From Gimesia algae (GTDB lineage Bacteria > Planctomycetota > Planctomycetia > Planctomycetales > Planctomycetaceae), in the NCBI RefSeq assembly GCF_007746795.1, contig NZ_CP036343.1:3151369-3215368 (forward strand): a stretch of 64,000 nucleotides of DNA, read 5' to 3'. Every line of letters begins with the position of its first letter. Positions within the stretch are counted from its first letter, which is position 1. Of the stretch, positions 1-64,000 are shown piece after piece. A program made the translations under genes and the position numbers. Under the pieces are notes generated by a model, which was not told where the DNA came from, searched no databases, and worked only from the letters and a program-made list of their open reading frames with translations.

Positions 1-627
1 GATCCAGCTCTGGAAATCTTCAATTCGATTAACCCGGAAACCCTGATCGATCCGGCTGGATTCCTGTTTTACAAAGCAGTCTGTGAACATCATCTGTTGC
101 AGAAAGAGGCCTGTGAAAAAACTCTGGATCAGCTCTTAAACCGTACACAGGAAGTCCCGGAACGCTTTACTCAGGTCGCGATCCTGATGCAGGCTGACCT
201 GGCATCTTTGAAAGAAGAAAGCCTGGATGAAATTTCACGCAAGATGAGCGATGTGGAGCGCAGGCTGGAACTCGGAAATTCCGGAAAGAAAGTACAGAAG
301 GTCGAAGACGAAATCATTGCCTCGCTCGACAAACTGATCAAGAAAATGGAAGACCAGTCAAAAAACAGCCCCTCTTCCGGTTCAGGGGCAGGCAGTTCGA
401 AAACTCCCGCCGCTGGTTCAGATGAAAGCCGTGTTAAAGGAGTGACTGCACCAGGTGAAGTAGACAAGAAAAAATTATCCAATAATGGCGGCTGGGGGCA
501 GCTGCCTCCCAAAAAACAGGCTTCTGCCAAAAATATTATTAACCGTAATTTTCCCTCTCATTACCGTAAAGCGATTGAAAAGTACTTTAAGAAACTGGCT
601 GCCGAGAAAGCCAATTCCGGTAAATAG
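1..627 (+). CDS. Hypothetical coiled-coil protein, 5' end outside window
   Basis: The reading frame is open from base 1, so the true start lies to the left and only the last 208 codons are visible; the ATG at 97 is internal. The visible part is charged and helical (predicted coiled coil over roughly the first 120 residues), then a Ser/Gly/Pro-rich linker, then a compact C-terminal motif with WGQLPPK and, 29 residues on, YFKKLA. A similar WG-LP...YF end closes the 1353-residue protein at 39504-43565, which suggests a shared C-terminal module. I do not recognise a catalytic domain. The next gene starts 59 bases downstream on the same strand, so the two may be co-transcribed. Function unknown. 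Confidence 0.8.
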   Translation, partial: DPALEIFNSINPETLIDPAGFLFYKAVCEHHLLQKEACEKTLDQLLNRTQEVPERFTQVAILMQADLASLKEESLDEISRKMSDVERRLELGNSGKKVQKVEDEIIASLDKLIKKMEDQSKNSPSSGSGAGSSKTPAAGSDESRVKGVTAPGEVDKKKLSNNGGWGQLPPKKQASAKNIINRNFPSHYRKAIEKYFKKLAAEKANSGK

Positions 628-686
628 AGTTGTCGATACTGTTTTGGACCCACTCATCATATTACTGACTTTTTGGAGTTTACTAC

Positions 687-1853
687 ATGCCTGTTCTGTT
701 TTTTGTTTCCATGACAACACTGCTGGCCGTTGCTCCTGAAGTTGAAGTCACTTCACTGAGTGGCACGAATGCCTCCGGGAGTCTACAGGCATTAAACAAA
801 ACAGTCGCGAAAGTCAAAGCGGGGCAAACTGAAAACGATCTGCCTCTTTCCAATATTTTGAATATGCGATTTCCCAAAAACCGGTTACAGCGCAGCCTCG
901 AACTGCCTTTCACCGTCAGATTAACCGATGGCTCAATTTTTCCGACACAGAGTCTGCAAAGTAATGAACGTCAGGTCAAAGTCAGTGGCGATCAGACAGG
1001 CGCGCTGATTCTGCCTGCCAGGAATGTCGCTTCCATTCGCTTTGGCGCACTCAACTCAAACATTCGAGACTCCTGGGAAAAACTGCTGAACGGAGAGAAT
1101 ACAAAAGATCTGCTCGTGGTTCAAAAGGAGAATGTCCTTGATTATATCGATGGAGTCGTGGGCTCGATCACCGATGAGAAAATTCAGTTTTTCACCGGGG
1201 AGGACGAAGTCTCAGTGAACCGCAGTCGCGTCTTCGGGGTGATCTACTTTCGCCCCCCCTCACCAGAAGTCTCTCCCTTCTGTTCCATTCGGCTGACCGA
1301 CGCAGGTGTATTGAATGCCTCTGCCATCACTTTTACGGGAACTGAATTTGCCGCGACCCTGCTGGGAGGTACCCAGGCCCGGTTTGCCCCCCAGTCGATT
1401 GCCAATCTGGATTTCAGTCAGGGTAAGGTACGCTACCTCTCCGATCTGGAACCAAGAAATATTGAATATACACCCTTTTTTGATACGGTCTGGAAATATC
1501 GTAAAGACAGACACCGTGATGGCGGCCCGCTGCGGGTGGGTGGCAAAGAATATGCCCGCGGCCTCTATGTTCATTCGAAAACTCTGCTGCAATATCGTAT
1601 TAAAGGTGACTACCGGAATTTTCGCGCGATCATGGGGATCGATGATTCCGTACCCGGCATTGGTTTTGTCTATGTTGAAATTAAGGGTGATGGCCGCACA
1701 CTTTATTCGGGAAATGTACGGAGTTCGGATTCTCCGGTGGAATTAAATCTGGATGTTCGTGGCGTTCGAGATTTTGATGTTCTGGTCGACTTTGGAGATA
1801 ACCTGGAAATCTGCGATCACCTCGACCTGTGTGAAGCACGTTTTATTAAATAA
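687..1853 (+). CDS. NPCBM/NEW2 domain-containing exported protein
   Basis: A 388-residue protein beginning with a short Sec-type signal peptide (hydrophobic VLFFVSMTTLLAVA). The last ~130 residues match the NPCBM (novel putative carbohydrate-binding module) pattern: YARGLYVHS, then a GIDD segment, then VEIKGDGRTLYSG and a final beta strand with DHLDLCEARF. This module is a beta sandwich usually attached to glycosidases; here there is no recognisable catalytic domain in the N-terminal ~250 residues. A GGAG sequence about 9 bases before the ATG supports this start. It sits between an unknown coiled-coil gene and the protease-like trio, all on the plus strand. Carbohydrate binding at the cell surface or periplasm is inferred from the family only. 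Confidence 0.82.
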   Translation: MPVLFFVSMTTLLAVAPEVEVTSLSGTNASGSLQALNKTVAKVKAGQTENDLPLSNILNMRFPKNRLQRSLELPFTVRLTDGSIFPTQSLQSNERQVKVSGDQTGALILPARNVASIRFGALNSNIRDSWEKLLNGENTKDLLVVQKENVLDYIDGVVGSITDEKIQFFTGEDEVSVNRSRVFGVIYFRPPSPEVSPFCSIRLTDAGVLNASAITFTGTEFAATLLGGTQARFAPQSIANLDFSQGKVRYLSDLEPRNIEYTPFFDTVWKYRKDRHRDGGPLRVGGKEYARGLYVHSKTLLQYRIKGDYRNFRAIMGIDDSVPGIGFVYVEIKGDGRTLYSGNVRSSDSPVELNLDVRGVRDFDVLVDFGDNLEICDHLDLCEARFIK

Positions 1854-1925
1854 TCTGTGACGGGACACTAAACGAAACCGTCTGAGTGGTTTCATAGTGA
1901 GCCGTTGAAGTTTGAAGGTAATTTG

Positions 1926-3677
1926 ATGCAGAGATTATTCATCTGTGTTCCATTCGTCATCTGCACTCTCATGTGTCTGCCTGCGTTCTCAGCAGAATCT
2001 TCTGTTGATCCTGCGGTGCTGGCGGCTCAGAAACAGCGAATTGATGTCATTAAAGCAGTCTCTCCCTCCGTGGTGGCCATTTTTGGCGGTGCCGGTGATG
2101 GCGGCGGCTCAGGAGTGCTGGTCACTCCTGATGGATATGCATTGACCAATTTTCATGTCGTTTCGGGGGCTGGCAACTTCATGAAGTGTGGGCTGAATGA
2201 TGGCAAGCTGTATGATGCGGTCATCGTCAGTATCGACCCCACTGGTGATGTGGCTTTGATCAAACTATTGGGCCGCACGGATTTTCCTGCTGCCCGACTG
2301 GGTGACAGTGATGCCGTCCAGGTGGGTGACTGGGCCTATGCCATGGGAAATCCGTTTCTTCTGGCAACTGATTTTCAGCCGACGATCACCTATGGAATCG
2401 TCAGTGGTGTTCACCGTTATCAGTATCCGGCTGGTACGTTTCTCGAATACACTGACTGTATCCAGGTTGATTCCTCAATCAATCCGGGTAACTCGGGAGG
2501 CCCCCTGTTCAATGATCGTGGCGAGTTGATCGGTATCAACGGCCGCGGGTCATTTGAAAAACGAGGCCGGGTCAATTCAGGGGCTGGATACGCCATTTCC
2601 ATAAACCAGATCAAACACTTCTGGGATCATCTCAAGAGTGGACGCATCGTCGATCATGCAGCGCTGGGAGCAACCGTCACCACAGGCTTTGATTCGAATA
2701 TTGACGTCGCTGAAATCCTGGAAGAATCTGACGCTTACCGAAAAGGTTTGAGGCTGGGTGACGAAATTGTTTCATTTGCAGGCCGCCCTATCCGTAGTGT
2801 GAACCAGTTCAAAAACATTTTGGGGATCTACCCCGCAGGCTGGACTTTGCCACTGGTTTATCGCCGGAATGAGAAAAAGAATACAATTTATGTACGACTG
2901 CAGGCGCTGCATACCGCCTTGGAGCTTCAGGAGCAGGCAGGACAGAAGCAGCTGATTCCGGAGAAAGCACCTGAACCGGGAGAAAAGAAGCCTCGTCTGC
3001 CGATGCCAAATCCACACGCGAAGGCAGCCCCTGAACCACCGGAGAAATATAAGCACCTCTATGTTCCGAAAACCGGATTTGCCAATTACTATTTCAATCA
3101 ACAACAGCAGGAACGTCTGCTGCAGGCTTTAAGTGCGACGAGTAATTTCTCGGATCGAACCGGCACCTGGACCCTGACCGGGAAACTGGGAAACGGAACG
3201 GATTTCATACTCACACTGGCAGATAAGGGAGTGGGCTTTGAAGTCGGTAAGGATATCTTTCTGCAGTCACTGGAAGCAGATATGTTCGTAGATGAGCCAC
3301 CTGGTACGGGTGGTTTGCTGGCTGCGTTACATCATTTTCGGCTGTTACTCTCCGGACAATCCGAGCGCTTCACTGACTTTTATTACCTCGGCAGCGAACG
3401 ACTGGACGGGACAAATGAAATGGTCGATGTGCTGATCGCGACACAGACCGGAACCATCTCCCGCTGGTATTTCAATAAATCAGATCTATCTTTGCGGGGC
3501 CTGGATTTTTACCTGACAGAGAATTCTGAAGTCTGCGCAATCCGTTTTGAACAATTCCAGACGCTCAATGGCCAGAAGTTTCCAGGCGAACTGGATGTGC
3601 GGTATGGCAGCCGACCTGTGATGAAACTGAAAGTAGAACGCCTCAAGCTGGATCCACTTGAGAATTCAAAGAAATAG
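1926..3677 (+). CDS. HtrA/DegP-like S1C serine protease with PDZ domain
   Basis: I start this gene at ATG 1926, not at the in-frame TTG 1905: a GAAGG lies about 8 bases upstream and a clean signal peptide follows (ending near AFSA). From this start the chymotrypsin-fold domain carries an intact triad: His77 in TNFHVV, Asp108 in TGDVALIKL and Ser190 in GNSGGPL. A PDZ domain follows at about residues 240-330. The last ~200 residues form an extra domain I cannot identify, after a Pro/Glu/Lys-rich linker. It is predicted to degrade or survey misfolded exported proteins in the periplasm. The next two genes are homologous but catalytically degenerate, 29 and 22 bases apart, so this is the only protease of the trio predicted to be active. 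Confidence 0.93.
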   Translation: MQRLFICVPFVICTLMCLPAFSAESSVDPAVLAAQKQRIDVIKAVSPSVVAIFGGAGDGGGSGVLVTPDGYALTNFHVVSGAGNFMKCGLNDGKLYDAVIVSIDPTGDVALIKLLGRTDFPAARLGDSDAVQVGDWAYAMGNPFLLATDFQPTITYGIVSGVHRYQYPAGTFLEYTDCIQVDSSINPGNSGGPLFNDRGELIGINGRGSFEKRGRVNSGAGYAISINQIKHFWDHLKSGRIVDHAALGATVTTGFDSNIDVAEILEESDAYRKGLRLGDEIVSFAGRPIRSVNQFKNILGIYPAGWTLPLVYRRNEKKNTIYVRLQALHTALELQEQAGQKQLIPEKAPEPGEKKPRLPMPNPHAKAAPEPPEKYKHLYVPKTGFANYYFNQQQQERLLQALSATSNFSDRTGTWTLTGKLGNGTDFILTLADKGVGFEVGKDIFLQSLEADMFVDEPPGTGGLLAALHHFRLLLSGQSERFTDFYYLGSERLDGTNEMVDVLIATQTGTISRWYFNKSDLSLRGLDFYLTENSEVCAIRFEQFQTLNGQKFPGELDVRYGSRPVMKLKVERLKLDPLENSKK

Positions 3678-3706
3678 TCACCGCACCGGATGAAAGTAGA
3701 TCCTCA

Positions 3707-4753
3707 GTGATTCAAACCAAAGCAATCAAACCTGTTCTGTTCTGTCTGTGTCTGGTGGTACTCCTGCTGCCTGCTTCGCGGACCGCCTCTGCTTCCTCGC
3801 AGTCAACAATCCAGTATGCGCTGCCCCGCATGGTGAAAATATTTGGTGCGGGTGGTGTTAAAAACCTGTATGGATACAGCACCGGTTTTCTCGTTTCTCC
3901 TGAAGGGCATATTGCCACAATCTGGAGCCCGGTACTTGATACCGATCGGCTGTCTGTCGTCCTGCATGATGGTCGGAAGTTTGAAGCAGAAGTACTGGGG
4001 GCAGAACCACATCTGGATTTAGCCATTCTCAAATTGAAATCGGAACGGGAATTAGACCTGCCCAGTTTTGATTATAAAGAAAAAGTTACAGCAGGGCCGG
4101 GCACACGCATCCTGGGCTTTAGTAACATGTTTAAAGTCGCCACGGGTGATGAACCGGTATCAGTACTGCATGGCGTCATTGAAGCGCGAACTGAATTACC
4201 ACGCCGCAGAGGTGCCTTTGAGCTCTCGTATTCAGGGGATGTTTACGTAGTGGATGCGATTACCAATAACCCGGGCGCCGCCGGCGGTGCGCTCGTCACC
4301 TACGATGGCAAACTGCTGGGCATGATTGGTAAACAGGTCCGGAATGCCAAAACGAATACCTGGGTCAATTATTCACTCCCCATTGATGTGTTGAGCAAAA
4401 GTATCGAGCAGATCATTACAGGTAAGTTTGATTCCAGTGAAGATCAGAAAAAACCCGAAATGGATGCGCCGCAGCGTTACCGTCCTGTCGACTTTGGGCT
4501 GGTCATGGTGCCAGATGTGCTCTACCGGACTCCCGCCTATATCGACAGGGTTCTGCCGGGGTCACTGGTAGCCGAAGCGGGATTGCAGCCTGACGATCTT
4601 GTTGTGTTTGTGAATGATGATCTGGTCAAGTCCTGCAAAACACTGAATACCGAACTGGGCCAACTGGAACCAGGCGATTTACTGCGTCTGGTCGTTCGCC
4701 GTAACAATCAACTTATCTCGATCGAATTTCAGGTTCCCCCTGAAAAGAAATAA
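3707..4753 (+). CDS. Trypsin-like pseudoprotease with PDZ domain (catalytic His and Ser lost)
   Basis: A 348-residue exported protein with a GTG start and a signal peptide ending near SASA. The fold follows S1C proteases: STGFLVSPEGHIAT, LDLAILKL and NPGAAGGALV align with the triad-bearing segments of the upstream protease. At the catalytic positions the sequence reads Ser74 instead of His (ATIWSPV versus TNFHVV), Asp104 is kept, and Ala192 replaces the nucleophilic Ser (NPGAAGGAL versus NPGNSGGPL). A PDZ domain occupies about residues 245-345. Proteolysis is therefore not expected; a binding, scaffolding or regulatory role is inferred. It lies 29 bases after the active protease and 22 before the next degenerate copy, so a single operon is likely. 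Confidence 0.88.
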   Translation: MIQTKAIKPVLFCLCLVVLLLPASRTASASSQSTIQYALPRMVKIFGAGGVKNLYGYSTGFLVSPEGHIATIWSPVLDTDRLSVVLHDGRKFEAEVLGAEPHLDLAILKLKSERELDLPSFDYKEKVTAGPGTRILGFSNMFKVATGDEPVSVLHGVIEARTELPRRRGAFELSYSGDVYVVDAITNNPGAAGGALVTYDGKLLGMIGKQVRNAKTNTWVNYSLPIDVLSKSIEQIITGKFDSSEDQKKPEMDAPQRYRPVDFGLVMVPDVLYRTPAYIDRVLPGSLVAEAGLQPDDLVVFVNDDLVKSCKTLNTELGQLEPGDLLRLVVRRNNQLISIEFQVPPEKK

Positions 4754-4775
4754 CAATATCAGCATCGAATTAATC

Positions 4776-6767
4776 ATGAATAACCTTTTCTGTTTACTAA
4801 CGCTGGGGCTGGCTTTGTCTGGTCCCCTCAATTTACTACAGGCACAGGCCCCTGTGCCCAATCTGGAAGTGCTTGAAGAACGTGCCTTCAAACAGGCTGC
4901 CGCATTTATCAACCCCTCGATCGTCAGGATTGAAACCGTGGGGGGGCAGGATCGGGTCGGCAAGCTCATCACAGGCACCGGCCCGACTTCCGGAGTGATT
5001 GTCAGCCGCGACGGGTTGATTATCTCCAGCGCCTTTAACTTCATCGGCAAACCCTCTTCGATTCTGGTCACCTTGCCTGATGGCCGTCGTTTTCCGGCGC
5101 AAAATGTCGCCACAGACCATTTAAAAATGCTGACGCTTCTGAAAATTGATGCGCAAAATCTACCGGTCCCGCTCGCGATTCCGGAGAGCGATATCCAGGT
5201 TGGTATGTGGTCGATTGCATTGGGACGTACATTTGATCTGGACCAGCCCAGTATTTCCGTGGGAATCGTGAGTGCGCTGGAACGGATCTGGGGGAAAGCG
5301 ATTCAGACCGATGCGAAGATTTCTCCCGTCAATTATGGTGGACCGCTCGTGGATATCAATGGTCGACTGATGGGGATCCTGGTCCCGCTCTCACCCGGTG
5401 CTTCGGCAGAAACGGCTGGCGTGGAATGGTATGACTCAGGTATCGGGTTTGCCATTCCCATGTCGGATGTTCTCAAAATCATTCCCCGTCTCAATACAGG
5501 TCAAGATCTTTATCCAGGCCTGTTGGGAATCACATTAACCGGCCACGGGGACCTGTCCACTGACATGAAGCTTGATCGTGTGCGATACGGCAGCCCGGCT
5601 CAGGAAGCGGGCGTCAAAGCAGGTGACACAATCACTCAACTGGACGGGAATACCGTCGCCATGCATTCTCAGGTAAAACAGGTGCTGATGAATAAGTACG
5701 CTGGTGATTCTGTCAGCCTGGTGGTTACCAGAGCAGGCTCACCAGAGCCGATTTCATTCAAAGCCACAATGGTAGAAAAACTGGTGCCGTTTGAATCAGG
5801 ATTTCTGGGAATTCTGCCTCAACGATCATCCGGCGATCAAGTAGAAACGGGTGTCGGCATCCGGTATGTCTTTTCGAAATCAGCAGCAGCGGAAGCCGGT
5901 CTCAAAACCCAGGATCGTATTCTGGAATTCAACCAGCAGAAAGTATCAGATCCGGGCACCCTGGCTCTACTGGTGAATCACTTGCGACCGGAGGAGACCG
6001 CAGAGCTTCTGATTTCGAGAGACGAGAAAGAGCAGACGGTTAAAGTCAAATTACAAGCGATTCCCAATACGGTGGAATCGGAACTGCCTACACAGGCATT
6101 ACCGTCCCGTACCGCTGCAGAAAACCAGAAAGACAAGATCAAAACAGGACATCTCAAAGAGGAACTCCCCGGTTCTGAATCGACTTACTGGGCTTATGTT
6201 CCGGAAAATTATAACCCGGAATTTGAATACGGATTAATGGTCTGGATTCACCCTCCGGGAAATACCATGGAATCGACCATCTTCAAGGAATGGAAGAGTA
6301 TCTGTGAGCAGCGCGGTATCATTATCGTTGGTCCCGCGGCTCAGGACGTTATCCGCTGGAATCGGGATGAGGCGGAATTTGTCAAAGAAGTGGTTGAATC
6401 AATGCGGACGCGATACCAGATTGATAACACGCGAATCTTTCTGGTCAGCCATGGCGATGGAAGTGAATTTGCGTTCGACCTGGCTTTCAAATATCGCGAG
6501 CTGTTTCGCGGCGTTGCTGTTTCTGAAGCGACGCTCAAGAACAAACCACCAGAGACCGATCCTGACTATCCTTTAAGTTTATTTTTTGTCTTGAACGCTG
6601 CCAACCCACTGAACCAGTTACTGCAACCACAGATCGAAGCAATTCGAGAAATGAATTACCCCACGGTCTTCGAGTTAATCAAAAACGATGATCCCGCGGG
6701 ACAATACCTGGAGAAATCGACTCTGGAAGGAATCGGTCGCTGGGCAGACAGTCTGGACCGGATTTAA
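4776..6767 (+). CDS. Trypsin-like pseudoprotease with two PDZ domains fused to an esterase-like alpha/beta-hydrolase domain
   Basis: A 663-residue exported protein in three parts. Residues ~35-240 are trypsin-like, but all three catalytic positions differ from the family: Phe87 for His (ISSAFNF), Met118 for Asp (HLKMLTLLK) and Tyr187 for Ser (SPVNYGGPL). Two PDZ domains follow (~250-340 and ~345-430, with GSPAQEAGVKAGD and AAAEAGLKTQD). The last ~200 residues resemble a PHB-depolymerase/dienelactone-type esterase (YVPENYNP, MVWIHPPG, GIIIVGPAA), but the nucleophile elbow expected as GxSxG reads SHGDG near residue 556, so the Ser position is probably Gly. If the alignments are right the protein keeps several hydrolase folds with no active site, pointing to a binding or adaptor role. 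Confidence 0.86.
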   Translation: MNNLFCLLTLGLALSGPLNLLQAQAPVPNLEVLEERAFKQAAAFINPSIVRIETVGGQDRVGKLITGTGPTSGVIVSRDGLIISSAFNFIGKPSSILVTLPDGRRFPAQNVATDHLKMLTLLKIDAQNLPVPLAIPESDIQVGMWSIALGRTFDLDQPSISVGIVSALERIWGKAIQTDAKISPVNYGGPLVDINGRLMGILVPLSPGASAETAGVEWYDSGIGFAIPMSDVLKIIPRLNTGQDLYPGLLGITLTGHGDLSTDMKLDRVRYGSPAQEAGVKAGDTITQLDGNTVAMHSQVKQVLMNKYAGDSVSLVVTRAGSPEPISFKATMVEKLVPFESGFLGILPQRSSGDQVETGVGIRYVFSKSAAAEAGLKTQDRILEFNQQKVSDPGTLALLVNHLRPEETAELLISRDEKEQTVKVKLQAIPNTVESELPTQALPSRTAAENQKDKIKTGHLKEELPGSESTYWAYVPENYNPEFEYGLMVWIHPPGNTMESTIFKEWKSICEQRGIIIVGPAAQDVIRWNRDEAEFVKEVVESMRTRYQIDNTRIFLVSHGDGSEFAFDLAFKYRELFRGVAVSEATLKNKPPETDPDYPLSLFFVLNAANPLNQLLQPQIEAIREMNYPTVFELIKNDDPAGQYLEKSTLEGIGRWADSLDRI

Positions 6768-6875
6768 TCTGCGCGCCTTTCTTATCAGACAGTCTGTCGC
6801 ATTTCCGGTGGGTTCAATTCCTGAAACAGGTGCTGCTGTCTCTGCCTGACATCGTGGAAGCGACAGATTTGAAGG

Positions 6876-9800
6876 CTACTCCTGACTGGCTGAGCTGTTC
6901 ATCACGGGCTGTTGTTCTATGATCGACATCTCCTGTTTTTGCCTGACAGCCATGACGACTGAAATGGCAATGATGATCAGTCCGACCATTTCCGGAGAGA
7001 AAAACAAGATCCAGATCAGCCCCAGAGATAACAGCGTAAAAGCAGGATGCGTATTGAGCCATTCGGCAGACCGTGGTTGCACTATTTTTCCCAGGAGGGG
7101 CAGTAACACGAGGAGACTGACAACAGCCAGCAGCAGTTTCAGGTAAAGGTCAGGAATAATCCAGGCTGACAGAGCCTCTTCTTCGGGATCAAAGCTCCCG
7201 GTCCTGGAGAAATAATGCACCTTCTGCTGTGCTACCGGCTTGAGTTTCTGGTGAAACTGAGCGAAAAAGGAGGGGTTTGGTAAAATAGCCTTGTCATCAG
7301 ATCTGACATATTGTTTGAATACAAAGACGCGATCCTTCAATGCCGCAAAGCGATTCAACGTCTCACTGATCCCCTGACGATTCAGATTGGGATCAGCCAC
7401 AATTAATTCCAGCTGCTTTAGCGATTTCAGAATTGCCTGCCAGACAGGTTGTGAAACATTACTCTGGTCAGCCAGTTCGAGTTCCACCTCGGCGATTTTG
7501 AGTTCCGCTTCCAGTTGATCAGCAAAGTAAGAAAAGGCTGTGACCTCCTGTGAGAGGAATGTCCGATGCTGATTTGAGGAAATAATTTGAATTAAATTAT
7601 GAGTCAACGGGAAGTTCACTGGCTGTGGTACCTGTAACCAGGCCTTTTCCAGAAAATATTCATGTTCAATCTGGTAAGACTCCCAAAAGAGAGTCAGTTC
7701 ATAAAATTGAGGGCCCCCGTTCAACGGAATCGCCAGGGTTCCGTCTTTCTGTTCAATCGTATTATCATTCTCACCATTGATCAGCACAGCCATTAACTTC
7801 GTCTTTGCAGGCCAGCTCATTTCCAGAGAACGACTGGTCTGGTTAAACAGTTTAATCTGAGTCAGCCCATGAATGACTTCCGGATTGCTTAAAATAATTT
7901 CAGATTCCATAAAAGGAATAAATTCTTCGCTGGCTGCATCTGTGTCGCTCAATGTTGAAATCATTTTCCAGGGTCGGTTGCCGGTAAGATAAACATGTTC
8001 TTTACTGAAATCAGGAGAGATATCACAGCGTGCCTGAACCCAGTCTGGAACCTTATCCGGTTGAATCGTTTTTCGTTTCTTTTTATCAGACAGCTGAAAT
8101 TCCAGCTGAGAGGATAACAGCAGGTAATGCTTTTGCAGTTTGGAATTTTCCAGTGTGACAGGGGCAATCATCAGCTCATGAGCAGGCTTTAACAGCGTCG
8201 CTCTCACAGAAATACTTTTTTCTTTTGTTCTGGAATCTGGTGGCTGTAAATGAACCAGCAGAGATCCATCCGGTGACTGGCCTGCCATTTCAAAGGGCAT
8301 GCCGTCGATTGAATAATTCTCAGCATATTCTTTGGGGATCACCAGAGTGATTTGCTTTTCCTGATCGGGAACCGAAAAACGTAATGTCTGTGTCACTTCG
8401 ATACGCTGGTCTTCGAGTGTATCCACCATCGTCAGAGAATCCGCGGTGATCAGCATGTTATGTGGTTTGATTGAAAGTTCAATCAGATCACTTTTTGAAT
8501 CTATCGCCTGAAAACGACCCACGGCGGTAAGATGCTCAACCGAAACCGGCTGGCCCGCATCATCCTGCATCCGACGATAATCCGGCGAGGTCAATTTGAT
8601 TTCGATCTGTGGTTTCTGATAGAGAGTCAGTTGAGAATCTTCAATTTTTGTCTGTTCGATCTGAATACCTGGTATCTTGAGGTTCCCCATGCTGCGAACG
8701 GGTAACCACCCTTTCAGCGTCAGATCCTGTAATCCTGAAGTTTTGTTTTTCAGAAACAGTGTGATCTGATTGCCGGCACGATGCCAGTGCGCCAGCCGTT
8801 CCACATCTTCTTCTTTCACCGAAAGTGATTCGATACGGAGTGCAGCCGGGACAGTCAGGATATGTCGAAATGCAGGTGCCTGACTGATTCGCAGTTCTGC
8901 TGAAAAGGTCCAGTCTATACTCTTCTGATTGATCACCAGCGACTGGCTGATTCGGGCAGAGCGATCTGGATTTTTAGATTTCAGTATCAGCGAGATGGTC
9001 GCTGGCTGATTCATCTGAAATAACAGGGACGCGGATTTCAGAATATTATCTTCTGGCTGCCGACCTGGCGTTTTGGCGGAGATCGAAGTGACCCCCTCAG
9101 GCAGCATCCCTGACTGTTCCACTTCGAATTCCGGCCCCGTCCGCACACCCATCTGCTGCGATATGATCTTGATTGTTGCATTCTGGGAATCAACCTTCTC
9201 CGATCCGAAATAAATGGGAGGTATTGTGATTTCTTTTAGGGAATCGCCAGAAGGAAATTCGAAAATGGCGTTGATGATAAATTCACCCGATTTGGATTCC
9301 GATAATTCCAGAAGCAGATCTTCATATTTATGTTCGGCTGTCGGATGCAAGGCCGGAATCACTGAGATGCCGGGGGACTTCACACTGCGGACAATCATAC
9401 CTGCGGGCAGCTTCCAGGAAAGGTAATCCACTTTTCCATTTAGAACGTTGTATTTCACCTGCGCATCCAGGCGCGTCATTGAGGAAGACACTTCTGCATT
9501 GATAAGGATCGTCGCTTCCAGGTTGAGGGGACTGACTTCAGAACTTTGTCCCGTAAACCATTTCACCTTCAGCTGTGAGTTTTCTTTCAGATACGTCGAA
9601 AAACGCTTCTGGCCTGACAACTGATATCGGGAGCTGCCTGTACTTTCTGAAAGTTCAACAAGTTGAACCGCATCATGGAAATCAAACGAAAAATAATTGG
9701 TTGCCAGGGAAGGAATCGAGAGTTCAAACTGACCGCTGCCCGCACTGAGTTTCACTGCTGGATGCAGGACCAGTTCAATGCGATGATCCTGATAAGAATA

Positions 9801-12800
9801 ATCGAAAACAGGTTTTTGCGCCTCCACAGGATCGTTTTGATCTGCAGAGACCGGTGATGTTTCACGCAGTTGATTACTGACATTGACCAGGATACTCTGA
9901 CCGTCCGCGGCCAGTAATACTGGGACCACTTTACCATCGACCCTGCAGGAATCCGGTCCGCTGAGGTTCCCCCCGTTGATGGGCAGTCGAATGGTCGAAG
10001 ACGTTCTGACAACCGGAATTTTTACCCGAAAGTCAGCTTTGACTGTCAGTAACTGATTATCGCGAATTTCTCCTGCATATTCCGCCGAAGTCAACAGATA
10101 ATCCGGCTGTTCAGGACCTGCTACAAATTCTTCGAGAGTCTGCAGTAAATCCGGTGTCATATAAACGAATGATTCTGAATCAGTGCGAGCGCTATCTGGT
10201 AACAACACATATTCGGTCTGAACTACAGTCGGCTGATTTATGTCTGCGGAAAGGTTGATACTTGGCGAAGTTTGCGCATAACCTGTCGCAGTAATCCCCA
10301 GAATACCAGCCAGCAGCAGACGTGCTGTCAGGGATATCGAAGATAAAGAGTGCTGATACGCTTTGGTACTTTCATCCTCAATCTGTCGTTGGACTTCCTG
10401 TCTGAGAAATCGGCGAGGAATCAGCAGGACAATCAAAATTCCTGCCAGACAGCTACCGGAGATCTCAGCCCAGGCAAAAGGAAAAACCCAGGAAAGGATC
10501 ACCGAAATCAGGATTCCCATAATGCAAAGCTTGTCGCGCTGTTTCACATTCCAGATTCGCAGCACCAAGCCAACGGTGACCGTTGACAGCAGGACGATCC
10601 AGGAAAATAAACGGACATTCCCCACGTTCGCAATTTCCAGAACACCTGACTTCACCGGAAACAATACAATAGCGTCCCACTCTGATCTGTTATTTCCCTG
10701 CGCATGATTCGGTTTTCCCAGGATTCCCAGAAAACGACGTGTGAGGGATTCTTCAGGCAGGGATTGCTGCAAAACCATATTCAGCGGCCCCTCCATCAGC
10801 TGAGTCCCCGTGGGAAGCACAAAATTCCAATCGGTTTCCAGAACTCGCTGGCTGATTTGAGGAAACGGGATCTGACGTGTCGTCGTCAGGAAATCAGAAC
10901 GGGAGCTGGTCTGATACTGGATTGTAATCTGGTAGCTATCCAGCTGGTCAAACAGTGGAATCAAATACTGCTTCTCCGCTTCCACAGGAGTAATTCGTCT
11001 CCCATTGACGGTTGTCGAAATCAACTTCACTTTTTTCGGAAAACGAAAGAGGAATTTATCATCAAAGGTTTTGGAGAGATCAAGTAAGATGGCGGCTTCA
11101 TGCACATCGGGCTCTCCATCCCCGTGCCCGAATTGAGAATGAATGCTGACCGTAGCGGTTCCCTGGTCCAGGCTGTTTTCCGGCATTTCAGAAGAACGGG
11201 TAATCGTTAATGCCCCCAGAGGTTGTTGATATTCCCATTCATAATTACGCTGATTTCGGGGAAAACCGGATCTGTCTTCGATGTCCGGTGGGAGCAGAAG
11301 CCCTTCCGTCTTCATTCTCAAATTGAGTTCATTGGAATTCAGTACCCGCACGTTTCCCTGAAAGGGCTGTGCCTGAGGCGCATAGACCAATGAAGCCCGG
11401 ACTGTTTTCAGGAAAGGCCTGCTCCGTTCGCCTCGTATCTCAAGCTCTTTAAAAACAGGGGCCGGGAACGAAAGTTCCCACAGTTCTCCCAGATTGGGAA
11501 GATACCACTTTTGATGTTCGGAAACCGGTAGTTTCTTAATTTTGAGTTTCGCCTGCAGGCTGCTGTCTGAAGGCAGTGTCCATTCCAGTGGATCTCCTTC
11601 TTCTGACAGATAAACCATGACGCGCTGAATTCCTCTGGCCGGAGGCACACAATTCAGGATGTAATTTTCCTGAATTAAATCATCATTGAGCGCCAGATAA
11701 GTGCTCGCATTCACCTGAAATGTCTGTTCCAAGCTGGATAGTTTAAGACTGCCCCAGCGGGCTCCGGAATAAGGAGAGAGGTGAAAGAACCGGGAACTCT
11801 CCTGCATGACTGCGGGAAAGTGCCAGTTTTTAGGCAATTCACTTGCTGTCAGGTCTTCGACTTCTTTATCCGGATCAAATTGCAGTGCTAACTGGTTTGG
11901 TGCTGAGAGTTCCAGAATTCGATCGACGCTGCTGCATCCCAGTGGCCTGATACCGGAAAGCTCGATCTGTCGATTGGAAACAGGGACCAGCCGGCGTGCC
12001 TGAATTTCCAGAGTATAAGGAGCTTCAGGGGAAACAGCGACGGGCAAGCGAATACTCAACTTCTGCTGTTTATCACTTTGCTCAACATCCCATAAAATTG
12101 CTGCAGAATGGGTCTCTGCCGGACTGCTGACCTGAGTAATCTCCCAGCCTGAGGGAATCATCGATTCCAGTCGATAAGTCGAACCAGCAGCAGACGACCA
12201 GTGAATGCGTGAAGTCAGTTTCCAGACCTTCTCCTCCACCTGGATCAGACTGTGAACACGGGCAGAAAGATTTAACTCCGGTAATGCCAATCGATAGACC
12301 AGTTTGGCATCGGGTGCATACTGCTTAAAGTCATAGGCTTCTCCCTGCTCTTCCTGAATCAGCACGCCTGTCTGCCTCAAGTCTGTGAGACTGATCGCAT
12401 GTGTCTCCAGGGGCGATGTAATATCGAGGTGAATTGTTCCACCGAGAAAATGCGCCTGCTGCAGTTTGAGCCGGGGAATCACAATCGCAGAATCCAGGGA
12501 AGGTGATGCGAGCGCACGAACAGACAACGGGCGTCCAATACCGATCAACGGGTCGATCAAATCGACAGTCATCAGGGTTTTTTCTTTGGACTTCACTATT
12601 TCGAAAGGGAGAGCCAGATCATTTCCCAGTGTCACTGAGTAGATGTCGTATTCCGCAGGAGCCGAAAATACCAGTTTCTGGACGGGTGTGTTGAGCACCT
12701 CTATCTGGAAATCCTCCCTCAAACGTAAACCATCTTCACGGATCCCCGCCTGGGCGAACTGATGGTAGAGAATTTGAGTTGGCGTGTTTTTGAGCTTATC

Positions 12801-13535
12801 TGCCTGGTGAATAATCGCCTGAAACTGAGACTGCCCCCCCAGTTCGACTTCCCAGAGATCGAGCTTTGAATCTTTGATCTGGCGGGGGCCTGTTACGTAT
12901 CCGACTGAGGTTGTTAACAACATTCGCCGTGGCAGTTTGAGTTGCACGCGAGAGACAACTGTCTCGGGTAACTGGAAAGTGAATTCCGTTCTTTGTGGAA
13001 GTTGACGTCCTTTCAGACTCCATTGCCCGGTGAGCGCTTCGCCAAAATGATCAACCAGCAGGAGCGTTTTCTGATCGGGCGCCAGTCCCCAGACGGCATC
13101 CTGACTTCCCCATTTCAACTGATGCACGGCCAGATTCAATTGAGAAAGGTCGATAAAACCAGGTTCATTGCGGGAACAGTGCATGACATAGTTCAGTTCC
13201 CCGTCAATTAGTTGGTCACCTTTTAAGGTAGCAGTATATGTTGCTTCCTGAATCCAGGAATTGGGAGGCGAGTTCTGTTTGAGAAGCGCCTTTTTTTTCA
13301 GATCCTGATACTTTTTCAGTGGAACAGGAAACCAGTTTCCTTCAGGCCAGTTGGAAGTATCGCTGCCGGAAACACTGGTTTCTTCAATTCGCAATGTGGG
13401 AGACAACTCCCAGACGGAATTGTCCGCTGCTGCAGCTGTGATTGGCTGGATCAGACAGCAGAGCCACGTGATGCAGATTCCGATTCCGTAAACCAGAGCA
13501 TTACGAAAACAGCTGATGAGTTGATTCCCATTCAT
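6876..13535 (-). CDS. Giant exported membrane-anchored protein of unknown function (two fused homologous units)
   Basis: A 2219-residue protein with no domain I recognise. It starts with a signal peptide (hydrophobic stretch ending near ITAAAA). Residues ~40-960 are long and beta-strand-rich. A cluster of hydrophobic helices at ~975-1050 follows, then a second signal-peptide-like segment at ~1070-1090 (TARLLLAGILGITATGYAQ), a second beta-rich stretch to ~2130, and a final group of membrane helices before a short charged tail. The two halves and the neighbouring 1140-residue protein share patterns near each unit's start (a conserved strand with ATYTATLKGDQL, AEYAGEIRDNQL or SSVSLDGVIKDDR) and later LPxTxVSxxxLxLP. 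The start overlaps the upstream stop by ATGA, so translation is coupled. Confidence 0.85.
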   Translation of the reverse strand: MNGNQLISCFRNALVYGIGICITWLCCLIQPITAAAADNSVWELSPTLRIEETSVSGSDTSNWPEGNWFPVPLKKYQDLKKKALLKQNSPPNSWIQEATYTATLKGDQLIDGELNYVMHCSRNEPGFIDLSQLNLAVHQLKWGSQDAVWGLAPDQKTLLLVDHFGEALTGQWSLKGRQLPQRTEFTFQLPETVVSRVQLKLPRRMLLTTSVGYVTGPRQIKDSKLDLWEVELGGQSQFQAIIHQADKLKNTPTQILYHQFAQAGIREDGLRLREDFQIEVLNTPVQKLVFSAPAEYDIYSVTLGNDLALPFEIVKSKEKTLMTVDLIDPLIGIGRPLSVRALASPSLDSAIVIPRLKLQQAHFLGGTIHLDITSPLETHAISLTDLRQTGVLIQEEQGEAYDFKQYAPDAKLVYRLALPELNLSARVHSLIQVEEKVWKLTSRIHWSSAAGSTYRLESMIPSGWEITQVSSPAETHSAAILWDVEQSDKQQKLSIRLPVAVSPEAPYTLEIQARRLVPVSNRQIELSGIRPLGCSSVDRILELSAPNQLALQFDPDKEVEDLTASELPKNWHFPAVMQESSRFFHLSPYSGARWGSLKLSSLEQTFQVNASTYLALNDDLIQENYILNCVPPARGIQRVMVYLSEEGDPLEWTLPSDSSLQAKLKIKKLPVSEHQKWYLPNLGELWELSFPAPVFKELEIRGERSRPFLKTVRASLVYAPQAQPFQGNVRVLNSNELNLRMKTEGLLLPPDIEDRSGFPRNQRNYEWEYQQPLGALTITRSSEMPENSLDQGTATVSIHSQFGHGDGEPDVHEAAILLDLSKTFDDKFLFRFPKKVKLISTTVNGRRITPVEAEKQYLIPLFDQLDSYQITIQYQTSSRSDFLTTTRQIPFPQISQRVLETDWNFVLPTGTQLMEGPLNMVLQQSLPEESLTRRFLGILGKPNHAQGNNRSEWDAIVLFPVKSGVLEIANVGNVRLFSWIVLLSTVTVGLVLRIWNVKQRDKLCIMGILISVILSWVFPFAWAEISGSCLAGILIVLLIPRRFLRQEVQRQIEDESTKAYQHSLSSISLTARLLLAGILGITATGYAQTSPSINLSADINQPTVVQTEYVLLPDSARTDSESFVYMTPDLLQTLEEFVAGPEQPDYLLTSAEYAGEIRDNQLLTVKADFRVKIPVVRTSSTIRLPINGGNLSGPDSCRVDGKVVPVLLAADGQSILVNVSNQLRETSPVSADQNDPVEAQKPVFDYSYQDHRIELVLHPAVKLSAGSGQFELSIPSLATNYFSFDFHDAVQLVELSESTGSSRYQLSGQKRFSTYLKENSQLKVKWFTGQSSEVSPLNLEATILINAEVSSSMTRLDAQVKYNVLNGKVDYLSWKLPAGMIVRSVKSPGISVIPALHPTAEHKYEDLLLELSESKSGEFIINAIFEFPSGDSLKEITIPPIYFGSEKVDSQNATIKIISQQMGVRTGPEFEVEQSGMLPEGVTSISAKTPGRQPEDNILKSASLLFQMNQPATISLILKSKNPDRSARISQSLVINQKSIDWTFSAELRISQAPAFRHILTVPAALRIESLSVKEEDVERLAHWHRAGNQITLFLKNKTSGLQDLTLKGWLPVRSMGNLKIPGIQIEQTKIEDSQLTLYQKPQIEIKLTSPDYRRMQDDAGQPVSVEHLTAVGRFQAIDSKSDLIELSIKPHNMLITADSLTMVDTLEDQRIEVTQTLRFSVPDQEKQITLVIPKEYAENYSIDGMPFEMAGQSPDGSLLVHLQPPDSRTKEKSISVRATLLKPAHELMIAPVTLENSKLQKHYLLLSSQLEFQLSDKKKRKTIQPDKVPDWVQARCDISPDFSKEHVYLTGNRPWKMISTLSDTDAASEEFIPFMESEIILSNPEVIHGLTQIKLFNQTSRSLEMSWPAKTKLMAVLINGENDNTIEQKDGTLAIPLNGGPQFYELTLFWESYQIEHEYFLEKAWLQVPQPVNFPLTHNLIQIISSNQHRTFLSQEVTAFSYFADQLEAELKIAEVELELADQSNVSQPVWQAILKSLKQLELIVADPNLNRQGISETLNRFAALKDRVFVFKQYVRSDDKAILPNPSFFAQFHQKLKPVAQQKVHYFSRTGSFDPEEEALSAWIIPDLYLKLLLAVVSLLVLLPLLGKIVQPRSAEWLNTHPAFTLLSLGLIWILFFSPEMVGLIIIAISVVMAVRQKQEMSIIEQQPVMNSSASQE

Positions 13536-16500
13536 CGATTCGCCCCGGCTTCTGACGAGGAGACTGGTTTATCAACCACTTCAGAACCGGGACGGACAGC
13601 GGTGATATCTTCAGGATCGACTTCCGATGGTCGGATACGTTCTGAAATTGACGGAGGTGGAATGAAATCGCTGGGTGCCGACATTGTCAACAGTTTCGAC
13701 TCTCGACGTTTCCTGGAGGTCCCATTGATCATCGCTGCCACAACCGCCAGCAGTAATCCAAATACAGCAGGTTGCAGGAGTACTTCTACTGGAGCGGTAT
13801 ACCAGAGTGCAACAGCAGAGACGGCGGTAATCATCAGCAGTAGCACTAATGCACTGCGCAGTACTGAGATACTCATTAAAATGAAGCCCAGCAGTAGTGC
13901 TGTTCCAGCACCGATGAAGACAATCATGGAACGAGATAACGCCTGAAACTGCAGCGAAGTCGCCGGTCCCAGTCGATAGAACTGATAGTCGTTCACGCCT
14001 AAAAACTCGTCGGATTGGGGAGGTGAATTTTTGAGTGCCACCGGTATTTCATCCTGGCCGTAGAACTGTCGAGACCAGAATACTCCCTGATTTTCCCAGC
14101 GAAACTGGGGGGTATATCCCAGCGGAATCGTTAATAAATGCTGATTGTTAGGCAGACTGATTTTCCACATCGTTTTTTCGATCCACAGATTGTCTGCGAA
14201 TTCTGCGGCGGCAACCATCAGTGGTTGGAACTGAGAGTCACGCTGATGTTTCGTAGAGCCATAGTCAATCGTCAGGATATTCTGTTCATTTTCCTTTTCT
14301 TTGGGAGATGGCAGAATCAGCTGATACTCCTGAGTCTTACCCTGCTGCAGACTGCCGGTCACACGCTGGTTATTCCACCAGATGTCATCAATTTTAATGG
14401 CTGCATCTTCGGGCATGCGGAAAGTTAATGATCTGGGAGAAACCGGAAACTCATACTGAGCCCGCGCCTGGTAGGAACCGGTTAAATCCAGGCTGCATTG
14501 AATCCAGGCCTGACTGATTGAATAGGCAAACAAGGAACCGGATTCATTTTTATTCAGCTTGAGACTGATGTCCGCTTTCGGATCGATGGCTCTCCAGAAG
14601 GCGTTATTATTCATCGCCAGTTGCTGCTGCCAGGCTGCATCCAGGCTTTCAATTTCCAGATATTGGGTATCTTCTTCATCCATCAGAGACAATTCAAACT
14701 GGCTTTCGGAAAAAGGAACATCGTCTGAACGAATCAAAGGAACATGGAGTTCATCGGGAGAATTCTGCGGCAACAGATAGACAGCGGTGATTTTAACCGA
14801 ACCCAGTTTTTTACTCCGCAAAGAGAGCCGGGCATTCTGCACGGAATCTGTTTCATCAGAAGTCCAGGTCGGTACCAGCGGATTCTGTTCATTATCCAGA
14901 TAGAAATTGACTCGGTTTTTCAATGCCAATGGAACCCGTAACCTGATCTCAGACAGCGGTTCATATTCAATCTGATACTGAATCTCCTGTTCCACACGCA
15001 TTTCTGCACTTTCAATTTCCAGTAGCGCAGAACTGGTGGCTGTAATCTCCTGATTATGAATCGAAACCACAGCCGAAAACTCATTGGCACCTGGTTGAAT
15101 CTGGTATTCGTTTTTGCGCAGGTTGAGAACTTCGACGGGTAAAGTAAATTGTCCCCCTTGCGCGACCGGAGTGGTCAGAACCTGTGTTTTGGGTGCAGGA
15201 GTCAGATCCGTCACAACGTTGGTATCATTGACAACGACCAGTGATGTCGCAGACAGACTGGGCGCTTTGATTTCCGGCAGGGTAAAATTAAAAGGCTCCT
15301 GATCCGCGATGACGGGACGACGGGCCCGGAATGTGATTTCAAACTCACCTTTGGAACGCTTCAGCAGGTTGATATTGATATGTCCCGGCTGCGACTGATC
15401 GATCCCAATCGCTTCCGTTAACGATGGTTCCTGCATGAGTTCCAGTTCCCAACCCTCTTTGGTTCGATCGGGCCAGTGGAGAGCCACCTGATCCAGAGCC
15501 CCCTGGAATACATTGATCTGCACGCGGGCTTCCAGTTCTGCCCGGTTGCCAAACATTTGTACCAGATAAAACGGTCTGGCTGAAAAATAGGGTTTGACCC
15601 GTTCGATATTCAAAGGAAGCTGAAATGGCTGATTCAGAAAGCGATAAGAACTGTCCAGATCTTTCTGATTCGCCTTAATCTGATACACGGATCGATTCTG
15701 ACCTTCCGTGCGGAAAATGCGATAGCCATCCAGAGTCTGGATATCAATCAATCCGGTCTGACGCTTGGCACGACTGACTTCAAATCCGTCTATCAGAAAC
15801 TCCCCCTTCTCTTCGGGAAAATCTCGCTCCAGTGTCCACTGCAGTTCGATCGGGCCGACCGTCGGTTCGATCAATGAAACATCGACAATGTTGTCCTTCA
15901 GTAACTGATGACTCTTATAACCATCACACTTTACATCCAGCAGTCGAAATGATTTGGGTAACTTGACCTGTACGGTCTGAAAGCTGCCTGTTAAGGCCTT
16001 GATCGATTGTGAGGCATTGAGCAGCACGGAATCGGATGTAAAATCTGTTGTCAGCAGTGTCTCAGCCTGCAGGACCGTTTCTACTTTCTTCTCATCAGGA
16101 ATGGGTTGCCAGGAAAGATCCAGCTGGTCACCCAGCCCGAACATCTCCACCAGACACTGATCGCCTGAGATTGCTTTTTTGGAAACAGCCACACCGGTGG
16201 GCACTTCCAGGCTGACCTGAGGCAGTGGAATGGTCAGCTTTAGATTGCTGACGGCAGTTTGCGGCAACACAAGCTGTAGACGGCGGGAGGGCAGTTGCTG
16301 TTTGAGTGAAACACTCACAGTCAGATTCAGCTCGTGTGTGCCTTTACCCTGGAACCACCAGAGATAACCTTCAGTTCGATTAAAGCCCCCTGGGCTCGAT
16401 TCTCCTGCTCCTTTGTAACTGGTTTTGAGAAAGATCGATTCATTTAATTTGACGGGGACACGGATCCACTTTTTTTCTTCATTGATCAACACCACGATTC

Positions 16501-16954
16501 GTATATCGAGAACAGCGCGATCGTCTTTAATGACTCCATCGAGTGAAACGGATGAAACAGCGTACGCCGGTGAGCGTTCGACCTGGCTGTTCTGTTTCTG
16601 TTTGAGATATTCCAGGATCTGATTCAGGCTGAGATTCGGTAGTGGGAAATATTGACCATCATCACCTTTAATATACACATCCTGCTTCGCGGCTCCCTGA
16701 GCAGTGCCACTGATATTCTGTTTGAAATCAGTGTCCCTTGGTTGAGGAACGACGACGGCACCACTTCCTGCAGGTTGAGCAGTCTTGCCTGGAATCGATG
16801 GGGAATCGTTCTTTCGGTCGCCCGCTGGTTTCAGATTGTTTTTTTCAGGTTGAGTTGACTGGGCGAAAACGGAGTCACACGTACCTCCCACGCAGAATAC
16901 AAACAGGAACACCAGTCCCAGCGCGACTGAGATGATACGTGCAAGATATGACAT
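13532..16954 (-). CDS. Large exported membrane-anchored protein of unknown function (single unit)
   Basis: A 1140-residue protein, first gene of a two-gene minus-strand operon. It has a signal peptide (hydrophobic residues ~6-30, ending VFAQ), a Gln/Pro-rich linker to ~80, about 900 residues of beta-strand-rich sequence, then three or four hydrophobic helices at ~1010-1100 and a cytoplasmic-looking basic/acidic tail. It looks like one copy of the unit that occurs twice in the downstream 2219-residue protein. The stop TGA overlaps the next ATG (13532-13535). The 220 bases between its start and the inositol-phosphatase gene are the likely promoter region. I do not recognise the family; a structural or surface role is inferred only from topology and size. 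Confidence 0.85.
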   Translation of the reverse strand: MSYLARIISVALGLVFLFVFCVGGTCDSVFAQSTQPEKNNLKPAGDRKNDSPSIPGKTAQPAGSGAVVVPQPRDTDFKQNISGTAQGAAKQDVYIKGDDGQYFPLPNLSLNQILEYLKQKQNSQVERSPAYAVSSVSLDGVIKDDRAVLDIRIVVLINEEKKWIRVPVKLNESIFLKTSYKGAGESSPGGFNRTEGYLWWFQGKGTHELNLTVSVSLKQQLPSRRLQLVLPQTAVSNLKLTIPLPQVSLEVPTGVAVSKKAISGDQCLVEMFGLGDQLDLSWQPIPDEKKVETVLQAETLLTTDFTSDSVLLNASQSIKALTGSFQTVQVKLPKSFRLLDVKCDGYKSHQLLKDNIVDVSLIEPTVGPIELQWTLERDFPEEKGEFLIDGFEVSRAKRQTGLIDIQTLDGYRIFRTEGQNRSVYQIKANQKDLDSSYRFLNQPFQLPLNIERVKPYFSARPFYLVQMFGNRAELEARVQINVFQGALDQVALHWPDRTKEGWELELMQEPSLTEAIGIDQSQPGHININLLKRSKGEFEITFRARRPVIADQEPFNFTLPEIKAPSLSATSLVVVNDTNVVTDLTPAPKTQVLTTPVAQGGQFTLPVEVLNLRKNEYQIQPGANEFSAVVSIHNQEITATSSALLEIESAEMRVEQEIQYQIEYEPLSEIRLRVPLALKNRVNFYLDNEQNPLVPTWTSDETDSVQNARLSLRSKKLGSVKITAVYLLPQNSPDELHVPLIRSDDVPFSESQFELSLMDEEDTQYLEIESLDAAWQQQLAMNNNAFWRAIDPKADISLKLNKNESGSLFAYSISQAWIQCSLDLTGSYQARAQYEFPVSPRSLTFRMPEDAAIKIDDIWWNNQRVTGSLQQGKTQEYQLILPSPKEKENEQNILTIDYGSTKHQRDSQFQPLMVAAAEFADNLWIEKTMWKISLPNNQHLLTIPLGYTPQFRWENQGVFWSRQFYGQDEIPVALKNSPPQSDEFLGVNDYQFYRLGPATSLQFQALSRSMIVFIGAGTALLLGFILMSISVLRSALVLLLMITAVSAVALWYTAPVEVLLQPAVFGLLLAVVAAMINGTSRKRRESKLLTMSAPSDFIPPPSISERIRPSEVDPEDITAVRPGSEVVDKPVSSSEAGANR

Positions 16955-17174
16955 AATTGTTAATAGAACCCAGTTTTAGGGAACAGATAACCTCTGATTG
17001 AGTTCGACCACCGGACTGATCCCGAGCTAGATGATCACAACTCTCAAACTGACAGTTTCCTGACAGACTCAAACCATATCCCTATGTACACAATCCGACC
17101 CTGTCTGTGTTTTTCTCACTGCTTCTATCATACGTCGTATTTTGGGCACATTAAAGAAGGAATCTCGAAGCTGA

Positions 17175-17960
17175 CTAAAAAAGCGTCTCAGTTAACAATG
17201 CCTGCAGGGCGACATGAATATTTGTGCCATTTGTGGCCAAAATACTGGGATTTTCAATGGTAAATTCCGCATTTTCGATTGATGTGACCGCGCCCCCTGC
17301 TTCCCGGCAGATGAGCACACCTGCCGCCATATCCCAGGGTTTCAGATTACTGGACCAGTAACCGTCAATCCGACCGGCTGCCACGTAGCATAAATTCAAC
17401 GCCGCCGAGCCTGTACGCTGCAGTGTCTGCGCTTCAGGGAGGACGCGCAAAAACCGGTCGATGGCGATATCCCGACCTGTAACACCTACCGGTAAACTGG
17501 CTACCAGCATCGCCTGATCCAGACTGAGAAAACGGGACGGCGCAATGGGAGTCCCATTTAATGTTGCCCCGCGTCCCTGAACTGCAGAGAACATTTCGTC
17601 GCGATTCGGGTCATAAACGACTCCCAGAACAAGCTCTCCCTGATGTTCGAGTCCAATGGACACACAATAATACGGGAATCCGTGTACATAATTGGAAGTC
17701 CCATCCAGAGGATCAATGACCCAGCGATATTCGGAATCGCCATCCTGCTTGTTTAACCCCTCTTCTCCTAGCATATTATGGTCAGGATAGCAGTCGCTGA
17801 TATGGTTTAAAATCGCTTTTTGTGAAGCGAAATCAGCATCAGTCACCAGATCAGCACGGCCTTTTTCAGAGACCCGAAATTCATCGACCCAGTCCAGCAG
17901 ACATTTAGCCCCTCTCCGGGCAGCCGTTTCAGCAACATCAAGTAATTCTGTTGAATTCAA
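17175..17960 (-). CDS. Inositol monophosphatase family protein
   Basis: A 261-residue enzyme of the Mg-dependent, Li-sensitive phosphatase family (SuhB/IMPase). Metal-site motifs are intact: GEEG near residue 66, then WVIDPLDGTSNYVHG near 80, and the C-terminal KPWDMAAGVLI motif. Family members hydrolyse inositol 1-phosphate or related sugar and nucleotide phosphates; the substrate cannot be read from sequence. The chosen start is TTG at 17960, preceded by AAGGAAGGA about 6 bases upstream; a nearby ATG lies in another frame. It is transcribed towards the giant-protein operon but 220 bases separate them. Confidence 0.93.
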   Translation of the reverse strand: MNSTELLDVAETAARRGAKCLLDWVDEFRVSEKGRADLVTDADFASQKAILNHISDCYPDHNMLGEEGLNKQDGDSEYRWVIDPLDGTSNYVHGFPYYCVSIGLEHQGELVLGVVYDPNRDEMFSAVQGRGATLNGTPIAPSRFLSLDQAMLVASLPVGVTGRDIAIDRFLRVLPEAQTLQRTGSAALNLCYVAAGRIDGYWSSNLKPWDMAAGVLICREAGGAVTSIENAEFTIENPSILATNGTNIHVALQALLTETLF

Positions 17961-18584
17961 AGTTCATCCTTCCTTGAAACACCTGTGAGCCCACTGCGTG
18001 ATGCAGAAGCGTCTATGTCTGTAATCCGTCTGATGCGCGGAAACAGAAAACCAGAGAAAAGCCCCCTGCCATGTCTGACTCTGCGGATCATAGCGATTCT
18101 CCAGATAAACCTCATTTTAGGTATCATGGAACGTCGCGCGAACCGTTAGCCTCGTGAAATCAGAATTCTTTGGACTCTTAACTGAAAATTCAAATCCTCC
18201 GTCCGGTCTCTCGCCTGCGTTGCAAACAGGCAATACTGACAAGAGGTTACAAAGTCAGCCCTGACTCATTTCTATAAGACTGTACCAGAACAGTGCGTTT
18301 GCGGCCGGGCGAGGTACCCTGCAGCGTATGATTAAATTGACTGTATCAGTATCAGGGAATACCTGCGTTGTAACAGTTTTGACGGTTTTATGATTCATTG
18401 TTGCTTTAAGCAAACAGTGAAACCAGAGCGACAGCGTTTTTTTTCAGATTGAAAGTATCTCTGGGGAAACGTGAGGTATATTTTCAACACCTGCTGTCAG
18501 GTTCAGCATACATTTACCAGATAACGTACCTGCCTTAATCGGTAGAACTTCCATCACCAGATAGATTGATTGAAAAGAACAGCA
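17961..18584. other. Non-coding stretch between divergent genes
   Basis: About 620 bases between the minus-strand inositol phosphatase and the plus-strand Tad operon. I find no tRNA-like fold and no credible ORF longer than about 20 codons with a ribosome-binding site; in particular no Flp-pilin-like small gene. A 13-base palindrome, TTGCTTTAAGCAA, lies at 18401-18413 and could be a protein-binding site. The stretch must contain the promoters for both flanking genes, but I cannot place them with confidence. Confidence 0.5.
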
Positions 18585-19151
18585 ATGGATTTTCAGCTCA
18601 CACAAACTTCACTGTATGTCATGGCAATCAGCGTGGGGATCTTCACCGTGATCGCTGCGATCACGGATTACAAAGCCAGAAAAATCTATAACGTATTGAC
18701 GGTTCCCTTCTTTGTATTAGGCATCATTTACCAGCTGGTATTTAATGGCTGGGAAGGCCTGATGTACGGCGGGCTGGGATTCCTGGCAGGCTTTGGTTCT
18801 TTCTTTCTGATCTGGATCGTCGGCAGTGGTGCTGCAGGTGACGTGAAAATGATGGGAGCACTGTCGATCTGGCTGGGCTTCAAAGCGACCATTGCCGTCA
18901 TGATCATCGGTACGGTGTTCGTGTTGATTGGCTCCTTTGCGGTGCTCTTCTGGAGTGTTGTTACTCGAGGTGCACGTAAAACCAAAGAAACTTACCTGGC
19001 AACAGGCAAAGCATTAAAGAATAAAAAGAAATACAAACCGGAAACCATGGCATCAAAGCAAAAGCGAGGCCTGATGCCGTTCGCGCTGCCTGTTGTGCTG
19101 GCGACATGGAGTGTCACCACCTGGATGGTTATCAAGGCAGTCGTACTTTAA
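18585..19151 (+). CDS. Prepilin peptidase, TadV/CpaA type (A24 family)
   Basis: Polytopic membrane aspartyl protease that would cleave the leader of Flp-type prepilins and pseudopilins. The two catalytic aspartates are visible: in TDYKARKIYN in the first cytoplasmic segment, and in the GAAGDVK motif (GxGDxK) in the second. About 188 residues from ATG 18585, with 4-5 hydrophobic helices, the size of short TadV/CpaA enzymes that lack the methyltransferase domain. A TTG at 18570 is an in-frame alternative start. It is the first gene of the Tad operon; the TadE-like gene follows after 55 bases. Confidence 0.92.
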   Translation: MDFQLTQTSLYVMAISVGIFTVIAAITDYKARKIYNVLTVPFFVLGIIYQLVFNGWEGLMYGGLGFLAGFGSFFLIWIVGSGAAGDVKMMGALSIWLGFKATIAVMIIGTVFVLIGSFAVLFWSVVTRGARKTKETYLATGKALKNKKKYKPETMASKQKRGLMPFALPVVLATWSVTTWMVIKAVVL

Positions 19152-19206
19152 GTCGGCATGTACCGAGAAACAGATCATCAGAAATACTGTTGAAAGTAAT
19201 TCAGCA

Positions 19207-19623
19207 ATGATAGTCAAACGAGTTCAACATAATTCGAGACAGTCAGAACGCCGGGGGTTCCTGAGCATGGAACTCGCGCTGGTGTTACCGATTTTCGGTA
19301 TCGTGCTGTTCGCGTTATTAGAATTCACACTCTTGTTTTATGCACGGGCGGATGTCGTTGAAGCCAGCCGTATCGGCGCTCGACTGGCGTCGCTGCCTGG
19401 CATCACTCAGGAGAATGTAGAACAGGAAGTATTGAAAATTCTGCCACCACAGTTGGGACAAGGCGCTGTCATCCAGACAGAGATGGGAGAGCATCCCGGT
19501 GATGTTGTGATGGTGGCTGTCAGTATTCCGATGAAACTGGCCTCGCCGAATCTACTGTGGCCTATCGGATACGACCTACAGGGACAAAATTTGTATTCAG
19601 AAACAAGGATGATCAAAGAGTGA
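19207..19623 (+). CDS. TadE-like pseudopilin
   Basis: A 138-residue protein. The open frame runs upstream to 19093, but that part overlaps the prepilin peptidase gene, so ATG 19207 is chosen. Near the N terminus it has RRGFLSMELALVLPIFGIVLFALLE split over two short segments: a prepilin-like basic region, a conserved Glu, and one hydrophobic helix, as in TadE/TadF pseudopilins processed by the peptidase encoded just upstream. The rest is a small exported domain. A role as a minor component of the Tad pilus machine follows from family and operon context. Confidence 0.85.
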   Translation: MIVKRVQHNSRQSERRGFLSMELALVLPIFGIVLFALLEFTLLFYARADVVEASRIGARLASLPGITQENVEQEVLKILPPQLGQGAVIQTEMGEHPGDVVMVAVSIPMKLASPNLLWPIGYDLQGQNLYSETRMIKE

Positions 19624-19753
19624 TTCGTTTCGCGAATTGACTCGCACCTTGTTGATTTGGAAATAATCGTAAAGCCCTCCGACGATTCAACAGGAGGGGA
19701 AACTGGAAGCCGGGCATCCGCTCTGCTTCACCAAGTTACGGGAGATTGATCCG

Positions 19754-20854
19754 GTGAAAAGCCTGACCCCTGCAAAAGTAACACTGTTGATGTTTGGCGT
19801 CTTCGGCATACTGATTGCAGCCTATATAGGAAAACGATTACTGGCGGGCAAAGAAGAAGCGCCGCCGGTTGCCACACGCAACATTCCCATGGCGATCAGT
19901 GAACTGGAACCGGGCACCCTGGTAACCGATGAGCATCTGGGTCTGGGGCCAATTGCTATCAAAAACCTGAAACCGGAAATGATGACATCAAACCGTGTTA
20001 TCGTCGGTCGTATCGTCAAGGAACGTATTCCTGCCGCGACCCCGATTTCAACCGGTCAGTTGTATCCGGCTGGTGAAACACCGCCCATCAAGGTGGAGCC
20101 AGGCATGCGGGCCATTTCCGTATCGCTGGAATCTTCAGTCGATCTGGTCGATGGACTGATCAAACCAGGTGAGTACGTCGATGTTCACATGACGCCGACA
20201 GGTATGAATAATGACAAACGTTTGAATGGTGGGATGACGCTCACACTGTTTAACGGTGTCCGCGTGATCGCTATCAATCGCAGCTATACTCAAAACAGCA
20301 GTTCCCAGCGTGGTACGAATGTCACGCTGGAACTGACTCCCGAGCAGGCCAACATCATGATCCTGGCCCGTGACCGCGGTGAAATCACCATGAGTTATAC
20401 GCCGGAAGGAAAAGGGGATGGTGGCGTTGCCGTCAGCAACGCTGAAAAAGCGACCTTGTTTGAAATTCTCGGATTGAAGACTCCGGAAAAGCCAAAAGAA
20501 GAAGAACCTCCTAAGCCCTTTGTCGTGGAAGGTTATTATGGTTCCACACGCAGTGTCAATAAATTTGATCGAAACGGGTTACGTATCGGCGACTATGACA
20601 GTTACCGTCGCGGTGGAAATGGTGCATTCAACTCGGGTGGATACCTGAATCCTCAGTGGGGAAATGGTGGTGTTGACAGCGACAGTGGTTCTATCAGTGC
20701 CCCCGCTGGTCCTCCCAATTCAAACTCTGACTCCAATGGACCGACGGCTCAAAGTAATCCGAACCCAGGCGTTCCCCAAGGCGGTCCGGGCAGACAACCT
20801 GGTCCTTACGCCCGCTCGTTTTCGTTTCCTCAAAACCAGACTGCGGGACGTTAG
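19754..20854 (+). CDS. cpaB: Flp pilus assembly protein CpaB (RcpC)
   Basis: A 366-residue protein with a GTG start preceded by GGGAGA at about 10 bases. One N-terminal membrane helix is followed by a SAF domain (PMAISELEPGTLVTDEHL ... GRIVKERIPAATPI) and the RcpC/CpaB domain (GMRAISVSLE, LIKPGEYVDV, TLELTPEQANIMILARDRGEI). CpaB acts in the periplasm with the outer-membrane secretin of the Tad system. The C-terminal ~110 residues are low-complexity, rich in Gly, Asn, Pro and Ser, longer than in most relatives. No secretin gene follows, although cpaC is usually next. Confidence 0.93.
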   Translation: MKSLTPAKVTLLMFGVFGILIAAYIGKRLLAGKEEAPPVATRNIPMAISELEPGTLVTDEHLGLGPIAIKNLKPEMMTSNRVIVGRIVKERIPAATPISTGQLYPAGETPPIKVEPGMRAISVSLESSVDLVDGLIKPGEYVDVHMTPTGMNNDKRLNGGMTLTLFNGVRVIAINRSYTQNSSSQRGTNVTLELTPEQANIMILARDRGEITMSYTPEGKGDGGVAVSNAEKATLFEILGLKTPEKPKEEEPPKPFVVEGYYGSTRSVNKFDRNGLRIGDYDSYRRGGNGAFNSGGYLNPQWGNGGVDSDSGSISAPAGPPNSNSDSNGPTAQSNPNPGVPQGGPGRQPGPYARSFSFPQNQTAGR

Positions 20855-20914
20855 GAATCACGAATTTAATCTCCAGCGAGTTCTTTTTGATATTGATCAC
20901 TGAAGTTCAGACTT

Positions 20915-22174
20915 ATGAAACGTGTCCAGCAAATCCAGTTCACAAGATCGCAAGCGAACGCACGCCGAGGGGTGATCACCCCTCTGGCAGCGATTGTGCT
21001 GCTTGTCGTGATGACGGGCATTGCGCTGATTGTGAATCGACTGTGGCTGGATGCTGCGTCGCTGGAAGTTACCACCTGCGTGGAGACGGCGGCTTTGGCA
21101 GCGGGACATGAGCTGGTTTCTGATGAGCTCCTGAAAGAAAAACCAGACTTCAATGTGCTGATGGAACGGGCAGAAAGTACCGCCAATCAGGCTCTGAAAC
21201 TGAATACGGTTGCCGGTCACCGAATTGGAATCAATCTCACCAAAGGAGATAACTTACTGTTTGGGAAGTTAGTTCCTAATGAAGAGACGGGATTGAGAAA
21301 GTTTCTGGAGACGGATCATGAGCCGGAGAGCATTCAGATTAAAACTCATAATTCCAGCCGACTCGCCAATCCGGTTGCGGATTTCATGGCGGACCTGACT
21401 CGCACTAATCTGGGTAGGACCGGCGCGCAAATTGAAGCGACTCTGGACAATCATGTAATAGGAGTTCGTCCCTTTGAAAATGTCCCGGTGCCCGCTTATC
21501 CCCTGGCGATTTTGAAGAACGATCCGACAGGAAAGCATACAGAAACCTGGGAACTCCAGATCAACCAGAAGCGAGGTAAAGATAAATATCGTTTCGACCC
21601 TGAGACGAAAACAGTCAGTCGTGGTTCGGATGGTATCCCGGAAATCATTCTTACCGGAAAACCGCGGCGAGGCGAAATCACGGATGCCAATCTGCAGCTC
21701 CTGGATTTTGGTTCTGATTTAAAGTCAGAGCCGATAGTTCGCCAGATCCTTTCAGGACTCACCAGAAACGATTTAAAACACTTTCACGGAGAACTGCTGT
21801 TTAACGGAACTCCTCTTCCCGTACATTGCAGTCCTGACATTGAATATGCAGAACAGGATGCGTTCCAGGACATGGTCGGACAGTGTCGTATCTGTTTTTT
21901 ATATGAACAGGTCACCGCTTCCAGCCAGAAATATGACGGAACTGCAGACTGCACGAATCTGGTCGCAGGGCGAATCATGGCGGTCCAGCGAGCTGATAAC
22001 CAGACAACTGAAATTATACTGCAACCTGCAGTGATCACAACACGTACCGTGATTCTGGCTAAGCCGGAAACAGATCCACCTGCTGACCAATCTAAATCAG
22101 ATCCGAAACAGACAGCAGACACCGCAAAACCAGTATCCAATAAATACATTTACAAGCTTTATCTGACCCGTTAA
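20915..22174 (+). CDS. TadG/TadE-like exported pseudopilin-type protein
   Basis: A 419-residue protein with a basic N terminus and RRGVITPLAAIVLLVVMTG, the short basic-then-hydrophobic anchor typical of TadE/TadG proteins; TAALAAGHEL after the helix is also typical. The remaining ~350 residues form an exported domain without a recognisable family, ending in an Asp/Pro/Lys-rich linker. Position between cpaB and cpaF supports a role in Tad pilus assembly. It lacks the vWA signature found in many TadG proteins, so the call is by N-terminal anchor and context. Confidence 0.7.
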   Translation: MKRVQQIQFTRSQANARRGVITPLAAIVLLVVMTGIALIVNRLWLDAASLEVTTCVETAALAAGHELVSDELLKEKPDFNVLMERAESTANQALKLNTVAGHRIGINLTKGDNLLFGKLVPNEETGLRKFLETDHEPESIQIKTHNSSRLANPVADFMADLTRTNLGRTGAQIEATLDNHVIGVRPFENVPVPAYPLAILKNDPTGKHTETWELQINQKRGKDKYRFDPETKTVSRGSDGIPEIILTGKPRRGEITDANLQLLDFGSDLKSEPIVRQILSGLTRNDLKHFHGELLFNGTPLPVHCSPDIEYAEQDAFQDMVGQCRICFLYEQVTASSQKYDGTADCTNLVAGRIMAVQRADNQTTEIILQPAVITTRTVILAKPETDPPADQSKSDPKQTADTAKPVSNKYIYKLYLTR

Positions 22175-22188
22175 GGGTGGAGAGTTCC

Positions 22189-23550
22189 ATGGTAATACAG
22201 AGCGAAACAAGCGCAGGCAGTCCTAATGCTGATGCCAAAAAAGCCTTCCAGAGGCTGAAGACACAACTGCATCATCAGATGGTGGACGCCATCGATTTTT
22301 CCAAGGCGGGAGATCTGCCTGAAGAAGACCTGCGTATCAAACTGCGTGGTCTGGCAGAGCATCTTTGTATGCAGCAGGATATTGCTCTTGATCAGACGAA
22401 CCGCGATATCATGGTCCGGGAAATCCTTGATGAAATTTATGGATTCGGCCCTCTGGAACCATTGATGAATGATCCGGAGATCAGCGACGTGCTGGTCAAT
22501 GGAGCCGATCGTGTGTTCGTCGAGCGTAATGGTCTGCTGGAAGAAACCGACATCAGTTTTGCTGACGATGAACACTTATTGCAGTTAATCCATCGCCTGG
22601 TCGGGCGCGCCGGTCGTCGTATTGATGAAGTCTCGCCGATGGTTGACGCCAAACTCCCCGATGGTTCCCGTCTGAACGCGGTGATTCCTCCGCTGGCATT
22701 AAAAGGCCCTACACTTTCCATTCGTCGTTTCCGAACTCAGGCATTGTTATTTGACGACATGGTCAAAAAAAGATCATTGGCGCCTGATATGGCCCGCTTC
22801 CTTGAGATGGCCGTGCATGGTCGCCTCAATATTCTGATCAGTGGTGGTACCGGTGCCGGTAAAACCACGCTGCTGAATAACCTGAGTCGTTACATTTCAG
22901 GGAAAGAACGAATTGTGACCATTGAACAGACAGCGGAACTGCAACTCCAGCAGCCGGATGTCGTGTCACTGGAAGCACGTCCCTCCAATATTGAAGGGCA
23001 GGGAGAAATCAACCAGCGTGACCTGTTAAAGAACAGTCTGCGAATGCGTCCTGACCGGGTAATCGTCGGGGAATCGCGAGGCGGTGAGGTGCTGGAAATG
23101 CTGCAGGCGATGAATACTGGTCACGATGGTTCGATGAGTACGGTTCACGCCAACGACACCCGTGACGCTCTGGACCGGCTGGAACTGATGATTGCATTGT
23201 CCGGTGCAGAACTGCCTAATGCGATTGCCCGCCGATACATTGCCTCTGCAGTTCACCTGCTGGTACACATCAGCCGTCTCCCCAATGGTGAGCGAAAAGT
23301 GATGCGTATCTCGGAACTGATCGGCTTTCAGAACGGCGAATATATGGTCGAAGACCTGTTTGTCTTTCGAATCACCAGTGTGGAGAAAAATGGTCAGGTC
23401 AATGGTGCCTTCTATGCAACTGGACATCATCCTGTTGCGATGAACTGGTTAACGCAGACCAACTTCGATGACTGCGAAGATCTGTTCCACGCCCGTGAGC
23501 TGAAACTTTCTGATAATCCATCAGAACAACAGGATGAACAGGAGCAATAA
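22189..23550 (+). CDS. cpaF: Tad secretion ATPase CpaF (TadA)
   Basis: Type II/IV secretion ATPase that powers Tad pilus assembly at the cytoplasmic face. It has the N-terminal all-alpha region, then DVLVNGADRVFVERNG, the Walker A GGTGAGKTT, an Asp-box-like region with TIEQTAELQ, the Walker B region RMRPDRVIVGE and the His box MSTVHAND. ATG 22189 is chosen because GGAG lies 6 bases upstream; GTG 22177 is an in-frame alternative. About 453 residues, the usual family length. It follows the TadG-like gene by 14 bases and precedes tadB by 2 bases, so translation is tightly linked. Confidence 0.96.
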   Translation: MVIQSETSAGSPNADAKKAFQRLKTQLHHQMVDAIDFSKAGDLPEEDLRIKLRGLAEHLCMQQDIALDQTNRDIMVREILDEIYGFGPLEPLMNDPEISDVLVNGADRVFVERNGLLEETDISFADDEHLLQLIHRLVGRAGRRIDEVSPMVDAKLPDGSRLNAVIPPLALKGPTLSIRRFRTQALLFDDMVKKRSLAPDMARFLEMAVHGRLNILISGGTGAGKTTLLNNLSRYISGKERIVTIEQTAELQLQQPDVVSLEARPSNIEGQGEINQRDLLKNSLRMRPDRVIVGESRGGEVLEMLQAMNTGHDGSMSTVHANDTRDALDRLELMIALSGAELPNAIARRYIASAVHLLVHISRLPNGERKVMRISELIGFQNGEYMVEDLFVFRITSVEKNGQVNGAFYATGHHPVAMNWLTQTNFDDCEDLFHARELKLSDNPSEQQDEQEQ

Positions 23551-23552
23551 GC

Positions 23553-24410
23553 ATGGCCACTGACGCCGCTATTAAAACGAATAAAGTGGAAGATTTTTCG
23601 GGGATCCTCCGTAATCAAGACCGGTACGCAGTCAGCGATTCAAAACAGCTTGGGAACCGCTTGAATGGCGGTTTTGATGAATTGATCACCCACTCTGGTG
23701 TGGATGCCAATCCCGGGGCGATCCTGTTTCTCTGCCTGATGAGCGGCTTCCTGGTTGGTGGCTTGCTATTCATTATACAGGAAAACTTTCTTTCCACCTC
23801 AATTTCCTTCATGGTAGGTGGAATGGCTCCGATCGCATACCTGATATTCAGCAGATCAAGCCGTCAGAAAAAGATCAATGATCAGCTGTCCGATATGATT
23901 GACGAACTCGCACGAGCTGCTAAAACGGGTCGCAGTCTGACACACTGCTTTATCAGTGTTGCTGAGAAAACACCTGCGCCACTGGGCGATGAACTCAAGG
24001 AAGCATCACGTCGTTTGCAGATGGGTGTTTCCATGAAAGCCGCTTTGGATGGGTTATATGAGCGAACGGGAGTTGCCAGTCTGAACATTCTTTCCATGGC
24101 ATTGATTGTCCATCAGGAAACCGGGGGGGACCTGGTGAAAGTTCTGGAACGCCTGGCACGAACAATTCGCGACCGTGTATTGTTCCTGGGACGTCTGCGT
24201 ACTGCGACGGCCGGTAGCCGTGCCACTGCGGTGCTGATGATTTTGCTGCCGCCACTGATATTAGCGTTCTTCATTTTACGAGATCCGACGTACCTCACCA
24301 CATTGATGGCCTCTTCCTGGGGGCGTGGCGCAACCTTTGCCGCTATCGCGCTGCAGGTGATTGGCTCTCTGTGGGTCTTGAGAGTATTGAAAACCAGTCA
24401 ACGAAGCTGA
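23553..24410 (+). CDS. tadB: Type II secretion system F family protein, TadB-like
   Basis: A 285-residue inner-membrane platform protein. Two hydrophobic segments near residues 55-100, a cytoplasmic T2SSF domain (LSDMIDELARAAKTGRSLTHCF ... VHQETGGDLVKVLERLA split across ~100-215) and C-terminal membrane helices match TadB. With TadC it forms the inner-membrane base on which CpaF acts. It starts 2 bases after the cpaF stop. Confidence 0.93.
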   Translation: MATDAAIKTNKVEDFSGILRNQDRYAVSDSKQLGNRLNGGFDELITHSGVDANPGAILFLCLMSGFLVGGLLFIIQENFLSTSISFMVGGMAPIAYLIFSRSSRQKKINDQLSDMIDELARAAKTGRSLTHCFISVAEKTPAPLGDELKEASRRLQMGVSMKAALDGLYERTGVASLNILSMALIVHQETGGDLVKVLERLARTIRDRVLFLGRLRTATAGSRATAVLMILLPPLILAFFILRDPTYLTTLMASSWGRGATFAAIALQVIGSLWVLRVLKTSQRS

Positions 24411-24458
24411 TAAAAAAGATTTTATTAAAACCTGCCAGAAACTGGCGAGGGTAATCCC

Positions 24459-25571
24459 ATGTTTACACCAACAATTACAATTTCCATCTTTTACACCATC
24501 TGCGGTCTGATCGTTTTATGGATGCTGTTTCGCATCATCCGTAAACGGAAACCACAGAATACAGAGCCCAAGCACGCGCAGCAGAAAGCAGAGGTTCAAC
24601 CAGAGCGCGCATCACTGGCTCCCTCTGCCACGTCTAGCAGCGCTGCTGCAGCGACCTGGGAACATCAGCAGCTGTTTTCCGCAATCAATACAAATCAGCA
24701 GCCCGCTTCCACACTGCCTCCCGTCGAAGCAGGTGATGTGCCATCCATGGGCGGTGATGATTATGTCTTCGGTTCTGCGACCCCTGCTCTGGCAGAGATG
24801 ATGCCCGAGTCGGAAGGACGCCGTGCTCAGACGAAAAAAGAATTGCAGGCAGCGGGTTACTATCAGCCGCATGCGTTACACAACTTCTCTGCAATCCGAT
24901 TCCTTTCGATTGCCGGGACATTGCTGTTTTTCGGTGTTGTGTTACTGATTATGCCAGAGCGTTTTGAAATCCCGATTCTGGCAGCCATGCTCATCGTGCC
25001 GATCCTGGTCTGGGCGGTTCCATTCCTGATTGTCACTGGTAAAGCATCTGACCGTAGAAGTGAAATCGAACAGGGAATTCCCGACATGCTGGACATGTTA
25101 AACATGTGTGTGTCGCAAGGAATGACCGTTCCACACGCCTTAAAGAAAATTATCCGCGAGCTGGCCAAGGTCTATCCGGCGCTGGCTCATGAACTGAAAA
25201 TTGTGATCGAACAATCCTCAATTGGAACGTTCTCGCAGGCACTATCCAACTTCAGTAGACGTATCGACGTACCGGAAGTGCATTCGTTCGCCGCTCTGCT
25301 GATTCAGACCGATCAGATGGGTACGAATGTAACATCGGCCCTGCAGGAATACAGTGATAACATGCGAGAAAGTCTGTCACAGCGGGCAGACGAAAAAGCC
25401 AACAAAGCGACATTTAAACTGCTGTTCCCCACCGTATTCTGCCTGATGCCGGCGATTTACATCTTTCTGCTCGGCCCCGCGATTGTGGAACTTTCCGACT
25501 TCTTCCAATCCGGAGGTCGCGACAGCCTGAACACAACCACCGATATGTTCCAGCAGGTTGGTGGACCGTAA
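24459..25571 (+). CDS. tadC: Type II secretion system F family protein, TadC-like
   Basis: A 370-residue inner-membrane protein, last gene of the Tad operon. It has an N-terminal membrane helix, then a ~90-residue Ala/Gln/Pro/Ser-rich linker, two helices near 145-195, the T2SSF domain (IEQGIPDMLDMLNMC, MGTNVTSALQEYSDNMR) and a C-terminal helix ending in ELSDFF. The extra N-terminal helix and linker are longer than in typical TadC. A strong intrinsic terminator follows at 25598. Confidence 0.92.
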   Translation: MFTPTITISIFYTICGLIVLWMLFRIIRKRKPQNTEPKHAQQKAEVQPERASLAPSATSSSAAAATWEHQQLFSAINTNQQPASTLPPVEAGDVPSMGGDDYVFGSATPALAEMMPESEGRRAQTKKELQAAGYYQPHALHNFSAIRFLSIAGTLLFFGVVLLIMPERFEIPILAAMLIVPILVWAVPFLIVTGKASDRRSEIEQGIPDMLDMLNMCVSQGMTVPHALKKIIRELAKVYPALAHELKIVIEQSSIGTFSQALSNFSRRIDVPEVHSFAALLIQTDQMGTNVTSALQEYSDNMRESLSQRADEKANKATFKLLFPTVFCLMPAIYIFLLGPAIVELSDFFQSGGRDSLNTTTDMFQQVGGP

Positions 25572-25597
25572 TCTCTGTCGAACAGACTGTTAATTTA

Positions 25598-25637
25598 AAA
25601 ACATCCTGACAGCAAATGTTGTCAGGATGTTTTTTTT
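25598..25637 (+). terminator. Rho-independent terminator of the Tad operon
   Basis: Perfect 12-bp stem: AACATCCTGACA at 25600-25611 pairs with TGTCAGGATGTT at 25620-25631, with an 8-base loop, followed by a run of T. It lies 29 bases after the tadC stop. A-run before the stem means it could also stop transcription from the minus-strand gene that ends at 25667. Confidence 0.93.
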
Positions 25638-25666
25638 ATCTCTGGTTTGACTGAATGCAGTTCTGG

Positions 25667-26980
25667 TCAGACTTGAGGCAATTCCCAGTCCTGCCGATAT
25701 TCGCGACCGAGAAGTGCGTTGGCCGATTCATTTCCGATGATTTGATTCAGGCGTGTATCAAAATGAATTTCCTGTCCGGCCCGGAACGCCACATTTCCCA
25801 GATGACAGAGTGCACTGGAGACATGACCGATCTCAATATCCGAAGTCGGCGTTTTACGAGATTTAATACAATCGATGAAGTTTCGATGGTGGGTTGTTGC
25901 CTGGTCACTGGTCCCGGACGTCGCAGCATCTTTCTGATCATAAACTTTCCAGCCACCCCGATCGACGACCAGCGTGCCCTTATCCCCATAAAATGCAGCG
26001 GCCGCATTCCGTCCTTCCATGCCATGTGTGCTCCAGAGACGATGTTCCCAGACAATCGTTTTGTCAGAATAACTATACTGGACCACCTGGGTGTCAGGGG
26101 TTTCCTGATCATCGTTGAAGAAATATTTTCCACCTGACGCGGAAATCCGCTCTGGTAACTCCACGCCCAGTCCCCAGCGGGCAATGTCCAGCATGTGGAC
26201 GCCCCAGTTCCCCATTTCACCGGTCCCATAATCCCAGAACCAGTGCCAGTTATAGTGAAAGCGATTAGGGTTGAAGGGACGGCTTGCGGCGGGTCCCAGC
26301 CAGAGATCATAATTCACGCCGGCAGGAACAGTGGTATTTTTCTTTTTGCCGATCGGTTTGCGGCGGTGAATAATCCAGGCTTTGGCCAGCTTGACCTCAC
26401 CCAGTTTCCCGCTCTGAACAAAATCAACCGCGGACTGAAAATGGGAACCGCTGCGTTGATGGATTCCGGATTGAACCACGCGCTGATATTTTCTGGCCGC
26501 TTCGATCATCTTCAAACCTTCGTTGAGATTATGCGAAACCGGTTTTTCGACGTAGACATCTTTCCCCGCCTGGCAAGCCATGATTGCCATTAAAGCGTGC
26601 CAGTGATCGGGCGTGGCGATGACCACGCCATCAATCTCCGGATCATCCAGGACTCTGCGGAAATCGGTGACAAACTCAGGAGCGACTGCCTGCCCTTTTT
26701 CGATCGACTTGATTGCCGCTGGTGCGACGGATTCATCTACATCGCAGATGGTCTTGATGCGTACATCAGGGAACGCGGCCATGCTGGAAGTCAGGAATTT
26801 CCCCTGCCCGCGCACGCCGATCCCCGCCAGTACAACCCGCTCACTGGGCGAAGATTCTGCGCGCGTAAGATTACTGGCCAGGCCAACCACCCCGGCTGCC
26901 ATCCCCGCTGCATTGCGTGCACTACGATCCAGAAACTGTCTGCGATTGACGTCCCGTTTCAGAAATTCTTCTACATCCAC
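25667..26980 (-). CDS. Gfo/Idh/MocA family oxidoreductase with Tat signal
   Basis: NAD(P)-dependent sugar-type dehydrogenase. The N terminus has a Tat motif (RRQFLDRSARNAAG) and hydrophobic region, so it is predicted to be exported folded. The Rossmann part reads VVLAGIGVRGQGKFL, with the conserved EKPVSHNLNEG segment near residue 155 and the substrate domain with DLWLGPA and WDYGTGEMGNWGVHMLD. I choose GTG 26980 because AGAGG lies 7 bases upstream; the frame is open to TTG 27037, which has no ribosome-binding site. Planctomycetes carry many such paralogues; substrate unknown. Confidence 0.93.
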   Translation of the reverse strand: MDVEEFLKRDVNRRQFLDRSARNAAGMAAGVVGLASNLTRAESSPSERVVLAGIGVRGQGKFLTSSMAAFPDVRIKTICDVDESVAPAAIKSIEKGQAVAPEFVTDFRRVLDDPEIDGVVIATPDHWHALMAIMACQAGKDVYVEKPVSHNLNEGLKMIEAARKYQRVVQSGIHQRSGSHFQSAVDFVQSGKLGEVKLAKAWIIHRRKPIGKKKNTTVPAGVNYDLWLGPAASRPFNPNRFHYNWHWFWDYGTGEMGNWGVHMLDIARWGLGVELPERISASGGKYFFNDDQETPDTQVVQYSYSDKTIVWEHRLWSTHGMEGRNAAAAFYGDKGTLVVDRGGWKVYDQKDAATSGTSDQATTHHRNFIDCIKSRKTPTSDIEIGHVSSALCHLGNVAFRAGQEIHFDTRLNQIIGNESANALLGREYRQDWELPQV

Positions 26981-27266
26981 TTCAAAACCTCTTACGTTAA
27001 CTCCCGGTGAAACAGGAACTTTTGAATTTGTTCCCAATCATGGATTTATTCTGAGCGCCTCAGAGTCTATTATAACAGATAACAGTATCGAATATATCCT
27101 GTCATTCTACATACATTACGCATTTCTGTCACATTTAATGAACTCCAATCTACAAAGAGAGTCGAGTCGTCAGTCGTTTCCAGAGGAATTACCGTTCTCC
27201 TCAACCAGGAATGAATTCAAGACGATTTCAATAGTCGTTACGTCAGTCCAATAAAGAACTTGCAGC

Positions 27267-27920
27267 ATGCCGATTAAATTTCGATGCCAACATTGTGATC
27301 AGTTGATGGGAATCTCGCACTCCAAAGCGGGAGAGGTGGTTGATTGTCCTACCTGTGGATTATCCGTGCGCGTGCCTGGCCTGGATGGCGAAATAGCACC
27401 AATTCCGAAACCTCAACTCGACCTGAAAGATGCAGAGCTGGCCAATGCCCTGGACGAACTGGCAGCGATTGGCGCCAATGTCACTCTTGATAAACAGAAA
27501 ATTTCTGAGCAAATTCACGAATCCCTGTCTTCTGCAGCCCCTCCCCAAAATTCGGAGCGAACTTCGATTCCTGAAGAGGCGTTCAAAGCGATTCCGGTCA
27601 AATCACTACATACCTCGGAACCGCCACAGCAACTGGAACCAGCTCATGTTTCGGATGCTCCGGAAAGACAGGCCGTGCCCATCAGTCAATTACAGACTGA
27701 ACCTGCGAATCAGACCGAAGTCAACCATGCTGAGGAACTCTCGACTCTGGCGGGCCTCGCTCAGAAACGAGCCGCAGACATGCTGGCAGAAAAAAAGAAG
27801 AACAAGCTGAAACGCGCGGCCCGGTTTGAGTTACAGACCCTCACCTGGGTGATTATTCTGATCACTTTCGGGGCGTTGACGTTTTCAATCGGTTTACTAC
27901 TCGGACGCAATGTCCTGTGA
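27267..27920 (+). CDS. Zinc-ribbon membrane protein of unknown function
   Basis: A 217-residue protein. Residues 7-30 hold two CxxC pairs (CQHC and CPTC), a small zinc ribbon like those at the start of many planctomycete proteins. A ~140-residue Gln/Glu/Ser-rich linker follows, with a single membrane helix at ~190-213 and a very short tail (GRNVL). It would be anchored by the C terminus with the ribbon in the cytoplasm. It is transcribed away from the oxidoreductase gene; arsC converges on it from the other side. No function can be assigned. Confidence 0.75.
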   Translation: MPIKFRCQHCDQLMGISHSKAGEVVDCPTCGLSVRVPGLDGEIAPIPKPQLDLKDAELANALDELAAIGANVTLDKQKISEQIHESLSSAAPPQNSERTSIPEEAFKAIPVKSLHTSEPPQQLEPAHVSDAPERQAVPISQLQTEPANQTEVNHAEELSTLAGLAQKRAADMLAEKKKNKLKRAARFELQTLTWVIILITFGALTFSIGLLLGRNVL

Positions 27921-27945
27921 AACCAATGACCGCCTTGTCAGCGAG

Positions 27946-28290
27946 TTACAGCAGAGAGTTCACATTCTCCGGAGGACGCCCGAGCACGGCCTGCTTACCT
28001 TTCACTACAATCGGGCGTTCAATCAATTTGGGATGCGCGATCATCAGCTCAATCGCTTCGTCTCGTGACAGTTTTTTCTCTGCCAGCTTGAGTTCTCTAT
28101 AGATCTCTTCCCCCTTACGCATTAAATCGCGGGGTTCCATTTTCAGCTTCTGTAACAGGGAATCCAGCTCCGTCGCGGTCGGGGGTGTCTTCAGATATTC
28201 AATCACCTGCGGTTCCTGCCCGGCTTCTTCAATCAAAGCCAATGTCTGTCGGCTCTTACCACAACGGGGATTATGATAAATTGTGATCAT
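27946..28290 (-). CDS. arsC: Arsenate reductase (ArsC/Spx family, glutaredoxin type)
   Basis: A 114-residue thioredoxin-fold protein of the ArsC/YffB family. The catalytic Cys is in HNPRCGKSRQTL (residue 10), and the oxyanion-binding Arg is seen in IERPIVVKGKQAVLGRPPE (Arg92 and Arg105 region). It would reduce arsenate to arsenite using glutathione/glutaredoxin, or act as a general family member without arsenic function; no other ars genes are nearby. It overlaps the 3' end of the sulfatase-like gene by 20 bases and is the last gene of a minus-strand operon. Confidence 0.88.
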   Translation of the reverse strand: MITIYHNPRCGKSRQTLALIEEAGQEPQVIEYLKTPPTATELDSLLQKLKMEPRDLMRKGEEIYRELKLAEKKLSRDEAIELMIAHPKLIERPIVVKGKQAVLGRPPENVNSLL

Positions 28291-29626
28291 GATTTTTCTG
28301 CTTTAAATTTCTGATTTGACTGGAAAACTCCGCGATAACCTCAGGCGACTGCTGGTGCACATCAGCGACATCCCAGCGATCAACGGGCTTCCGATACAGT
28401 TCTCTTTTCTGTGAATCGTCTCTATATTCAAGCTCATCAGAGGTCTGACTGACTTTCGATTCCAGATAATAATAGTCAGCGGTACGAATTGCCAACGTAT
28501 CATCGTCGGCTGCGAAGATTTGCGGTTCCTGAATTTCTTGATCACCTTCCAGCAGTGACAGCAAGTCGGTGCCCTGGTAAGACTGATTTTCGGGATTCAC
28601 CTTCCACCAGGAAAGCAGCGTGACGGGCAGGTCAGCAGGTTGTGTGAGAAACTGTCGACGACTGCCGGATGGTTCGGTTTCAGATCGGAACATCATCAAT
28701 GGGACGTGGGTCGATTCTTCTAACAGGCCTCCCATATCGGACTTTCGCAGGGGGCCCAGCAGAGTATTCCCTCCGCCTGCAGCTGTCACGATCAACAGAA
28801 TGGAATGCGATTCTGCGTATTCCAGCAGTCGATCCAGGAAACGACCAAACCACTGATCCAGCATGGTGACATAACCTGCATAGACCACTCGCGCCATCTG
28901 TCGTTCCTGCTCATCCAATTCTGACCATTCTTCCGGGCTGATAAACAGTTCTGCGACGGCGGATACCAGTTCCTGCCAGTCCTCTTCTTCCAGTTCTGTT
29001 TCTGTGACTTCATCAGAGAGAGTATCAATGTCCGGTAGCGTTTCTTCTAAATCTTCTTCAGACACATCCTGATCGAGCACTTCATCCAGATACAACGTCG
29101 CAAAAAACTCGGGAGCAAGTGGAAGCGCGGGAACTCCCTCAGAGCGAATCCAGATCAGCTGATCGCGTGAATCTTCCATCCATCCAGGCAATCGTTCCAC
29201 AGCAGCTTGCATCAGTTTAGCGACCGGTGTCTCGATTTCACTGAGCTGATAAGCATTGGTTCCTGTGAGCGTGTGTACCTGGTCAAAGCGGGAGAAGTAC
29301 GGCTCCTGTGATCTCTGTGCTGCATTCCGCCCGGAGTCGGAATCCGCTTCCAGGAGCAGAGATGTATCAATTCCCTGTTTCTTCAATTCCGTCACGAAGC
29401 AGTGTGTCTGCTGATGGCCCGATTGATATGCGTAAGGGAGAGTCTGCCCCGTCCACCAGGGAAACGAGTTTTCAGTTAAAGACAAGTCATTCGCAAAATG
29501 CTGATCAAACAGAACGGACAGAGAAGCCAGACGATCAAAGTTAGGCGTCTCAATCCATTGATGCCCATAGCAGCCCAGCATGCACGCAGGTAAATGTTCA
29601 AAACTGACAACAAACGCTTTTTTCAT
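28271..29626 (-). CDS. Degenerate sulfatase-like (alkaline phosphatase superfamily) protein
   Basis: A 451-residue protein with the sulfatase outline: LGCYGHQWIETPNFDRLA near the N terminus and THVPLMMF later. Catalytic features are missing. The metal-binding Asp pair after the first strand is FEH, there is no Cys/Ser-x-Pro-x-Arg formylglycine motif (the region reads SLTENSFPWWTG), and the C-terminal Asp-Asn/His metal site reads VTAAGGG. An acidic insert rich in Glu and Asp occupies ~185-230. No signal peptide, so probably cytoplasmic. It is therefore likely a non-catalytic relative. It lies 17 bases downstream of the TIM-barrel gene and overlaps arsC by 20 bases. Confidence 0.8.
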   Translation of the reverse strand: MKKAFVVSFEHLPACMLGCYGHQWIETPNFDRLASLSVLFDQHFANDLSLTENSFPWWTGQTLPYAYQSGHQQTHCFVTELKKQGIDTSLLLEADSDSGRNAAQRSQEPYFSRFDQVHTLTGTNAYQLSEIETPVAKLMQAAVERLPGWMEDSRDQLIWIRSEGVPALPLAPEFFATLYLDEVLDQDVSEEDLEETLPDIDTLSDEVTETELEEEDWQELVSAVAELFISPEEWSELDEQERQMARVVYAGYVTMLDQWFGRFLDRLLEYAESHSILLIVTAAGGGNTLLGPLRKSDMGGLLEESTHVPLMMFRSETEPSGSRRQFLTQPADLPVTLLSWWKVNPENQSYQGTDLLSLLEGDQEIQEPQIFAADDDTLAIRTADYYYLESKVSQTSDELEYRDDSQKRELYRKPVDRWDVADVHQQSPEVIAEFSSQIRNLKQKNHDHNLS

Positions 29627-29643
29627 GTGATCACTGGTCTTCG

Positions 29644-30477
29644 TTATGATGAAAAAGAATCAATCCAGTTCCTGCAGCGGGTGACATACGCATACGCGTC
29701 ATCTGCTGTCACAATTCCTTCTGCCTGATGGACCGTCATAAATCCCTGGTAATCGACTGCTTTCAGCCCGGAGAAGACCTCGGTAAAATCGATTCCCTGC
29801 CCGGACTCATCCCAGTAAGGCAGTAATCGAAACGGTCGATCTCCCAGACACCAGGTCTCCAGATGATCAGGGCCCTCATCGGTCACCACTAGATTCTGAA
29901 CGTATGCGTTTCTGAGCCAGGGCAGAATCTCCCTGATTGCATTCTTGCCATAATCCTGCCCGCACATCAACAGGCTCGCCGGTTCATAGATCAGCCCAAA
30001 ATTGGGTCGATCAATCTGCTTCAGCACAGCAATCGATTTGTCCAACTCTTCAAACAGACAGGCGGGGTGAAACTGATGCACGAGCTGAATACCCCGCTCC
30101 GCCGCCAGATCACAAGCCTGCTGAGCATATGGAATATCGTCCATAGTTTTGAGGCAAACCCGCACCAGCTGACTGCCCAGTACTTCCGCCACATGCAATG
30201 ATGGTTCAATATGACGCAATGCCTGTGGAGCCTGATCGTTGTTCTGAGGAATATTCAAATCAGCAGTCACCATTGAAACAACGAGCCCTGCCTGATCCAC
30301 GATCCCGCGAATCTCTTCCAGTTCCGCTTGAGAACTTTGCACACCGGCAACACTGGCCCGCATACAGAGTGCAGAATAGCCAGCGGCAGCTGCAATCTCA
30401 GCGACCTGAGGAAAGGGTATATTCAATCTGGTCTTACAGGCTGCTTCAGCGATCCGCACTGAAAGTGAAAGCTTCAT
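29644..30477 (-). CDS. Sugar phosphate isomerase/epimerase family TIM-barrel protein
   Basis: A 277-residue cytoplasmic protein of the xylose-isomerase-like/AP-endonuclease-2 family. Characteristic pieces are FPQVAEIAAAAGYSALCMR at the start, LVSMVTADL, LVRVCLK, LVHQFH and IYEPASLL, which hold the metal-binding His and Glu positions. Substrate is not predictable. AAGGAAC about 5 bases before the ATG supports the start. It sits in a minus-strand operon, 18 bases after the DUF1570 gene, next to a sulfatase-like gene. Confidence 0.85.
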   Translation of the reverse strand: MKLSLSVRIAEAACKTRLNIPFPQVAEIAAAAGYSALCMRASVAGVQSSQAELEEIRGIVDQAGLVVSMVTADLNIPQNNDQAPQALRHIEPSLHVAEVLGSQLVRVCLKTMDDIPYAQQACDLAAERGIQLVHQFHPACLFEELDKSIAVLKQIDRPNFGLIYEPASLLMCGQDYGKNAIREILPWLRNAYVQNLVVTDEGPDHLETWCLGDRPFRLLPYWDESGQGIDFTEVFSGLKAVDYQGFMTVHQAEGIVTADDAYAYVTRCRNWIDSFSS

Positions 30478-30495
30478 CGTGGTTCCTTCAACTGT

Positions 30496-32043
30496 TTATT
30501 GACCTGATCCGGAGGGATCAACCTGAACGCGACGCGACAAGACGGGAATCGGAAATTTTCCGGCAGCCCAGGCTTCTGCCTTTTCACTTCCCGGATAAGC
30601 AGAATCCACCTCAACGTGATAGGTGCGCCAGCGGCCTCCGGTTGCGCCCCGCATGATCTTACTGGCGTTCTGAGGTTTCAGTTTTATTTTTCTACGAATC
30701 CCCACTTCTGGCAGATACCATTCCGCATAAGTTCCGGCATCGGTCAGCACTGTGATATGAAACGTCATCGGGCGAAAAGGGGATATATTCTGCAGCCAAC
30801 CCTCAATACGAGGCGGAAGAGCCGGGGAATACGAGGTCGCCGTCATTTTCACAATGGCCATTTCCTGTTTGTGTTTTTCCAGATGCACATATTTGTCGTC
30901 CAGCTGTGGCAGTTTTATTTTCGACTCAAGAATCGCTTCGATCAATTGTACCTTAAACTTCAGCTGCAGTTCTTCTGGACGCACATTGAGAATCTCAACA
31001 AATTCCTGGTACTGTTCTTTGGGAGAAATTTCTGCGAAGGGTTCTTTGGTTGACAGATTTTGTACATATTTGAGATATTCTTTCGGATGTTCTGTGACGA
31101 GCATCCAGTGCAGTCCCCAGGCATGGACGTAGGCATCGCCGGAAAGAATACTCCCTGCAAAGACACCATCCAAAGCCACGACTTCACCCCAGTCGAGCAG
31201 CTTGGCAATTCCTGACATCAGTGCATAGTGTGAATTGATCCGATCCGGGCTGACATTGATCCGGTCCCCTTTGCCTTCAAAGCCAGTGGCAATGCCTTCC
31301 ATAAACCAGGTAGGAACCGGAGCAAAACGCTTGACGAGACCACGATTGGTTGTCTGCAGGTGAATGGCTTCGTGCAGTGGTGTATCGAACGAACTGCACT
31401 CACTCATCCTGAGAATCAGGTTGTTGGAAACATGAGAATAATATGCCAGGATATTTTTCACTCCGTCATCCAACCCGGTGGTCTGTTTACCAAACGATTC
31501 GAAATCATCGTCCGATTCGAAGATCAGCATCGCCATGGGGAACTCATAATCTGCCAGTTCAATTCCCATTTTCCGGGAGTAGGTTTCAAAAATGACATCC
31601 ACGTTTCGCATAAATCGTCCCGCTTTTTCCAGGAACGTTTTAACACGAAGTTCTGTGCGGTCCGAACCATCCAGGGGAGCCGCCAGCACCACACCTACCA
31701 GAAACGGCCTCTCCAGATGAAAGCGGAATTTATCTTTGCCGAATTTCTCGCTGAGGTCTTCGGACATCTGCTCGACCGTCAGCGGTTTCGGTGCCGCTTT
31801 GAGCTCGCGTTTTTGAATTTTTCCCTGGGGAACCAATACGATTGAACCGTCCGGTTTCAGCAGGCCGTGCATCATCTCACCGCGCCGTTTCCCGGATCCA
31901 TACAGCGATGCTTCCAAAGTTACGGTTTCGCCGGACTCGTCGACGTAGGTAAAAATATCGGCCTGCAGATTTGAGCTATAGAGCGGGAGAGAAATAGTTA
32001 TTACAAACAGGCTGAGAATTTGCCTGACGCACAATTGTTTCAT
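30496..32043 (-). CDS. DUF1570 domain-containing exported putative metallopeptidase
   Basis: A 515-residue exported protein with a signal peptide (~residues 1-28). The central part contains LHEAIHLQT, an HExxH zinc motif, followed 28 residues later by WFMEGIATGFE with the third-ligand-type Glu, the gluzincin pattern of DUF1570. The family is common in planctomycetes, and peptidase activity is inferred from the motif. The last ~150 residues form a separate domain. It lies 39 bases downstream of the FAD oxidoreductase gene in the same operon. Confidence 0.85.
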   Translation of the reverse strand: MKQLCVRQILSLFVITISLPLYSSNLQADIFTYVDESGETVTLEASLYGSGKRRGEMMHGLLKPDGSIVLVPQGKIQKRELKAAPKPLTVEQMSEDLSEKFGKDKFRFHLERPFLVGVVLAAPLDGSDRTELRVKTFLEKAGRFMRNVDVIFETYSRKMGIELADYEFPMAMLIFESDDDFESFGKQTTGLDDGVKNILAYYSHVSNNLILRMSECSSFDTPLHEAIHLQTTNRGLVKRFAPVPTWFMEGIATGFEGKGDRINVSPDRINSHYALMSGIAKLLDWGEVVALDGVFAGSILSGDAYVHAWGLHWMLVTEHPKEYLKYVQNLSTKEPFAEISPKEQYQEFVEILNVRPEELQLKFKVQLIEAILESKIKLPQLDDKYVHLEKHKQEMAIVKMTATSYSPALPPRIEGWLQNISPFRPMTFHITVLTDAGTYAEWYLPEVGIRRKIKLKPQNASKIMRGATGGRWRTYHVEVDSAYPGSEKAEAWAAGKFPIPVLSRRVQVDPSGSGQ

Positions 32044-32082
32044 AGGGCACCTAATGCTTTCAGATACGATTTCGACGTGAGT

Positions 32083-34194
32083 TCAGTTTGCTTTCACGGG
32101 AACGAGTTGCAGCGCATCAACAATGACATGCCCTTTCGTACCCCGATTGGTGACGCGCAGCACTTCCCGCTTCCCCTGTTCGAATGGAAACCGTCCCAGT
32201 CGATGGTATGTCCCCTGATTGGGTTGCTGTTTCTGATTGACCAGGATCTCTTTGGTGCCTGTAGAACTGGTCACAATATAGGGGGTATTAATGGAACGAT
32301 TGGAACCGGGTGAATAATAAACGCGGACTTCATACAGGCCACTTTGCGGGATGTCTGCGGTAAAGGATATCTCCCGCTTCCCTTTATTGGTATCTCCATC
32401 ATGCTGATAGCCCTGAGCCACATAGGGAGAGCTGGCGGAGCTGGTTTTCCAGCCCAGGCTGCGTTTCGCATCGCGATCATCGACGACGATGCCTTTCAGC
32501 GAACTGGTACGGATTGGTGGTTCCCGGCGGGGCCCGTCCCAGACCAGTACCTGTTTGTCAGCGAGTAATCGTTTTCTCAGTTGTGCATAATCGATATCCT
32601 GCACTGCCTGTCCGGCATCGATCGACTGGCAGGCTGCGGTCGCTGCAGACTGGCCCAATACCATAAAGACCGGCTCCATACGAATCGAACCGTAGGCGAT
32701 ATGAGAAGCTGCCATCGCAACCGGCACGAGCAGATTTTCGCATTCTTCTTTTTTAGGACGAAGCGATCGATAAGAGATCGGGTAAGGGTTGGGCACGCCG
32801 ACCTGCACATCGCCTTCGTTCAATGTCTTTCCATTTACGGCGTAGCGCTGCTGATTGTGAGAATCCATCGTGTAGGCAGCCAGACCCACACTGTCTTCTG
32901 CGACCAGTTCCGAAATACAGTTCTTTTCCGTCATCACATATTCAGAGACCAGTCGGCGGGCTTCTCGAATGTACAACTGGAACGGCCAGCCTGCGGTATC
33001 CTGAAATTCATCTTTGGTCGGCTTCCAGGTTTGAAACTGCTTTCTCACTTCAGCGGGCACACGCGGATCGTTTGCCAGCGTCCACATCAAACCCTGCTGG
33101 TAAGTGAGATGTTCCTGAATGATCTGTGCCCGTTTTTGATAGTCGGCGTCGGGGTATTCGTAATTCATCCCGATATTATCGGTTGAGATAGCAAAGTTAT
33201 TATTCGTATCTGTTTTGCGGTTCGGCATCAGAACCGGATTCCAGGGAACTCGCAGATCGCCGGCTTCAAAATTTCTTAACAGCAGTTCGTAGCGCAGAGG
33301 ATCATAATTGTCCGGTTTCACCCATTCCCGCTGATTCTCGGGAATGTCTGTCGTACACATCCGAAAACAATAAGCCTGCACGCGATGATCGCCGTCTCCG
33401 TCTTTGCCTCCCGGTCCTTCCTGTTGTACACCCGGTAGCAGTCCACTCTTGGAATCGCCTGGCACAATGTAGGGATCGACCGGCTTGATGAACTGATGAA
33501 AGACCGCGTTGCGGGTCTGAATTCCATTGAGTGTTTCGCCATAAGTCGCATTCGATTCACGCCCCACATGGTAAGAGACCCCAGCGACCGCCATCAGATC
33601 CCCTTCATAAGTTGCGTCGATGAATACTTTCCCGGAAATAACTAATCCACTCTCCATTTTAATCGAGGTGATACGACCTTCTTCTTTTTTCACCCCCTGC
33701 TTTAAATCCAGACGCTGTTGTTTCAGCACGGGAATCGCCTGTTCGCTGAGCATTTTTTCAAACGTCGTTTCTGCGACATGCGGCTCGAAAGTCCACATCT
33801 CTTTTTCAGCACCTTTACTGCGCCGATTTTTATACTCGCCCTGTTTCTGAAATTCCCAGGAGGAATCCAGACTGTAATAGTCACCCAGTCGTCGGTAAAA
33901 CTCACGGGCGATGCCGCCAATCGCCGCCTTGTTCCCGATGTCCGTGGCGCCCAATCCTCCGGAAGAGAGACCGCCCAGATGGGTTCCAGGTTCGATCAGC
34001 AACACACTCTTTCCCATTCGTTCCGCTTGAAGCGCTGCAGCTATGCCTCCCGAAGTTCCGCCATACACGACAACGTCATAGCTGGATTTGAGCTGTGCCG
34101 GCTTGATTTCCTGCGCGTCGGACATATTCGAAATTCCCAACCAGGAAATCAGAATTAACGCAAAACGGAATAGTTTCGTAGAAACGGAGTGCAT
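32083..34194 (-). CDS. Exported FAD-dependent oxidoreductase with golvesin-like C-terminal domain
   Basis: A 703-residue protein. After a signal peptide it has the dinucleotide-binding motif VVVYGGTSGGIAAALQAERMG, IEPGTHLGGLSSGGLG, and ATYEGDLMAVAGV, typical of the FAD-dependent oxidoreductase family (PF12831). The C-terminal ~130 residues (LYEVRVYYSPGSNR ... RVTNRGTKGHVIVDALQLV) match the golvesin C-terminal-like, carbohydrate-associated beta sandwich. First gene of the minus-strand operon; AAAAGG lies about 8 bases before the ATG. Substrate unknown; the fused module suggests a polysaccharide-related substrate. Confidence 0.9.
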   Translation of the reverse strand: MHSVSTKLFRFALILISWLGISNMSDAQEIKPAQLKSSYDVVVYGGTSGGIAAALQAERMGKSVLLIEPGTHLGGLSSGGLGATDIGNKAAIGGIAREFYRRLGDYYSLDSSWEFQKQGEYKNRRSKGAEKEMWTFEPHVAETTFEKMLSEQAIPVLKQQRLDLKQGVKKEEGRITSIKMESGLVISGKVFIDATYEGDLMAVAGVSYHVGRESNATYGETLNGIQTRNAVFHQFIKPVDPYIVPGDSKSGLLPGVQQEGPGGKDGDGDHRVQAYCFRMCTTDIPENQREWVKPDNYDPLRYELLLRNFEAGDLRVPWNPVLMPNRKTDTNNNFAISTDNIGMNYEYPDADYQKRAQIIQEHLTYQQGLMWTLANDPRVPAEVRKQFQTWKPTKDEFQDTAGWPFQLYIREARRLVSEYVMTEKNCISELVAEDSVGLAAYTMDSHNQQRYAVNGKTLNEGDVQVGVPNPYPISYRSLRPKKEECENLLVPVAMAASHIAYGSIRMEPVFMVLGQSAATAACQSIDAGQAVQDIDYAQLRKRLLADKQVLVWDGPRREPPIRTSSLKGIVVDDRDAKRSLGWKTSSASSPYVAQGYQHDGDTNKGKREISFTADIPQSGLYEVRVYYSPGSNRSINTPYIVTSSTGTKEILVNQKQQPNQGTYHRLGRFPFEQGKREVLRVTNRGTKGHVIVDALQLVPVKAN

Positions 34195-34463
34195 TTCGAA
34201 GACCTTTTCACTCAGTCGGTGTCAACAAATCAAAAATTAATACTTAGCGGACATGTTTACACAGGCCCGTTTCGTCCATCATAATCATTACGGTGGAATA
34301 TCTAAACCGGCTTGCTGCAAATCTGAATTTATGTCGGACTTAAATTGTTAATTATGTGAGCAATACCATTTAGGACGATTTCACCATATAATTGTAACCA
34401 TCTCAAAAATGAAACCATCCCAATGCGCTGTTCCCGACCAACTCTAATCCCCAGCAGGCTGAC

Positions 34464-36734
34464 ATGAGCTTTGATTTCCTTAATCCGATGATGCTGCTCG
34501 GTTTACTGGGAATTTCACTGCCTGTCCTCGTACATCTGCTCAGTCGAAAAAAATACGACGTTGTCCAATGGGGAGCGATGCAGTTTCTGGAACTCGGGCG
34601 GCGAACGCGACGTCGAATTCGCCTGGAAGGCTGGTTACTGCTGGCGATGCGGATGTTGCTGATTGCGTTGATCGCCCTCGCATTGTCCCGCCCCTGGGTT
34701 TCCGGCGGATTTTTATCGAAATTCATTTCCACTCAATCCAGAGATGTCGTCTTCGTGATTGACGGTTCATATAGCATGGGCTGGGAAGGCGAAGCGGAAA
34801 TTCCTCACGCTGCCGCCATCCAATGGGTACACCGCTTTTTAGAAGAACTGAATCCCGGCGATACCATCACCCTGATTGATGCCCGCGATCAGCCCCGATT
34901 GATTACCGAGTCACCCACTTCTCAGTTTGATGTTGTCCGCGAAAATTTAAATCAACTGCCACCCCCTGCCGGTTCTTCCAATCTGGCAAATTCCATTTCC
35001 AAAGCCATTCAAACTCTCAGTAAAACGTCAAATCTGGAACGGGAAATCATTGTACTGACCGACGACCAGGCCTTCTGCTGGACTCCTGAAGATTCCATTT
35101 TGTGGGCACAGGTCAATGATCTGCTGCAGCAGTCTGCGGTACCCGTCGATCTGTGGGCCACCAGTGTCGCCGGTAAAAAAAACGAGGGACTGCTTACCAA
35201 TCGAAAAGTAGACCAGTTGTCCGTCTCTCGTGAGGTCTGCGTCAAAAATCTCCCGGTCCGAATTTCGACGACCGTTCGCTACGATGGGCCGGAAGCGAAT
35301 CTGATCTGCCCGGTCTATTTTGAAGTGGATGGACAGCAACTGCCGGAAAAAACCCAATCTGTGAAAATCGAAAATCATGGCGAGACAGCCGTCGAGTTTC
35401 AGCATCGCTTCGAAGATGAAGGCACACATGTCGTCAGTATTGTACTGGATCCCGACCAGTTGCCGGGCGACGACCGCTCTGATGCCGCCCTGCATGTCAC
35501 CAGTGCCTTGCCCGTGCTGCTGGTGGATGGCACACCCAGTTTTGACCCGACCCGGAGCGAAGTCTTTTTCGCCAATCTGGCCTTGATGGCTCCGACCAAC
35601 CGCACTCCCTGGATTCAAACAACCGTCATCGAAAAGACTCAACTCAACGCTGACATTCTGAAAAATCAGGCTGTCGTCATTCTGGCGAACGTGGACACAC
35701 TCTCGGAAACACAGGCGGGAGATTTAATTGACTTTGTCAATCATCAGGGGGGAGGCGTATTGATTGCGCTGGGTGATCAGATTAACGCGGACGATTATCA
35801 GCGACTGTTATTTCACGATCAAGCTTTGATTCCTGTGGAGCTGAAGTCCCGGGAATCAAACCCAGGAGCCGAGTTCGGGAATCTGACTCAGATTCGCTCC
35901 GACAGCCTGCAGAGCCCGTGGTTGAATCGCTTTCGTGGGGAATATGCCAATGGCCTGACGGCGGCCCGGTTCAGTGACTGGTGGGACACTTCTGCCATCA
36001 CCCAATCCGACCAGCCGGAAGCAGAAAATAAAGGTGAGAAAAGCGAGCAGAAAGCAGAGTCCACACCGGTGGAGCTGGCGACGTTAAATAATAACGCTCC
36101 CTTCATGTTGATGATGAACCATGAACGGGGACGCGTACTGTTATTGACATCCTCGCTTGATGCGGACTGGAACAATTTGCCGGCGAAACCTGATTATGTC
36201 CCTTTTCTGCATGAGGCGGTTTTCGAACTTTCTTCAGGCCGGGTCTTTCGAAACCTGCAGACAGACGAACCCATTGTGGTTCCGGTCCCTGCGAAAACCA
36301 CGGTGGAACAAATTGAATTTCTCGACCCAAACGGTAAAGCGTTAGCTGGCACAATCGAGGCAGATCCTGCAGCCAATGCCGCCACCTTTCAATCTCAGGA
36401 CACATCCCTGCCCGGTATTTACAGCCTGTCTCCAAAAGCGGGTGTGCAGACCGATCTTAATTCCGATCGTTTTGTAGTCAACTTTGATCGCAGTGAATCC
36501 GACCTGACCCCCCTGAGTGAAGCGCAACAGAAAACGCTGTCGGATGAATCCCAGCTGACATTTTTCAAGACCCTCGATGAATTGAAACAGGCCATGTTTT
36601 CTGATGTCTCAGAAACAGAATTCTGGCGAATCCTGTTACTGATCTTCCTGCTACTGATGGTGGGCGAAATGTTTCTGACCAGAAGACTGGTTCAAGGAGG
36701 CCATTCCACACTTCCCGAGCAGAGCAAAACATGA
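34464..36734 (+). CDS. BatA/vWA domain-containing membrane protein
   Basis: A 756-residue protein. The N terminus is the BatA domain (FLNPMMLLGLLGISLPVLVHL, then RRIRLEGWLLLAMRMLLIALIALALSRP in two pieces), giving two membrane helices. A von Willebrand A domain follows with the metal-site motif DGSYSMGWEG and IIVLTDD. A large exported region leads to a single C-terminal helix (~725-745). BatA-type proteins occur in clusters with MoxR ATPases and are thought to act in envelope assembly or stress; no MoxR or DUF58 gene lies here. The next gene starts 33 bases later. Confidence 0.9.
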   Translation: MSFDFLNPMMLLGLLGISLPVLVHLLSRKKYDVVQWGAMQFLELGRRTRRRIRLEGWLLLAMRMLLIALIALALSRPWVSGGFLSKFISTQSRDVVFVIDGSYSMGWEGEAEIPHAAAIQWVHRFLEELNPGDTITLIDARDQPRLITESPTSQFDVVRENLNQLPPPAGSSNLANSISKAIQTLSKTSNLEREIIVLTDDQAFCWTPEDSILWAQVNDLLQQSAVPVDLWATSVAGKKNEGLLTNRKVDQLSVSREVCVKNLPVRISTTVRYDGPEANLICPVYFEVDGQQLPEKTQSVKIENHGETAVEFQHRFEDEGTHVVSIVLDPDQLPGDDRSDAALHVTSALPVLLVDGTPSFDPTRSEVFFANLALMAPTNRTPWIQTTVIEKTQLNADILKNQAVVILANVDTLSETQAGDLIDFVNHQGGGVLIALGDQINADDYQRLLFHDQALIPVELKSRESNPGAEFGNLTQIRSDSLQSPWLNRFRGEYANGLTAARFSDWWDTSAITQSDQPEAENKGEKSEQKAESTPVELATLNNNAPFMLMMNHERGRVLLLTSSLDADWNNLPAKPDYVPFLHEAVFELSSGRVFRNLQTDEPIVVPVPAKTTVEQIEFLDPNGKALAGTIEADPAANAATFQSQDTSLPGIYSLSPKAGVQTDLNSDRFVVNFDRSESDLTPLSEAQQKTLSDESQLTFFKTLDELKQAMFSDVSETEFWRILLLIFLLLMVGEMFLTRRLVQGGHSTLPEQSKT

Positions 36735-36767
36735 TGCAGTTATTTATTACAGAGATGACGGATTGAA

Positions 36768-39317
36768 ATGAACGAAAGGCACTTCCAGTTTAACGGTCTC
36801 GAATGGAGCGGATGGACGATTTTGAGCGTCTGTGCCGTCGTGGCGGCGCTCGTCTCCATCGTCATGCTGTTCCGTTACGAACGTCGCCTGGTCTCGTCTT
36901 CAATTGGTAACATTCTCATCACACTGCGCATTGCGGCTCTGATTTTAATTTTGCTTACCTTTCTGGAGCCCGTGCTGACCTGGTCTTTTAATGTCAATAA
37001 GACAGGACGGCTGATTGTCGCCGTGGATGTATCTGACAGTATGAATACCCAGGATCGTCATGCCAGTGATCTGGAAAAGCTGAGGCTGGCGCGCGCATTG
37101 AAAATGATCGGTAATGATCAGGTCAACAGCCGCCTGGATCGCTGGGAAGCCGCCTATGCGGCCGACCAGGAACCGCCGTGGGTAGATGGAGAGGAAACAG
37201 CGAATCCGGAAAAGCGGGAAGAACTGGCAGCCAGTCGGAAAAAAAATCTGGCGGCGATCTTTGCTGATATTGATCAGCTGTCTCGTAAAGAAATTGCACA
37301 AAAACTGTTATTGAATCCTGCGAATCCCATTCTGGAAAAACTGCAGGAACGCGGACAGGTCGATGTAGTCCTGTTTGCCGGGGATGCCGTCACGACAGAA
37401 AAGACGACCCTGGAAAAGTCACTGAATGAGGTTCCAGACCAGGTGCACATGGAACTTTCAAATCTGTCACAGGCACTGAAAAACACCGGTGGTAGTAATG
37501 AAACCAGTGAGGCACCGATCTCAGGTTATATCCTGCTGACCGACGGACGGGATAACAGTCAATTGAATCCCGTGACGATGGCGAAACAACTGGGGCAGAT
37601 GAAAGTCCCCATTTATCCGGTGATGGTCGGCACAGATCACCAGCCCAAAGATATCTCCATCGCTGACCTGGATTATCCACAGACGGCATTCAAGGATGAT
37701 CGACCTCTACTGCAGGCCCGCATCGGAACGAATGGATATGATGGCCAGGAAATCAGTGTAACCCTGAAACAAGGCGACCAGGAACTGGCAGTAAAAAGTT
37801 TTACTTCCAGCGGTGTCAGTAAACTGCTCGAGTTTGAACTGGATTCCGGAAAGCTGGGTCGGCAGGAATTCACTCTGGAAACGGAAGTCCTGCCGGGGGA
37901 AACACGCGACGACAACAACAACAAAAACTTTGCCATCAACATTGTGGATGATAAATCTCATGTGCTGTTAGTCGAGGAAACAGCACGCTGGGAATATCGA
38001 TTCCTGCACCATGCGCTGGAGCGGGATAAACGCATCGCGCTGGAACAGGTTTTATTCGAACAGCCCTACATGGGGTTGCTGCCTCAGCCGTTTTTTCCCA
38101 ATCAGCTCAAAATTAATGTACCGGTGGCAAAACCGAATGATGAGCCCGGCACTCAGGCTCATCCGTTCGCCGATCAGGATCTGATTATCATCGGTGACGT
38201 CTCCCCGGCGCATCTGGAAGAAGAAAACTGGAAGTATATCCAGACGTTTGTCGGCGATCAGGGTGGTACTCTGGTTCTGCTGGCGGGGAAAAAATTTATG
38301 CCGCTGGGTCATCATTCCCCGACACTGAACGAACTGCTGCCATTGAAATCTCCCAAAGTGATCAACTGGAATCAGACCAATTTTAAAGTCCCACCCGGCG
38401 AACGGGGTATGCGGCTGCGGCTGACCCCGGAAGGTGAAGCCGAACCCCTGATGCAGTTTGATGCCAATGCTGAAATCAATCGCGACATCTGGCAGGAACT
38501 GCCGGGGCATCTCTGGTATCTGCAGGGCGAACTGAAACCGGGGGCAACAGTCCTGGCCTATGGCGTCTCCCCGTTCAATGCCCCCCCTAATGAGAAGACC
38601 GATGGTGTCATTATCCATCGGCAGTACGGTTCAGGGCAGGTCATCTGGGTTGGTATCGACAGCACCTGGCGCTGGCGGTTTCGTGTAGGCGATCGTTATC
38701 ACCATCGCTTCTGGGGACAACTGGCCCGCTGGGCGGCTAAGAATAAAGCGGCCGCTGGAAACGAATTCGTCAAATTCAGTTTAAGCAAGACGGACATTGA
38801 TGCCGGTGAAATCACCACAGCCAGCGCCCGCTGGACCCAGGAGTATCGTGACCAGTTTCCGGATGTCAAATCAACGGTCTCCATTTTTAAAGCGTCTGAA
38901 CCAGACAAAGTACTTGCCTCGCTGGAACTGCTCAATCAAAAAAATCAGCCCCTGCTGCAGGAAGCGAATCTGCCTGCCTTGCCTGAGGGGGAATACCAGC
39001 TGAAACTGCAGACGACGCCGCCGATCGCAGGCGCGAAGGAAATCACAACCCCATTGTTTGTCCATACAATCAAAACGATTGAACTGGGAAATCTGACTTC
39101 GAATCCGCAACTACTGACAGAAATGGCGGAATCCAGTGGGGGGCAGCTGCTGACGCCGCAAACCATCAATGAGCTCATGGAATTACTGCCTTCCCTCAAA
39201 CAGGAAACGACTAAACAGGACGAAATTTCGGTCTGGGACCACTGGTTTTTTCTGATTCTGATCATGGGTATCCTGACGGTGGAGTGGGCCCTCCGTAAAT
39301 TAAACGGATTACCCTGA
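36768..39317 (+). CDS. vWA domain-containing membrane protein
   Basis: An 849-residue membrane protein. Two N-terminal helices (~17-37 and ~48-67) are followed by a vWA domain with the metal-site motif VDVSDSMNTQ and ILLTDGRDNS. A ~75-residue insertion between these motifs is rich in Lys and Glu. The C-terminal half is a GATase1-like fold (ARWEYRFLHHALERDKR, DLIIIGDVSP, VILLAGKKF-like region) with Ig-like strands, and one final helix (WFFLILIMGILTVEWALR). It is a partner of the BatA-like protein by operon context; function not established. Confidence 0.9.
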   Translation: MNERHFQFNGLEWSGWTILSVCAVVAALVSIVMLFRYERRLVSSSIGNILITLRIAALILILLTFLEPVLTWSFNVNKTGRLIVAVDVSDSMNTQDRHASDLEKLRLARALKMIGNDQVNSRLDRWEAAYAADQEPPWVDGEETANPEKREELAASRKKNLAAIFADIDQLSRKEIAQKLLLNPANPILEKLQERGQVDVVLFAGDAVTTEKTTLEKSLNEVPDQVHMELSNLSQALKNTGGSNETSEAPISGYILLTDGRDNSQLNPVTMAKQLGQMKVPIYPVMVGTDHQPKDISIADLDYPQTAFKDDRPLLQARIGTNGYDGQEISVTLKQGDQELAVKSFTSSGVSKLLEFELDSGKLGRQEFTLETEVLPGETRDDNNNKNFAINIVDDKSHVLLVEETARWEYRFLHHALERDKRIALEQVLFEQPYMGLLPQPFFPNQLKINVPVAKPNDEPGTQAHPFADQDLIIIGDVSPAHLEEENWKYIQTFVGDQGGTLVLLAGKKFMPLGHHSPTLNELLPLKSPKVINWNQTNFKVPPGERGMRLRLTPEGEAEPLMQFDANAEINRDIWQELPGHLWYLQGELKPGATVLAYGVSPFNAPPNEKTDGVIIHRQYGSGQVIWVGIDSTWRWRFRVGDRYHHRFWGQLARWAAKNKAAAGNEFVKFSLSKTDIDAGEITTASARWTQEYRDQFPDVKSTVSIFKASEPDKVLASLELLNQKNQPLLQEANLPALPEGEYQLKLQTTPPIAGAKEITTPLFVHTIKTIELGNLTSNPQLLTEMAESSGGQLLTPQTINELMELLPSLKQETTKQDEISVWDHWFFLILIMGILTVEWALRKLNGLP

Positions 39318-39420
39318 ACCAGCTTGCCAGGTTTTTGGCCTTGAAACCGGTTTTTCATCCCAATTTCATCTCAGATCTTGTTACAATAGACACTGGCGAG
39401 GTCTGCACTGCGGATGACCC

Positions 39421-39445
39421 CTGATTCGGATTCTTTTTGAATCAG
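39421..39445. other. Hairpin in the intergenic region before the DUF4175-like gene
   Basis: CTGATTC (39421-39427) pairs with GAATCAG (39439-39445) around an 11-base T-rich loop. It lies 59 bases before the ATG at 39504. The loop holds TTTTT but no T-run follows the stem, so it is not a clear terminator; it may be a weak attenuator or of no function. Confidence 0.35.
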
Positions 39446-39503
39446 ACTCGACTTGTGTGCTCGCTGAAACAGATTCCACAATCACTTCCTGTTGAGAGAA
39501 GCT

Positions 39504-42500
39504 ATGGATGGGCAGTTAGACCAATTTGTGAACGAACTGAAACGGCAATTGAACCAGCTTGATCGCCGCATTCGTTCTCTGGCGCTGTTACGAGGACTGG
39601 GGCTGGTGATACTGGTTCTGGTCTGTCTGATTACGCTGCAGATCAGTATCGATTTTCTGTTTTCGCTCGACTCCACTGCCCGCATTATCATGAGTTCCAT
39701 ATCACTGGCTGTACTGGCGGGCTGCCTCTGGTTTGGAATCCTGCGTCGGGTCATTCAAAAACGCACGCCCGTCGAACTGGCTGCGATTGTAGAGGAGTCA
39801 CAGTCTTCGCTGAATGAACGTCTGACATCCGTATTGGAACTGGCTACCGCTCAGAATGAAACCAGTTCTGTGATGATGCGGGAACGACTCGCGCGGGAAA
39901 CGATCGCCTCCCTGACGAATTTTAATATTACCGATTCCGTTCCCTCAGATCGCGCCATGCGATTCATCATGAGTGCCGGCATCGCGATTCTGCTTTTTAT
40001 TACTCCCCTGCTGTTCTGGCCCGACGCGTATAAATTGCTGCTCTCCCGCAGTGTGATCCCGTGGGGCAACTTTGCGACGGTGAGTTCACTCTATTTCGAA
40101 GTCCAGCCCGGCGATGAAACCGTCGCCCGCGGCACCGATTTGAAAATTGTGGCAGAACCACACTGGCATACAAAAAAACCGGGGCAGATCAATGACGTCT
40201 GGATTGAATGGAAAGACACTGCCGGCAAAGCAAACGCGCGTCGCATGGATCTGGACCAGGAAACCGGCTTCTATCTGACACAGTTTCCACGCCTGCTCAG
40301 CGGGTTCCAGTACACGATCTCGTCTGACCGCAGTCGCTCGAAACTATATACCATTGAAATCGCTGAGCCCCCCTCCATTACCGAAACCCTGCTGACAGTC
40401 AATTCCCCCGGCTATACTCAGAAACCAGTTGAGCAACTGACGGTGATCCCCAGCGAACTCCGCGTGATTGAGCAGAGCCTGTTGAACTTCAAATTGAAAT
40501 TTGATCGTCCGGTGACTGCAGTCGCACTGGATTATCAGCGTTACGTATCGGGAACGGAAGAGCGGCCCCCCGTAGAACAGAAAGCGTTCACGATCAGCGA
40601 AGATCAACTGTCTGCGGAACTGGATTTTCCGGTTCACAAAAGCAGCTTTCTCTATCACCTTACACTCGAAAGTCAGCAGGGTAAACTCAAGACACAAACC
40701 TCAGAGCATCTGGTTAAAGTTATTCCGGATCGTGCTCCCGAAATCGAACTCTCCCTCTACAATCAGCCGGAGTTCATTAAGCCCACCGACGGATTAACGG
40801 TGCCTGTGAAAGTTTTGGATGATTTTTCGGTCGCCGAACTGGAAATTCACGTTCAGAAACTGGAGGGCAAAGAGACTGTCATTAAGGTTCCCGCCTCACA
40901 ACTGGGGACACGCTCAGTTGATTATGAATTTAAAATCGATCTGGAAGGACTGCGTGCGCAGCAGGGAGATATCTTTACTTACCGTGTACGGGCAGCTGAC
41001 AATCGAGAAATTCCGGAACCGAATGTCGTCTGGACCACTCCCCGCGTATTCGGAATTGATAAAAACGCTGACCAGCAGTTATCGGCGGGGGTCGTCTCGC
41101 GTCAGCAGAAACTGCGGGATGCGCTGCAAAAAATCCAACAGGAATTCAAAGAGCACAAGAATCAGGTTGACCAGAAAATTGCAGAACTGAATAAGATCAA
41201 AGAAAAAGAAGCCTTAAAGGCCGAAGATCAGGAACAGTTACAGGAGCTGAGCAAACAGGAGCGTAAGCTGGCTCAAAAACTGGAAAATCTCGCCAATGAA
41301 TTACTGCAGCTCCCCCTGTATCAGAAGCTGGCAGAGCAGACACAGGAAGTCGCGCGAACGGACTTCGTCAAAAATCATGATACCCTTAAAGCAACAGCCG
41401 ACGCCGAAAATATCAAGCAGGCACGAAACGATCTGAAGCCGGTTCCCAAAGCCATGCAAGGGACCGAACAGAAACTCGAGCAACTGGCCCGCCAGTACGA
41501 CAAACTGGTCGAACTGGAAAACGACCTTTTGAATCTGAATCGACTGGCTGATGAAACAAACCATCTGGCGGACGATCTGCTGGCTTTCAATGATAAGCTG
41601 GAATCAACGAAGCCCCCGTCAGAAAAGCCGGCTCCACAACCTCAGGAAAATCCGGACGGCAAACAACCTGAGACTGAAAAATCCGAGATGGAGCGGAAGA
41701 AAGAGGCAGCCCATCAACAACGTTCCCCTGAGACGGAGAAGGAACTCGCCAATCTGCAGGCGGAACTGAAACATCGTCAGTCGCGCCTGGCAAAAGATCT
41801 GGATCAATTACTGGAACGCCGCCCTGAACTGGTTGATGCCGCCCGTAACTATCAGATGAAACAACTGGACTCACTGGTCAGACAGACTTCTCAACTGGTG
41901 GAACCGCAAACCCAACTGGCTGCAGCGATCGAAGAACAGGCTCCTGTCGCCGCCGGAAGACCAAACACACCCCAGGCAGCAGAACCGCCTGGAGAATCAA
42001 ATCCCACCGCGACGGCTCAAGGGGAGAATCCACCTGACAACAATCCTTCCCCGTCAGCAGCCTCTGCCGGACCAGCGCCTCCTCCCGCAGCGGAGGCACC
42101 ACAGAATGCCGCAGCGGCAGCAGCCGACGGCAAACCGGCGACTGCTGCTCAGTCTGCCGAACGCAAGATGAGTAATGAACCTTCGCGGGCGAAAGCAGTC
42201 CCGGCGAAAGAGGAATCCATTCTTGATCTTCAACGGCAGCAGCAGATGCTGGCGGAAGCAGCGACTAATTTCGCCCTGGAAACCGCCCAGCAATTTGGTC
42301 CTGAATCTGAACCGACCCGTAAAGCCACACAACTCGCAGAAGAATCCATCAAAGCGAAACAGGCAGCTAACGCAGGTCGTCTGCACGAAGCCAGCCAGGC
42401 AGCAAATCGTGCGTCGAAAATGGCCGATGAAATCATGCAGGCCCACAATGCACAGAACAAAGAAAATACCGAACGGGATGCCTTTCTGGAGCAGGCCGAA

Positions 42501-43565
42501 CGCATGGCAAATCTGCAACAGTCCCAGGCGGAAAAAATGGAACAGGCTTCTGCTTCCGAGCCGAAGCGACAGGAAGCCTTGCAGAATACACAACAGGCGC
42601 TCGCCCAGCAGACCCAGGCATTATCAAAAGAACTGTCTGAAACCTCGCGTAAACTGGAAACCGATCCGATCGGCTTGAAAAAAGAGAGCCAGCAGGCAGA
42701 CCGGACGCGCAAAAAAACAGATACCGCCGGCCAGGCGATGGAGAAAGCGGTCGAAGGCCTGAAAGAGGAGAATCTGGCTCAGGCAGCAGAACAGGCACAA
42801 CAGGCAGCCAAAGCACTGCAGGAAGCCGCCCGCCAGGCGCAGCAGGCCAGCAGGCAGAAAACCAAGGAGTCTCCCGTTCCGGAAAAAGTGGGGAACCAGG
42901 TAACAGATGCCGCCCAACAGTTGCGCGAAGCCCAAAAGCAATTGGAGCAGAGCCCGGAATTCAAGAACCAGTCGGATCAGTCGATGGCACAACAGGAGCA
43001 GTCCCCGCCCGGCGATGCAAAAGAAAACTCTCAAGAAGGCAACCCTGCTGACCAAAAAGAGAAAGCAACCGAATCCGGGGATGCCAAAGCCCAGGCCAAT
43101 TCTGAAGCTGGTGACAAATCACAATCGCAGGAACAGATGGCGGAAAACTCAAATAAACAACAGGGAGATTCTGAGCAACAGGGCAAACCTTCGAAATCAC
43201 GTGAAGCAGCCGAATCACTGAAACGGGCTGCGGAATCCTTGTCTCAGGCGGCGACGGAACTGAAATCAAAAGCGCAGCAGGGTTCTGATCCCGGCAAAGG
43301 ACAACAGTCACAGACCGCATCAAAAAACATGGCACAAGGCAAAGGGCAAGGCGAAAGCGAAGGCGGTGGTGCGCAGACCAGCGTGGACTTTTCTGAGTTG
43401 AAAACCAAACTGCAGGCCATGTCAGATCGCAACTGGGGTGAACTTCCCGGCCAGCTGGACACGGAAATCCTGCAAGGCTCACGAGCCCGTACCGATCCGG
43501 AATACGCCCGGTTGATCAAACATTATTTCGAAGCGATTTCCAAATCGAAACCTGAGAGTAACTGA
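39504..43565 (+). CDS. Large DUF4175-like membrane protein with long Gln/Ala/Glu-rich coiled coil
   Basis: A 1353-residue protein. Three membrane helices lie near the N terminus (~25-50, 55-80, 150-175), followed by Ig-like beta segments to ~510. Residues ~515-1310 are an extremely Gln-, Glu-, Lys- and Ala-rich coiled coil with a Pro/Ala/Asn linker at ~815-885. The C terminus ends in SDRNWGELPG and YFEAISKS, like the end of the gene cut at base 1. ATG 39504 with GAGAG 7 bases upstream is chosen over TTG 39492. It follows two vWA genes, a common planctomycete arrangement; a structural envelope role is inferred. Confidence 0.87.
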   Translation: MDGQLDQFVNELKRQLNQLDRRIRSLALLRGLGLVILVLVCLITLQISIDFLFSLDSTARIIMSSISLAVLAGCLWFGILRRVIQKRTPVELAAIVEESQSSLNERLTSVLELATAQNETSSVMMRERLARETIASLTNFNITDSVPSDRAMRFIMSAGIAILLFITPLLFWPDAYKLLLSRSVIPWGNFATVSSLYFEVQPGDETVARGTDLKIVAEPHWHTKKPGQINDVWIEWKDTAGKANARRMDLDQETGFYLTQFPRLLSGFQYTISSDRSRSKLYTIEIAEPPSITETLLTVNSPGYTQKPVEQLTVIPSELRVIEQSLLNFKLKFDRPVTAVALDYQRYVSGTEERPPVEQKAFTISEDQLSAELDFPVHKSSFLYHLTLESQQGKLKTQTSEHLVKVIPDRAPEIELSLYNQPEFIKPTDGLTVPVKVLDDFSVAELEIHVQKLEGKETVIKVPASQLGTRSVDYEFKIDLEGLRAQQGDIFTYRVRAADNREIPEPNVVWTTPRVFGIDKNADQQLSAGVVSRQQKLRDALQKIQQEFKEHKNQVDQKIAELNKIKEKEALKAEDQEQLQELSKQERKLAQKLENLANELLQLPLYQKLAEQTQEVARTDFVKNHDTLKATADAENIKQARNDLKPVPKAMQGTEQKLEQLARQYDKLVELENDLLNLNRLADETNHLADDLLAFNDKLESTKPPSEKPAPQPQENPDGKQPETEKSEMERKKEAAHQQRSPETEKELANLQAELKHRQSRLAKDLDQLLERRPELVDAARNYQMKQLDSLVRQTSQLVEPQTQLAAAIEEQAPVAAGRPNTPQAAEPPGESNPTATAQGENPPDNNPSPSAASAGPAPPPAAEAPQNAAAAAADGKPATAAQSAERKMSNEPSRAKAVPAKEESILDLQRQQQMLAEAATNFALETAQQFGPESEPTRKATQLAEESIKAKQAANAGRLHEASQAANRASKMADEIMQAHNAQNKENTERDAFLEQAERMANLQQSQAEKMEQASASEPKRQEALQNTQQALAQQTQALSKELSETSRKLETDPIGLKKESQQADRTRKKTDTAGQAMEKAVEGLKEENLAQAAEQAQQAAKALQEAARQAQQASRQKTKESPVPEKVGNQVTDAAQQLREAQKQLEQSPEFKNQSDQSMAQQEQSPPGDAKENSQEGNPADQKEKATESGDAKAQANSEAGDKSQSQEQMAENSNKQQGDSEQQGKPSKSREAAESLKRAAESLSQAATELKSKAQQGSDPGKGQQSQTASKNMAQGKGQGESEGGGAQTSVDFSELKTKLQAMSDRNWGELPGQLDTEILQGSRARTDPEYARLIKHYFEAISKSKPESN

Positions 43566-43599
43566 ACTCATCACTCTGACAGATCCCCTGGATTCATTT

Positions 43600-44640
43600 A
43601 TGATTCGCTGGCTCCCGACTTCGTTACTTCTGATTTCCCTGTTGCTGCCTGCCAACATCAGCCGGGCTCAGGAACTGGATGCACAGAAGAAACAGCTGGA
43701 TGCCAGTATTCAGCGGGCGGTGCAGTTTCTGGCAAACTCACAACAGCCTTCCGGTGCGTGGTCTTTCAATTCTTACGGCGAATCGACGGCGGCCACTTCC
43801 CTGGCGATTATGGCGTTCATGGCTGCCGGCTATGTTCCCGAAGAAGGACCCTACGGTGATCAGATCAACAAAGGGATCGACTGGGTCCTCGCACACCAGG
43901 CTGACAATGGGCTGGTGGTACATCATAAGAGCCACGGGCCGATGTACAGTCACGGAATCAGCACGCTGATGCTGGCAGAAGTCGCCGGGATGCTCAAAGG
44001 GGAGCGTGAGAAAAAATGCAGAGAGGTACTGGAACGCGCGGTCAAACTGATCGTCTCTGCCCAGAATGTCAACAAAGACAAACGGAACGCAGGAGGCTGG
44101 CGTTATACGCAGACCAGTACCGACAGTGATCTGAGCGTAACCGGCTGGCAGTTACTGGCGTTACGGGCCGCCAAGAATATTGGCTGTGATATTTCCAAAG
44201 ATCACATCGATAAAGCCGTCGCTTATGTACGCAACTGTCGCGGAAGAAATAACGTGGGTTTTGCCTATCAACCAGGTGGTGCTCCCAGTGCCACACGCAC
44301 AGGAACCGGAATTTTAGCGCTGGAAATCTGTGGCCAGCATCATACCCGCGATGCGCTGGAAGCCAGTGATTACCTGATCCAGAAACCATTGCATCCTGAT
44401 GAATTCTATTACTTTTACGGTGCCTACTATTGCAGTGTCGGCATGTTTCAAATGGGGGGCGAGTACTGGCAAAAAACACGGGACGCGATTGTCCCCCAAC
44501 TGCTGGAAACCCAGAAACACGATGGCAGCTGGCTCGCCACGAAAGGGAGCGAAAAACAGGCAGGGAAAGTTTACGCGACTTCCCTGGCAGTGCTCGCGTT
44601 GGCGGTGGAATATCAGTACCTGCCTATCTACCAGCGATAA
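43600..44640 (+). CDS. Exported prenyltransferase/squalene-cyclase-repeat protein
   Basis: A 346-residue protein with a signal peptide ending ISRAQ. The mature part is an alpha/alpha-toroid of the prenyltransferase/squalene-oxidase repeat type: repeats such as LANSQQPSGAWSFN, LAHQADNGLVV, GGWRYTQTSTDSDLSVTGWQLLAL and LLETQKHDGSWLA. The catalytic DxDD of squalene cyclases and the zinc ligands of prenyltransferases are not evident, so enzymatic activity is doubtful. It closes the BatA/vWA cluster, 34 bases after the DUF4175-like gene, and probably binds a partner or ligand at the cell surface. Confidence 0.86.
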   Translation: MIRWLPTSLLLISLLLPANISRAQELDAQKKQLDASIQRAVQFLANSQQPSGAWSFNSYGESTAATSLAIMAFMAAGYVPEEGPYGDQINKGIDWVLAHQADNGLVVHHKSHGPMYSHGISTLMLAEVAGMLKGEREKKCREVLERAVKLIVSAQNVNKDKRNAGGWRYTQTSTDSDLSVTGWQLLALRAAKNIGCDISKDHIDKAVAYVRNCRGRNNVGFAYQPGGAPSATRTGTGILALEICGQHHTRDALEASDYLIQKPLHPDEFYYFYGAYYCSVGMFQMGGEYWQKTRDAIVPQLLETQKHDGSWLATKGSEKQAGKVYATSLAVLALAVEYQYLPIYQR

Positions 44641-44893
44641 GTTCTGGGCATGCCATTTGGGGGGATGGTCCGTTTCCCAGGCGATTCTGAAGACTTTCAC
44701 AGAAAAACCGGCCAAACCAGGTGGTCCTGGCCAGCGCGACTATTAGATATCTCCCTGTCAACAAAAGGGTTACCCCATTCCCATAATCCAGGGCTGCCAC
44801 GAATTGACCTTGGTGAACCCGCTGGTTATCTTTAAAATTCGCTTCTGACTTTTGCCTGCTTACATTGACCTTAGCCCCTCTGGATACCTGACT

Positions 44894-46219
<1,326 letters not shown>

Positions 46220-46310
46220 GCTCGCGTTACATGATCAGGATGATCACACACGAGCCAAAAACCGAACCGCAGTTCAAATTTGTCTGGTAGTAAAGGATGA
46301 CTGGCCAATT

Positions 46311-46841
46311 ATGTTTCAATTGAGCGATACCAATACAGTACTGACGGGGGTGTTACTCTTAACGGTTGCCTGGGCGTTGCGTAAAAACTTTCGATATCAG
46401 CAGCAGGTACGAAATCGCAATCCACTGGACGAAGCACAACAGGAGCTTTCCAGTCTGGAACAGAACCAGTTCAACCGACTCAATCAGCTGGAAATCAAGC
46501 TGTATGAGTACGGCAGAGAAATAGAATCCCGCAGCGATGATCGTCTGCGTGTGCTCGACGAACTGTTGCGGGAAGCCGATCAGGAAATCAACCGATTACG
46601 CCAGCAACTGGCGCTCACACAACAGAAGCAGAGTGAACCGGGCCAGGAGGCTGGCCCCGATGTTCTCATATACGAAAAATCCCAGCCCCTGTCTGCCACT
46701 GCAGAAAAGCGGCTGATGATGGTTTATCTGAGCCAGGCCGGTTTTTCAGCTCAGGAAATCAGTAACTGTTTTCAGTGCAAGCGGGAAGAGGTAGAACGGG
46801 TCCTGGCAGAAGACTGCCCTCCCGGTTCAGAGATCGCCTGA
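46311..46841 (+). CDS. Small membrane-anchored coiled-coil protein
   Basis: A 176-residue protein starting at ATG 46311; the open frame extends upstream only because it runs through the larC repeat in another frame. It has one N-terminal membrane helix (VLLLTVAWAL), a coiled coil at ~35-110, a linker, and a C-terminal segment (LMMVYLSQAGFSAQEISNCFQCKREEVERVL) resembling a helix-turn-helix like sigma region 4. I cannot assign a function. It lies 91 bases after larC and converges on the DUF1501 gene. Confidence 0.75.
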   Translation: MFQLSDTNTVLTGVLLLTVAWALRKNFRYQQQVRNRNPLDEAQQELSSLEQNQFNRLNQLEIKLYEYGREIESRSDDRLRVLDELLREADQEINRLRQQLALTQQKQSEPGQEAGPDVLIYEKSQPLSATAEKRLMMVYLSQAGFSAQEISNCFQCKREEVERVLAEDCPPGSEIA

Positions 46842-46883
46842 GCCTTGAGCCTGATTGCTTTTAGACTGTGTCCAGTTTTACTG

Positions 46884-46933
46884 TAGCGTCTCTTGCGGTA
46901 TTTGGACCGGGTATCATAGATTGAGAGACGCTA
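46884..46933. terminator. Inverted repeat between convergent genes, possible bidirectional terminator
   Basis: TAGCGTCTCT (46884-46893) is the exact reverse complement of AGAGACGCTA (46924-46933), with a 30-base loop. It sits in the 119 bases between the ends of the coiled-coil gene (+) and the DUF1501 gene (-). There is no T-run on either side, so termination is uncertain. Confidence 0.4.
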
Positions 46934-46960
46934 TCGTTATCTGTGACGCGCTCTCGCTGC

Positions 46961-48136
46961 TCAGCCGCTGATCAATTCGCCAATCGGGGAAGCATCGACG
47001 AGTCTGATCTCTTCCTGGTCAGTACGCGCCAGACAGCTGCCGGGATTTAATCCCAGATGATGGTAGATGGTCGCCGTCAATTCAGACGCATGGACCGGAC
47101 GCTCGACCGGCGCACTCGCTCGCGCATCGCTGGCTCCAATGACCTGACCACCGGGTGTCCCGCCCCCGGCGACGAGCGCGGACCAGACATGTGGCCAATG
47201 ATCTCGGCCGCCGTGAGCATTCACCTGGGGGGTGCGACCGAATTCGCCCGTAGCCATGACCAGCGTATCATCGAGTAAGCCCCGAGCGGAAAGATCATCG
47301 AGCAACGTTGAGAGTGCTTTGTCAAAAGCGGGCCCCAGTGAATCTCGATATTCATAAACTTTACCAGAGGTCCCTGCCCCGGTCCCGTGACAATCCCAGG
47401 TCAACTGCTGATGCAGATCATCAAACAGATTGACGACAACACACCGCGTGCCCCGTTCTACCAGCTGACGTGCCTGCAGTAACAGTCTGCCAAAGCGATG
47501 CTTACCGTATTGCTGTTGAATCGCCTTGGATTCTCCCGTAATTTCGATCTCAAATTCAGCCGCAGAGGACTCTCCGACTGCTGTCGCCGGTTCAAAGTCT
47601 TCTCCCAGGAATGTAGCCTGCTGCCCGCGATAGGTATTCACTCCGAGTGACGTGACCTGTCGAGGTAAGACCACGAAGGGAGGTGCATCTCCACGGGGCC
47701 CCCACTGTCGCGCGATGACAGAACCAAAGCAGGGATAATTCAATGCTCCCCGGGAAAGTCGGCCGGTCATAAGCAGCTGGTGGCCGGTTTCGTGGATCGG
47801 CGCGGCATCATGATATAGGGAACGCACGAGGGAAAACTGGCCGGTGCGTTGTGCTAACTGGGGAAACGCTTCGCTCAGAAAGACACCGGGAATGGTGGTC
47901 GAAATCGCTTTGAGTGGCCCCCTGATTTCTGAGGGTGCTTCCGGTTTGGGATCGAAGGTTTCCAGCTGGCTGGCCCCCCCGGTCAGCATGATGAAAATAC
48001 AGTTTTTGCGGGAACGATCCCTTTGAGTGGTCGCCAGGGCGGCGCGTTCCGCCATCGACAGTCCGACGAAGCTCAAACTGCCCACACGCAGGAAATCGCG
48101 TCGTGAAACTTCCGATTGATTTTGACTGGAACTCAT
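46961..48136 (-). CDS. DUF1501 domain-containing protein with Tat signal
   Basis: A 391-residue protein with a twin-arginine signal (SRRDFLRVGSLSFVGLS). The mature part has the DUF1501 blocks CIFIMLTGGASQLETFDPKP, IHETGHQLLMTGR, SVIARQWGPRG, LLDDTLVMATGEFGRTP and GGRDHWPHVWSALVAGGG. DUF1501 belongs to the alkaline phosphatase/sulfatase fold and is amplified in planctomycetes; its reaction is unknown. It is usually paired with a DUF1549/DUF1553 gene, but none is adjacent here. Confidence 0.93.
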   Translation of the reverse strand: MSSSQNQSEVSRRDFLRVGSLSFVGLSMAERAALATTQRDRSRKNCIFIMLTGGASQLETFDPKPEAPSEIRGPLKAISTTIPGVFLSEAFPQLAQRTGQFSLVRSLYHDAAPIHETGHQLLMTGRLSRGALNYPCFGSVIARQWGPRGDAPPFVVLPRQVTSLGVNTYRGQQATFLGEDFEPATAVGESSAAEFEIEITGESKAIQQQYGKHRFGRLLLQARQLVERGTRCVVVNLFDDLHQQLTWDCHGTGAGTSGKVYEYRDSLGPAFDKALSTLLDDLSARGLLDDTLVMATGEFGRTPQVNAHGGRDHWPHVWSALVAGGGTPGGQVIGASDARASAPVERPVHASELTATIYHHLGLNPGSCLARTDQEEIRLVDASPIGELISG

Positions 48137-48277
48137 AGCCTATATTACTCACTTCTTTTCAGAGTGTTTTTACTTAATCGGGGTCATCATATTATAACAG
48201 CCTTCCACTATAGTCGAAGAATTCCTCTCTGGAATTCAACCTGTTTCTGGAACTTCCACCGCAAAACTCAAAGTTCA

Positions 48278-49249
48278 TCAGATCTGGTTGATCTGAATTT
48301 GGGCTCCTTCGTTCAGGGGACGGGCTGTTCTCAGCTCACAGAATTCACCGTAACCACATTCTCTGACTAGGCTTGCTACCATTTCCACATCCTGGCAGAT
48401 AATGGATAATGTCGGTCCCCAGGAGGTTTGCGCGATTCCCCGAATTCCCCGGGATCTCAATTTCTTTTCCAGTTCTGCCATCTGAGGATCAGCAAAAATC
48501 CCCCCTTGTGCGGGCCTGAAAAATTCGCCGACGACATGGCCAAATTCCGTCAGTCCGGATGCAAATTCTTCGAAATCATGGGTCTGGACAGCGGGTGCCA
48601 GTTGCATCAACGCCAGGCGGCAGAGTTTTTCCGTAGTGGCTAGGGGCATGGCCCCTAACTGCTGAATGGCATCGGCTTCAATGTACCCTGAGATTCCCGT
48701 GCGATTTGTCGGAGTGACCAGGAGTATCTGCCAGTCTTCAGGAAAATCAGCGCGTACCACCAGGGGGCTGATCTCGTCAGTAGACTGCTTGCCTCCTTCG
48801 ACCAGGAACCCTCCCGCTGTGAATCCATGAATGCCTAATGCAGAGCGAGCACCGCGCTGGACCCGCTGTGCCAGTTCTACAGATGTCAGTGAAGGTTCCT
48901 CAGCCATCGATGCCAGCGCCTGTGCGACTGCCAGACTCAATTGCGTCCCGGAACCAAAGCCGCAGTGCTGGGGGATTTCCGAATGCAACACCAGATCATA
49001 AAACTGATCTCGATACAGCTGGGGACATTCATTGCGGACCGCAGCAAGTGCCTCCCTGATTTTGGTAATACTGCCAGGGCTGCCTTTCACAGTATCGGTA
49101 CTGCCAGTTGATTGTGTGACGGACAGCTTGAGTTGCGGCTCCTGGATCATGAGGCCTATGCCACCAAATTCGCGTCCCACTTGAGGACTGAGGGAGAGTA
49201 ACCCCCAATGCAGACGACTTCCCGTCGTGATGATCACTTCACGCGACAT
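48278..49249 (-). CDS. Beta-ribofuranosylaminobenzene 5'-phosphate synthase family protein (GHMP-like)
   Basis: A 323-residue protein of the beta-RFAP synthase family, which makes the first committed intermediate of tetrahydromethanopterin from PRPP and an aminobenzoate/hydroxybenzoate. Visible blocks: SRLHWGLLSL near the start, FGGIGLMI, the GHMP-type CGFGSGTQLSLAVA loop near residue 115, and ALGIHGFTAGGFLVEGG. It stands with DUF447, the methylene-H4MPT dehydrogenase and fae, which supports the cofactor role. It is 47 bases downstream of the DUF447 gene. Confidence 0.88.
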   Translation of the reverse strand: MSREVIITTGSRLHWGLLSLSPQVGREFGGIGLMIQEPQLKLSVTQSTGSTDTVKGSPGSITKIREALAAVRNECPQLYRDQFYDLVLHSEIPQHCGFGSGTQLSLAVAQALASMAEEPSLTSVELAQRVQRGARSALGIHGFTAGGFLVEGGKQSTDEISPLVVRADFPEDWQILLVTPTNRTGISGYIEADAIQQLGAMPLATTEKLCRLALMQLAPAVQTHDFEEFASGLTEFGHVVGEFFRPAQGGIFADPQMAELEKKLRSRGIRGIAQTSWGPTLSIICQDVEMVASLVRECGYGEFCELRTARPLNEGAQIQINQI

Positions 49250-49296
49250 GACAGTTTCAGTTTCAGGCTGAGTAAGTTTGGTTAAGGAACAGTGTT

Positions 49297-49872
49297 TTAA
49301 GACGATATTTCAGCATACGCTTTAGAAATGTAATCTTCCAGTAAACGAAACGCGGTCTCTTCATCCGGTCCGGCTGTTTTTCTGACGATTTCCGCAAGTG
49401 CCTGATACTGTGCCAGCAGATCACTCTGCTTAATCAAATGGGTACGCGTGGCAAGAATGGCTGCTTCCAGCACCGCGTGTTTTGCGCGGTTCAGACCGAA
49501 ATAGTCGCGGAGGCGTCCCTGATGGATTACCTTCGCCTGCATGACTGTACGAGCCTCTGATTCATCGATGGATTCAATCTGAAATTCATACCAGCGACAG
49601 GCTGAAGCCAGTACGATACCGGAAATGTTCTCCGCCGGAAAGGTTTCTGGAATCTCCTGCAGAGTTCCAATTGCGGCTTTTGCCAGCAGCAATACATCGT
49701 CGACCACGTGAAAGACACCAGACCGGGTTTCTTTCAGATTGCTGAATGTGCGCGAGGTCTGAAAGGGCCGCAGTATGAACTGTGTCATTGCCTGATCGAC
49801 CTGTGGGCCCATGGGAGCAATGTTTAATTCCCCCGATTCATTTTGACTGGTGACAATTCCTTCCAGAATCAT
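49297..49872 (-). CDS. DUF447 family protein, H4MPT-cluster associated
   Basis: A flavin-reductase-like split-barrel family found in methanogens and H4MPT-using methylotrophs. I choose ATG 49872: MILEGIVTSQNESGELNIAPMGP (read in two parts) is the expected family N terminus and AGGA lies 10 bases upstream. The frame is open to ATG 49923, which has no ribosome-binding site. About 191 residues. The second half is helical. Its exact step is not established; association with H4MPT synthesis is from genomic context in other organisms and here. Confidence 0.85.
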   Translation of the reverse strand: MILEGIVTSQNESGELNIAPMGPQVDQAMTQFILRPFQTSRTFSNLKETRSGVFHVVDDVLLLAKAAIGTLQEIPETFPAENISGIVLASACRWYEFQIESIDESEARTVMQAKVIHQGRLRDYFGLNRAKHAVLEAAILATRTHLIKQSDLLAQYQALAEIVRKTAGPDEETAFRLLEDYISKAYAEISS

Positions 49873-50005
49873 GCCTGCTGCTTCCTGAAGAATTTCGAAA
49901 TCCAAACAATAAGCCTGTATCATAGGCTAGAGTCAGATACTTTGAAACCAGCGCCGGCTCTGAAATCCGGCTGCAGATCAACTTAACAGCCGGTACTCCA
50001 AACTG

Positions 50006-52696
50006 TTAGCGGGTAAACCCGACATAGAAACTGAAGACCTGTGTCTGGTCGAAGGATTCCTTGGCCAGAGGCACAGAGAAGTCGAGTGCAACAGGAACGG
50101 GGCCCATGGCGGGAACCGTCAATCGTAAACCGGCACCCACGGCGACACGGAACTGATCCAGAGAGACATCCTCTTCGACGGTACCGAAGTCACTGAAAAA
50201 GACCATCTGGATCATTTCGTCGGCGGTAATCGGTACCATGTACTGAGCACTACCCAGGAAGCTCCAGCGACCACCGACGGCGACGCCATTCTGGCGTGGT
50301 GTCACACCCCGGAATTCGAAACCGCGGAATGTCTGAAAACCACCGGCATAGTAACGTTCGAAGACGGGCGTATCAGTATCAGTCCAGCCCAGAGAGGCAC
50401 TCAAAGACAGGATATGACGTCCACCCCCGTCGGGCCGTTTGTACAATGTAAAGTACTGACTGGCATTCGTTTCCAGGCGGCTATAGTCAAAGTCACCGAC
50501 GGCCTGCTCAGCCGCGAATTCCAGAATATGTCCTTCCGCAGGCTGGAATGCCGCATCGCGAGTATCATGTGTGGCTGACAGCCGGAATGTGTTCAGCAGG
50601 TTATTTCCCACAGACTGTTGGACGATCGGAGGTGTCGGCGTCCTTGGATTTCGCAGGTCAACATTTTCCAGACGGAACTGACCGTTGACCGACCACTCCT
50701 GTGTCAACTGTCGCCCGAGGCTGAGTCGGGTACCGACGCGTTCTTCATCCCAATCGGTATAGAAACGGGTGAAATAGAACCCACTGACTCCCAGACTGAA
50801 GTTGGTATCCAGAAAATATGGATCCGTCCAGTTCACCAGATAACGGCTGACCTGATCCCCGGGAACCGCTTCTGCACGGAACCGTTGTCCGCCACCGCGC
50901 CAGGCAGTTCCATCCATGATGTCTTCGAAGCTGCGGGGTGGTCTGAGGATATCAAAGTTTTCTTCCTGCAGTACGATCGAACCCACGACCCCGGCATCAC
51001 TGTTCACACCGACGCCAAACATCAGACGACCGGTACGACTTTCGGAAGCGTACACATCCAGATCGACCCAACCCGGTTGCTGCTGTGGAAATTCGGTTCC
51101 CATGGGATCGCCCAATGGACTGTTGCCAAATAATGGATTCAATGGTTCGGGAATGCCGTTGTCGTAATTCTGGCCACGGAACACTTCCTGACTCCGCTGC
51201 TGTTCATGAATGATGCCATCATCATAGATGACCCCCTGGTCGAACTTCTGATCGAGTTCGTAATTTTGACCACGCACGACATCATCCCTACGGATCTCTG
51301 CCAGCTCACGCTGAGGATCGACGCGGGTCACATTAATTCGGGGTCCATTTTGTGGACCGGACTGAAATACTTTGTTCCCTTCAATCCGCCGCTTACTCTT
51401 GGCGATCAGTCGCTGATTCGCCCGATCTCCAGGCGCGACCAGCATGGGATTGGTTAACACTGAGCTTTTTGTGCGGGGGTTATCCCCGGAAATATGTGCT
51501 GTAATTTTGCGGATGCGATACGGTTTGTCTTCACTGATCTGATAAACGAGGTCCACTTCGCCTGGTGCTTCCAGAAAACGGGGGACGGGATTGACTTTGG
51601 CAAACAGATGCCCGAGTTCTCCATATTTGTCCGTCAGTTTATCGACGTCTGTTGAAAGCGTGCGGCTGTTAAAAAACTCACCAGAAGCCAGTTTGATGTT
51701 ATCCCGAATTTCCTCTTCTGAAAAGATGCGGTTCCCCTCAATCAGGATGTCTCGAATCTTGTATCGCTTTCCCTCGTTGATTGTGTATTCAATCTGTACA
51801 TGAGAACGATCTTTATTAAAGCCGATTTTCTCGTCGATTTTCACATCGAAGAAACCCAGGCTATTGTAATACTGTTTGAGAGAAATCAGATCGTCTTCGA
51901 CCGTGGAAGGATCAAATTTGCCTCCAAAAACACTTAGACCCAGTGGTGCTTTTTTAGTGAGGAGTTTGGTTTTCAAGACTCCAGTCTTGCCAAATTTATT
52001 ACCGCTGAACTTGATTCCAGTGACGATGACTTTAGGACCTTCGTTGATTTCAAAGATCACCTGGCGGTCATCGGCGTTGTCCCCTTTCAGCAGTTTGATT
52101 TCGGCAAAACGGTAACCACGTTCGACATACAGCTGCTTGATACGCTGCACGGATTCCTGGTTAGCAGAGACATCGAAAGGAGAACCGACTTTTAATCCGG
52201 TGGTTGCTTCCAGTCGCTTGGTTTTCACTTTTTTATTACCACGAAATTCGACCTTTTCCACAATCGGTCGTTCTTTGACTTTGAAAACCAGTACCAGTCC
52301 CTGCTCCGTTTTTCGATAGACGGGTTGAACACTGGAGAACCAGCGGGTGGCAAACAACAGTCGCACATCTTCCAGAACCTGATCTCGGGAGGCAGGTCGA
52401 CCACGTTGTATTTTTGTCTTCTGTAAAATAGCCAGAGCGGGAATCGAGTGATTTCCTTCCACCTGAATATCGAAAATGGGATCGTTCAATGAGATCGACT
52501 TTTTCGCTGTTTCCTGAGCGCAGGCTGAGTCAATCAGCGGAACGATTCCGTTGAAGCAGTCTCCGAACAATGTAAGCTGTACCAGGATCAGGCATAGAGC
52601 CAATCGAAATGCGTTTCCGCATCTGGTGTCAGACAAGACACCTCTTATCATGTCGAATCCAATTGTAATATTTACGAGAAAAGATATGAGGTTCAC
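50006..52696 (-). CDS. bamA: BamA-like outer membrane protein assembly factor
   Basis: An outer-membrane Omp85-family insertase. After a signal sequence there are five POTRA domains (beginning FDIQVEGNHSIPALAILQ; later VEKVEFRGNKKVKTKRL, VTGIKFSGNKFG, IRDILIEGNRIFSEEE, IRKITAHISGDN) to about residue 430. A ~90-residue Gln/Asn/Asp-rich insert follows, in which RGQNY occurs twice, and then the 16-stranded barrel with the conserved RGF motif (AGGFQTFRGFEFRG) and a final strand ending FYVGFTR. The frame starts at 52696; ATG 52651 gives a more typical signal peptide and is a plausible true start. It shows that this cell has a genuine outer membrane. Confidence 0.93.
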   Translation of the reverse strand: MNLISFLVNITIGFDMIRGVLSDTRCGNAFRLALCLILVQLTLFGDCFNGIVPLIDSACAQETAKKSISLNDPIFDIQVEGNHSIPALAILQKTKIQRGRPASRDQVLEDVRLLFATRWFSSVQPVYRKTEQGLVLVFKVKERPIVEKVEFRGNKKVKTKRLEATTGLKVGSPFDVSANQESVQRIKQLYVERGYRFAEIKLLKGDNADDRQVIFEINEGPKVIVTGIKFSGNKFGKTGVLKTKLLTKKAPLGLSVFGGKFDPSTVEDDLISLKQYYNSLGFFDVKIDEKIGFNKDRSHVQIEYTINEGKRYKIRDILIEGNRIFSEEEIRDNIKLASGEFFNSRTLSTDVDKLTDKYGELGHLFAKVNPVPRFLEAPGEVDLVYQISEDKPYRIRKITAHISGDNPRTKSSVLTNPMLVAPGDRANQRLIAKSKRRIEGNKVFQSGPQNGPRINVTRVDPQRELAEIRRDDVVRGQNYELDQKFDQGVIYDDGIIHEQQRSQEVFRGQNYDNGIPEPLNPLFGNSPLGDPMGTEFPQQQPGWVDLDVYASESRTGRLMFGVGVNSDAGVVGSIVLQEENFDILRPPRSFEDIMDGTAWRGGGQRFRAEAVPGDQVSRYLVNWTDPYFLDTNFSLGVSGFYFTRFYTDWDEERVGTRLSLGRQLTQEWSVNGQFRLENVDLRNPRTPTPPIVQQSVGNNLLNTFRLSATHDTRDAAFQPAEGHILEFAAEQAVGDFDYSRLETNASQYFTLYKRPDGGGRHILSLSASLGWTDTDTPVFERYYAGGFQTFRGFEFRGVTPRQNGVAVGGRWSFLGSAQYMVPITADEMIQMVFFSDFGTVEEDVSLDQFRVAVGAGLRLTVPAMGPVPVALDFSVPLAKESFDQTQVFSFYVGFTR

Positions 52697-53004
52697 TCAA
52701 ATGTGACGGGATGGAATTCACGTTGTTTTAGACCCTGTGATCTCAGAGAGGATGTGAGAAAAGGGAGTGTAAGACAGGAAAGTTACCCTCAGGTTAATTG
52801 TGGGTTGCGTAGAAATAACGGAAAAGCAAAACAGCCGCAAGATGAGTTTTTCATTGACATTCAGATTTACTGAGATCGTTTGAAAAAAACGCTCTGCAGA
52901 AGATTGCAGCTTGTAAGTCTTACAAAAAAAGGCAGTTTTGCAGCTATTTTTACGTAATAATTACGCGAACGGCGTACAGATGCCTGCGGGTTTTGCAGAG
53001 AGAA
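52697..53004. other. Non-coding stretch upstream of bamA
   Basis: About 310 bases between the anti-sigma gene end and the bamA start, both on the minus strand; it presumably holds the bamA promoter. I see two small inverted repeats: TTGTAA/TTACAA at 52910-52925 next to an A-run, and CGTAAT/ATTACG at 52953-52965. Neither is a clear terminator for the anti-sigma gene. No credible ORF. Confidence 0.45.
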
Positions 53005-53607
53005 TTATTCAGCCGAAGACTGTAAGTGGCAGGCCACACAAGAGAGCACCACGTTGTTGACGGACGACTTTTCCATCCGGGCAGAATACCTGGCGATCTC
53101 TTCGCGCTGTGCAATCCAGAGACAGGATTGTTGTCCTTGAGGCAGACTGGCAGCGCCGGGAACTGAATTTTCCGGTACGTCCAGAGAGATCCCCCAGCCC
53201 ATCAGAATCCCGGCCATCAGAATCAAAGCGGCGCTCATCAGGCGTTTCTGATTCGGCTTGAGGGGGGCGGGGCCGCTTGCCTTCCGGTTCAAGCTGGTTT
53301 CTGCTGTCAGTCGTGTGGCAGCCTGCTCTGCCATCCGCACGGTTTCGGCTGAAAGAAATGGTTTTCCGGCAGCCGGAAATGCGGGCAGTTCATTGTGATC
53401 CGCAGTGGGAGACATGTCGGAATAATGATCGGTTAACTCATTCTCATCCGAAGACTCGCCCAGAATCTGGTGAAACGAACTGAGTGCAGGCGACAGTGTC
53501 TCCTGCATCTGCCGACATCGTGGACACAATTCCAGATGCCATTGCAATTCTTTACACTGATGATCTGTAGGATGGGTGATCAATTCAAACGCTTCGTCAC
53601 AGTTCAT
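53005..53607 (-). CDS. Membrane anti-sigma factor with zinc-finger and C-terminal CxxCH motif
   Basis: A 200-residue partner of the ECF sigma factor encoded just upstream. The N terminus has a ZAS-type zinc finger (His24-x3-Cys28-x2-Cys31 in WHLELCPRC). One membrane helix lies at ~122-141, so the C-terminal ~55 residues are periplasmic. They contain Cys162 and, at the very end, Cys190-x-x-Cys193-His194 (SCVACH), the haem c attachment motif. ZAS anti-sigma factors hold the sigma factor at the membrane; the CxxCH end is unusual and could bind haem or sense redox. Its ATG overlaps the sigma stop (ATGA, 53604-53607). Confidence 0.87.
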   Translation of the reverse strand: MNCDEAFELITHPTDHQCKELQWHLELCPRCRQMQETLSPALSSFHQILGESSDENELTDHYSDMSPTADHNELPAFPAAGKPFLSAETVRMAEQAATRLTAETSLNRKASGPAPLKPNQKRLMSAALILMAGILMGWGISLDVPENSVPGAASLPQGQQSCLWIAQREEIARYSARMEKSSVNNVVLSCVACHLQSSAE

Positions 53608-54197
53608 GAGACATCTCCTTCCGAAGCCTTATCTTCAGAAAAACGATGAGCCAGTTGAAGCAACCCGTTTTTCACACGTATCTTTGCTGCTGATAAACTG
53701 CAGTCCATTGTTAACGCGATTTCCGTAAATTTCATACCACCGAAAAAACGCAACCGCAGTGAGTCAGCCTGAACTTCAGGCAGTTCTGCGAGATACATTG
53801 TCAGCAGTTCAAACTGTTCTGTTTTCAAGACCGCCTGCAGAGGAGTTTCTGAAGAACTGGGTTCCGGTATCACCGTATTTTCTGAGGTACTGAAAGAAGA
53901 ACGTACCATTTCACGCGGTTGACGTATCTGTTGTTTATAATGTCGCCGACACAGGTTCAAAAATATTGTCCAGAGCCAGGTCGAAAATGCAAAGGACGGA
54001 TTATAGGAATCCCTGGCTGCAAAGGCTGCCAGAAATGCTTCCTGCACCAGATCTTCGGCAGCGATCTGCCGACCATATTTACTCCAGGCAAATCTCAAGA
54101 GTCGTTCCCGGTAGCGCAATACCAGTTCGTCGAACAGGAGATAGTCCCCTGCACAAACGCGTTTCATGATATTGGCATCATTCAGATTTTGATTCAT
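53604..54197 (-). CDS. ECF RNA polymerase sigma factor
   Basis: A 197-residue sigma-70 family protein of the extracytoplasmic-function class. Region 2 reads LFDELVLRYRERLLRFAWSKYG, then AAEDLVQEAFLAAFAA and FSTWLWTIFLNLCRRHYK; region 4 reads LPEVQADSLRLRFFGGMKFTEIALTM followed by AAKIRVKNGL (shown in parts). A ~40-residue linker rich in Ser/Thr joins them. It is translationally coupled to the anti-sigma gene. Target promoters cannot be read, but bamA and the H4MPT genes beside it are candidates. Confidence 0.95.
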   Translation of the reverse strand: MNQNLNDANIMKRVCAGDYLLFDELVLRYRERLLRFAWSKYGRQIAAEDLVQEAFLAAFAARDSYNPSFAFSTWLWTIFLNLCRRHYKQQIRQPREMVRSSFSTSENTVIPEPSSSETPLQAVLKTEQFELLTMYLAELPEVQADSLRLRFFGGMKFTEIALTMDCSLSAAKIRVKNGLLQLAHRFSEDKASEGDVS

Positions 54198-54342
54198 CTG
54201 GATTCACAGCCATCGGGTGGAACGTCTGGAGAAACACTGGTATCTGCCAGGATGAAGTTTATTTCGCAAACTCAATTCTAGCTGTTCCAGATTAGTAAAA
54301 GCAACCTGAACCTGGAGCTCCGGAGCATTTTGTCATCAGGAA

Positions 54343-55206
54343 TCAGGCCTGTAGTTCGACACCAATCTGATAGATTTCTTCTGTATCCAGCAGCATGTCG
54401 TTGGTTTCAAACAGCTTTTGGATGGCGGCTTTATGGATTTTCATTTTGGTTCCGCCAACGCCGATAGCACCGTAACAGAGGATTCCGTCCCGGTCGGTCG
54501 CTTTATCCATCACATCCACTTCCTCGATACCAGCGGGGGGAACCGCATTGAGGTCGATGACCACTTTGAGCTGTTTCATCGGTTTCCAGCAGGCGGCTGG
54601 GAGCAGCTTGACTCCGGCTGCACCGGCGGAAATGATCAGGTTTGTAGACTTGTTGGCCTCTTCAATCTGTTTGTGATCTTTGAGTGCCAGCGGTGTGAGT
54701 TGTGCGTTTTCGACAATCCGGTCAATCGCATCGCAGGCCGCCTGTGCCCGTTCGATTGAGCGAGAAGCGAGAATGACTTTCGCACCCCGTTTTGCCAGTA
54801 GTTGTGCGGCACGTTGACCAACGGGACCGGTGCCACCGAGCACCAGAGCAGTCGTCTCGGAAAAATCGAGATGTTTTCCCGCTGCAAGAACGGCAGCAGC
54901 CGCGGTAGTGTTGGAGCCGTTCGAATCCATCATGACAGAGACCCGCATGGGACCGAAGAATGTGTTTTGAATTTTCTGAAACAGAGTTTCGCCGGAATGC
55001 ACTTCACTGCCACCGACAAAGAGCGCCGTATTGTTCAGCTCTTTTGGCCCCCGGGTAAACATCGCGCCATGCACAAGTGGCTCCACGTTAACGGGAGTCA
55101 CGTCACTATAGCTCATTAACTCATCTACGCCGGCATCAATGGCGACGACGCGATCAAACGAGCTGGCGTGCGTATCGGTATCTAGTTGAATCAGTATTTT
55201 TTTCAT
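54343..55206 (-). CDS. NAD(P)-dependent methylene-tetrahydromethanopterin dehydrogenase (MtdA/MtdB/MtdC family)
   Basis: A 287-residue cytoplasmic enzyme oxidising methylene-H4MPT to methenyl-H4MPT. It starts KKILIQLDTDTHASSFDRV, has the pterin-site region LFVGGSEV, SVMMDSNGSNTTAAAAV, then a Rossmann motif LVLGGTGPVGQRAAQLLAKRG with ILASRS, which suggests NADP preference but does not settle it. The C-terminal part reads CYGAIGVGGTKMKIHKAAI. It follows fae by 105 bases with a strong hairpin between them. Which subfamily (MtdB or MtdC) cannot be settled by eye. Confidence 0.92.
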   Translation of the reverse strand: MKKILIQLDTDTHASSFDRVVAIDAGVDELMSYSDVTPVNVEPLVHGAMFTRGPKELNNTALFVGGSEVHSGETLFQKIQNTFFGPMRVSVMMDSNGSNTTAAAAVLAAGKHLDFSETTALVLGGTGPVGQRAAQLLAKRGAKVILASRSIERAQAACDAIDRIVENAQLTPLALKDHKQIEEANKSTNLIISAGAAGVKLLPAACWKPMKQLKVVIDLNAVPPAGIEEVDVMDKATDRDGILCYGAIGVGGTKMKIHKAAIQKLFETNDMLLDTEEIYQIGVELQA

Positions 55207-55251
55207 GAGAGATCTCGATTACTAAATCAAATAAGAAACGATCCAAACGAA

Positions 55252-55280
55252 ATACCCCTGCTCCAGAAGAACAGGGGTAT
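55252..55280 (-). terminator. Intercistronic hairpin between fae and the methylene-H4MPT dehydrogenase gene
   Basis: ATACCCCTG (55252-55260) pairs perfectly with CAGGGGTAT (55272-55280), a 9-bp stem with an 11-base loop, located 31 bases after the fae stop on the minus strand and followed there by TTTCGTTT. It could be a partial terminator or a 3'-stabilising structure that sets fae expression higher than the downstream gene. Confidence 0.6.
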
Positions 55281-55311
55281 GTATTCGATTCCACCATCGC
55301 TACTGTCTGGA

Positions 55312-55809
55312 TCAGCCAGCGTAGAAGGGGTGAGTTGCTTCACTCTTCTTGGCGATCATTTCATCAACAGAAGGCTCGTTTTTCATCGCACGGGCAATGG
55401 CTTCTTTGGTTGCTTCGTAGTTGTAATCGAAGATTTTCTTATCATCGTCCGCTTCCCAGTGGATGAAGACACCACAGACAATAACGAGGTCTTCGCATTG
55501 ATCTTTAGGAATCACGCCGGCTTCAACACTGTCTGCGACTGCTTTCGCGACGGCGTATTGAGCGGGGCCAAACATCTGCACGGCCTGCTTTGCACCTTTG
55601 ATGGTGACTTTAGTGACCATCACGGTGGCTGGCTTGACTGCGAGGTTTGGTGATAAGACAGCCAGCAGATTACTATGACCCATTCTCTGGCTGGACAGAG
55701 CGTTTGCAAAAGCTGTACCGACAGGACCAGTTTTGTCACCGATCAACAAATCGATATGAGCAACTTCATTACCATCACCCACAAGTGACTCACCGACAAA
55801 CATTGACAT
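55312..55809 (-). CDS. fae: Formaldehyde-activating enzyme Fae
   Basis: Fae condenses formaldehyde with tetrahydromethanopterin to methylene-H4MPT in the cytoplasm. The family block GESLVGDGNEVAHIDLLIG includes the catalytic His. Other blocks are NLLAVLSPNLAVKP and AQYAVAKAVADSVEAGVIP. ATG 55809 is chosen because GGAG lies 8 bases upstream and gives 165 residues, the normal length; the frame is open to 55839. It is first in the minus-strand H4MPT group. Confidence 0.96.
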   Translation of the reverse strand: MSMFVGESLVGDGNEVAHIDLLIGDKTGPVGTAFANALSSQRMGHSNLLAVLSPNLAVKPATVMVTKVTIKGAKQAVQMFGPAQYAVAKAVADSVEAGVIPKDQCEDLVIVCGVFIHWEADDDKKIFDYNYEATKEAIARAMKNEPSVDEMIAKKSEATHPFYAG

Positions 55810-56034
55810 TCTTCGTTCTCCATTTCTTATCAGGTTCACATAGTTATGCTGTTAGCACAATTAAAAACGGATCACGAATACCGCAGTCCTGAAGGGACGG
55901 AGAAACAAACTATTCCAGCCTGGTTCACCTTGGATCATTCGTAGCCTGTAACAAGTAATAACAATTTAAGAAGCGGATTGCCAGTAAACCGCTGGTAATC
56001 ACTCTAAATCCTCATAAAATTGTCATGGCACTCC

Positions 56035-56060
56035 TCCAGTACTCTGTTCCAGTACTCTGT
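56035..56060 (+). repeat. Perfect 13-bp tandem duplication upstream of the ATP-grasp gene
   Basis: TCCAGTACTCTGT occurs twice head to tail (56035-56047 and 56048-56060), 20 bases before the GTG start at 56081, in the divergent promoter region shared with fae. It may be a recent slippage duplication or a doubled binding site. Confidence 0.9.
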
Positions 56061-56080
56061 CAGATGTTTAGAAAAAAACC

Positions 56081-57403
56081 GTGAATTTTCCTGGACCCTC
56101 TTCCTTACTGATCGTCGGCGGCAGCACGCGTGCTGCCGCCTGTTCTGCAGTACGTGCCGGCTTTCAGCCCGTCTGTGCGGATCAGTTTGCTGACCGGGAT
56201 CTACGCGCCATATCTGAGGTTGTCTTCAAAATAGACGATCATGATCACTGGTTGGAAGAGATCATGAAACAGGAGCCACAAGACTGGATCTACACTGGCG
56301 CACTGGAAAACCGGCCGGAACTGATCAACTCGATCAATCAACGTCATACACTGCTGGGAAATGCCGGGAAATCTTTAAAAAAAGTGCGTGATCCTTTTTT
56401 TCTGCAGGGTCTGCTTGCAAATCAATCTATTCCATTTGCGACCAGCCTGCCCCACCAGTCGAATACTCCCCTGCAGGGACGATGGCTGCGCAAGCCGCTC
56501 CTGAGTGCCGGCGGCCAGGGAATCGGTTTCGTCGATTCACACACTGCTGCCCCAGCCGATGCTACGCAATATTATCTACAGCAGTATCAACCTGGAATCC
56601 CACTGTCCGCGTTGTTTATCGCGTTTCCTGACTGTTGTGTGCTGGTCGGTACTGCAGTCCAATTTATTGGAAACCGGGTATTGCATGCTAACGGTTTTCA
56701 GTTTTGTGGCGGAATGATATTATCACCCGTGCCGCCTGAGTGGCGACAAACTCTGGAAAAACTGGGACAAAGTGTCGCGAGTGGATGCTCTCTCAGAGGT
56801 CTGTTTGGCTGCGATCTGATCTGGAATCCGGACCAGCAACCGGGATTATGTCTCACCGAAGTCAATCCCCGTTACACTGCGTTGACCGAACTTTTTGAGC
56901 TGCAATTTCGACTGCCTCTACTGCGGTGGCAGCATGCCGCCTGTCATTCCTGCGATGCATCATCAACTGTAGCCAAATCCTCAGCCGAAGAGCTGATTCA
57001 GTTACTCAAAGTCTGCGAGAAACAGCAATTATCACCTGTTTCGAAGGGAATCTTGTATGCGCCGACGGATCTGACAGCCCCGGATCTGGCCTTTAAACCA
57101 TCTATCGAACAGGCACTCTGGCAGATCCCTGCTTTAGCTGATGTTCCTGACCGGAGAGCCAGAATTCCGGCTGGCACTCCTGTGTGCACCCTGTATGGGA
57201 CCGGCACCGACCAGGAGGAATGCCTGACTTCGCTGGCAGATCAAATTCTCAGTTACCAGCGGCAGATTCAGCCAGAGGGGGCGCGCGATCTGAGCAGGCA
57301 GGAAGCCTCTAACATGCTCTGGCCTGGAAAGGAATCGGAAAAACTGTTTTTTTCGGGTTTTTTCTCAAGCGAGAATGTATCTGGTTCGTTTCTTGAAGAT
57401 TGA
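56081..57403 (+). CDS. ATP-grasp domain protein, probably H4MPT-cofactor related
   Basis: A 440-residue cytoplasmic protein with a GTG start. Residues ~1-100 form a pre-ATP-grasp Rossmann-like domain (SLLIVGGSTRAAACSAVRAG). The ATP-grasp core shows GRWLRKPLLSAGGQGIGFV, YYLQQYQPGIPLSALF, GLFGCDLIWN and CLTEVNPRYTAL, the last holding the metal-binding Glu and Asn. ATP-grasp ligases occur in H4MPT gene clusters of methylotrophs and are thought to act in cofactor synthesis. Divergent from fae, which supports that role; the substrate is unknown. Confidence 0.83.
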   Translation: MNFPGPSSLLIVGGSTRAAACSAVRAGFQPVCADQFADRDLRAISEVVFKIDDHDHWLEEIMKQEPQDWIYTGALENRPELINSINQRHTLLGNAGKSLKKVRDPFFLQGLLANQSIPFATSLPHQSNTPLQGRWLRKPLLSAGGQGIGFVDSHTAAPADATQYYLQQYQPGIPLSALFIAFPDCCVLVGTAVQFIGNRVLHANGFQFCGGMILSPVPPEWRQTLEKLGQSVASGCSLRGLFGCDLIWNPDQQPGLCLTEVNPRYTALTELFELQFRLPLLRWQHAACHSCDASSTVAKSSAEELIQLLKVCEKQQLSPVSKGILYAPTDLTAPDLAFKPSIEQALWQIPALADVPDRRARIPAGTPVCTLYGTGTDQEECLTSLADQILSYQRQIQPEGARDLSRQEASNMLWPGKESEKLFFSGFFSSENVSGSFLED

Positions 57404-57515
57404 ACTGAATGGTTATAAAATCGAGTTTAGAACTTGTGTTCTACAGGACGACATATAATTCACAGATGAACTTTTCGTCAGATCTCCAGTAACATGAAGG
57501 AATAATTTCAGACCG

Positions 57516-58868
57516 ATGCCCAAGTCAACAGATATCAAAATCGTTGAGGCAAAATTTTCAACTGAAGAAGTCCCTTTCCGGACCCCGCTCAAATTTGGTG
57601 GTCGGGTGATGGACAGCAGCGTTCTGTTGAATGTGGAAGTCATCGTTGAAACACGTAATGGAAAACAGGGTATCGGGATCGGCAGCATGCCGGCGGGAAA
57701 TATCTGGGCCTGGCCATCCGCAATCGTCAGTCCGGAAGATTCGCTGAAAGCAATGATCAATTTTCTGGAAGAAGCGGTCGAGATCGCCAATATCTGTCCG
57801 GAAGTTGCGCACCCGATCGATTTGATGTATCACATCTCTGCTGAATACCATTTCATGGCGAAGAAGCTTTCCAAGCGACTCGGCCTGGCAGAAGAAATTC
57901 CGGAACTGGCACAACTGGTCGCCTCCAGTCCGCTGGACGCGGCAATTCATGATGGCTTTGGGCGCGCCAACCATATCAACAGCTACAATGGTCTATCTTC
58001 TGAATACATGATCCATGATCTGAGCGAATACCTGGATGATCAATTTAAAGGTGAGTACCTGGATCAATACACGCTACGTGATCCCAAGCCGACACTGCCG
58101 CTGTATCACCTGGTAGGCGCACTGGACCCGATCACCGAAGCCGACATTACAGAACGAGTCGATGACGGCCTGCCTGAGACACTGGGTGAGTGGATCAAAG
58201 CTGACGGCCTGACGCACCTGAAGATCAAACTTTCCGGTGACAATATGGACTGGGATATCAGCCGCGTGATTGCCGTCGAGAATGAAGCCGTCAAAGCACA
58301 GGGTGAGCGTGGACATGATACGTGGGTCTACTCTCTTGATTTCAATGAGAAATGTGAGAACGTGGATTACGTCCTGGAATTTCTCAACAAAATCCGTGAG
58401 CAGACACCGGCTGCCTTTGATCGTGTGCAATACATCGAACAGCCTACTAATCGCGATCTGAAGGCCAACCCCGAAAACAAAATGCACGAAGCAGCCAAGA
58501 TTAAACCCGTAGTGATTGATGAATCGCTGGTGGATTATGAATCGCTGCTGCTGAGCCGTGATCTGGGTTACTCAGGTGTGGCATTGAAAGCCTGTAAAGG
58601 CCAGACAGAATCGCTGTTCCTGGGTGCTGCCGCCCAGAAGTTTGACATGTTCCTCTGCGTACAGGACCTGACCTGCTGCGGTTATTCGTTCCTGCATTCT
58701 GCCAGCCTGGCTGCACGAATTCCTTCTATCGCTGCGATTGAAGGCAATGGCCGCCAGTACTGTCCCGGACCGAATAAAAAGTGGAAACGCTCTTATCCGG
58801 GTATGTTCAATATCACCGATGGTACAGTGAAGACGGCTGAACTGAACGGTGATGGCCTGGGTTTCTGA
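57516..58868 (+). CDS. Enolase-superfamily protein, mandelate racemase/muconate lactonizing type
   Basis: A 450-residue protein. It has the capping domain with VPFRTPLKFGGRVM and GSMPAGNIWAWP, then the barrel with a KxK-type motif (THLKIKLSGDN, near residue 232) and metal-ligand positions in YSLDFNEK, YIEQPTNRDL and VVIDESLVDYES. Enolase-superfamily members abstract a proton next to a carboxylate; the substrate is not predictable. It follows the ATP-grasp gene by 112 bases and converges on the M50 protease gene. Confidence 0.88.
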   Translation: MPKSTDIKIVEAKFSTEEVPFRTPLKFGGRVMDSSVLLNVEVIVETRNGKQGIGIGSMPAGNIWAWPSAIVSPEDSLKAMINFLEEAVEIANICPEVAHPIDLMYHISAEYHFMAKKLSKRLGLAEEIPELAQLVASSPLDAAIHDGFGRANHINSYNGLSSEYMIHDLSEYLDDQFKGEYLDQYTLRDPKPTLPLYHLVGALDPITEADITERVDDGLPETLGEWIKADGLTHLKIKLSGDNMDWDISRVIAVENEAVKAQGERGHDTWVYSLDFNEKCENVDYVLEFLNKIREQTPAAFDRVQYIEQPTNRDLKANPENKMHEAAKIKPVVIDESLVDYESLLLSRDLGYSGVALKACKGQTESLFLGAAAQKFDMFLCVQDLTCCGYSFLHSASLAARIPSIAAIEGNGRQYCPGPNKKWKRSYPGMFNITDGTVKTAELNGDGLGF

Positions 58869-58897
58869 GCCTGCTGACAGCCACTCTCACAATATTT

Positions 58898-59593
58898 TTA
58901 CCAGATATTGTTGCGCTGCTGGTACGCCTGGAAGTTGAAGAACGCGAACAGCGCGAACATGATTCCTGCATAGCGCTGCTGGTGCATAAAGAAATAAGCA
59001 GCCAGACCGCCGGCAACGACCATCGAGATCTGCATTGCCAGTACATCGCCGCGTGAACGTCTGACGGTTTTACAGATATCTTCGCAGATATGACCGCCAT
59101 CCAGTGGCAGCACGGGAGCGAGATTGATTAATCCCCAGATCAAATTAATAAACAGCAGATCATGAAAGGCTGCACCAATATAAATTCGGGCCTGTTCACT
59201 GAAACCGTCCCACATTCCATAGCGAACTGAGATATATCTGAAGAAAAATATTGCTCCATACAGCCCGAATCCAGCCATGGGTCCTGCTGCCGAGATAATG
59301 ATGGAACGTTGTGTTGTCAGACCTGAATAGGGCTGGTAGATCGCCAGTCCTCCAAAGTGATACAGCACAATTTCCGGAGGCCAGCCAAAATATTTGGCCA
59401 TGACAGCATGCCCCAGTTCATGCACGAGGATCGAGATAAAGACGCAGGCGATCCAGATGAACGTGATTTTCAGATCATTTGGATACCAGCCCATGAACGC
59501 TGCCATCACCCAGAACAGAGGATGAACGCGGATCGGGATTCCAAATAAGGAAAAACGCAAATCGAATTCGGTGGGAGCGACATTTCCCAGCAT
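58898..59593 (-). CDS. Site-2 protease family (M50) membrane metalloprotease
   Basis: A 231-residue polytopic protein. The zinc site is HELGHAVMAKYFG in one helix and the third ligand is in PVLPLDGGHI. Extra hydrophobic helices flank these. No PDZ or CBS domain, so it is one of the minimal M50 proteases that cut within membranes, for example releasing regulators or processing anti-sigma factors; the nearby anti-sigma factor is a possible but unproven substrate. It is divergent from the retron. Confidence 0.92.
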   Translation of the reverse strand: MLGNVAPTEFDLRFSLFGIPIRVHPLFWVMAAFMGWYPNDLKITFIWIACVFISILVHELGHAVMAKYFGWPPEIVLYHFGGLAIYQPYSGLTTQRSIIISAAGPMAGFGLYGAIFFFRYISVRYGMWDGFSEQARIYIGAAFHDLLFINLIWGLINLAPVLPLDGGHICEDICKTVRRSRGDVLAMQISMVVAGGLAAYFFMHQQRYAGIMFALFAFFNFQAYQQRNNIW

Positions 59594-59865
59594 CAGCTCA
59601 ACTTTCTGTTTGTATATCTATCTTTATCAGGCGTGCAGCATGCTCGTTTTACCTGGACTGAGACAGCTTATCTGATAATGCATGGGAATGCACTCCTGTG
59701 AAAGATCCTAAATTGATCGCACTGTAGCCGGGTCTGCGAATCGAAGCAATTGCAGTTCCGAATGTGGGATTCAGAGCTGTATACTGTCCGCTGGAACCAC
59801 TCCGTTTACAAAACTTTTATCCTGATGGAAAATAGAGGCATTGGTCAGATTCACAAGACTTAACA

Positions 59866-59893
59866 TTGACGCATCTCACGAAAAGGCTACGAT
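59866..59893 (+). promoter_or_regulatory. Sigma-70-like promoter of the retron ncRNA
   Basis: TTGACG (59866-59871), a 16-base spacer, and TACGAT (59888-59893) match the -35/-10 consensus at 5 of 6 and 4 of 6 positions. The predicted transcription start is about 59899-59900, only four to five bases before the a1 arm of the retron stem. This fit of promoter to RNA start supports both calls. Confidence 0.65.
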
Positions 59894-59903
59894 TTGCAGA
59901 CAT

Positions 59904-59924
59904 AATGGGCAGTGGGTCGCACAA
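59904..59924 (+). repeat. Retron a1 inverted-repeat arm
   Basis: Left arm of the stem that closes the retron RNA. It pairs with 60065-60085 over 20 base pairs with one G-G mismatch (59909 with 60080) and two G-U pairs (59913 with 60076, 59917 with 60072). A pairing of this length across 140 bases is very unlikely by chance. Confidence 0.85.
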
Positions 59925-60003
59925 GTTCTGACTCTGACTGAATCTTGACTGATCACTCAGAGTTCTGCGGGGATACCCCGCGGGAGAAGGATTGACCATG
60001 CAT

Positions 60004-60064
60004 CGACACTTGAAGTGTCGCTACGATAGACGCTTATCGTAGCAACACTTCGTCACAGGATCGG
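60004..60064 (+). other. Predicted msd template region of the retron
   Basis: If reverse transcription primes from G59925, it starts opposite about 60064, just inside a2, and proceeds leftwards through this region, giving a msDNA of about 60-75 bases. The region folds as one long hairpin (60012-60051), or alternatively as two small hairpins: CGACACT/AGTGTCG (60004-60020) and GCTACGATA/TATCGTAGC (60020-60043). The 3' end of the DNA cannot be set from sequence. Confidence 0.65.
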
Positions 60065-60085
60065 TTGTGCGGCCCGCTGGCCATT
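60065..60085 (+). repeat. Retron a2 inverted-repeat arm
   Basis: Right arm, complementary to a1 at 59904-59924, overlapping a run of seven T at 60084-60090. The strong stem followed by T-run may also end most ncRNA transcripts before the RT gene, leaving RT expression to read-through. Confidence 0.85.
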
Positions 60086-60143
60086 TTTTTAGGCATCACT
60101 ATTATTGCCTTATATTGAAACGGAATGACTGCAGGTTTTCTCA

Positions 60144-61418
60144 ATGGGTTTATTTGATTTCTTACGACGGATCTTTTTCGGTTCTCCACCGAGCCAGTCT
60201 GTCTCGCCAGTAGAGTCGACTCCCGTCCCGGAAGAGACCAGTCCCCGCAAACCCCGATGCAAAGCCAAACTGGAACCATTACGCTACACCAGCGTTCATT
60301 CGGACCGGGTCGAGAATATCGAAGAAGTGGCAGCGCCCCCCTACGAGTTGGCACGCTATGGAGCGAGGACCGGTCATTATTTCGATATGACCAAAGATGG
60401 CGATGCTCAGAAACTGGCTCGTTACGAACTGCCGCAGTTCTCTACGCCAATGGAACTTGCTGAGTGGCTGCAGATCCCAGTGGGGAAACTGGCCTGGCTG
60501 ACCCACCGCTTCACACAATTCGACCGTCCTGATGAAGCACAGGAATCGCATTACATTTATCACTGGAAGCCAAAACGGTCCGGATTTCGCCTGATCGAAT
60601 CGCCGCGCCCGTTCTTGAAAATGGCACAGCAGCAGATCCTGCAGGAGATCTTAAATCAGGTTCCTCTGCACACAGCCGCGCATGGATTCGTAAGAGGCCG
60701 CTCTTCTGTGACGAATGCGGCACCACACACGGGCAAACGTGTGGTTGTCAAATTTGACCTGGAGAATTTTTATACCAGCGTCAAATTTTCCCGCGTCGTT
60801 GCCATCTTTCGCAACCTGGGCTACTGCCGTGAAGCATCACTTTATCTGGCGCGGTTAACGACCTCCGTGATCCCCATGAGTCTACCTTTTCCGGATGGCA
60901 GCCTGCGCCCTTTGCTTCCTTATCTGTCACGGCATCTGCCTCAAGGCGCAGCCACCTCTCCAGCGCTGGCGAACCTGTCGGCCTATTCGCTGGACGTTCG
61001 GCTCTCCGGTCTGGCGCGCGCCTTCGATGCTGACTACACACGCTATGCAGATGACCTGACCTTTTCGGGATCAGAACCGTTTCTGCGATCACTGCAAGTC
61101 TTTCTGCCTCTGGTCAATCAGATCATCCGCTCAGAACGGTTTCAGGTGAACCACATGAAACGCCGCGTGCTGCGAGATAATCAGCAGCAGAAAGTGACCG
61201 GCGTCGTTGTGAACGAACATCCCAATGTGCCACGCAAAGAATTTGATCTGCTGAAAGCGATTCTCACAAATTGCATTCGCCAGGGTCCGGGAACTCAGAA
61301 TCGCGAGAATCATCCCGATTTTGCCAGCCATCTGCGCGGGCGTGTGGCATATGTGCAGCAACTCAACCCGAACCGTGGGCAACGTTTACTGCAACTGTAT
61401 GAACAGATTCGCTGGTAA
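60144..61418 (+). CDS. Retron-type reverse transcriptase
   Basis: A 424-residue RNA-directed DNA polymerase. Motifs in order: HGFVRGRS at 180-187, the retron region-X motif NAAPH (NAxxH) at 191-195, FDLENFY at 204-210 (first catalytic Asp), LPQGAATSP at 265-273, YADD at 301-304 and region-Y VTG at 351-353. NAxxH plus VTG are diagnostic of retron RTs and set it apart from group II intron or DGR enzymes. The first ~125 residues are an N-terminal extension beginning with an amphipathic MGLFDFLRRIFFG helix and a Pro/Ser-rich linker. No maturase or nuclease domain. The msr-msd RNA lies just upstream; a terminator follows. Confidence 0.96.
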   Translation: MGLFDFLRRIFFGSPPSQSVSPVESTPVPEETSPRKPRCKAKLEPLRYTSVHSDRVENIEEVAAPPYELARYGARTGHYFDMTKDGDAQKLARYELPQFSTPMELAEWLQIPVGKLAWLTHRFTQFDRPDEAQESHYIYHWKPKRSGFRLIESPRPFLKMAQQQILQEILNQVPLHTAAHGFVRGRSSVTNAAPHTGKRVVVKFDLENFYTSVKFSRVVAIFRNLGYCREASLYLARLTTSVIPMSLPFPDGSLRPLLPYLSRHLPQGAATSPALANLSAYSLDVRLSGLARAFDADYTRYADDLTFSGSEPFLRSLQVFLPLVNQIIRSERFQVNHMKRRVLRDNQQQKVTGVVVNEHPNVPRKEFDLLKAILTNCIRQGPGTQNRENHPDFASHLRGRVAYVQQLNPNRGQRLLQLYEQIRW

Positions 61419-61424
61419 ATGGTT

Positions 61425-61459
61425 TGCTCCAGATTTACCTTGTCTCACTGGAGCATTTT
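61425..61459 (+). terminator. Rho-independent terminator after the retron RT
   Basis: TGCTCCAG (61425-61432) pairs with CTGGAGCA (61448-61455), an 8-bp stem with a 15-base loop followed by TTTT, 6 bases after the RT stop codon. It suggests that the retron transcript ends here and does not include the downstream membrane-protein gene. Confidence 0.7.
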
Positions 61460-61519
61460 AAGGCATAATAAGTAAACGATTTACGCTTAAGACCCGAATT
61501 TCCCGCGGTCTTTTTAATC

Positions 61520-61552
61520 CCTGACAGAACCACCTGCGTTTACACTGTCAGG
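61520..61552 (+). promoter_or_regulatory. Hairpin covering the ribosome-binding site of the downstream membrane-protein gene
   Basis: CCTGACAG (61520-61527) pairs with CTGTCAGG (61545-61552). The right arm contains most of the AGGAG ribosome-binding site (61550-61554) that precedes the GTG start at 61563 by 8 bases. Folding would block translation, so this looks like a translational switch or a brake on expression. Confidence 0.55.
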
Positions 61553-61562
61553 AGATAAACTC

Positions 61563-62354
61563 GTGCCAATACCCTTCGATCAGTTAGGAACCGTTGTGGG
61601 TGGATTTTTTCGCATCCTGTTTGCCAACCCCTATTTCAGAAACCTGTTAAAACCTTTAACACGTTTCTTTATCGGTCTGATTGCCATCCCGGTCTTCCAC
61701 CTGATTCTCAATAAAGTAGTGCGGGTTCAGGAAATCGACGAGGAACTGGAAAAGGATTTAGAGCAATGGTTTCGTGGATCCCTGTTGCTGCTGGCTGCGA
61801 CTGCGAACATGGAGGCTGCGCTGTTTGGCTGGGTCCCGATGAGCCTGCAGGGAACCGAAGGCTGGATCCTGATGGGCTTTCGGATCATGCTGGCGATCGG
61901 TGTAATCGAAGCCATGCCCGACCAGGAACTGTTTTCGATCATTCATCCCGGTCCTCCCCAATTAAAACTGTCTAAAGAATATGGAATCTGGCGCGAGTTA
62001 AAAGAAAAATGGCGTACCATTTTGAAAGGAGTGATCTGCCAGCATATAAACCGTTCCTCCCCGGTCTTTGCGATTCTGTCCGCGATCGCCATCGATACAG
62101 TGGGTTGGGTCTGTTATGGCATGGCAATTACGCAATATCTGATTATCGGCCTGGTGACGTCGCGTGATCGCGCGCTGGACGTGCTGAGTGAATTTGATCG
62201 GAAGGTCACCATGCGGCGGCGCGAACTGATCGAAGAATTTGATCTGGACCAGGAAGAGGTTGAAGAAGCAGATCGAAAGCGATGCGAAGAGATCGAGCAG
62301 GAGCAGACGGAGTCGAAAAAAAAACAGGCCGACGCCTCGAAAGCATCGGTCTGA
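61563..62354 (+). CDS. Four-helix membrane protein of unknown function
   Basis: A 263-residue protein with a GTG start and AGGAG 8 bases upstream. Hydrophobic helices lie at about 33-52, 72-92, 100-118 and 166-200; the last ~65 residues are cytoplasmic-looking, coiled and very charged (Glu/Lys/Gln-rich). No signal peptide. I do not recognise the family. It lies 144 bases after the retron RT, beyond a terminator, and converges on topA with only 14 bases between stops. Some retrons use membrane proteins as effectors, so a link is possible, but co-transcription is not supported. Confidence 0.8.
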   Translation: MPIPFDQLGTVVGGFFRILFANPYFRNLLKPLTRFFIGLIAIPVFHLILNKVVRVQEIDEELEKDLEQWFRGSLLLLAATANMEAALFGWVPMSLQGTEGWILMGFRIMLAIGVIEAMPDQELFSIIHPGPPQLKLSKEYGIWRELKEKWRTILKGVICQHINRSSPVFAILSAIAIDTVGWVCYGMAITQYLIIGLVTSRDRALDVLSEFDRKVTMRRRELIEEFDLDQEEVEEADRKRCEEIEQEQTESKKKQADASKASV

Positions 62355-62368
62355 TTTGAATTGTGCTG

Positions 62369-64000
62369 TTATTCTTCTGATTCTTCTTTCTTAGCAGCTT
62401 TTTTCTTTGTTGTTTTTTTCGCTGCTTTCTTTTTGGTAGTCTTCTTTTTTGCTGCCGCTTTTTTAGTTGTCTTTTTCGCGGCTGCTTTTTTGGTGGTTTT
62501 CTTGGCTGCTGTTTTCTTTTTGGCTGCCTTCTTTGCGCCTTTTTTCTCCGCTTTCGCGTCCAGCCACTCAATGGCCTGATCCAGCGTGACGTTATCCACT
62601 TCGTATCCCTTGGGAATTGTCGCGTTAATTTTGCCGTGCTTCACGTACGGTCCGTAGCGACCATCAAAGATGCCGATCGGTTCTTCGTCCTCAGGATGTT
62701 TGCCCAGATCACGAATCGGAGTCGGGGCACTGCGTTTACGCGCCTGTTTGAGCAGTTCGACTGCGCGAGGCAGGTCGATGGTCAGGATGTCGTCTTCCTT
62801 ACCCAGCGACTTATAAACTTTATCATGCAGCACATAAGGACCGAAACGACCGATGCCCGCGTTGACCTTTTTACCGGTCTCCGGATGTTCGCCTAACGGA
62901 CGAGGCAGGCTCAGATATTTCAAAGCAGTTTCAAAGTCAATCGTATCGGGGTCGACAGTTTTCGGAATACTGACGCGCTTCGGCTTCGGGCCATCTTCGA
63001 CTACATCTCCCAACTGCAGATAAGGGCCAAACGGTCCATGCAGTTTATAAATGGGGGTGTTTTCCTCGGGATGCATGCCGAGTGATTTCGGGCCTTCGGC
63101 TTTCTGCCGGATTAATTTTTCAGCCAGTTCGTTGGTCAGATCCGCGGGAGCAATATTATCGGGAATGGAAGCTGAAACCGGTTCTTCATCTGCTTCATTC
63201 GAAACATAAGGTCCATAGCGACCAACGCGGACAGCCGAGGTGATGCCTTCCAGATCCAGCGTGCAGATTTCCCGCGCATCGATGGTCTCTTCCTTGGCTT
63301 TGACCTGTTCGTCGAGCCCCGCTTCCCCGCGATAAAACTGGTTCAGATAAGGCAGACGGTCCCCTTCACCGACGGCGATGTCATCGAGTTCCTGTTCCAT
63401 GGCAGCGGTGAACTGCAGATCGACCAGGTTCGGGAAAAACTTCTCCAGTAGACGCGTGACTGCCAGCGCGGTAAACGTAGGAACCAGCTGGCTGCCTGAT
63501 TTTTTGACGTAGCCGCGATCCTGGATTGTCCCGATGATCGATGCATACGTACTCGGACGGCCGACGCCTTCACTTTCCATTTTACGCACGATGGTCGCTT
63601 CCGTGTAGCGCGCGGGTGGTTTGGTTTCGTGCTTGAGTGGTTCCACTTCACTGGCTTCCAGAGCCTGATTTTCTTCCAGCGGAGGCAACACGGATTCGCT
63701 GTCATCCAATGCTGCTTCAGGATCATCCGAGCCTTCCACATAAGCACGGAAGAAACCGGGAAATTCAACATGACGACCGGTGGCTCGGAATTCGGCGTTG
63801 TCGGCTGTGATAGTAACGGTCTGGAATCGCAGACGGGCCTCTTCCATCTGGGTAGCCATCGTCCGCTTCCAGATCATGGCATATAGTTTTCCCTGTTGTC
63901 CTTTGAGGCCGATTTCCTCCACCGTTTTCATCGACTTTCCGGCGGGTCTGATCGCTTCGTGTGCTTCCTGCGCCCCTTTGGACTTGGTATCAAAACGGCG
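62369..64000 (-). CDS. topA: DNA topoisomerase I (TopA), 5' part outside window
   Basis: C-terminal ~543 residues of a type IA topoisomerase that relaxes negative supercoils. The frame is open to base 64000 and begins RRFDTKSKGAQEAHEAIRP, a conserved TopA block; the ATG at 63931 is internal. Further blocks are GRPSTYASIIGTIQDRGYV and several C-terminal repeats with GRYGPYV or FGPYL (about five), which in this group replace the zinc fingers of the E. coli enzyme. The last ~60 residues are an almost pure Lys/Ala/Thr tail, histone H1-like, before an acidic end; such tails aid DNA binding and processivity in other TopA enzymes. Confidence 0.96.
   Translation of the reverse strand, partial: RRFDTKSKGAQEAHEAIRPAGKSMKTVEEIGLKGQQGKLYAMIWKRTMATQMEEARLRFQTVTITADNAEFRATGRHVEFPGFFRAYVEGSDDPEAALDDSESVLPPLEENQALEASEVEPLKHETKPPARYTEATIVRKMESEGVGRPSTYASIIGTIQDRGYVKKSGSQLVPTFTALAVTRLLEKFFPNLVDLQFTAAMEQELDDIAVGEGDRLPYLNQFYRGEAGLDEQVKAKEETIDAREICTLDLEGITSAVRVGRYGPYVSNEADEEPVSASIPDNIAPADLTNELAEKLIRQKAEGPKSLGMHPEENTPIYKLHGPFGPYLQLGDVVEDGPKPKRVSIPKTVDPDTIDFETALKYLSLPRPLGEHPETGKKVNAGIGRFGPYVLHDKVYKSLGKEDDILTIDLPRAVELLKQARKRSAPTPIRDLGKHPEDEEPIGIFDGRYGPYVKHGKINATIPKGYEVDNVTLDQAIEWLDAKAEKKGAKKAAKKKTAAKKTTKKAAAKKTTKKAAAKKKTTKKKAAKKTTKKKAAKKEESEE

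Follow-up and report, generated by a model that had tools for sequence, protein, structure and literature searches.

Can a retron be a standing part of a chromosome? To our knowledge, most retrons are sporadic and are read as phage-defence cassettes. The locus considered here lies in the window, a stretch of 64,000 nucleotides of Gimesia algae DNA, in which an earlier note had described a complete and functional planctomycete retron readable from promoter to terminator. Positions 59866-61418, which comprise a promoter, a structured RNA of about 180 nt and a 424-residue reverse transcriptase (RT), are indeed a retron by sequence and structure, and the terminator after the RT gene is the weakest item of the description. 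Unlike most retrons, this pair of RNA and RT has, on comparative sequence evidence, been passed on by descent through much of its family, and no toxin gene was found beside it. The best overall explanation, which we regard as highly probable, is a retron kept in the chromosome as a stable gene.

The features of the unit, in the numbering of the window, are as follows.

59866-59893, forward strand: sigma-70-type promoter TTGACG-N16-TACGAT, from a promoter scan and family-wide enrichment
59904-59924, forward strand: a1 arm of the end stem, 20 pairs with 60065-60085
59925, forward strand: putative branch guanosine, the first base after a1; an invariant column, candidate site of the linkage
59931-59963, forward strand: msr hairpin 1, 12 pairs, with wobble of the RNA type
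59964-59984, forward strand: msr hairpin 2, 9 pairs, core GGGGnTACCCC
60012-60051, forward strand: msd hairpin, 17 pairs with a C.A mismatch that a DNA copy would show as G.T
60055-60060, forward strand: conserved ACAGGA element immediately before a2, candidate site at which reverse transcription starts
60065-60085, forward strand: a2 arm of the end stem, pairing with a1
60084-60090, forward strand: run of seven Ts, putative RNA terminator together with the a1/a2 stem; its first two Ts lie inside a2
60144-61418, forward strand: retron reverse transcriptase, 424 residues; the model shows an amphipathic helix at its N terminus (residues 3-12)
61426-61454, forward strand: weak terminator-like repeat after the RT gene (7 bp, 61426-61432 with 61448-61454, 15-nt loop), followed by ATTTT

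The RT carries the three motifs that had been read from its translation, NAxxH (NAAPH, residues 191-195), YADD (301-304) and VTG (351-353). The N, A and H of the first are invariant in 50/50 alignment rows, YADD occurs in 97/97 orthologs and VTG in 78/97, with VAG, IAG, ICG, VCG or ITG in the other 19. The top PADLOC profiles are RT_other (PDLC02949, 434 bits), RT_outgroup (PDLC03740, 410 bits) and RT_XIII (PDLC02956, 348 bits), the first two being catch-all groups, judging by their names. Three NCBIfam retron models match, every one below its cut-off, and RVT_1 is the sole Pfam domain. In a phmmer search of PDB sequences the best match is the RT of retron Ec86 (E 2e-25); twelve of the 14 matches are named as retron, and the remaining two, 9kjx and 9n69, named only as RNA-directed DNA polymerase, are retron entries too according to the Foldseek listing. 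An AlphaFold model calculated from an alignment of 50 rows has a mean pLDDT of 90, and the best 18 Foldseek matches of this model are all retron entries, with group II intron RTs next. Ahead of the RT domain the model places the amphipathic helix, followed by some 50 residues of loose linker.

Upstream of the gene, folding gives the 20 pairs of the a1/a2 stem, msr hairpin 1 and the 17 pairs of the msd hairpin where they had been placed before. The second msr hairpin exists as well, and the 59967-59981 given for it earlier is the inner part of a hairpin that extends over 59964-59984. The whole RNA folds with a z of -9.1, 40 kcal/mol below the shuffled mean, and none of 200 shuffles is as stable. 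The promoter-like pair described in the note is found at its place; the window's match is weak taken alone, since the scan finds 6 such sites in 2 kb where shuffled sequence yields 1.5. Across the family, a pair with at least 9/12 bases lies upstream of 74/100 RNA copies, the window's included, against a shuffle mean of 6.3. The seven Ts also recur: TTTT occurs at most 16 nt past the end of the model in 58/100 copies (random positions: mean 4.4, maximum 11). What had been taken for the terminator of the RT gene is the 7-bp repeat followed by ATTTT; it is the weakest item because the terminator scan, which admits loops of up to 8 nt, did not list this repeat with its 15-nt loop.

Does this RNA exist as a conserved entity? 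The covariance search that had been proposed as a check answers this question. A model built from 38 relatives, none of them from the window's genus, finds the RNA of the window at 59908-60081 (127 bits, E 2e-28). Double changes occur in 20/31 pairs, in 161 cells against 43 in shuffles (0/500 shuffles as high), and when the partner columns are slid by 1-3 positions the pairing falls from 95% to 41-45%. The compensatory changes predicted for the a1/a2 and msd stems are seen in both: the former is 96.1% paired, with double changes in 11/16 pairs, and the latter has them in 7/7. The helix of msr hairpin 2 is 100% paired, and its GGGGnTACCCC core is found in 90/101 RNA copies; an ACAGGA-like element, by a loose pattern, is found in 96/101. 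In the region 57000-64000 no Rfam family reaches gathering level, and two sub-threshold matches lie elsewhere in that range. The RNA was found in all 100 selected loci, that is, at 97 RT genes and at three separate RNA genes of the genus g15, and its distance to the RT gene spans 27 to 466 nt (median 63, 97 copies). In these 100 loci the model also gives fourteen weaker matches on the complementary strand, each at the place of a forward match, as expected of a near-palindrome.

In retrons, the priming G stands at the inner end of a1, usually within AGC. The corresponding column here is invariant in 38/38 rows of the covariance-model alignment, and a1 is followed by AAG in 100/101 copies, the exception being GAG. 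The next base is C in 57, A in 29 and T in 14 of the 101 copies; the context in the window is AAGT, so the C of AGC is not present. A branch at G59925 and an msDNA of 60-75 bases, as proposed before, are a reasonable prediction from this arrangement. Retrons are described, in the available text of PMC6868368, as having one to three msr hairpins and one long, often mismatched msd hairpin, and the window's RNA has two msr hairpins and a single msd hairpin with a mismatch. Covariance, compensatory changes, the sequence and model of the RT and the near-universal AAG together support the retron identity. By these defining features at the level of sequence the kind of element is a known one; the search for a linked effector lends no support to the tripartite defence type.

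How, then, is this element distributed, and how did it get there? The RNA model matches in 108/170 genomes of the family and in 43/58 genera. Strong matches (E 1.3e-9 or better) are found in 106/170 genomes and 41 genera, a count from which G015 and G044, whose weak matches sit at a sister RT, are excluded; the 64/170 genomes with no strong match include some incomplete assemblies. Within the window's genus (g1) the match is strong in 17/17 genomes, and a phylum-wide sample of 392 genomes yields 30 RNA matches, 26 in the family and 4 elsewhere (E 1.6e-5 or better). Orthologous RTs occur in 106 genomes of 42 genera. The source genome holds a single RT match at E 0.001, and the nearest named RT records come from Gimesia MAGs (92% and 76% RT identity).

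An RT tree was computed from 97 orthologs and 5 outgroup rows, covering 39 genera, of which 24 have a single row. All 15 genera with at least two rows form single clades, though the support for g57 is only 21, and the 38 genus changes on the tree are the minimum possible, a value reached by 0/200 shuffles. RT tree distances track those of the core gene TM263, with r 0.63 over 33 genera represented by one genome each (maximum of 2000 permutations 0.38). The two genes share a locus in 42/83 genomes compared, and for the 16 genera in which they sit in separate loci r is 0.67. Deep branches are not resolved, since only 8/30 between-genus splits are common to the two trees. The dN/dS of the RT lies between 0.025 and 0.093 in 12 close pairs, values that do not favour a pseudogene. 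These comparisons show that the retron unit, as far as gene trees and substitution rates tell, has been inherited mainly vertically in the family and kept under purifying selection. Mainly horizontal spread is not favoured, with genera forming single clades and distances following TM263. One genome of the window's genus (G027) has an RT frame that is shifted near its start (L015, near 1501-1630), while the RNA upstream still matches the model with 128.6 bits.

The genus g15 offers a natural experiment on the unity of the pair. RNA gene and RT lie on different contigs in 3/3 genomes (G050, G051 and G052; loci L119, L120 and L121 with L043, L040 and L051). The RNA gene is flanked by the same two genes in 3/3 and has its own promoter-like pair (8, 9 and 9 of 12 bases) and a T-run, while TM263 still stands beside the RT. 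No RNA match is seen at the RT loci of this genus, even at E 1, and a sensitive search returns the separate RNA as the sole copy in each genome. Both sites are well inside their contigs in two of the genomes; in G051 the RNA lies 0.9 kb from a contig end. Four further genomes (G042, G058, G070 and G102) also have RNA and RT on different contigs, but these splits prove nothing, because their RT is at a contig end. In g15 the RNA is therefore a separate gene, unlike any leader of the RT mRNA.

Is the msd used as RNA or as DNA? A transition in a Watson-Crick pair leads with equal chance to an RNA G.U or an RNA C.A. G.U should persist in a stem that works as RNA, and C.A in one that works as the complementary DNA, since C.A becomes G.T in DNA. 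In a first count, which relied on a folding that forbids G.U and on hairpins distinct within a genus, the a1/a2 and msr stems hold 177 G.U against 31 C.A (a1/a2: 117 and 25; each of the two msr hairpins: 30 and 3), and the msd holds 4 against 41. By genus, G.U is ahead in 28 and C.A in 2 for a1/a2, in 14 and 1 and in 9 and 2 for the msr hairpins, the last of these not being significant (p 0.065), and in 0 and 19 for the msd. A second, alignment-based count over the whole msd stem gives 45 G.U and 48 C.A and thus no polarity. Of these G.U, 37/45 fall at the base of the stem (positions 1-3), where the conserved U.G of GUGAA/UUCGC accounts for most, and in the interior 8 G.U stand against 45 C.A, with C.A ahead in 19 genera and G.U in one. 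This second count supports the first and is not independent proof of it, since the base was excluded after the result had been seen. That the msd keeps C.A while the RNA stems keep G.U suggests that selection acts on the msd as DNA.

The msd stems are 14-21 pairs long (median 17), and 86/99 are interrupted by a mismatch or bulge. One position of the msd holds a C.A in 14/15 sequences from the window's genus and a G.A in L009, while nearby pairs have both bases replaced, as a comparison of L007 with L013 shows. The source genome has no second copy of its msd at up to 3 mismatches. A further locus (L081:3936-4397, genome G060) carries two tandem RNA copies ahead of one RT, with like scaffolds and unlike msd hairpins. 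These copies are identical at 116/143 bases, and as their differences are confined to the msd hairpin and the sequence just before it, the msd seems to be a part that can be exchanged while the scaffold around it stays conserved.

Sister RTs of about 40-49% identity are found in other planctomycete families, in genomes of the same family, and in MAGs labelled as Proteobacteria (L035) and Deltaproteobacteria (L036). The RNA model matches at 25/30 distinct sister loci tried, with E between 1e-10 and 0.01, in all 25 upstream of the RT and on the same strand. These RTs differ from the present ones in a much weaker RNA match and, mostly, in another N-terminal region. At 22 sister loci the msd shows 1 G.U and 2 C.A in 365 pairs and a1/a2 22 and 3 in 354; the msd wobbles are too few for a polarity, yet G.U is far rarer than in a1/a2. 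As a side observation, the loci L035, L036, L186 and L181-L183 point to an apparently widespread class of retron RNA that has no Rfam family.

Tripartite anti-phage retron systems, of which types I-XIII are distinguished, link an effector gene or domain to the RT. Such a link was not found here: when neighbouring genes were clustered over 106 genomes, none proved a constant companion of the RT, and PADLOC finds in the ten neighbours of the window a single, marginal match (E 4e-4, in a topoisomerase-like gene). A role in phage defence, which the earlier note had mentioned as common among retrons, thus has no local support. The commonest neighbour is TM263 (window 61563-62354), downstream of the RT in 46/106 genomes and 19 genera. 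Its product, which has no Pfam, PADLOC or NCBIfam match, is conserved and looks membrane-like by eye. As an effector TM263 is rejected, being a core gene that is present in 147/170 family genomes, also in genera that do not have this RT, and often unlinked. Upstream, 37 genomes from 16 genera have an M50 protease gene on the opposite strand, and with TM263 on the other flank this suggests an old site. Of the remaining real clusters mutL is seen in the most genera, being near the RT in 12/106 genomes and 11 genera; it directly follows the RT in two loci (L018 and L024, within 173 nt) and follows TM263 at 130 nt or less in eight, and one such neighbour was verified by Pfam. An enolase-like gene comes next (17 genomes, 5 genera). 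Other frequent clusters of short proteins are reading frames that overlap TM263, M50 or mutL (38/40, 21/22, 14/15, 33/34, 9/9, 5/5 and 4/4). These neighbour counts are lower bounds, because flanks are short in many loci and only 64/109 hold at least 2.5 kb downstream. Elsewhere in the window, at 54343-55839, are genes with an aspect of C1 metabolism, which we take to resemble methylene-tetrahydromethanopterin dehydrogenase and formaldehyde-activating enzyme.

What might the element do? It could be an anti-phage retron of the ordinary kind, with the gene of its toxic effector elsewhere in the genome and the effector held inactive by the msDNA-RT particle until a phage attacks. In the available text of PMC12548924 retrons typically consist of RT, RNA and a toxic effector, and since in g15 even the RNA is encoded in trans, a partner in trans is possible. 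The neighbourhood, with neither a gene alongside the RT in all 106 genomes nor more than that one marginal PADLOC match, speaks against it, as does a pattern of descent unlike that of portable defence genes; we consider this account possible, if somewhat unlikely. A different proposal starts from the msd itself. MutS binds G.T mismatches, and a mismatched msDNA hairpin may accordingly serve as a decoy or regulator that binds MutS or another DNA-binding protein. The frequent mismatches and bulges, the C.A that is fixed in the genus but for one G.A and that would be a G.T in msDNA, and the mutL neighbours fit this, and overexpressed mismatched msDNA raises mutation about 40-fold in E. coli (PMC6868368, available text). 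However, 13/99 msd hairpins are free of mismatches, and the same source has known retron msd stems generally containing mismatched or wobble pairs, so that a mismatch is not special. mutL may, moreover, simply belong to the old gene order around TM263, and binding of this msDNA by MutS is putative. Taken together, a decoy or regulator of repair appears rather unlikely.

The N terminus of the RT raises the idea that the RT is itself the effector, with its amphipathic helix placing the particle on the membrane. A start of MGLF, MGLL, MGFF, MGLI or MGLW is found in 65/97 orthologs, although starts were chosen partly for such letters, and the median hydrophobic moment is 0.42 in 94 proteins against 0.28 for internal 12-mers. 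The modelled helix is short, however, and the model confidence there is about 72; membrane placement is a putative reading of sequence and model, and we judge it improbable. Finally, the RNA could be a structured leader with a regulatory role in the RT mRNA, one that is never copied into DNA. Its position, a median of 63 nt upstream of the RT, and its T-run end in 58/100 copies would suit a leader; its separation from the RT in three genomes, the DNA-like polarity of the msd and an RT of retron type make this very improbable indeed. In our reading of the locus as a stably held retron, the earlier suggestion that it is functional draws its support from comparison only: from the purifying selection on the unit, its retention in vertical descent and the polarity of the msd wobbles.

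How does this retron compare with known systems? It resembles Ec86/Eco1, Ec67/Eco2, Ec78/Eco7, Ec83 and Eco8 in RT fold and motifs, and resembles such solved retrons in having an a1/a2 stem, msr hairpins, one msd hairpin and an RNA upstream of the RT. Those five have effector genes or fused effector domains, in part according to PDB titles; the planctomycete unit differs in that no linked effector was found and in its apparent inheritance by descent in much of the family. The nearest precedent is Mx162/Sa163 of myxobacteria, for which Rice and Lampson (1995) is said to be the source study. Both are common in a clade and are judged to go back to vertical descent, but the msDNA of Mx162/Sa163 has 162 bases and that of the planctomycete element a predicted 60-75 or so. 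For the myxobacterial element msDNA was found in 27/28 strains and judged vertically inherited (PMC6868368, available text).

The portions available of PMC8867640, PMC6868368, PMC12548924, PMC8934634, PMC9252829, PMC11624263 and PMC5541045 do not describe the present retron family. Within these portions, the single mention of planctomycetes in PMC8867640 is a reference, PMC8934634 treats two other RTs of Gimesia maris, which it calls transposon-borne, and PMC5541045 concerns CRISPR RTs. An earlier listing of this RT in Mestre 2020 or Khan 2024 is likely. The wobble polarity and the natural split of RNA and RT were not encountered in the literature searched, which is no proof of absence elsewhere. 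If the polarity holds true of retrons with proven msDNA, it would provide a genome-only way to spot RNA segments that are used as DNA.

Very probably, the RT and the RNA together give rise to a tiny DNA hairpin, copied from a segment of the RNA. A short RNA would be transcribed from its own promoter and probably end at the T-run after a2. Pairing of a1 with a2 would bring G59925 next to the msd; by analogy with the retron family, the RT would then bind the msr hairpins, prime on the 2'-OH of this guanosine and copy the msd into a single-stranded DNA hairpin, some 60-75 nt long and linked to the msr RNA. The resulting particle of RT and msDNA would most likely act together with the product of another locus or with a DNA-binding protein of the host. 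As to its role, a weaker claim than that of identity, the unit would most probably serve the cell as a standing function or act as a guard whose partner is unlinked; a portable defence cassette is the less likely reading, since such a cassette would be patchier and carry its effector. Going further, we tentatively propose a standing cellular retron, present throughout the genus and in much of the family, with no linked toxin and with an RNA that can be in trans, whose msd would be kept in shape (in the genus, a fixed G.T) though not in sequence because a DNA-handling protein of the host, possibly from the mismatch repair system, binds it. This full proposal falls short of probable, and the mutL neighbours are a lead for its last part, not more.

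What does the cell gain from msDNA? This question dates from the discovery of msDNA. A retron that appears to be inherited by descent, with no effector linked to it, lets one ask about the use of msDNA apart from a local toxin.
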